DNA from: a virus
DNA length: 25,592 nt
IMG/VR virus record: IMGVR_UViG_3300009285_000305
Span: 1 to 25,592 of that record
Direction: 5' to 3' (one strand)
This document shows positions 1 through 25,592 of the stretch, piece after piece; the stretch's first letter is position 1; every line of letters starts with the position of its first letter. The notes under the pieces were generated by a model. The model was not told the origin of the DNA and ran no database searches. It was given only the letters and a program-made list of their open reading frames with translations. A program made the position numbers and the translations under genes.

Positions 1-71
1 TCTTGCATCACAAGTTCTTCGCCAGTATTATCTGACAAAGCTTGACGGAGAATAGAATCTGACAGTCCCAT
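1..71 (-). CDS. partial virion-operon protein, N-terminus only
   Basis: An ATG at 71 is preceded on the minus strand by AAGGAG at good spacing and opens a frame that stays open to the left edge (23 residues, beginning MGLSDSILRQAL). It starts 11 nt after the stop of the 183-aa gene and so continues the same operon. Too little is present to assign a function; by position it is probably a further virion or internal protein. Confidence 0.6.
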   Translation of the reverse strand, partial: MGLSDSILRQALSDNTGEELVMQ

Positions 72-82
72 GTTCAGTCTCC

Positions 83-634
83 TTATTGCCCAGGCATCCG
101 GAAGTGGTTTCTGAGATAGTTCATAAAGGGATCGACGTTCTTAGCGCCTTTCTTCACAGCACCTCCTAACAGCATCATCGGGTGGTAGTCAGTAAAGTTC
201 GTCGGCATGGGGAGTTCCTGGAGAGGCTCGACTGACTTGGTGTTGTCTTCCAGTGAAGGAACAGAACCCTCTTCTGGAACACCCAGCATCTGGCGAAAGT
301 ACTTGTTCGTCAAGTTTCCCTGGTTTCTCTTCTGCTCCAAGAAGCTCCCGGAGTAGTCCATCCCGAGCTGCCTGTCAAACTGCTTACTCTTCGTGTCCTC
401 GTTGATCCCACCGATCTGTGCTTGCTGGAGAGGACTCTCAAACTGCTGCTGGTCATCCTGCAGCTCCTTTGCAGCTTTCGTCTTCATCCCCAGCAAAGCC
501 TTGTTAATCTCCCCTTCTACGTCCAGCTTCTGAAGTTCAAACCCTTGCTGCCTCGCATGATAAGCCTGCGCTCTGTTCGAGAAGTCCTCGATCATCTTCT
601 TTCGTTCACTCTGAAAGTTCAACATGTTAGCCAT
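83..634 (-). CDS. hypothetical virion-associated protein, 183 aa
   Basis: I do not recognise the family. The first 100 residues are charged, Gln/Lys/Glu-rich and predicted helical or coiled coil. A Pro-containing linker and a short Gly/Lys-rich C-terminal segment (GGAVKKGAKNVDPF) follow. It has no signal peptide or clear membrane segment. The start has a textbook AGGAGG site (minus strand, just right of 634). It lies 9 nt after the 394-aa coiled-coil gene and 11 nt before the next gene, so it is co-transcribed with the neck/appendage block. A role as a minor internal or ejection protein is possible but rests only on composition and position. Confidence 0.7.
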   Translation of the reverse strand: MANMLNFQSERKKMIEDFSNRAQAYHARQQGFELQKLDVEGEINKALLGMKTKAAKELQDDQQQFESPLQQAQIGGINEDTKSKQFDRQLGMDYSGSFLEQKRNQGNLTNKYFRQMLGVPEEGSVPSLEDNTKSVEPLQELPMPTNFTDYHPMMLLGGAVKKGAKNVDPFMNYLRNHFRMPGQ

Positions 635-643
635 TCTTTCCTC

Positions 644-1828
644 CTATTCGTAAGCGTAGAGAATTTCCTGAACGTCGTTCGCGTAGCTGAACTGCGTGCT
701 CGTGCTGTCGCTGCCGGAGGCAGACTGGTTCGCCCCGTAGCTGAAACTTACACCCGCATTCACTGCTGACATAGCACCAGCAGCGACTTGCGCCGAAACC
801 CTGGCTGCGCCCTCTGCTGTGGAAGCTCTGAGTTGCGCGACACCGAGAAATGCCTTAATCTGAGCATCCAACTTCGCCAGTTCAATATCAGCCTCAGTCT
901 TCACCACGGATGCTTCTGCTGCAAACGCCGTGGCCTTAGCCTCCACAGTTGCCTTGTACGCAGTGGCCTGAGATTCATAAGCTTGAACTCTTCCCAGGTA
1001 TGCCTTCACCTGAGCTTCGATCAAGCTAATCATTGCCTGGACGTCTGTCTCGTAGATCGAGAGCTGAAGCTTCCCCGCCTCCACGTTCGCAGTAAACTCC
1101 TGCACCGTAGCAGTCGAGTAAGCCTTCGAGACTTCTAGCTTCAAGGCTTCATTCTTCAGATAATAATCCCGGAGCAAACCCTCCAGCCCAACAGCCTGCT
1201 CCAGATTATGTCTTGTATTCTGGTCTGCCAACTGCGCTTGCACTGTCATAATTTCATAGTTCAGCAGAGCATCTTCCCTAGAAATCTCTTTCTGAATTTC
1301 AAGCAACCTACCGGAGTGCATCCCAACAGGAAGAACCCATCCCCTTGAAGCGAAGTAATCATCAGCCTCTGTGTAGAGAGCGGCATCCTTTGCTTCCTTT
1401 CTGGTAAGGGCTCTTGCCCAGAGAGCAGCTTCCACGGCAGCACCAAGCCCAGTTCCTCCGTTTGAAAGAGTCCCAGAGATCTTCGAGAGAATCCCTTCTA
1501 TAATCTCAGAAGAATAAAGCGCTCCGGAGAAGCTGAAGATTCCACTCAAGGAAGACACAGAGACACTGGGTCTCGCCGGGGTAGTGTAGCTAAGTGTCAT
1601 CTCCCCAGGAGCAACTGCAGCGAAGTCAGAGATGTCTAAACTTGCCGGGAGACTATGCTCCAGCGTGATACTCGGCACCACAAAGCTCGACGTTGTGTTC
1701 ATAGCATTGAGAAACGACAACGTCTGGTTCATCATAGTCGTCGCCCAGTTCTGTGTGATAGAGAACTGATTCTCCACCATTTCCTGGGCTTCATTCGAGT
1801 TTGTCCTGATGTCATCGTAGAGACCCAT
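644..1828 (-). CDS. coiled-coil virion protein, possible internal/ejection protein (394 aa)
   Basis: Residues about 1-130 are mixed Ser/Thr/Ala-rich sequence. Residues about 170-345 form a long Ala/Glu/Lys-rich helical region of heptad character, with runs such as VQAYESQATAYKATVEAKA. The last 50 residues are Gly/Ser-rich with small residues. It has no Cys, signal peptide or catalytic motif. The start is supported by AGGAGG upstream, and the 8-nt gap to the 430-aa gene implies one operon. Long Ala-rich coiled coils near the distal end of a podovirus-like structural operon fit internal core or ejection proteins, but this is inference from architecture; a fibre or chaperone is also possible. 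Confidence 0.7.
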   Translation of the reverse strand: MGLYDDIRTNSNEAQEMVENQFSITQNWATTMMNQTLSFLNAMNTTSSFVVPSITLEHSLPASLDISDFAAVAPGEMTLSYTTPARPSVSVSSLSGIFSFSGALYSSEIIEGILSKISGTLSNGGTGLGAAVEAALWARALTRKEAKDAALYTEADDYFASRGWVLPVGMHSGRLLEIQKEISREDALLNYEIMTVQAQLADQNTRHNLEQAVGLEGLLRDYYLKNEALKLEVSKAYSTATVQEFTANVEAGKLQLSIYETDVQAMISLIEAQVKAYLGRVQAYESQATAYKATVEAKATAFAAEASVVKTEADIELAKLDAQIKAFLGVAQLRASTAEGAARVSAQVAAGAMSAVNAGVSFSYGANQSASGSDSTSTQFSYANDVQEILYAYE

Positions 1829-1836
1829 TGTTCCTC

Positions 1837-3129
1837 CTAGTAAGAGAGCACAAAGTCAAAGAGATCCCCTTCGCTGACAGAGCAAGAGAGAGCGAAGGGA
1901 CCAGTTCTAAAGAAGTCATCCGAGTCTTGCCAAGGTTCCAGAAGAAGTTGAAGAATGAACTTGGCGTTTCCGTAGCTAGAATTCAAGACTAAACTGTCCG
2001 AAAACCACCTGTTCCCCGTGGCAAACAGCATGACGTTATCGTAGAAAGCAATCGTTGGGAGATAGGTCCAACTAGCAGGCTCCACGTAGTAAGGACTTAT
2101 GTATTTCTCCAGTGTTGTCAAGATTCTGGTGTCATCAGTAAAGTCTGCATACTCACTTCCGGAGAGCTTCCACCAGATGGGCGTCTCCAGCTCCAAAGCA
2201 CAAGCATCATACATCCAGCTCTCCACGTCTTCGTAGTCATAGCTAGAGATCCTGAAAGGAATATTCGAGTACCCACGGTAGAAGACTGGAGAGACTCCAG
2301 AGTAAACCAAGGGAACAGACACAGTACTTCCCGCCTCATCTGTCGTCATAGCAACTAGCAATCTCTCACTACTATCAACAGAAACAGAGTACGTTCCTCC
2401 GTCGAGTATAAGATTGTTAACATTGCTGCCATTGAACCTCGCAGAAGAGGTGAAGCCAGAATACCCGCTGGCTGCGACAAGGTTGCTATAACGTGTTCCC
2501 TTGATGGTGCTGGAGCTTGCTGTCATGTAGTGGAGCAAGGTAGAATACATCACCTCGAAGCGCAGCGGGCTGGTAAGAGCTAGCAAAGCAGCATTAGCAA
2601 AGGCAACAGCGTTGTCATCTGCCACGGTGGTATTAAGTGGCGCTAATATCCTAGCAAGACTTGTGGTTCCTAAGCAGAAGATAATTTTCCCAGACACCCG
2701 CGTCTTCCAAGCCAGAAGCCTGTCTAGCTCATCTTCCGTCAAGGCTCTGGAGAGAGCAGGAATAAAGACTAAGCTATATTCATCCAAGTCTCTAGGAAGT
2801 GTTGCCTCTGGTCTTAGCTTACTCCCCCAGAGCTGTGACAGATTCCTGAAGACATCTTCAGTAAACCTCGTCGCACCGATCCAGATCATAGCACGTTCCC
2901 TGAGAGTCTTCGGGAGAGAGAACTCGGAGAGAGGTTTCTTCTTCGCTACCTCTTCTACTACCACGTTGTCGATTCCCTCTATACTAGAGATAGAAAACCT
3001 TCTTCCATCCTTGGTTCTTCCAGTAGTTTTGTAAGCAGACAACTCTCTGGCAGTCATCTGCTGCTTGTGCCTCTCCATCAAGTACTTGATCTCAGCAGCA
3101 TCTTTGTTCCCGCCAGAGAAGATTCTCAT
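1837..3129 (-). CDS. hypothetical virion protein with Rossmann/GATase-like segment (430 aa)
   Basis: The family is not recognised. Residues about 1-65 are charged. Residues about 79-170 alternate beta and alpha: MIWIGATRF, then a helix, YSLVFIPALS, a helix containing LTEDELDRLLAWKT, then GKIIFCLG. This is the rhythm of class-I glutamine-amidotransferase or ThuA-like flavodoxin folds. No clear nucleophile-elbow G-x-C-x-G or catalytic His/Glu pair is visible, so enzymatic activity is not claimed. Residues 200-430 are Ser/Thr/Tyr/Trp-rich and probably beta, as in virion appendage proteins. The start ATG overlaps the upstream stop (ATGA, 3126-3129), so the gene is translationally coupled to the 180-aa gene. 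AAGGAA precedes the start. Confidence 0.75.
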   Translation of the reverse strand: MRIFSGGNKDAAEIKYLMERHKQQMTARELSAYKTTGRTKDGRRFSISSIEGIDNVVVEEVAKKKPLSEFSLPKTLRERAMIWIGATRFTEDVFRNLSQLWGSKLRPEATLPRDLDEYSLVFIPALSRALTEDELDRLLAWKTRVSGKIIFCLGTTSLARILAPLNTTVADDNAVAFANAALLALTSPLRFEVMYSTLLHYMTASSSTIKGTRYSNLVAASGYSGFTSSARFNGSNVNNLILDGGTYSVSVDSSERLLVAMTTDEAGSTVSVPLVYSGVSPVFYRGYSNIPFRISSYDYEDVESWMYDACALELETPIWWKLSGSEYADFTDDTRILTTLEKYISPYYVEPASWTYLPTIAFYDNVMLFATGNRWFSDSLVLNSSYGNAKFILQLLLEPWQDSDDFFRTGPFALSCSVSEGDLFDFVLSY

Positions 3130-3668
3130 AGCCCGGTTCCTTCCAGTGAAAGTGCTGGCAAATCAACAGCAACGAAGGCTCCGAAGAAGTGAACTCTCCC
3201 GGCTTTAGCCGTGCCTACCAAGACATCCAAGTCAATAGAGTTCAAGGCAAAGTCACAGCCCAGGGTGTTGTCTACTCTGACAGTAAAGTAGCAACCACGG
3301 ATGTCTCTGCCCAGGGGAGCAACGACTTCTTCTCCTCTGGAGCTATCAATATCACAGTGCAATTCCCTCTCTACGAAGCTCCCTTCGTCTGACTTGACAG
3401 AGATCTTCATACTCCCAGAAGCTTCCAGGCCAACGATAGCTTTTCGCAAAGACTTCTGCTTCGGGACACCAAGGTCTGTCATAGCAAATTCAGCGAAGGC
3501 GTCAATGGCTGTTCCATTGTCAGTCAGGCCGTTATCGAGGACGAAAGCCCCGGAGCTAGAGACGCCAAGAACTGTTCCATCGTCTAGCTTGCAGAGGGAG
3601 TTAAAGGAGAGTCTACTCTGCTGCACCGCTCCAACATTCCTAGTAAAACATAATCCTAACGTAGCCAC
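3126..3668 (-). CDS. hypothetical virion neck/tail accessory protein (180 aa)
   Basis: The protein is predicted all-beta: an N-terminal region with LDDGTVLGVSSSGAFVLDNG reads like one or two blades of a propeller, then a beta-sandwich-like C-terminus ends in FGAFVAVDL. This layout resembles the small beta accessory proteins that follow gp10-like neck proteins in podovirus operons. I cannot assign a named family. The start is GTG at 3668 with a strong AGGAGG site 5-6 nt upstream; no better ATG exists nearby. Its stop overlaps the next start by 4 nt (ATGA). Confidence 0.75.
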   Translation of the reverse strand: MATLGLCFTRNVGAVQQSRLSFNSLCKLDDGTVLGVSSSGAFVLDNGLTDNGTAIDAFAEFAMTDLGVPKQKSLRKAIVGLEASGSMKISVKSDEGSFVERELHCDIDSSRGEEVVAPLGRDIRGCYFTVRVDNTLGCDFALNSIDLDVLVGTAKAGRVHFFGAFVAVDLPALSLEGTGL

Positions 3669-3701
3669 GGACCCTCCTACTGTAATACAACAAATGAATG
3701 T

Positions 3702-4523
3702 TTACTGGAAGCGAAGAACATAGTCATCATCGAAGAGTGCAGAGGAACCAGTGGAGTAACAGGAAAGCCTGGGAAGAACAGCCGCTGCAGAAGTCGTGAC
3801 AGCTTCAAAGCCAGCTGCTGAGAGAGTCCAGGCTGGAAGAGTTTGAGAAAGCGAAGCAAGAACTCCAGACTTTCCTGTTGCTACTATAGTTAATCTTGGG
3901 AGCGCTACGGCACCGCTTGCAATCAAAGAACCAATCCCGGTGGCTACAACTGTCATTGCTCCCAGAGACATAGAAGCTCTGCCACCACCAAAAGCTTCCA
4001 TAGTAAACGCAGGGAAGTCAATCGTAGCGCTGAGGACAAGTCTTGCTGTGACAGAGCAAGTTAGCCTTGGAAGTGTGTTCGATCCTGTGTTCTGGTTGTA
4101 AGTGCTCAAGACTTCAGAGGGGTGCACCACCACGTAGGCTGTGTCTGTCAGATAAGCCCAGGGATCTGTGTAGTTGCTTCCTGCGCTGGCAAGCGGGAGA
4201 GTATCAACGTCCACCACAGCACTTGCCGGAGCATCCAAGATCACCCAGTTGTCATCAGAGGCTCTCTTGTAAGCAAGCCAAGAGTACTCCACTCCGGATT
4301 TGTAGCCGAAGTAAGTTCTCAGTCTATAAGAAGGAACACTTCCAGCTAGAAGAAGCGAATGAACCAGGAAGGCATAATCCTCGCTGTCCCCTCTTCCATA
4401 GTAAAGAACCCCGCGCGGGTCCATCCAGTAGTTCGCAACACCATGCCTCGCTAGGTCAGTGTCTAAGACCACATTCTCCCTGGCGTAGTCAACTGCAGCA
4501 ACTATTTTGTCTTTCTCAGCCAT
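3702..4523 (-). CDS. transglutaminase-fold appendage protein, catalytic residues lost (273 aa)
   Basis: Residues about 25-130 follow the transglutaminase-like/BTLCP peptidase layout. A helix carries GDSEDYAFLVHSLLLAG (45-61), then strands RLRTYFGY, then EYSWLAYKR (79-87), then NWVILDAP (92-99). In active members these are GDCEDYA, H-[AS]-W and the aspartate of the last strand. Here the nucleophile is Ser47 and the His position is Tyr80, while Asp97 is retained. The fold is therefore probably kept for binding rather than catalysis. Residues about 149-260 are five or six degenerate repeats of about 20 aa, each centred on LPxLT-xxATG. The gene starts 2 nt after the stop of the 575-aa tail protein, which carries the same repeat type, so the two likely form one appendage. 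ATG at 4523 has AGGA 8 nt upstream. Confidence 0.75.
   Translation of the reverse strand: MAEKDKIVAAVDYARENVVLDTDLARHGVANYWMDPRGVLYYGRGDSEDYAFLVHSLLLAGSVPSYRLRTYFGYKSGVEYSWLAYKRASDDNWVILDAPASAVVDVDTLPLASAGSNYTDPWAYLTDTAYVVVHPSEVLSTYNQNTGSNTLPRLTCSVTARLVLSATIDFPAFTMEAFGGGRASMSLGAMTVVATGIGSLIASGAVALPRLTIVATGKSGVLASLSQTLPAWTLSAAGFEAVTTSAAAVLPRLSCYSTGSSALFDDDYVLRFQ
3738..4079 (-). repeat. LPxL protein repeats in transglutaminase-fold gene
   Basis: This stretch codes for five or six imperfect repeats of about 18-22 residues: TLPRLTCSVTA, DFPAFTMEAFG, LGAMTVVATG, ALPRLTIVATG, TLPAWTLSAAG and VLPRLSCYSTG. Each looks like a short beta strand pair followed by a Gly turn. The DNA of the units has diverged, so the period is visible at protein level only. 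Confidence 0.7.
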
Positions 4524-4525
4524 GA

Positions 4526-6253
4526 TTACATTCCTAAGAAAAGAGTGTTTGCAATCTCTGTAATGTCAGGATGCTCTTCGAGAAGGATTTCTGGTTTCAG
4601 GCTGTTAGCTATCGTGCTTGGAACTCCCTGTCCGAAGGACAGTGCTGACAGCGTGGGCATAATCCCTGAGAAGAAGTAAGCATAGGTTAAGGTGGAGTCA
4701 CAGGTCAACGTCGGGAAAGTCATCTCTCCCCAGTTAACCTCATGCCCGCCACCAGCTTCCAGTGCCGGAAACTCCATGCTACAATACACCCAACGAATGT
4801 TTCCTGTGCAGGAGAACGCTGGAAGAGCAACGTCAGCTCTATCGTTGTCAGTTTGAAAACTTCCCACAAGCAAGCTAGGCAAACACAAATGTCCCTGGTT
4901 TAATCCAAGCCATCTTGTGCCTGTACCGGCTACCTCGAAACTTGGTAATAATGTAGCTGAACCAACACCAAAAAACGACGCGACCACCCCAGAAGAATCT
5001 GTAACAGCAGATGGTGTTATCCTGATGTAGTCTACATCTACAGAATTATCATAGGTGTATGTATTGTAAGTAGACCTAAGACTAAGTAAAATATCCCAAA
5101 AAGACAGCAGTGAAACATCATCACCAGACAAAGTACCATACTGCACAAAACCATCACCTATATCGAAATAGGTTGTAAGTGAATCACCACTTCTAGCCAT
5201 ACGAAAAATTATACTTGTTATGGAAGTAGAGAAAACAGTTGCACCTGATGAGGTGCCGCTGTAACCTGAAACACCGCCATAAACTATGATACCACCACTG
5301 ACAAAATAATCAGGCCACCAGGTAATGCCAGAAACATATAGATGAGCACCTACACGCACGGTGTTATCTAAACTACGGCATAGCATTTTAAATACAATGT
5401 CACCGTTTCTGTTCAGTACTAAGTTGTCAAGTTTAACGTCTATTGTAAAGTCGTCACTAATTATCACGTTTGGTGAATAAGGAGTTCCATCAACGCTGTT
5501 ATAAGAAATGATACTGACCTGGTCGTAACTATATATTCCAGTTGTCTGTGCTACGTAAGTAGTTTGCATTGGAAGTTTCCCTCCTACACCAGAAGGAGGA
5601 GAAACAATACTACCGGTAGTCGGCAACGGATTATTTCCTGTAGACGAAGTATGAGATATGTAAAGAGAAGAATTATTATTAGTACTGATAGTATGATATA
5701 GAAAATTTTCCGGAAAGTCAGTCGTTAAAGTAAATTCACTATACGCGCTAATACTATCTCCGGGTATTATCCTTGGAGGAAAGTCTGTTATTCCAGGACT
5801 ATAAGGAACCTCTTCAGTATTGCCAACAACTGCTGTAATGGGCCCATCGGCAGGGTTCGAAGGATTTAATATAATCGCTTCGTTTCCATCTATTATTACA
5901 GTAGTACCACCTGTCATGTCTCCATTACCTATTATAATAACATCTTCCGAATCATGAAGGCCCTCAAATTCTGAGATGGGGAAGTCTCCTCTGACATAGA
6001 AAGAGAAGTAAAATTCGTCATTTCTTTCGATTGTAAAGGCAGTTAAATCAGTGCTAGTAAAATAACCGTTTAGTGAATAGTCTGGTTGCTGCACACCATT
6101 TACAGTAAAGAACAGTTGCTGACTTCTTATTCCTTGTATCACATAAACATTTGTGACATAGTAATACCCGGAAGGAAAGTTAAGGCAGCAGTGTGACATG
6201 TCATAGTCTGCCACAAATCTTCTGGTATAGTATATTTTATCTAAATAGGCCAT
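4526..6253 (-). CDS. mosaic tail/appendage protein (575 aa)
   Basis: This is a probable receptor-binding or baseplate-like appendage protein. Residues 1-90 form a compact Tyr/Phe-rich beta domain, 91-245 a Gly/Asn/Pro-rich linker region, and 265-412 a jelly-roll reminiscent of concanavalin-type domains (strands DFTIDVKLDNLVL, DIVFKMLCRSL, IIFRMARSGDSLTTYFDIG, VDVDYIRI). Residues 432-545 carry five or six LPxL-type repeats like those of the next gene. The first 420 codons are markedly AT-rich with many ATA, TTA and AAT codons, while the repeat part matches its neighbours. This suggests that the binding part was swapped in from another source. AGGAG lies just upstream of the ATG. It has no signal peptide. 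Confidence 0.75.
   Translation of the reverse strand: MAYLDKIYYTRRFVADYDMSHCCLNFPSGYYYVTNVYVIQGIRSQQLFFTVNGVQQPDYSLNGYFTSTDLTAFTIERNDEFYFSFYVRGDFPISEFEGLHDSEDVIIIGNGDMTGGTTVIIDGNEAIILNPSNPADGPITAVVGNTEEVPYSPGITDFPPRIIPGDSISAYSEFTLTTDFPENFLYHTISTNNNSSLYISHTSSTGNNPLPTTGSIVSPPSGVGGKLPMQTTYVAQTTGIYSYDQVSIISYNSVDGTPYSPNVIISDDFTIDVKLDNLVLNRNGDIVFKMLCRSLDNTVRVGAHLYVSGITWWPDYFVSGGIIVYGGVSGYSGTSSGATVFSTSITSIIFRMARSGDSLTTYFDIGDGFVQYGTLSGDDVSLLSFWDILLSLRSTYNTYTYDNSVDVDYIRITPSAVTDSSGVVASFFGVGSATLLPSFEVAGTGTRWLGLNQGHLCLPSLLVGSFQTDNDRADVALPAFSCTGNIRWVYCSMEFPALEAGGGHEVNWGEMTFPTLTCDSTLTYAYFFSGIMPTLSALSFGQGVPSTIANSLKPEILLEEHPDITEIANTLFLGM
4619..4960 (-). repeat. LPxL protein repeats in 575-aa tail gene
   Basis: The stretch codes for units LLPSFEVAGTG, CLPSLLVGSF, ALPAFSCTG, EFPALEAGGG, TFPTLTCDS and IMPTLSALSFG, spaced about 17-22 residues apart. 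They match the repeat type at the C-terminus of the adjacent 273-aa protein, which points to duplication or shared assembly function. Confidence 0.65.
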
Positions 6254-6269
6254 GTTCTCTCCTGACAGT

Positions 6270-6305
6270 GGTGGTGGAGTAGAATGATACTCCTAGTCCA
6301 CCACC
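6270..6305. repeat. 9-bp inverted repeat (hairpin) before the tail gene
   Basis: GGTGGTGGA (6270-6278) and TCCACCACC (6297-6305) pair perfectly around an 18-nt loop, in the longest gap (64 nt) of the late operon. On the minus-strand transcript the hairpin ends 11 nt before the AGGAG of the 575-aa gene. There is no T-run after it, so a factor-independent terminator is unlikely. An RNA-processing or translation-modulating hairpin is possible. Confidence 0.5.
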
Positions 6306-6317
6306 TTCTGTTAGTTG

Positions 6318-6776
6318 CTACGCAGCCGGCATGGTCATAGTGAAAGCGTCGATTGTGAGTGTGGCAGAGAGCGTGATGATGGTGCTGGAGAGGTTCAACT
6401 GTGCCCCACTGGTAGCAACGGCCCCGTCGAAGCGAACTGCCGTGGTGCTCCCGCCGGTGACGACAGTGTTGGCGTAGAACCTGAACCACCCGGCGGTGCC
6501 TGTAGCCAAACCTACACCAGACCAAGTTTCTGCAGAAGCCTTTGCGATGCTGCCTCCAGAAGCAGTCCCGAACTCCAGTCCGTTAGTAGCCACTCCAGAA
6601 GTAAAAGCCCCAGAAGAAACGGTGATCCGAACCAGCTGTGTCCCACTCTCCGCTGTGTCTGCGTCCGCGGGCTGACTCCCAGAGTAAATGTCAATGATAC
6701 CATCTTCCATCGCATCCTTGAAACTCGCAGTCCCAAGCAGCGCGTTTCGCAATCCTGTAGAAATTCTAAGTGTCAT
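6318..6776 (-). CDS. conserved phage virion protein of MTLRISTGLRN type (152 aa)
   Basis: The sequence opens MTLRISTGLRNALLG and carries IIDIYSGSQPADAD, TWSGVGLATGTAGWFRFY and FDGAVATSGAQLNLSS. I recognise this pattern from small beta-rich hypothetical proteins that occur widely in phages and prophages next to neck or tail genes. The biochemical role is not known; a small structural or decoration subunit is the usual inference. AGGAGG lies 6 nt before the ATG. The neighbours are the gp10-like gene upstream and the AT-rich tail gene downstream. Confidence 0.8.
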   Translation of the reverse strand: MTLRISTGLRNALLGTASFKDAMEDGIIDIYSGSQPADADTAESGTQLVRITVSSGAFTSGVATNGLEFGTASGGSIAKASAETWSGVGLATGTAGWFRFYANTVVTGGSTTAVRFDGAVATSGAQLNLSSTIITLSATLTIDAFTMTMPAA

Positions 6777-6788
6777 CTTTGATTCCTC

Positions 6789-7715
6789 CTAGCTGTTAAG
6801 TAGAAATAGAATATTGTCATTCCCCTTGAGAACTGCCGAGCCAGACAGGGCCCTTGGATAAGCCAGCTTCTCTTCGGTTAAGTTGATAAAACGCCCCTGC
6901 GGTCCGCCGCAGCAGATGCCTCCGGTCGTCAGGAAGAGGCAGTAGAGGTAGGGGTCCTGGAGTCCCAGGGAGACACCGGAGACCAGCTCTTGAACAACCG
7001 CTCCCTGGATTGCAGGGTCAGAAGAGACTTTCAAGACCTCTAGCTCCTTCGGGTTCTTCCCATGCCAGTAGTAAACTCCGGTCGTATCGCTGACGTAGAG
7101 GCCATCCTGGACTGCCTTGACTAGAGAAAGTCTTCCCTGGTTCTGGATGATGCAGCGAGCCAGATCAAACTGGTTGTAAGCGAAAGGCTCTGAGCAGTAA
7201 AGCAGAGAGTCCACCGCGATCCACATCCTGCCGAAGGCGACTTCCATCAGGTGACCCGCGGGAGGATCTGACACTGTCTTCGTCGAGTCCTTCCCGACGT
7301 AGGTTCCAGCAGTCCAAGAGTAAGAAGTCTTATTTTCCACAAACCCCTTCTCGAATCCGTTGGAGTAGTAGATGCGATTCCCGACTCTAGCATAACATAG
7401 TGGAGCGTTGTAATTCTGGATCTCCACTATCAGCCCGTTGTTCCCTACCTTGTCAATCCAGATCAGATAATGCTGAGAGAGATAATTCCACATCGCCAGG
7501 GCATAGGTACCACAGGAGAAGATACTGTGCATAGAACCAGAGAGAATGCTGGTGTAGCCTTTCCTTCTCTTAATCCTGCCAGTCCTGTCCAGCTCCACGT
7601 TCGAGCAGGCTTGCAGATCCACGATCCCCTTGTCCGGATCATACTGAACCCGCACCGGGTCTACCTTGACGTTCAAGCCTGCTGACGCCCTGTAAAGAGG
7701 AACTTTCTTTCCCAT
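6789..7715 (-). CDS. phage stabilisation/neck protein, P22 gp10-like (308 aa)
   Basis: The N-terminal signature (ASAGLNVKVDPVRVQYDP, then ACSNVELDRTGRIKRRKGYT at 36-55) is typical of podovirus neck or tail-hub proteins that sit under the connector and stabilise packaged DNA. The rest shows repeated strand pairs ending in small/Gly turns (YALAMWNY, LIWIDKVG, ARVGNRIYYSNG, GLYVSDTTGVYYWHG, LYCLFLTTGGICCGG) as in a beta-propeller. The length is shorter than the roughly 470 aa of P22 gp10, so part of the role may be carried by the following beta proteins. It starts 1 nt after the upstream 60-aa gene, with AAGGAAG as ribosome site. Confidence 0.7.
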   Translation of the reverse strand: MGKKVPLYRASAGLNVKVDPVRVQYDPDKGIVDLQACSNVELDRTGRIKRRKGYTSILSGSMHSIFSCGTYALAMWNYLSQHYLIWIDKVGNNGLIVEIQNYNAPLCYARVGNRIYYSNGFEKGFVENKTSYSWTAGTYVGKDSTKTVSDPPAGHLMEVAFGRMWIAVDSLLYCSEPFAYNQFDLARCIIQNQGRLSLVKAVQDGLYVSDTTGVYYWHGKNPKELEVLKVSSDPAIQGAVVQELVSGVSLGLQDPYLYCLFLTTGGICCGGPQGRFINLTEEKLAYPRALSGSAVLKGNDNILFLLNS

Positions 7716-7716
7716 G

Positions 7717-7899
7717 TTAGTCTTCCTTCAGCTTTGACAGGTCAAGCTTAAGAGAGTTTGCCACGACACACTGTGTTGGAACCCCGGCCTCGGCATCCAG
7801 GATCAGAGTGATTCTCCCGGACTGTTTTGACAAGACCAGATAATTGTGCAACACCACAGTGATGTTCGTTATCAGTTTTTGAAATTCCTTCTGTTCCAT
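7717..7899 (-). CDS. small hypothetical protein (60 aa)
   Basis: The start is placed at ATG 7899, which has GGAG 9 nt upstream. A longer version would need TTG at 7914, inside the connector gene. The protein begins MEQKEFQKLITNITVVLHNY, contains a beta stretch GRITLILDAEAG and ends in charged KLDLSKLKED. It is not a membrane protein. It is wedged 2 nt after the connector stop and 1 nt before the gp10-like gene, so a neck assembly factor is possible, but the family is unknown. Confidence 0.65.
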   Translation of the reverse strand: MEQKEFQKLITNITVVLHNYLVLSKQSGRITLILDAEAGVPTQCVVANSLKLDLSKLKED

Positions 7900-7901
7900 G
7901 G

Positions 7902-8567
7902 TTACACACTCCAAGAACTGCTGATGTGTGGGATGCGATTTCTAGAGATCCACTCACGCAGTTTGTTGACACCCGAGTCTCTCTTGTCCTCATTAAAGGA
8001 CTCGTTGTAATTCACAGTCCTGTTGATCTTCACGTCATCTACGTCGTCTTCGATTTCAGAGAAGATCAAGAAGGCTGCTCCGTTGACAAGGATCTTCTGT
8101 TGCAGGTGCTCAGGGATGTAGTCAGGTTCATAGTTGTCATTCGCGAAAGCTGGGGGATTCTGATAGTATGTCAAAACAAGGGTCTCTTCGGTTTCAGGAA
8201 CCTTCTGATACCAGAGGATGTTTCCCTCTTGAGCAACTGCCTCCACTTCTCCAGCAAGAGTCAACTCCTCATTGTCTGTCTCTCCAGCATAAGCATCGAC
8301 CAAGAGGTCTAGGCTCGGGAAGATCTTGATTCCTTTCTTGTGGAATCTAGAGACTCTTCCACTGAAGCCACCGGTCATGCTGGAGAGGGAGACCCAGGGC
8401 TGCGCGGCGACAGTAGCAACTGATCCAATACGCTTAAAGTCAGGGATGAGGACGATCCCCGCGATGTAAAGCGCAGCTTGGTAGAGCTTGCTATTCAGGT
8501 CGTCAGTGCTATAGCTCGGGTCTTGAATGGTATCAGCCAGGGCTGCTCGTAATTCTGATCGTTTCAT
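7902..8567 (-). CDS. head-tail connector/adaptor protein, gp4-like (221 aa)
   Basis: Helical at both ends with a beta middle: N-terminal helices MKRSELRAALADTIQD and LNSKLYQAALYIAG, then a strand-rich core with the WYQKVPETEETLVLTYYQNPPAF signature. C-terminal helices follow (IPEHLQQKILVNGAAFLIFSEIED and a long charged helix). This matches phage adaptor proteins that bind the portal ring in podoviruses (P22 gp4 type), and the position between capsid and gp10-like genes fits. The start ATG at 8567 has GGGGGA 10 nt upstream. The gap before it holds a conserved palindromic element (8581-8613). Confidence 0.7.
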   Translation of the reverse strand: MKRSELRAALADTIQDPSYSTDDLNSKLYQAALYIAGIVLIPDFKRIGSVATVAAQPWVSLSSMTGGFSGRVSRFHKKGIKIFPSLDLLVDAYAGETDNEELTLAGEVEAVAQEGNILWYQKVPETEETLVLTYYQNPPAFANDNYEPDYIPEHLQQKILVNGAAFLIFSEIEDDVDDVKINRTVNYNESFNEDKRDSGVNKLREWISRNRIPHISSSWSV

Positions 8568-8580
8568 ACTAAAGAATCCC

Positions 8581-8613
8581 CCAGGAGCTTTTCACAAAAT
8601 GAACGACAGTTGG
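8581..8613 (-). promoter_or_regulatory. conserved palindromic intergenic element, copy 1
   Basis: On the minus strand this reads ACTGTC-G-TTCAT, a variable tetrad, TGAAAAG, then CTCCTGG. It matches the element at 14944-14976 at 25 of 33 positions, with the differences concentrated in the central tetrad between TTCA and TGAA. It lies between the stop of the 164-aa gene and the start of the connector gene. It could be a phage promoter, an operator, or an RNA hairpin. Confidence 0.45.
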
Positions 8614-8619
8614 TGGTGG

Positions 8620-9114
8620 TTAGTGAATCTCAGACATCAGGACATGCAGGTATCCGAGAGCCGTGGTAGCCGTTCCTGCCGTCGCGGTGTAGTTCGCGTA
8701 GATGATAGGAACGTCAGCGTCAGCCGGGGTGATGACCAGCGGAGCGCTCAACTCCAAAGCATCGAACAGGTTGGAGGCAGTCGGCCAGTACCACCCAGGA
8801 GTCGCCTCGGTGATCTCTGCCGCTTCGAAGAACTCATCTGCGTCTACGACAGCAATAGCCCCACCGGTGGTGATAGCGTCCGTTGCGATAGTCCCGATAC
8901 CGATCAAGATAGCCGCGCTGGTACCGTTGAAAGCAGTGACAAGTTCGAAAACTGCCTGATGAACGCAGACAATCTTCCCGTGAGAAGCAGGGAAGGAGAA
9001 CAAAACTGCATCAGTGTTCAGAGCAGCAACAGTCAGGGCCGCAGAGCGCACCCAGTACGGGTTAGGCAACACGTTGGTTCGTTCATCAGATTGCCGAAGA
9101 TCAAGAATAGTCAT
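8620..9114 (-). CDS. putative decoration/head-fibre protein (164 aa)
   Basis: The protein is Ala/Thr/Ile-rich and predicted all-beta, without Cys pairs or catalytic motifs. Recognisable stretches are FPASHGKIVCVHQAVFELV, AAILIGIGTIATDAITTGG and a C-terminal strand set rich in TATAGTATTALGYLHVL. The same order of strands occurs in the 130-aa neighbour, so the two are probably distant paralogues. The position directly after the major capsid block suggests a head decoration or neck-fibre protein; this is inferred from context. The start has GGAGGG 7 nt upstream. Confidence 0.65.
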   Translation of the reverse strand: MTILDLRQSDERTNVLPNPYWVRSAALTVAALNTDAVLFSFPASHGKIVCVHQAVFELVTAFNGTSAAILIGIGTIATDAITTGGAIAVVDADEFFEAAEITEATPGWYWPTASNLFDALELSAPLVITPADADVPIIYANYTATAGTATTALGYLHVLMSEIH

Positions 9115-9126
9115 TTTGAAACCCTC

Positions 9127-9519
9127 CTAGTAGATGACGTAATATTCTGCAAAGACCATGAATTTTCCAGTGGTCTGCGCCGTACCGACAGTCATGGTGA
9201 TGCTGCCAGCTCCGTCCACGAACCACTTGCCAGGAAACAACAGTGCCCGTTGTTGGCCAATCAGGAAGACTTCGACTTCGCTAGCTTTCATGACAGCATC
9301 AGTGTCAGCGGTGTCGTTGTTTCCGTCTAGGCCAAGGGTGATTGTGTTGCTGGTGCCTACTTCGGTGATCACCATCCAGACATCCTTGACGAAGGCATAT
9401 CTCGGAATGTGAACCATAGGGAAGGTTCCAGCAGCAGGATCTTCAGCCAGCTTCGAGTGGGCGAGTCTCAAGCACTGGCCGTCAGCACATGCAGTGCTTT
9501 CGTAAGTCGTGATAGCCAT
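9127..9519 (-). CDS. putative decoration/head-fibre protein (130 aa)
   Basis: A small all-beta protein with FPMVHIPRYAFVKDVWMVI, TITLGLDGNNDT and a last pair of strands TVGTAQTTGKFMVFAEYYVIY. It ends in the same kind of strand-turn-strand as the 164-aa neighbour. It lies 15 nt after the major capsid gene, with AAAGGAG upstream of the ATG. A decoration protein on the capsid lattice is likely from position and size; no named family is recognised. Confidence 0.65.
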   Translation of the reverse strand: MAITTYESTACADGQCLRLAHSKLAEDPAAGTFPMVHIPRYAFVKDVWMVITEVGTSNTITLGLDGNNDTADTDAVMKASEVEVFLIGQQRALLFPGKWFVDGAGSITMTVGTAQTTGKFMVFAEYYVIY

Positions 9520-9534
9520 TTGCTTCTCCTTTAC

Positions 9535-10617
9535 TTAGTCAAGTTTCTTCGCCCACAGAGAACCGATTACGCGACCGTAGTCACCGGAGGTCGTGAAGGT
9601 GACTGCTTTCATCCCGAAGATACCGCCACCGCGGACCATCATGAAGCGGTTGGCATCTTTAGTGTAAGGAACGAAAGACATTGTGGTTGACTTACTATCC
9701 CCGGCACCGCCCCAAGCCCACACAGCAGACTGGGCACCCAGGAGAGCGCAGCGATAGACACCTTCGTAATCGGTGTCGCCAGCAACGGTACGCGGGACAT
9801 ACTCAGACTTGGTCACCAGCATCCCGTTGTACTCGATCTCGACCTCGGGCATTGCGAACTGCCCAGCAGCCCGGCGAAGATCACCCCACTGTCCAGGGTT
9901 CGTGTTCTGCCGCAGCATGTCGAACATGTAGTTGTGCATGACGACGCGGAAGTAGTTCTTTCCTTTCAGCTTCAGCGGGCGCATCTTGAAGCTGTTCGTG
10001 AGAGGGATCTCTGCGCGCTGCTTCATAGCGTCCAAGAACGTCAGGTCGATGGTGTCAGCTGCGGTCAAGGTTGCCTCTGACGTCTTCCCATTCGGGAACA
10101 TGTGGTGGTTGCTGGTAGGTTCGGAGATCGCGTTTGCGAAGGCAGTTGCCGAAGCAGACATCAGGCGACCGCAGAAGGTGTAAGCCGAGTTCCCCATCAG
10201 GGTGTTGATGAGCAGACCGTTGAGCTTACCGATCCACCATTCCTGGAGACCGTCTTTGCCCTCTTTCATCAGGTCGTAAGGGATGCGCTGTTCTTCCATC
10301 TTGCCGCCAGTATCGACAGCATGGTTCAGTTCTTCAATGGTCAACTTGAAGTTCCTGAAGGACAGCTTCTCTTCATTCCCTTCGATGGTAGCATCCCCGA
10401 CGATACCAGTGCCGGTCAAAGGCAGTCGGATGCCGAAGGTCACTTCATCCCCTTCCCCCTTCGCGAGGTCCGTGTTAATCTGGACCACAGCATCTTTTCC
10501 CGTCCCGGTCAGGTAGTTGAATTCAACCCCAGGAAGAATCACGGAGAAAAGATCTCTTGCCCATTTCTTCCTGGTCAAGGCATCATTCGTCAAGATCTTG
10601 GTTTTCGGTGTAGACAT
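9535..10617 (-). CDS. major capsid protein, N4-gp56 family (360 aa)
   Basis: This is the HK97-fold shell subunit. The N-terminal part carries the family hallmarks in order: ALTRKKWARDLFSV (residues about 13-26), FNYLTGTGKDAVVQINTDL, GDEVTFGIRLPLTGTGIVGD, the conserved IEGNEEKLSF (about 78-87), then LNHAVDTGGKMEEQRIPYDL. The length fits the family, which is usually about 300-400 aa. Scaffold and portal genes lie immediately upstream, the standard podovirus head order. ATG at 10617 has AAAGGGGA upstream. Confidence 0.92.
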   Translation of the reverse strand: MSTPKTKILTNDALTRKKWARDLFSVILPGVEFNYLTGTGKDAVVQINTDLAKGEGDEVTFGIRLPLTGTGIVGDATIEGNEEKLSFRNFKLTIEELNHAVDTGGKMEEQRIPYDLMKEGKDGLQEWWIGKLNGLLINTLMGNSAYTFCGRLMSASATAFANAISEPTSNHHMFPNGKTSEATLTAADTIDLTFLDAMKQRAEIPLTNSFKMRPLKLKGKNYFRVVMHNYMFDMLRQNTNPGQWGDLRRAAGQFAMPEVEIEYNGMLVTKSEYVPRTVAGDTDYEGVYRCALLGAQSAVWAWGGAGDSKSTTMSFVPYTKDANRFMMVRGGGIFGMKAVTFTTSGDYGRVIGSLWAKKLD

Positions 10618-10630
10618 TTAAATCCCCTTT

Positions 10631-11488
10631 CTAGTCAAGCTCGTTTGCTAGGTACTTGGTGTAGATATCTTCTGGAACCTTGTGCAGTTCAGTCTCGGGC
10701 ATAGCGTCGATCTTTGCTGACGTCCACCCCGCGCCCTTTACCTTTCCGTCATCTTGCACAGAAGCAATGCTGCTCGGTGCCTTTGGTTTCTCCTTCTCTT
10801 TTCCCGCGTCAGTCTTTCCTGCTGCGCTCGTGTCTTGGCCAGCCTTCTTGACGAACTTGGGATGGTACTCCTTGATGAGACCATAGAGATATTTATAAGG
10901 GTTCTTCTGACTCCACACAAACTTCTCGACGGAGAGAGAAGCTGTGTGGTAGTCCATGTTCTGATCCTTTGCTACCTGTTTCGTGGCTGCGTCTAGGATG
11001 TCTGAGATGTTGCCGTCTGAGCAGACTTCTAGGACATCGCTATAGCGCTTACTCTCAGACATGACATCCAGCTGCATGTCGAAGATGCTATCCTTGCTGT
11101 CATGAATGGCCTTGACCTCTTGCTCCAGAGTCTCGACCTCTGAAGGCTTTGCTTCAGTCTTAGCTTTTGGTTTGATCTCATCTTCGTCATCGTCGTCTTC
11201 GACTGGTTCCTTCTCCACAGTCTTCGGGCGTGAGAGTCTGTTGAGCCTGCTCTCCAGTCTTGCATTCTGCCGCTTCTGCTCCAGCAGCATCTGGCGCATC
11301 TCTTCGTTGCTCTGCTTGAGCTGGTCCAGTTCTGAGGGACCTTCTTCCTTAGGCGTCTCGGGTTCCTTCTTGCCGTCAACAGGAGGATCAGCAGGTTTGT
11401 CTTCTTCTTCTTCACTGCCTCCAATCTTCCCAGCCAACACACTCTCCAACTCGCCTTCTTCAATCTTTACTTCTGCTGCTTCTGTCAT
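10631..11488 (-). CDS. capsid scaffolding protein (285 aa)
   Basis: Very acidic and highly charged. It has a Glu/Asp/Pro-rich N-terminus, a coiled coil at about residues 52-88 (SELDQLKQSNEEMRQMLLEQ and onward), an acidic DDDDEDE run near 99-105, and a second helical region at about 119-185. The C-terminus is short and less acidic. This is the profile of assembly scaffolds that line the procapsid interior and leave before packaging. The gene lies between portal and major capsid genes and overlaps the portal end by 29 nt. ATG 11488 is chosen because of AAAGGAG at ideal spacing. No protease motif is seen, so a fused maturation protease is unlikely. Confidence 0.8.
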   Translation of the reverse strand: MTEAAEVKIEEGELESVLAGKIGGSEEEEDKPADPPVDGKKEPETPKEEGPSELDQLKQSNEEMRQMLLEQKRQNARLESRLNRLSRPKTVEKEPVEDDDDEDEIKPKAKTEAKPSEVETLEQEVKAIHDSKDSIFDMQLDVMSESKRYSDVLEVCSDGNISDILDAATKQVAKDQNMDYHTASLSVEKFVWSQKNPYKYLYGLIKEYHPKFVKKAGQDTSAAGKTDAGKEKEKPKAPSSIASVQDDGKVKGAGWTSAKIDAMPETELHKVPEDIYTKYLANELD

Positions 11489-13337
11489 TGGTTTTCTCCT
11501 TTGTCTTTTGTTTATTAGCGTCCGTCTGGGCGCCTAACTTCAAGAGTTCAAGCTTATACTCTCTGTCAGCCTGCTCTTGCTGAAGCTGCTGTTGCTGTTC
11601 CCAATAGGCTTGTACTTGCTGCTTGACGCTAAAGGGAATGTTCATGTACTCAAGCATTACTGTCGGTGGTATAGTATTCGGGTTGTTGTGAGCGAATTCT
11701 GCCAACAACGCCGCGATCATCATCCTGATAGAAGTTGTCTCCGTGATCTCGTCAGCCTCGATGTCGTATTCGATTGCTGTCACGTCGTTGAAGCCCTGGC
11801 TTCCTGGGTTAATCTGGCTGTTGATCTGCATCACTTGGATGCCCTTCTGTCCAGTAATTCTGATCCACTCAGGCTCTGTGACATATTGTTGAATCAAAGT
11901 CAAGAGGAGCTTGGTCTCTCTGAACCGAGAGATCCTAAAGTTGTCGAAGAGGACATAGAGAACCGCGAAGCTGGTCTGCTGCCTTGCCCGCAGAGTGCTT
12001 GTCGCTTCTCGCGAAGACGTTTCAATCCCCATCAAGTCGTCGTGGATTCCAGACGCACTCTTGATAGCATTGAGGAAGATCCCGATCAGTTGCTGGTATA
12101 CCTGAGAAATTGCTCCCTGAGTCTGAAACTTTACCTTCTCAATCATCCCGCGGGCTACTTCCATGTGGAAGTTAGGCTCTGCGCTATGCTGCTCGTAGCG
12201 CTCGATGTCTATGATAGCCCCGGTTTCGTGAAGCAAGATTCCTTTCGGTAGTGTCTGGAGCAAGTAGACAAGCTGGCGCATCAAGGTGTTAAGGCTTCTC
12301 TGAGGATCCTTGATAGTCTCAATCACGGAGAGCCAGGTGTTGTTGTTATCATCTTTGTAAGCGCCGTAGAGAATCCCTGGGAAACCATCCCAGTTCAATG
12401 GACTCTTCTCCCTGACAATGACAATTCCTCCTGAGAAGATGGTATAGTAAACCCATTTCTTGAAGCTCTTCTTGACGGAAGACGCTTCCCATTCCTGGAA
12501 TTGCTTCGGTGTCATTTGGAAAAGCTGCTGTCCCTGCTGGTCCAGCGGGATTCCCTGGATGACTGCTTTTTTGAAATTCTGGAAGTCCTCTTTGATTAAG
12601 CCCTCTTCCCTTCCAGAGATTGGGTTGATAAACCAGTAGGTTTCAAGCAGTTTAAAATACCAGCACTCCATCAGTCGGTAGAGATCTCTTGCTTCGTTCC
12701 AGAAAGATAGACCATCAGTCCCCGTTGCTGTGTCCTTGAGTTCCTCGACGTCGTGACCCTTTGGAACTCTCCTAGCCAGCTCCTCCTCCGAAACCCACTT
12801 CTCCAGGAAGATAAACCTATGACCCCCGTCGTTCGTCAGGTTCATCGTGACAGCATTAGGGTCGAGGTAGAACTGGTCTCCCCTCCAACGCTTGCTCTTG
12901 ATAGCATACTTGAATGGATTGCTGTCATCGATCCAGAACCAGTGGAGGCTCCGTCCTGACTTGCAGGTGTGTTCGAAGCATTTGTTTCTTTTCCTTGTTA
13001 TCTCTAGCTTCTTCTGATAGTGAAACAAAACCCCGTTCATCACCTCAGTCAAAGCTTCATCTTCAGCTCCGACAGGGACAGCAACTGACGTGGTGGGAGC
13101 CTGCGCTGCCATCCCAACGAGCATATCCACTTTCGGCTTCGTCTCGTTGAAGACAGGATAAGGCCTGTTCTGTGATTCTAGAAGCTCTATGACTTCCTTG
13201 GTATCCTGTGTTCCAGCATAGAACTCGTAGCTCTCTATTGCCTTCTTCCGATATTCGGACTCCGGAGTACTAGCTTCACAGTCCCGTAGCCATTGCAGGA
13301 TTTTCTCATGTTCCTTGTCAGTCGTGGATTCTGCCAT
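11460..13337 (-). CDS. portal protein, P22 gp1-like (625 aa)
   Basis: Forms the dodecameric vertex ring through which DNA is packaged and ejected. Recognisable features are an N-terminal helix with YRKKAIESYEFYAGTQ, then NRPYPVFNETKPKVDMLVG (about 57-75). Next are HYQKKLEITRKRNKCFEHTCKSGRSLHWFWID and a block with FYLDPNAVTMNLTNDGGHRF, as in P22-type portals where Asp-Pro follows the clip/stem. A long helical region contains SASGIHDDLMGIETSSREATSTLRARQQT. The C-terminus is Gln-rich and charged, consistent with a barrel extension. The gene begins 1 nt after the large terminase stop. GGAG lies 6 nt before ATG 13337. Confidence 0.9.
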   Translation of the reverse strand: MAESTTDKEHEKILQWLRDCEASTPESEYRKKAIESYEFYAGTQDTKEVIELLESQNRPYPVFNETKPKVDMLVGMAAQAPTTSVAVPVGAEDEALTEVMNGVLFHYQKKLEITRKRNKCFEHTCKSGRSLHWFWIDDSNPFKYAIKSKRWRGDQFYLDPNAVTMNLTNDGGHRFIFLEKWVSEEELARRVPKGHDVEELKDTATGTDGLSFWNEARDLYRLMECWYFKLLETYWFINPISGREEGLIKEDFQNFKKAVIQGIPLDQQGQQLFQMTPKQFQEWEASSVKKSFKKWVYYTIFSGGIVIVREKSPLNWDGFPGILYGAYKDDNNNTWLSVIETIKDPQRSLNTLMRQLVYLLQTLPKGILLHETGAIIDIERYEQHSAEPNFHMEVARGMIEKVKFQTQGAISQVYQQLIGIFLNAIKSASGIHDDLMGIETSSREATSTLRARQQTSFAVLYVLFDNFRISRFRETKLLLTLIQQYVTEPEWIRITGQKGIQVMQINSQINPGSQGFNDVTAIEYDIEADEITETTSIRMMIAALLAEFAHNNPNTIPPTVMLEYMNIPFSVKQQVQAYWEQQQQLQQEQADREYKLELLKLGAQTDANKQKTKEKTNDRSSRSKD

Positions 13338-13338
13338 T

Positions 13339-14844
13339 CTATACTCCAGTCCAAGAGTGTTTCTTGATGGAAGCTAGGATTCCTGTCCCAGGAAGACTTC
13401 TTCTCTTTTTCTTTTCTTTGTCCTTCTTGACCTTTCCCCACACGTGCTGGGAGAAGAGATAGAAATATTCCGTGATAGCAAGAGCATCTGCGATATTCGG
13501 AGAGGCGACACCTCGTTTCTTGGCGTCCTCTTTTGATTCGACTTTGATGGCACCCCCTTTAAATCCATAGCGCAGGGAGGCTAGCTCATTTGCGAGTTCC
13601 TGGCCTAAGTTGAGTGTCATTCCCTTGAGAGTCACTTCAACGTCAGGAAAGCTATAGCGAGTGTGCATACAATTCTCTCGCATAATTCCCCAGAGCTCAT
13701 CCCGGAGTCTGAAGTATTTCTCCGGAGCACTGGACGCCCACGTGGTGTTGACCGGCTGGACTATCCTGCGGCCAAGACCTCTTGTGTCCTGGTGATGCCA
13801 GTCAATGACTCCGCCACCCACACCTATCTCGTCTATCCCAACACCGTCAGCTTCGTTACCCGTGAAGGGAATGATAATTCTCTGCGCCAGCTCAATAGTG
13901 TTCATCCCGTTGTAGGTAATCCATGGATCTATCCGCATTCCCTGCCTGGGCAAAATCACGGAGTCATCGTCCCCATAACGAGCCACGTCCACGCCCAGAT
14001 AAGTAGGCCACTCAGGGTCAACTTCCACGATATTTCCAACACACTGTTGCGACCAAGACAGAGGAATATAAGTATTATCATCATCAAGAGGGGGATTTCC
14101 TTCAACACGAATTCTCCAGACATTTGTTCCCTCCCCGTATTTGTTCCTGAAATACTCGATCATCTCAGGAGAAACGTTCTCGCTCTTTCTGGAATCCCAA
14201 TGCAGCTTGGTCCAGCTCTTGCTGAGCTTAGGCTCGAAGTGTGTCTCGTGAAAGTACCCCGTGTTCTTAGTCGGATTCCCGATGAGCAAGCTCCTGTTGT
14301 CCTCCTGTGTCATAGCTCCTTCGAGTGGAACATAGACTGGATCAACCACACCAGAAGCCTCGTCAACAACAATAAGAAGATGCTCAGCGTGAAGGCCAGC
14401 AAGTGTCTCTGCCTGCTCCTCCTTTGAAGCTTTAGCGCTAGGGGAAATTGCACGGCACCACCATTCTTTCGGAGCGTCCTTGTGAAAGATCTTGTCCTTC
14501 TGCACTACGAACTCGTCCTGGAAGATAGACATCCGGTACCACTTGTGAAGCTCGGACCAGAGAACGTCAGAGAGCTGATGCGCTGTGGGTGCGGTACAGG
14601 CGACTTTCGGGTAAGGCCTAGTCGTCATAAACCACCAGATGGCCCAGGAAGCAAAGGCATCCTTTCCTGTTCCATGTCCCGAGCGAATAGAGATTCTCTT
14701 GCTCTCTCCGAGGACCTTCAAGCCTTCCAACTGCTGCTTCGAAGGCCCGTTCTTCGGCACCTTACTCCAGTCAAAGGCCTCCATCACGAACAGAAGTGGA
14801 CTGTCATGCCAGGCTTTTAGCTTCTCTAGGATAGTGTTGTTCAA
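13339..14844 (-). CDS. terminase large subunit (501 aa)
   Basis: ATP-driven DNA packaging motor and nuclease. The ATPase carries Walker A SGHGTGKD (residues 55-62), Walker B LLIVVDEAS (156-164, Asp161/Glu162) and a coupling motif GNPT (189-192). The C-terminal RNase-H-like nuclease has GVDVARYGDDDS (284-295, Asp286), GIDEIGVGGG (336-345, Asp338) and SPNIADALAI (448-457, Asp453), giving the expected acidic triad. The Lys-rich tail may bind DNA. The start used is TTG at 14844, which overlaps the stop of the Lys-rich micro-ORF (TTGA). It gives the usual N-terminal lead-in before FVMEAFDW, and GGGAAG lies upstream. A later ATG start is the alternative. Confidence 0.93.
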   Translation of the reverse strand: MNNTILEKLKAWHDSPLLFVMEAFDWSKVPKNGPSKQQLEGLKVLGESKRISIRSGHGTGKDAFASWAIWWFMTTRPYPKVACTAPTAHQLSDVLWSELHKWYRMSIFQDEFVVQKDKIFHKDAPKEWWCRAISPSAKASKEEQAETLAGLHAEHLLIVVDEASGVVDPVYVPLEGAMTQEDNRSLLIGNPTKNTGYFHETHFEPKLSKSWTKLHWDSRKSENVSPEMIEYFRNKYGEGTNVWRIRVEGNPPLDDDNTYIPLSWSQQCVGNIVEVDPEWPTYLGVDVARYGDDDSVILPRQGMRIDPWITYNGMNTIELAQRIIIPFTGNEADGVGIDEIGVGGGVIDWHHQDTRGLGRRIVQPVNTTWASSAPEKYFRLRDELWGIMRENCMHTRYSFPDVEVTLKGMTLNLGQELANELASLRYGFKGGAIKVESKEDAKKRGVASPNIADALAITEYFYLFSQHVWGKVKKDKEKKKRRSLPGTGILASIKKHSWTGV

Positions 14845-14939
14845 GACTTTTTCTTCCCTTTAGCTGCTTTGGCCTTCTTTTCTTTCAAGTCCTCTTCAAG
14901 CGCCTTCCTGATCATCTCGTCCCGCAGTTTCTTTCCCAT
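14841..14939 (-). CDS. Lys-rich micro-protein before terminase (32 aa)
   Basis: ATG at 14939 opens a 32-codon frame (MGKKLRDEMIRKALEEDLKE, then a KAKAAKGKKKS tail) whose TGA overlaps the TTG start of the large terminase. It has AAAAGG about 10 nt upstream. The protein is an amphipathic helix with a strongly basic tail. It may be a genuine small DNA-binding or packaging co-factor, or a leader that couples translation into the terminase gene. It is too short for family recognition. Confidence 0.45.
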   Translation of the reverse strand: MGKKLRDEMIRKALEEDLKEKKAKAAKGKKKS

Positions 14940-14943
14940 GCTT

Positions 14944-14976
14944 CCAGTACCTTTTCATTTTATGAAGGACAGTAGG
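14944..14976 (-). promoter_or_regulatory. conserved palindromic intergenic element, copy 2
   Basis: On the minus strand: ACTGTC-C-TTCAT, AAA, ATGAAAAG, then TACTGG. The palindrome TTCAT-AAA-ATGAA lies between the stop of the one-TM peptide and the start of the micro-ORF/terminase pair. It matches copy 1 (8581-8613) in 25 of 33 bases. The conserved flanks with a variable centre suggest a protein-binding palindrome or promoter serving the packaging and head genes. Confidence 0.45.
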
Positions 14977-14977
14977 A

Positions 14978-15136
14978 CTACTTCTTTACTTTTCTCCCAA
15001 GGGAGATAAAGGAAATAACTCGCCTTGCAACACCAACGTAGTTTACATACTTGTCAGGAATCATCCCTGCTACCAGATCCAAAACCGCAATCCCTGCCAG
15101 GAGCAAAATCTCTACATTGTCAGTCGTAATTTCCAT
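14978..15136 (-). CDS. single-TM small membrane protein, holin-like (52 aa)
   Basis: ATG 15136 is chosen because AAAGGAG sits 7 nt upstream; longer versions would run into the endolysin gene. The protein has a hydrophobic helix VEILLLAGIAVLDLVAGMI (about residues 8-26), a Pro-Asp turn and a basic C-terminus (SLGRKVKK). It follows the M15 endolysin by 13 nt, so a role in lysis (small holin, antiholin or pinholin) is a reasonable inference, but it matches no named holin family that I can recall. Confidence 0.6.
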   Translation of the reverse strand: MEITTDNVEILLLAGIAVLDLVAGMIPDKYVNYVGVARRVISFISLGRKVKK

Positions 15137-15149
15137 GCCTTTTCTCCTT

Positions 15150-15542
15150 TCAACCAATCCATCGTGTTTGCTGTTGTCTAACATCAACGTGAGTAAAGGT
15201 ACCGTACCTGCCAATTCCATATCTATCAGAATATCTGTCTTCCAGGAACTCAGCCACCGCCGCTGGAGCAAGTTGCAACCTCTGCCAGTAAAGCCAGACC
15301 CTGATGTCAGCCGCGATTCCCTGAACGTGCTTTGACTTCAGAGCGCCACCGACTTTCTTGTTGTGCTCTTGACACCGGCAGCCTGAGAGAATCTCAATCC
15401 CTGGATATTCTGGATGACCACTGAGCAACTCCACTCTAAGGTCCTCCAGAACAGTCAGGAGTTCAACATCAACAGCGGAAAACCCACAGCCACACTTACA
15501 AGCGAACTCAGTTCTCCAGAAGTTCATGCTGACTTTACTCAT
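15150..15542 (-). CDS. endolysin, peptidase M15A family (130 aa)
   Basis: Zn-dependent L,D- or D,D-carboxypeptidase that cleaves peptidoglycan cross-bridges at lysis. Motifs in order: NFWRTEFACKCGCG (7-20), EILSGCRCQEHNKKVGG (50-66), SKHVQGIAADI (70-80) and GTFTHVDVR (114-122). Zn ligands are His72, Asp79 and His118. The single-domain architecture and length are usual for phage M15A lysins; there is no signal peptide, so release needs a holin. ATG 15542 overlaps the upstream stop by 4 nt (ATGA), coupling it to the membrane-anchored coiled-coil protein. Confidence 0.92.
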   Translation of the reverse strand: MSKVSMNFWRTEFACKCGCGFSAVDVELLTVLEDLRVELLSGHPEYPGIEILSGCRCQEHNKKVGGALKSKHVQGIAADIRVWLYWQRLQLAPAAVAEFLEDRYSDRYGIGRYGTFTHVDVRQQQTRWIG

Positions 15543-15781
15543 GGATTCCTCCGTTCGATCAGCCTGTCAAGCTTCTTGTCTATTCTGTCAAGTGTCTTGT
15601 CCTTCAGGTCCTGATCTGTCGTGTAGCGCTCCAGGAGAACATATTCTCTTGGAAGGTCACACTTGAGTTGATATATCTGATTCATAGACCAAGCTCCAGA
15701 GATTGAAAGCACTGTCAACAGAATTCCTACCAACCACTGAAGAAACTTAATCTGCATATCACTCAGCTTATCCAGACCCAT
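15539..15781 (-). CDS. membrane-anchored coiled-coil lysis-cassette protein (80 aa)
   Basis: There is one TM helix at about residues 12-32 (FLQWLVGILLTVLSISGAW), then LPREYVLLERYTTDQDLKD and an amphipathic helix with LDRIDKKLDRLIERR. This layout is common in phage lysis cassettes (XhlA-like or spanin/holin accessory proteins). It is directly upstream of and overlaps the endolysin gene. It probably acts at the inner membrane during lysis; whether it is holin, spanin or regulator cannot be told from sequence. AGAGGG precedes the ATG. Confidence 0.7.
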   Translation of the reverse strand: MGLDKLSDMQIKFLQWLVGILLTVLSISGAWSMNQIYQLKCDLPREYVLLERYTTDQDLKDKTLDRIDKKLDRLIERRNP

Positions 15782-15798
15782 TTGACAGCCCTCTTAGA

Positions 15799-16941
15799 TT
15801 ATCTTATTGTTCCACCACTGATAACAACACCAGAAATTATTGTGGTAAGTTCTGGTGTTACTGTTCCACCTATTGTGACAGGGTAACCATTAGAAGGTAC
15901 GCCTGCGGAATCTACCACGTAGAGGTAGACTACGGTACCTTCGGTAAAAGTTCCCGCATTAACCGTTACTGTAATAGTCGATCCCCAGGAAGTGTGTCGT
16001 TGAATCTCCCGATGGGTGCAGTCGTCCCAAGTCGGGGCATTGCCTATTTCTACTCTAGCTCTTGATGATAGAATACAAACGTCATCGAACCAGGCGAAGG
16101 TTTGATTATCGACATGCCCCTGGAACATCTGCCCAAAGCGGATATCGGTGTATTCTCCATCACAGAATGTGTGCTTGTAGTCATCTCGGTAATAAAGCTT
16201 AACACCATCATAATAATATTCTAAGATCCCATTGCAGTTTACATTAACAGTACAGTTGTAAGGATCATTTAGCTGTTGGTAATATTCCCAGCGACCCCAA
16301 CGATCTTTAGTTTCACTATAATATAATGTATTTCCAGTACCGTAGGTGGTATTAGAACTCATGTTGTTCATACCATTCCAGTCAGGTTGTTGTGTCGAAT
16401 TATTCGGGTAAAAGCCCCACACAACCTGACCCTCCGGAATTAGCGGGATACCATTTGGGGCATTTGTTGTTTCTCCGCAGGATGCTACATTCCCGTAAGT
16501 AAAAACCAGTTTGCGGTTTGCAGATGTAATGCTACCAGGAAAAACCTCCCTGTGCCAGAAAGTGTAATACAGTTGAGTGTATGGCCCGCGTCCAGCCCAA
16601 CCAAACGAGTTGACAGTTTCGTCGGTCCACTCTATTTTTACAGATTTTTCTCCTGAGTGGGCATAATCGTCTTCTACATTAACAAAGTCGGTTTGCGGTG
16701 AGAGCCTAAACAGGGTCCATGTAGGACCGACAACTGGCGTTTTATATTCAATAGTAGCACCAACAGTGTGCGCCTCAAAGTCATCCCAGGAGATAATCGT
16801 TGACCCGGTGCCAAAGTCCGCACCGCTGATTGTAGCGCTTTCGCCGTTCGATGAATCTCCGGTGACTCCCGTAATGTTCGGAGCCGCCCAGGCGTTAATA
16901 GCAAAGAGAAGGGCAGCGAATACAACCATAGTTTGTTTCAT
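15799..16941 (-). CDS. Sec-signal jelly-roll protein with ISGGTIR C-terminal tag (380 aa)
   Basis: Signal peptide MKQTMVVFAALLFAINAWA with cleavage before APNITG. Residues about 20-45 look like an IPT/TIG strand pair (ITGVTGDSSNGESATISG, then ADFG). Residues about 50-300 look like a concanavalin-type jelly-roll, with HSGEKSVKIEW, LYYTFWHREVFPG, DRWGRWEYYQQ, YTDIRFGQMFQGH and TFAWFDDVCI. Such folds occur in carbohydrate-binding modules and polysaccharide lyases; no sure catalytic residues are assigned. A last beta domain (about 315-355) ends in VVISGGTIR, the same tag as the gene upstream. Composition is more AT-rich than the capsid genes. AAGGGA precedes ATG 16941, 24 nt after the upstream stop. 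Confidence 0.75.
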   Translation of the reverse strand: MKQTMVVFAALLFAINAWAAPNITGVTGDSSNGESATISGADFGTGSTIISWDDFEAHTVGATIEYKTPVVGPTWTLFRLSPQTDFVNVEDDYAHSGEKSVKIEWTDETVNSFGWAGRGPYTQLYYTFWHREVFPGSITSANRKLVFTYGNVASCGETTNAPNGIPLIPEGQVVWGFYPNNSTQQPDWNGMNNMSSNTTYGTGNTLYYSETKDRWGRWEYYQQLNDPYNCTVNVNCNGILEYYYDGVKLYYRDDYKHTFCDGEYTDIRFGQMFQGHVDNQTFAWFDDVCILSSRARVEIGNAPTWDDCTHREIQRHTSWGSTITVTVNAGTFTEGTVVYLYVVDSAGVPSNGYPVTIGGTVTPELTTIISGVVISGGTIR

Positions 16942-16965
16942 ATCGTTTCCCTTCTTGGGTGTGTC

Positions 16966-19263
16966 CTACCTCAATGTCCCGCCGCTGATCGTCATGCCGT
17001 TTGCGCGTAGGCGGTGGGTGGCCTGGGCAGCAGGGTTTTGTACGCCTATTAAGTCTTGGGCAACAATAGCGTATTTAACATAATCACCCCATGATGGAGC
17101 ATCGCTAACCGCCGCCAGAGCTTGTGAGCCTGTGTATGCGCCCGAATCGTAATGCGACAGAAAGGATAGTGCTGCGCGCATTTGGTTCGCATATCCTCCC
17201 CACGCAGACGGCAGCGTTCCCCAGCAGCCTGCGAACTCGCTCCATGACCCAACCCATAAACCGTCATTGTCCATTATAGCGGGGTGCCTATAAGTAGTGG
17301 CGGTATATTTGCTTCCGACATCAGGGCTAAGCAAGATGGGAAATAGGTTGCCAGCCAGAAAGGTTAGCATCTCATCGGTATCATATCCGAATTGGCGCAA
17401 CATCCCGTATGCCGACATAGTAAAGTAGTACATCCAAGGTGAATACTCATACCGCGTACCACTGAGCGTGGTTGCGGCGTAGCTGTCATACATCCACCCA
17501 TGGATAGCATTAGGGTAGCCACTTCCGCCTGCGGTCACGCCGATGTCGTACTGAGACTGATAGTCTGTATTGGTAATGGTTAGCTCCTGCCGCCCCTCCT
17601 GGTACGATATATTTCGCCAAAGTTTATCCTCAAAATATGTTTTTTCAGGCGCGGTATCAGGAGAAATAAACGCCGCCGAACCGACGATCCATGTGGACCA
17701 TCCGACTCCACGCAACTGTCCGATAATAAATGAATCTGCGCCGTGACGACACCACGCATCGGTAGTGTTGCCACACGGCCAGCCTAGAGCATACGCGGCC
17801 TGTTGCTGTAAGCCATCAAGAGCCCATTGATAGCCTGTGAGCAGATATGTGGCGTATGAAATATTTGGCATATGAGAAGTGTCAAGTCCATCATACCCGG
17901 CGTCAGTGAACGTCCCTGGATAAATACGATCCGCTGCTATCTGCGTAGCCGAAGTAATGTTGGTAGCGTTCACACCAGCAGTAGAAGACAGATTGACGGT
18001 TGGGCGGGCGTCCAGCGAAACTATCCGTCCAAGCGTCTCGCCGGACCCTCCCGTAAAATAATCCCCAGACCCGGCGAGCGAATCGGCCTCACGGTAAAAA
18101 TATGGGATTCCGTATCCGCGCTGGCAGTTTGCGATTATAATATCGAAGGCGTCTTGTGCGCTGGCATGCCCCATATTATTCAAATAGATCGCGTCCCAGG
18201 CTGGCAATAGCCCGATGTGATAAAAGGCGGCGTCTCCGGTAGCGTCAAGATCAGTGATATAAAACCCGACACCATGGCCCGACCCTGTAGATGCAGTGTT
18301 GCCGTCCATGTCGTTCATCCCGCCACTTTCTCTGGCCGCCCAATCAGAAGTAAGGGTCGATATCAGCGAGGACGAATCAAGAGCAGGGTCGTAATTAGGG
18401 ATAGCACCTGACGATTTCATGTACGCGACATTGTGGTTTACATGCACAGCCCCCAAATCGGTTCCTAACCAGTACGGTCCACGCACTATTTTTGTTGCCC
18501 CGAGCATGGTCGCCGACGCTTGATATATTTCTGATGTCGGAGAAGCATCGCCCGTTAAAAAGCGAACCCCCATCGCTGGTGAGTCGCTGAAGCTGTCCGC
18601 TTGAGTAGATGAGCAAAGCGTGTTTTCCACTATGTGGGTTACTTCTGCCTTGCTTCCTTGCGCGTAAAACCGAACCTCGAACATCGGTCGCAAGTTTTCC
18701 CCGGTAGACAAATCGATATCATGCGTTCCGGCATGATCTCTAACCATGATTGCGGTGGCGATAGGGCCAGACCAAAGCGCTTCATAAGCCCCAGCTTCGA
18801 TCATCGCTTCTGCCGATGCCGTGTAGTCTGTGGACGAATATGTTAATGTAATTTGAGCTTCGAAATCGTAAGTGGCCAATTCTGCGCTGGTAACGGAGTT
18901 GACATCGCTAAATATACTACCGGATGCCGACGAACTTTGATTGGCAAAATAAACCGTAGTTGATCCACCAGAGGTAATAGACGGCACTACGAATGATATC
19001 ATAGCGTGTTTTACAGAGCCATCATTCCAGCGGCTGAGAACATTACACTGCGTCGATAGCCCCTCATCTGCGCCTCCATCGACAAACGCCTTGGCATAAT
19101 TAGCGATATCACCGATAGCAAATACGCGTGAAACAGTTATGGGCCTATCGGTCTGGGTGGCCCCGTTTAAAATAACGTAATTTTCGCCGCTACCGGAGTA
19201 CGCCGCCAAAGACACGCTTGGGCACAAGAACAAGATAATAAGAAAAAGCAATAATTTCTTCAT
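16966..19263 (-). CDS. Sec-signal putative polysaccharide lyase, RIFT-barrel/PcRGLX-like (about 765 aa)
   Basis: ATG 19263 is preferred over ATG 19281: it has GGAG 10 nt upstream and gives a clean signal peptide (MKKLLLFLIILFLCPSVSLA, cleavage before AYSG). The N-terminal 120 residues contain DRPITVSRVFAIGD, LSRWNDGSVKHAMISF and a closing strand. This recalls the N-terminal RIFT barrel of exo-rhamnogalacturonan-lyase-like (PcRGLX/YetA) proteins with their WpDGSvkwa motif. The large remainder is helix-rich with many Trp/Tyr/His and pairs of Gly turns (YATYLLTGYQWALDGLQQQA, GWMYDSYAATT), fitting an alpha/alpha-toroid. Such a protein would cleave or bind acidic polysaccharide outside the cytoplasm. 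The C-terminus is GMTISGGTLR. The family assignment is from memory of motifs and is moderate. Confidence 0.7.
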   Translation of the reverse strand: MKKLLLFLIILFLCPSVSLAAYSGSGENYVILNGATQTDRPITVSRVFAIGDIANYAKAFVDGGADEGLSTQCNVLSRWNDGSVKHAMISFVVPSITSGGSTTVYFANQSSSASGSIFSDVNSVTSAELATYDFEAQITLTYSSTDYTASAEAMIEAGAYEALWSGPIATAIMVRDHAGTHDIDLSTGENLRPMFEVRFYAQGSKAEVTHIVENTLCSSTQADSFSDSPAMGVRFLTGDASPTSEIYQASATMLGATKIVRGPYWLGTDLGAVHVNHNVAYMKSSGAIPNYDPALDSSSLISTLTSDWAARESGGMNDMDGNTASTGSGHGVGFYITDLDATGDAAFYHIGLLPAWDAIYLNNMGHASAQDAFDIIIANCQRGYGIPYFYREADSLAGSGDYFTGGSGETLGRIVSLDARPTVNLSSTAGVNATNITSATQIAADRIYPGTFTDAGYDGLDTSHMPNISYATYLLTGYQWALDGLQQQAAYALGWPCGNTTDAWCRHGADSFIIGQLRGVGWSTWIVGSAAFISPDTAPEKTYFEDKLWRNISYQEGRQELTITNTDYQSQYDIGVTAGGSGYPNAIHGWMYDSYAATTLSGTRYEYSPWMYYFTMSAYGMLRQFGYDTDEMLTFLAGNLFPILLSPDVGSKYTATTYRHPAIMDNDGLWVGSWSEFAGCWGTLPSAWGGYANQMRAALSFLSHYDSGAYTGSQALAAVSDAPSWGDYVKYAIVAQDLIGVQNPAAQATHRLRANGMTISGGTLR

Positions 19264-19267
19264 CTTT

Positions 19268-19996
19268 TTAGTACTCCGCATATAGCGCAGCTATTTCAGA
19301 CGAAGATAAGGCCGCGTTGTAAATCCTCACATCGTCTATATCCCCCGTAAACTGATAGACGGCAGCCGGACCAGCGCCCACTTGAACATCTGCTGTATTC
19401 TCTACTATCGCAGGGGCGTCAGCCCCTGGAAAACCACCAGATGTGGTTTCCGTGCCGTTTATATAAAGCGTGACACTCCCTGTCTGGGCGTCCAGAACCA
19501 CGGCGACATGCACCGCTGATGTGCCGATTACATAATCACCAGAAGTATATGTGGTTGCGTTGGCCATAAAACGTATTTTTCTAGAAGAGTCCTGGACTCT
19601 GAGCATCCACCCATTTGTGCCGTCATGTTTTACAACAATAGTGCCGTAGCCAGAAGCATAATCCACCCACGCGGCGATAGTTAGACCATTTGCATTAGTT
19701 CCGTCCAACCCGGTCTGCGTTGCGTCTGTAATGGCCGCATTGTTGCCTGTGCTCGTAGACAGAGCGCCAGTACCACTCATTGGTGTTGATGTGTTATACG
19801 TCGCTGTTCCTACCGCTGTGAGGTCGTTACTCCCAATAGCATCAGTCAGATCTGAATCAAATTCCCACCTTGCTACCAAAGTAGGCGCAGAGGCCACCGG
19901 CACCGACCCCGTCATCTGCCCCGCCCCCATCCAGGCGTAGGATGCGGACCCGGCAAGAAGCAGGAGAAGGGCTATGGGGAGAAAGTATTTTTTCAT
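19268..19996 (-). CDS. Sec-signal LamG/concanavalin-like lectin protein (242 aa)
   Basis: Signal peptide MKKYFLPIALLLLLAGSASYA. The mature part is one LamG-type jelly-roll (LamG_3-like): ARWEFDSDLTDAIGSNDL, a GTGALSTST strand, LTIAAWVDY, then VHVAVVLDAQTGSVTLYINGT and the closing GDIDDVRIYNAALSSSEIAAL, which is diagnostic of the family. It is probably a glycan-binding module; it has no enzymatic motif. Its stop lies 4 nt before the ATG of the RIFT-barrel gene, so the two are tightly coupled and may act together on one polysaccharide. AAAGGTGA precedes the ATG. Confidence 0.85.
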   Translation of the reverse strand: MKKYFLPIALLLLLAGSASYAWMGAGQMTGSVPVASAPTLVARWEFDSDLTDAIGSNDLTAVGTATYNTSTPMSGTGALSTSTGNNAAITDATQTGLDGTNANGLTIAAWVDYASGYGTIVVKHDGTNGWMLRVQDSSRKIRFMANATTYTSGDYVIGTSAVHVAVVLDAQTGSVTLYINGTETTSGGFPGADAPAIVENTADVQVGAGPAAVYQFTGDIDDVRIYNAALSSSEIAALYAEY

Positions 19997-20006
19997 GAGA
20001 TCACCT

Positions 20007-23000
20007 TTATGGTCCGGTCCAAGTTCCTGTCCGGCTGGTCATGTGAAGATTTTCAGCGTCCCGAGCAATGAAGCAAATCTGAGCGCCAGCAGTTGAGTCT
20101 GATGTAATCTGCGCCCCAGCCGCAAGCGCCGCGCCGTCAAGCCAAATCACGTCCGCATCATCTGGATTGATAACGACCGCTGCCGCTGTGGTGGAGTGGA
20201 TGCAGAACGAGTCCCCGGCAGTGATGGCTGCAAGGTTAATCGTCCCGGCTCCGGTCGCCCAATGCATGTAGCCTTTTTGCATGGCAGCGCTTAGAGTTTG
20301 GCCGTCTGCGTCAGTGGTCGAAGCGATAGCGCCTCCAATGGTTCCAGAGACTACCAGGTCGGTATTGATTCGAACCGCCGTGTCTGCCTCAATATCCATA
20401 TACCCGTCATTGAGAGAGGCAATATAGATGGCAGAGTCCCTAAGTTGAAGCTGCATAGCCCCGTTGAGCAAAAGCCCGGTATCGGCTACATGGGTCAGCG
20501 TTACGTCTTGGTCAGCACCGAAGTTGATTACACCCGCATCGGCCAGGAACAGGTCAGAGAACTCCAGCGCCGATGTCCCTATCGTCGCACCATCTGCTGC
20601 GTCCGGCACAAGCGCGGTAGCAACAACCGGGGAAGCGGATAAGGCCGCAACACCTGAAGAGTTGATCGTGATCGCCCCAGAGACTTCCTTCGGGTCAAAG
20701 CTGTCCGTGCCATCACCGATCATCAGATAGCCAGCGGTGTAAACGTCCGATCCACCGACATCAGAGAGCGCGAGCAGCGTTCCAGCGGAAACACCAGACG
20801 CCCAAGAGTTGATGGCTGCGAACAATTCGTCCACCGTATCGTGGGCCGCGTTGTTGCTGATCGTGGAATAACTTGCACCGTTTGTTACCGTTCCGGCCCC
20901 AATGCTCTGAAGTGTAGAGCTGCCAAAATTGACTGTTCCGGTAGGCGTCCAGTTACCGCCAGCCCCAAGGTTTCCGATGTTAATCTGAGTCCCGTTGATC
21001 TGGTAGGTGTGGCCTGTGGAAATGTTTACATTCCCCGCGTAGTAAAAACCGTCCGCGTCGAAGTAGCCAAGTTCGGTAAAGTTCGCGGCCATAGCATCGG
21101 TAGTGGTTCCGATTGCCAAGTGGTCAGGCGTAGCAGAGTCGATTGACCGAATAGCAAATTCGGTTGCCATGTCGTTGTCGTTAAAATAGAGATAAGGGTC
21201 GGCTACCGCGCCGCTCGCCATCCCGCCGTCTGAGTTTACCGAGAAGACTTCAACACCACCAGAGTCTTGAATTGAGAATTTATTTGACCCGGCAGCATCG
21301 CCAAGCTGAAGGACCACGTTTCCGGTGCTCTGAATTTCGTTGGCGTTCAGGTTAAAGTCAGCGCCCATCGTGATTTCGCCGTTGAATCCTGAGGTTCCGG
21401 CGAAGGTGTTGTTGCCGGTGAAGGCTTGGTTTGTAGCGAGGGTCGCCAAAGTCCTTGCAGCGGTCCCATCGTGGAATGAAACCACGTTGGAGGCGTAACC
21501 GATCTCACCAGCGGCGTCAGGGGTCGAGTCTCCAAATATCAACCCACCATACCCAGAACCACCCGAATACATCGTATCAGCCGGAAGATAGTTTGCGTCT
21601 AAGTCAACCGTTCCCCATGTGGTTCCGTTGGCGGTAGCCATTACATTGTATTGAGTGGTGGGAGTTACAAAGTCTTCTAAGGTAACGTCCGAAAAATCGA
21701 TAGAATCATCGTCAATGGTATCGGCAGCAATTTGTTCACCGTCGATTAAATCAGACCCATTATCCCACTGCACGGCACCAACCGTCAGGTGGTCGGTAGT
21801 CTGCAAAGTGACCCCGCCGTTAGCTGTTAAAGCGCCTGTAACCGTCAAGGCTGAAGCTGTGATAGAGCCATCCCCGAAAGCTATGGTCGGGTCCGTTCCA
21901 CCAGAAGCGTCGAACGTCCAAGTGATACCAGCACCAGCGCCCCATGTTTCGGTGCCTATTTCGGTAGCGTCTACCGTGATAGTCAACGCACCATTAGCGC
22001 CTGCGTCGGTAAAGTCGATACCGTCAGAGCCAGCCGTCAAAGTCCGTTCAGCCGATAGCGTAGCGTCAGGCGCCAAGGTGAGGTATTGCACGTCAGTGGG
22101 TGCGGCGGTTGCGCCTATTGTCACCCACCCACCGTTATAAAGTTTAAGATTGTTACCGTCTGCGGCGATAAACTTCTTGTTGCTTGCAGGAACTACGTTT
22201 GCCCAATTAGGAAGGACAAGCCCTTCGTCGGTATCTACTGTTTGCGTGATCCCCGAAAGGTCAAGAATATCACCGTCTGCGAACGCCAAAACAGGATCAA
22301 GCTGTGCTGCTGTGATGCTTGCCAGAAGTGCGGCGTCAACCAGGTTGTCATCTACGGTATCACCAGGTAAATCGTCAAGGTCAGAAAGCGCTGACCCTGT
22401 GCCGGTTATAGTGTTAGACGCTTGGTCGTAGGAAAGTCCGCTACCGATAGTAATAGGTCGGTAGATATTTCCGGTGTTATCAAAGCCAAAAAGTGTATGT
22501 GCTGCTGGATCATCAGGCCATTGGGCTACATTACCGGCTGCATTACCGAGAGTTAATGCCGCAATGTTTCCTCCAGTTGTCCTTCCTACCACTCGTTGTT
22601 CAGCAACGGTGAGCGCTGCTGGTGTATCGTCTGCGGTGGCGTAAAGCACTGTGTTTGCGTCATATAGAGAAACAGGAAGAAATGTTGCCGGGTCGGTCCA
22701 GCTGGCTACACCATTTGTGGCTACGGTGAAAAGAGAGTTCGCCACGGTGGGGTAGGCAGTCGGGAGTGCAATACCCCAGCTCTGTGTAAAGTTCGAGGCA
22801 TAGAGGTCGAAGTGGAACTGATTCTCTGCCGTGTTATCATACCAGCGAACAGTTCCCTTGGTCGTCGCGGCTACGCCTACATGGAGGCCGTCTGAGCCTG
22901 TGATTGTCAGGCCGTAGAGGGAAAGGGCTGAGTCTGCTATGGAGCCGTCTCCGTCAGGATCTATGGTGTTCATCAGGTAGGTAATCAAGGCGTGCTGAGA

Positions 23001-23258
23001 AACACCATGTGCGGTGTCATCAGTCATGTTTGCCGTCGTAACAGCTTCGTTCACGATCTCCGCGGCTGCCCCAGAGAACTGTGTTGCCAGCGTCGCGGCG
23101 TCCCACAGTCGCATGGTGTTGTCAGTTCCCTCGGTGAGCAGGGCAGCGGTGCCCTCTGCGACCGCTTCTGCAGGAGGAGCGCCGGGAGGCCCTGCGTGGG
23201 AGAGCCCAGCAAAGATGCACAAAATGAATGCCAGGAGGAGAAAAGTCTTCTTTGTCAT
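20007..23258 (-). CDS. long fibre-like protein with Sec signal (1083 aa)
   Basis: Starts with a signal peptide (MTKKTFLLLAFILCIFAGLSHA, cleavage before GPPGAPP). The rest is a long, low-Cys, Gly/Ala/Thr/Asp-rich beta protein with phage tail-fibre style segments: TLAPDATLSAERTLTAGSDG, VTGALTANGGVTLQT, NAAHDTVDELFAAINSWASG and ADGATIGTSALEFSDLFLADAG. The C-terminal cap ends ENLHMTSRTGTWTGP, like the exposed domain of environmental fibre proteins. By length and composition it is a tail fibre; the N-terminal export signal is odd for a virion protein. GAGGA lies 7 nt before the ATG. It lies 13 nt after the small anchored protein and 10 nt before the LamG gene. Confidence 0.8.
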   Translation of the reverse strand: MTKKTFLLLAFILCIFAGLSHAGPPGAPPAEAVAEGTAALLTEGTDNTMRLWDAATLATQFSGAAAEIVNEAVTTANMTDDTAHGVSQHALITYLMNTIDPDGDGSIADSALSLYGLTITGSDGLHVGVAATTKGTVRWYDNTAENQFHFDLYASNFTQSWGIALPTAYPTVANSLFTVATNGVASWTDPATFLPVSLYDANTVLYATADDTPAALTVAEQRVVGRTTGGNIAALTLGNAAGNVAQWPDDPAAHTLFGFDNTGNIYRPITIGSGLSYDQASNTITGTGSALSDLDDLPGDTVDDNLVDAALLASITAAQLDPVLAFADGDILDLSGITQTVDTDEGLVLPNWANVVPASNKKFIAADGNNLKLYNGGWVTIGATAAPTDVQYLTLAPDATLSAERTLTAGSDGIDFTDAGANGALTITVDATEIGTETWGAGAGITWTFDASGGTDPTIAFGDGSITASALTVTGALTANGGVTLQTTDHLTVGAVQWDNGSDLIDGEQIAADTIDDDSIDFSDVTLEDFVTPTTQYNVMATANGTTWGTVDLDANYLPADTMYSGGSGYGGLIFGDSTPDAAGEIGYASNVVSFHDGTAARTLATLATNQAFTGNNTFAGTSGFNGEITMGADFNLNANEIQSTGNVVLQLGDAAGSNKFSIQDSGGVEVFSVNSDGGMASGAVADPYLYFNDNDMATEFAIRSIDSATPDHLAIGTTTDAMAANFTELGYFDADGFYYAGNVNISTGHTYQINGTQINIGNLGAGGNWTPTGTVNFGSSTLQSIGAGTVTNGASYSTISNNAAHDTVDELFAAINSWASGVSAGTLLALSDVGGSDVYTAGYLMIGDGTDSFDPKEVSGAITINSSGVAALSASPVVATALVPDAADGATIGTSALEFSDLFLADAGVINFGADQDVTLTHVADTGLLLNGAMQLQLRDSAIYIASLNDGYMDIEADTAVRINTDLVVSGTIGGAIASTTDADGQTLSAAMQKGYMHWATGAGTINLAAITAGDSFCIHSTTAAAVVINPDDADVIWLDGAALAAGAQITSDSTAGAQICFIARDAENLHMTSRTGTWTGP

Positions 23259-23271
23259 TGTTGTTCCTCTG

Positions 23272-23769
23272 CTATTTCTTGACAGAAGTAATCAGAACCT
23301 TGGCAGTTCCGGAACCTAAGCCTGAGAGTGTACCAGTGCAGCGGGAGCCCTTCGGGATATGGAAGAACCCCGTTGGGAACTTCGGAGCCTCTCCCGTTGC
23401 CGCTGCAGTCCAAGACCTGTTGAAGAGTTCGTTCCCGTAGCTGTCCTTGATCACGAAGGTGACGGATTCGTCAGCTGATGTCTTGATTGTCACTTGGTAG
23501 AGGTAGCCAGGGGAGAGCTTCCCTGAGAGATTGACTGTTGCGTTCGCGCTCCAGGTCATTTCCTGTGTGACGACTATCTCAGCACCATCTCCTTGCTCCA
23601 GGACTGTCTCAGCCCGGGCGATTCCCGCGAGTACCAGCAAGAAAAGACCCACCAGCAACCAAAGGTGGGTTGGGCTAAAGCCTAGTTTGGTAGTCCGACA
23701 TAGGGTTGGGCCAAGGCCTAGTTTGTCAAAGCCTTGGCAGTTCATCTTCATCAATGTCTTCGCTTTCAT
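23272..23769 (-). CDS. signal-anchored small beta protein (165 aa)
   Basis: ATG 23769 has AAGGAG 9 nt upstream and overlaps the small-terminase end by 44 nt. Residues 1-35 are a long cytoplasmic lead that includes two copies of KLGxxPT. A hydrophobic stretch LWLLVGLFLLVLAGIARA follows (about 36-53), which can serve as an uncleaved anchor or a signal peptide ending ARA. The mature part is a small beta sandwich (VTIKTSADESVTFVIKDSYG, then PKGSRCTGTLSGLG) of unknown family. It heads the row of exported or anchored proteins before lysis and may anchor or chaperone the fibre-like product that follows by 13 nt. Confidence 0.65.
   Translation of the reverse strand: MKAKTLMKMNCQGFDKLGLGPTLCRTTKLGFSPTHLWLLVGLFLLVLAGIARAETVLEQGDGAEIVVTQEMTWSANATVNLSGKLSPGYLYQVTIKTSADESVTFVIKDSYGNELFNRSWTAAATGEAPKFPTGFFHIPKGSRCTGTLSGLGSGTAKVLITSVKK
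23667..23725. repeat. two direct repeats of 23 bp, period 36 nt
   Basis: Copies at 23667-23689 and 23703-23725 match at 21 of 23 bases (GGGTTGGGCYAARGCCTAG plus TTTG). The period is 12 codons, in frame in the anchored beta protein, where it gives two KLGxxPT peptides. The right copy ends at the small-terminase stop codon. An inverted repeat CCAAGGC/GCCTTGG (23711-23717 with 23731-23737) overlaps it. Confidence 0.7.
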
Positions 23770-24202
23770 CAGTGAATTCTCCTTCTAGAATCTCTTCGCC
23801 GTTGTCGGTGTTGCTGACTGCGTTTTTAACCAGGGCGATCTTTTGCTTTTCCATCTCCACGAGGTAGCCGACTAGGCCCTTGATCTCACTTGGCTTCCCC
23901 TCGATCAAGTGTTCCTTTTCCTTCAGGATCTTAAAGGCTGTGACTAGGTCATGCAGGCTTGCCTCTGCTATCTTCTGCGGGGTGATGTTCTCTAGAATCT
24001 CTGCTTGGAGTCTCGTGAGCTGGAGACTCTGGAGGGTGCGGTACTGGAGAAGAATCCCCTGCTCCTCTTGGATCTTAGCGATTCTCTTCGTCAGCGTCGG
24101 GATGGAAACCTCTAGCTCACTCGCCGCCTGCCCCTGGGTCTTCCCTGACTCCAGGATGTCGTAGAGTATCTCACTGTCTATGTTCAAAACTGGTCTTCCC
24201 AC
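23726..24202 (-). CDS. probable terminase small subunit (158 aa)
   Basis: An N-terminal helix-turn-helix at about 20-45 (GKTQGQAASELEVSIPTLTK) is followed by long helices (LQSLQLTRLQAEILENITPQ, then LVTAFKILKEKEHLIEG). The tail is very acidic (EEILEGEFTDESEDIDEDEL). This HTH plus oligomerisation helices plus acidic tail is typical of small terminases that recognise packaging sites. The start is GTG at 24202 with AAGGAG 6 nt away; the promoter is immediately upstream. It is unusual that this gene is separated from the large terminase by about 9 kb of exported and lysis genes. A transcriptional regulator is the main alternative. Confidence 0.6.
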   Translation of the reverse strand: MGRPVLNIDSEILYDILESGKTQGQAASELEVSIPTLTKRIAKIQEEQGILLQYRTLQSLQLTRLQAEILENITPQKIAEASLHDLVTAFKILKEKEHLIEGKPSEIKGLVGYLVEMEKQKIALVKNAVSNTDNGEEILEGEFTDESEDIDEDELPRL

Positions 24203-24226
24203 GGGTCTCTCCTTCTCTAGTCTCCC

Positions 24227-24255
24227 ATTTTAGAGCCCCGCCCGGTCCTTGTCAA
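24227..24255 (-). promoter_or_regulatory. sigma70-like promoter of the late (minus) operon
   Basis: Minus strand: -35 TTGACA (24250-24255), a 17-nt GC-rich spacer, then -10 TAAAAT (24227-24232). Transcription should begin near 24220, giving a leader of only about 18 nt before the GTG of the small terminase, just enough for its AAGGAG. Both boxes and the spacing are close to consensus. Confidence 0.65.
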
Positions 24256-24497
24256 CCCCTTTCTGCTCCAGCAAAGATCTTTCTTTTGAATCTTTCCTGA
24301 GGGTTCCGCGGGTGCCTCCTTCCAGTTCTGCTCTCGACAGCAACCTTCCTGAAAAACTACTCGCGTGTAAAACGCAGTCCATCTTCCTCGTTCGCCAGGG
24401 GACCTTGGGTGCTGGTGGGGTGGTTGGCTTTGGTGGTGGTAGGACGGATGATTGGAGAGGACGAGCAATGCCCGGCGTTGGACAGTTATTTTTCCAT
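24256..24497. other. divergent intergenic region, no convincing gene
   Basis: The stretch separates two outward promoters. It holds a 10-bp palindrome AAAGATCTTT (24273-24282), possibly an operator. From 24401 a plus-strand G-rich run follows (GGGTGCTGGTGGGGTGG, then GGTGGTGGTAGG). Both strands have open frames of 86-105 codons, but these have poor composition and no ribosome site, so I do not call them. Confidence 0.5.
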
Positions 24498-24526
24498 TTG
24501 ACAATTTAATGCTTTCATGATTTAAT
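24498..24526 (+). promoter_or_regulatory. sigma70-like promoter of the rightward gene
   Basis: Plus strand: perfect -35 TTGACA (24498-24503), a 17-nt spacer, then -10 TTTAAT (24521-24526). The expected start is near 24533. It faces away from the late promoter and drives the leader and the 143-aa gene. This is probably an early promoter read by host polymerase. Confidence 0.7.
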
Positions 24527-24532
24527 GTATCC

Positions 24533-24709
24533 ATAAGTTGATTGAAAGGAGGTGATGCAAGCGATTAGATTACTGGGAGTTGTATGAGACTGGCTCATAC
24601 GGTCGGCATGATGGACATACGCATAGGAATGCCGGCAACATGAAAAGGCTGAAGTCTTTGATAAAGCCTGCCATGATGTGGCGCAAAGCGCCAAGAAAGG
24701 TGGTTTATC
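24533..24709 (+). promoter_or_regulatory. structured 5' leader of about 177 nt
   Basis: Features in order: a full-length anti-SD match AAAGGAGGTGAT at about 24545-24556 with only a 10-codon frame after it. Next is a perfect 7-bp hairpin GTATGAG-5-CTCATAC (24582-24600), then CGGCAT/ATGCCG pairing (24604-24634). The last is a tight hairpin TGGCGC-AAA-GCGCCA (24679-24693) just before the AAAGGTGG ribosome site. Two micro-frames (24584-24643, 19 aa; 24640-24726, 28 basic aa) overlap ATGA-style and then overlap the 143-aa start. It could be an attenuator or translational switch; no known riboswitch class is recognised. Confidence 0.4.
24654..24675 (+). repeat. 22-bp inverted repeat, left copy
   Basis: This copy begins GTCTTTGATAAAG and continues to CCATG. 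Its reverse complement recurs at 25168-25189 with 2 mismatches (20 of 22). The two copies bracket the 143-aa gene, which lies 493 nt inside, and each is followed to the right by a GCGC hairpin. Confidence 0.75.
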
Positions 24710-25141
24710 ATGGCAGAGAAGATTAGATTGACCTGGAAGCTTGAAAACGGTTCGGAATTGGTCTGCGGCGTGAATGGTGGAACGAAAGAAGCCCCTGCGT
24801 TCGACTTCCTGTTTAGGGCAGAACTGCGGAAGTTGTTCCCTTCTTTTACGGAGTTGACCGTTGGGCAACGGTTCGCCATTCAGTATGGTGTGAAGCAGAA
24901 GTTGTCTGATGCACTCGCCCCGCCGGAGATTGAGACGATTCAGGATAAGAAAGCAACGCTGAAGTCCACGTGGGAAGAGTGGCTTTCCGGGAAGCTGTTC
25001 GAGAAGAAGGCAAGCACAAGGACAGCATTCGACCTGGAGGCAGCAGTCCGGGCTCTTCGAGCGCAGGGTCTCAAGGACGAAGTGATTGCAATGGCACTCC
25101 AGAAGCCCTTGGCTTTGGTTTCTGCAGTTGTGAAAGAGTAG
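24710..25141 (+). CDS. hypothetical protein, possible early gene (143 aa)
   Basis: The only confident plus-strand gene. ATG 24710 has AAAGGTGG 7-8 nt upstream. The protein starts with a beta hairpin (MAEKIRLTWKLENGSELVCG), continues with a helical middle (FDFLFRAELRKLFPSF, ELTVGQRFAIQYGVKQKLSD) and ends with a helix-turn-helix-like pair (LEAAVRALRAQGLKDEVIAM, then a short helix). DNA binding is possible but unproven. Transcription diverges from the late operon and uses a consensus promoter, which suggests an early or regulatory role. Inverted repeats of 22 bp flank it. The family is not recognised. Confidence 0.75.
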   Translation: MAEKIRLTWKLENGSELVCGVNGGTKEAPAFDFLFRAELRKLFPSFTELTVGQRFAIQYGVKQKLSDALAPPEIETIQDKKATLKSTWEEWLSGKLFEKKASTRTAFDLEAAVRALRAQGLKDEVIAMALQKPLALVSAVVKE

Positions 25142-25152
25142 ATTTTCTCTTT
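25133..25152 (+). terminator. weak hairpin across the 143-aa stop codon
   Basis: AAAGAG (25133-25138) pairs with CTCTTT (25147-25152) around an 8-nt loop that contains the TAG stop. The stem is AT-rich and lacks a long T-run, so termination would be inefficient. The GC-rich hairpin at 25200-25213 may be the stronger element. Confidence 0.25.
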
Positions 25153-25489
25153 AACTATCAAACTAAACATGGCAGGTTTTATCAAGGACTTTGGCTGGTT
25201 GGCGCTTGCGCCACAGGAAAGATTCACGTGGCGTTTTCGCCGGGGTTTTGGGGCATTGGGGCATTGGACGTTGGTTTCCACGCATCCATTATATAGGCCA
25301 TTTAAACGCAACGTGGGGCTTTTGTGGCGTGTTTCGTGGTTTCCACGTATGGTGGCATGGTCTAAAAACGTCGTGTCGTGTTGGAAAGATACACCATGAT
25401 GAGGTATGGACCATCAACAATCGAAGGTGTACCCTGTACCGTGTAACGTGTAATTTACGGTCGTCCCCACCGTTTCATGTCGTGAATCT
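25142..25489. other. non-coding repeat-rich region
   Basis: About 350 nt with no supported gene. It contains the right 22-bp inverted repeat, hairpins TGGCGC-TT-GCGCCA (25200-25213), GGCG-TTTT-CGCC (25230-25241) and CGTGG-TTT-CCACG (25335-25347). It also has a tandem GGGGCATT pair (25250-25265) and five CGTGG/CCACG pentamers between 25227 and 25347. An open frame 25169-25399 (76 codons, Trp/Arg-rich) has no ribosome site. The layout recalls an origin or protein-binding region. Confidence 0.5.
25168..25189 (-). repeat. 22-bp inverted repeat, right copy
   Basis: The reverse complement matches 24654-24675 at 20 of 22 bases. It starts 27 nt after the stop of the 143-aa gene. A GCGC hairpin follows at 25200-25213. 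Confidence 0.75.
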
Positions 25490-25592
25490 TTACTGTTGTC
25501 TTTCTCTCCTGGTCTCTTTCTTTACTTTGCTCTCCTTTACTGGCTCTTGCTCTACTGGCTTATTTCTTACTTTTATCTCTATAGTAAAAAAA
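25490..25592 (-). CDS. C-terminal end of a gene entering from the right edge
   Basis: The minus strand is open from the window edge to TAA at 25490-25492 and codes for about 33 residues ending KPVEQEPVKESKVKKETRR-ERQQ. The strand is strongly purine-rich and the peptide has PVxxEPVKE-like charged repeats, as seen in flexible protein tails, while the other frames are full of stops. It would be convergent with the 143-aa gene. The start and function lie outside the window. Confidence 0.4.
   Translation of the reverse strand, partial: FFTIEIKVRNKPVEQEPVKESKVKKETRRERQQ

Follow-up and report, generated by a model that had tools for sequence, protein, structure and literature searches.

Two unlike neighbouring proteins encoded on the minus strand of a virus contig, one of 380 aa and the other of 771 aa, end in nearly the same peptide (...SGVVISGGTIR and ...NGMTISGGTLR, respectively), and this sharing of a tail is real and unusual. 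The contig, 25,592 bases long and analysed in full (the window), was the subject of an earlier note whose observation of a near-identical C-terminus on these proteins is confirmed, as is the size of 380 aa that it gave for one of them; the 765 aa given for the other holds only from an internal ATG, the full ORF comprising 771 aa. Tails of other sequences recur in sister cassettes of exported genes, homologues elsewhere lack them, and the codons of the shared residues have diverged synonymously. What, then, might such a tail be for? The reading that we favour, tentatively, is that the tail may serve exported enzymes of an appendage or of the surface as a C-terminal docking peptide specific to each phage, swapped together with gene-boundary DNA.

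The large genes of the window are podovirus-like, and it encodes a Phage_capsid_3 major capsid protein, the product of a portal-sized gene, a terminase large subunit and an M15 endolysin. Between what is probably the gene of the small terminase and that of the large one lies a run of consecutive exported-type genes (Table 1), in the order 165, 1083, 242, 771 and 380 aa, followed by the 80-aa membrane protein and then by the endolysin. The first five products each carry a predicted signal peptide or an N-terminal hydrophobic stretch, as called with a simple hydrophobicity and cleavage heuristic and not with a dedicated predictor; by the same heuristic, the 380- and 771-aa proteins have N-terminal Sec signal peptides (scores of 3.1 and 3.7). 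No sequence match to the 380-aa protein was found in Pfam, PHROG, NCBIfam or PDB. The N-terminus of the 771-aa protein gave a sub-threshold match to a PcRGLX-like RIFT-barrel, and a weak homologue of this protein is gp39 of EBPR siphovirus 1; the structures that AlphaFold gave for the two proteins were of unusable quality. Searches for defence families and RNA families found none. Close to the beginning of the gene for the 165-aa protein, a 23-nt tandem-like repeat (GGGTTGGGCYAARGCCTAGTTTG) is present in copies 36 nt apart (23667-23725), and the corresponding peptide, KLGFSPT, occurs only once in the N-terminus of the relative encoded by L017, a contig closely related to the window phage (TerL 96% identical over the 189 aa available).

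Table 1. Genes of the exported cassette, shared tails and intergenic leader in the window
Feature	Position	Strand	Basis
80-aa membrane/coiled-coil protein, last of the cassette	15539..15781	-	
380-aa protein, predicted Sec signal peptide, jelly-roll-like body (inferred from sequence), end SGVVISGGTIR	15799..16941	-	ORF, heuristic, homologue alignments
Tail codons SGVVISGGTIR of the 380-aa gene (core ISGGTIR, 15802-15822)	15802..15834	-	
24-nt intergenic leader GACACACCCAAGAAGGGAAACGAT between the 771- and 380-aa genes, contains ribosome-binding site	16942..16965	-	
771-aa protein, predicted signal peptide, end NGMTISGGTLR	16966..19281	-	ORF, heuristic
Tail codons NGMTISGGTLR of the 771-aa gene (core ISGGTLR, 16969-16989)	16969..17001	-	
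242-aa exported LamG/concanavalin-like protein, without tail	19268..19996	-	
1083-aa exported fibre-like protein, without tail	20007..23258	-	
165-aa protein, N-terminal hydrophobic stretch, first cassette gene	23272..23769	-	L017 encodes a signal-peptide-bearing relative of 152 aa

How unusual the shared tail is was judged by scoring all within-contig protein pairs of 18 phage contigs, including those in which tails had already been noticed, by BLOSUM62 alignment anchored at both C-termini. The 380/771 pair of the window came top of the 3,516 same-contig pairs with a score of 40, followed by the 395/454 pair of L011 (38) and a pair of ctVRi840 (37); the fourth reached 23. Random pairs of the same composition scored at most 28 in 20,000 trials, and the score of the window pair corresponds to an extrapolated P of about 3.5e-6 to 4e-6 per pair, a value that hinges on a log-linear fit to the tail of the distribution; the window contains ~230 pairs, which puts the number of such matches expected by chance at roughly 1e-3. 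Among 7,038 background pairs from seven other phage genomes, one scored at least 30 (44), and both of its members are annotated as HNH endonucleases. A degenerate DNA pattern for ISGGT occurs at exactly two places in the record, both of them the tails, and its reversed control at none. These figures, in particular the extrapolated P, make it unlikely that the resemblance arose by chance or local convergence, for example by slippage duplication of GGTGGAACARTAA in a low-complexity tail of the 380-aa gene that yielded ISGGTIR, and the same pattern is also seen independently in L011. Such an origin would nevertheless fit with the direct repeat GGTGGAACAGTAA / GGTGGAACAATAA and with the absence of the motif from a close homologue of the 380-aa protein; since GGTGGAACARTAA is present twice inside the tail of the 380-aa gene itself, local slippage may have contributed to the origin of that particular tail.

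The motif itself does not travel far. One scan of IMG/VR for ISGGT[IL]R followed by a stop, with serine encoded by AGY codons only, returned a single match that was non-coding and due to chance, and a tblastn search of phages with the 771-aa tail, a short query run against part of sequence space, returned none; as far as such searches reach, ISGGT[IL]R is not widespread, and the exact motif is no general phage C-terminal motif. The earlier note named homologues without the tag as something that would refute its reading, and in part this is what is seen: no close homologues of the 380-aa protein were found other than a set (core 88% identical) that lacks ISGGTIR and ends in ATKSHFNGGKALR instead. 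In the siphovirus-like contig G001, where no match to the window terminase is detectable, the counterpart of the 380-aa protein is 88% identical in its core but continues beyond GYPVTIG with a PTPTP linker and ATKSHFNGGKALR.

Sister cassettes were found by a fibre-domain search that used the N-terminal domain of the 1083-aa protein as the query. Each complete one encodes a fibre-like protein and a 240-280-aa protein and, behind them, between one and three enzymes or lectins; the tails are located on these last enzymes or lectins, with the exception of the 462-aa protein of G001, and some exported cassette proteins have none. In L011, a jelly-roll-like protein of 395 aa (ARSFGGNGTRIYGTGGYH) adjoins a pectate lyase of 454 aa (ARRMGVNTIIHGTGSYQ), the consensus of their tails being AR[SR][FM]GxN..TxIxGTGxY, and here too a PTPTP linker precedes the tail of the 395-aa protein. 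The 635-aa protein of L017 and the 610-aa protein of L014 are 34% identical overall, and their last 13 residues are identical (TTRSMGAKPGLLP); when wider use of this tail was searched for, it was found only in the L017 and L014 contigs. Close as L017 is to the window, its tail differs from that of the window and sits on a different protein, and in L020, another close relative, a lectin-like protein ends with SHTMRSKPLLP. The candidate tails of G001, SRISGGMTVGQ and KSHFNGGKALR, show no significant likeness (score 7), the pair in vir555 is weak (score 19), and a similar exported-gene run in BK063671 (assigned to Methanomicrobiales) ends in two proteins whose tails resemble each other loosely and weakly (score 19). 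No comparable run of exported genes was seen in the distant TerL relatives L021-L039, many of which are short fragments.

Several side observations concern the cassettes as such. Tailed viruses of podovirus-like, siphovirus-like and archaea-assigned kinds all possess a whole cassette in which fibre-like, lectin-like and enzyme products have predicted Sec signal peptides (window 15539-23769, minus strand; G001 (L006-L008), L011, L014, L017 and BK063671). By eye, many tails start with a small linker followed by [ST]x[RK]S. The fibre-like proteins at L015 9620-11371 and L016 9620-10318 start with MLKKIIVxAMAFMMFGCVG, which has the look of a lipoprotein signal with a lipobox cysteine.

Does the likeness between tails reside in the peptide or in the DNA? 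The proposal that the two window tails are related by synonymous changes holds, as five of their seven identical residues are specified by different codons, and nine of the 15 nucleotide differences over the last 11 codons fall in third positions (P=0.03). The L011 pair behaves in the same way, with different codons at 8/10 identical residues and 12/20 differences in third positions (P=0.013). The excess of third-position differences and the differing codons indicate selection or constraint on the peptide in both pairs. Furthermore, no DNA repeat of at least 16 nt links the two window gene ends, and no second copy of the 21-nt tag of the 771-aa gene was found in the window with up to three mismatches allowed. 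In the ctVRi840 pair, the six identical residues are without synonymous change, and this pair was dropped as support for peptide selection for this reason, and the L017 and L014 tails differ at only 3/39 nt; codon identity in the former and near-identical tail DNA in the latter indicate recent sharing of DNA. A boundary effect seems to be present alongside one on the peptide. In L060 (MW202742), a pectate lyase (1977-3353) and an unlike, repeat-rich protein (5003-5737) have the common C-terminus WGxxxRRR[KR]D; the residues that they share are written in the same codons, which suggests that gene ends were recently shared as DNA.

Could the boundary effect account for everything? If protein bodies were exchanged at conserved boundary DNA comprising the gene end, the stop codon and the next leader, the tail would hitch-hike as the translated edge of a module and need have no function as a peptide. 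DNA similarity does extend past the stop codon in L020, G001, L017, L014 and, partly, the window. In L020 and G001-588, the stop is succeeded by the leader GGGCCGGAATGAACTGGATTACGCACC..AAGGGA, which is present in partial form in L017, in L014 and after the 771-aa gene of the window, where the intergenic leader is similar to what comes after the stop codon of exported genes in L020 and G001; moreover, GATCAGCGGCGGGA is common at the DNA level to the tails of window 771 and G001-588. These similarities, the near-identity of the L017 and L014 tails, the unchanged codons of the ctVRi840 pair and a precedent for recombination at short conserved phage boundaries (PMC3233612) all point in this direction. 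On the other hand, the leader after the 380-aa gene is unlike that after the 771-aa gene, so that the junction DNA conserved in L020, G001, L017 and L014 is partial after the one window gene and missing after the other, and no repeat joins the two window ends. Hitch-hiking accounts for the DNA-level cases but not for the synonymous divergence in the window and L011; we hold it, the main rival of docking, to be possible but somewhat doubtful as the whole explanation. As a widespread site, the junction element gave only chance matches in one unrelated gene family beyond G001/G002 and L020. Nearly the same 80-aa protein is followed by different-looking small endolysin-type genes in L020 (814-1561) and in the window (15150-15781), which suggests a separate swap at that junction.

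The earlier note had proposed a sorting, processing or docking tag, and of the three it is docking, as a prediction, that is best supported. A host-directed tag, read after Sec export by a secretion, anchoring or protease system of the host, would be in keeping with the signal peptides predicted for the tagged proteins and most of their cassette neighbours, and with the lipoprotein-like fibres of L015 and L016. It is distinctly unlikely, however, given that the tails have no hydrophobic segment or basic end of the LPXTG, PEP-CTERM or GlyGly-CTERM type and no long T9SS CTD, that the 380- and 771-aa proteins match no NCBIfam sorting model at E<=0.01 (a search that very short models can escape), and that tails differ even between the window and L017, whose hosts are probably the same. 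Membership of the LPXTG, PEP-CTERM or T9SS classes, in the lack of both a model match and a hydrophobic helix, is unsupported. With such systems the window tails share a short or terminal signal on Sec-exported proteins; unlike them, they have no transmembrane helix, basic end or long CTD.

Docking is favoured because different tails recur in related cassettes, are appended after complete domains and are absent from homologues outside the cassette. On the docking reading, the 380-aa and the 771-aa protein would each finish in a short docking peptide made up of their last ~7-11 residues, both proteins belonging to a cassette of exported carbohydrate-active or lectin-like proteins whose bodies would be swapped freely between phages. 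With the N-terminus occupied by a predicted, cleavable Sec signal peptide, a constant attachment module would have to sit elsewhere, unlike the N-terminal anchors of podoviruses, and the constant, phage-specific element would be the C-terminal tail behind its short linker. The tail might attach each body to a common acceptor, be it another exported cassette member, located on the surface of the host, or an appendage of the virion, and genes would be exchanged by recombination at a boundary formed by tail, stop codon and next leader. Several observations count against docking. The two candidate tails of G001 are unlike and the vir555 pair is weak, some exported cassette proteins have no tail, a purely protein-level tag does not need the DNA similarity past the stop codon, and the tails do not vary in step with the C-terminus of the fibre: the window and L014 fibres end alike and the tails differ, and L014 and L017 share a tail, yet their fibre ends differ. 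No dedicated partner gene or acceptor for the tail was found. A search of the genome collection for hosts or prophages, made with fibre and jelly-roll alignments, returned nothing. A scheme in which host-interaction enzymes and lectins are Sec-exported before a C-terminal peptide, specific to the phage, attaches them, with a polarity opposite to that of the N-terminal tailspike anchor and with appendages completed outside the cytoplasm, appears unlikely to us. Until an acceptor is shown, the shared tail is a variant of modular phage host-interaction proteins and not a new kind of system.

How do these features compare with what is known? Literature searches for phage tail proteins that carry signal peptides, or for docking tags at the C-terminus, turned up nothing relevant. 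Where the L011 pectate lyase has relatives, in Cellulophaga phages and in faecal contigs, these stop at the domain end and have no tail. Among them, gp26 of Cellulophaga phage phi39:1 (KC821626) belongs to the same family as the 454-aa protein and likewise has a predicted signal peptide, as does its neighbour gp25; both (L056, 1812-5359) are annotated in the record as structural by MS/MS. Signal-peptide-bearing pectate lyases can thus be virion components; for the window proteins, this is an analogy at most. If docking is true, the question arises of how signal-peptide proteins, such as the MS/MS-confirmed ones of Cellulophaga phages, become part of virions whose assembly takes place in the cytoplasm.

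For mosaic phage genomes, a model has been described in which recombination takes place at short sequences conserved at module boundaries (PMC3233612), and the junctions between swapped modules analysed here likewise bear short conserved DNA; they differ in that the conserved stretch reaches into the coding sequence and in that two phages conserve the peptide rather than the DNA. Even if the tail were only a module boundary, a host-interaction cassette would still be shown to move between podovirus-like and siphovirus-like phages. In the receptor-binding proteins of the Klebsiella podoviruses KP32, KP34 and K11, the known anchors are N-terminal domains, and second receptor-binding proteins dock on the first or on an intermediate anchor protein (PMC8262889). 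The window resembles these phages in having a putative shared attachment module on unlike, exchangeable enzymatic or lectin bodies of one phage; unlike their anchors, the module is not N-terminal but a C-terminal peptide of 7-18 residues, the N-terminus being a predicted signal peptide. If Sec-exported proteins do dock through a C-terminal peptide that is specific to the phage, this would amount to an attachment logic other than that of N-terminal anchors.
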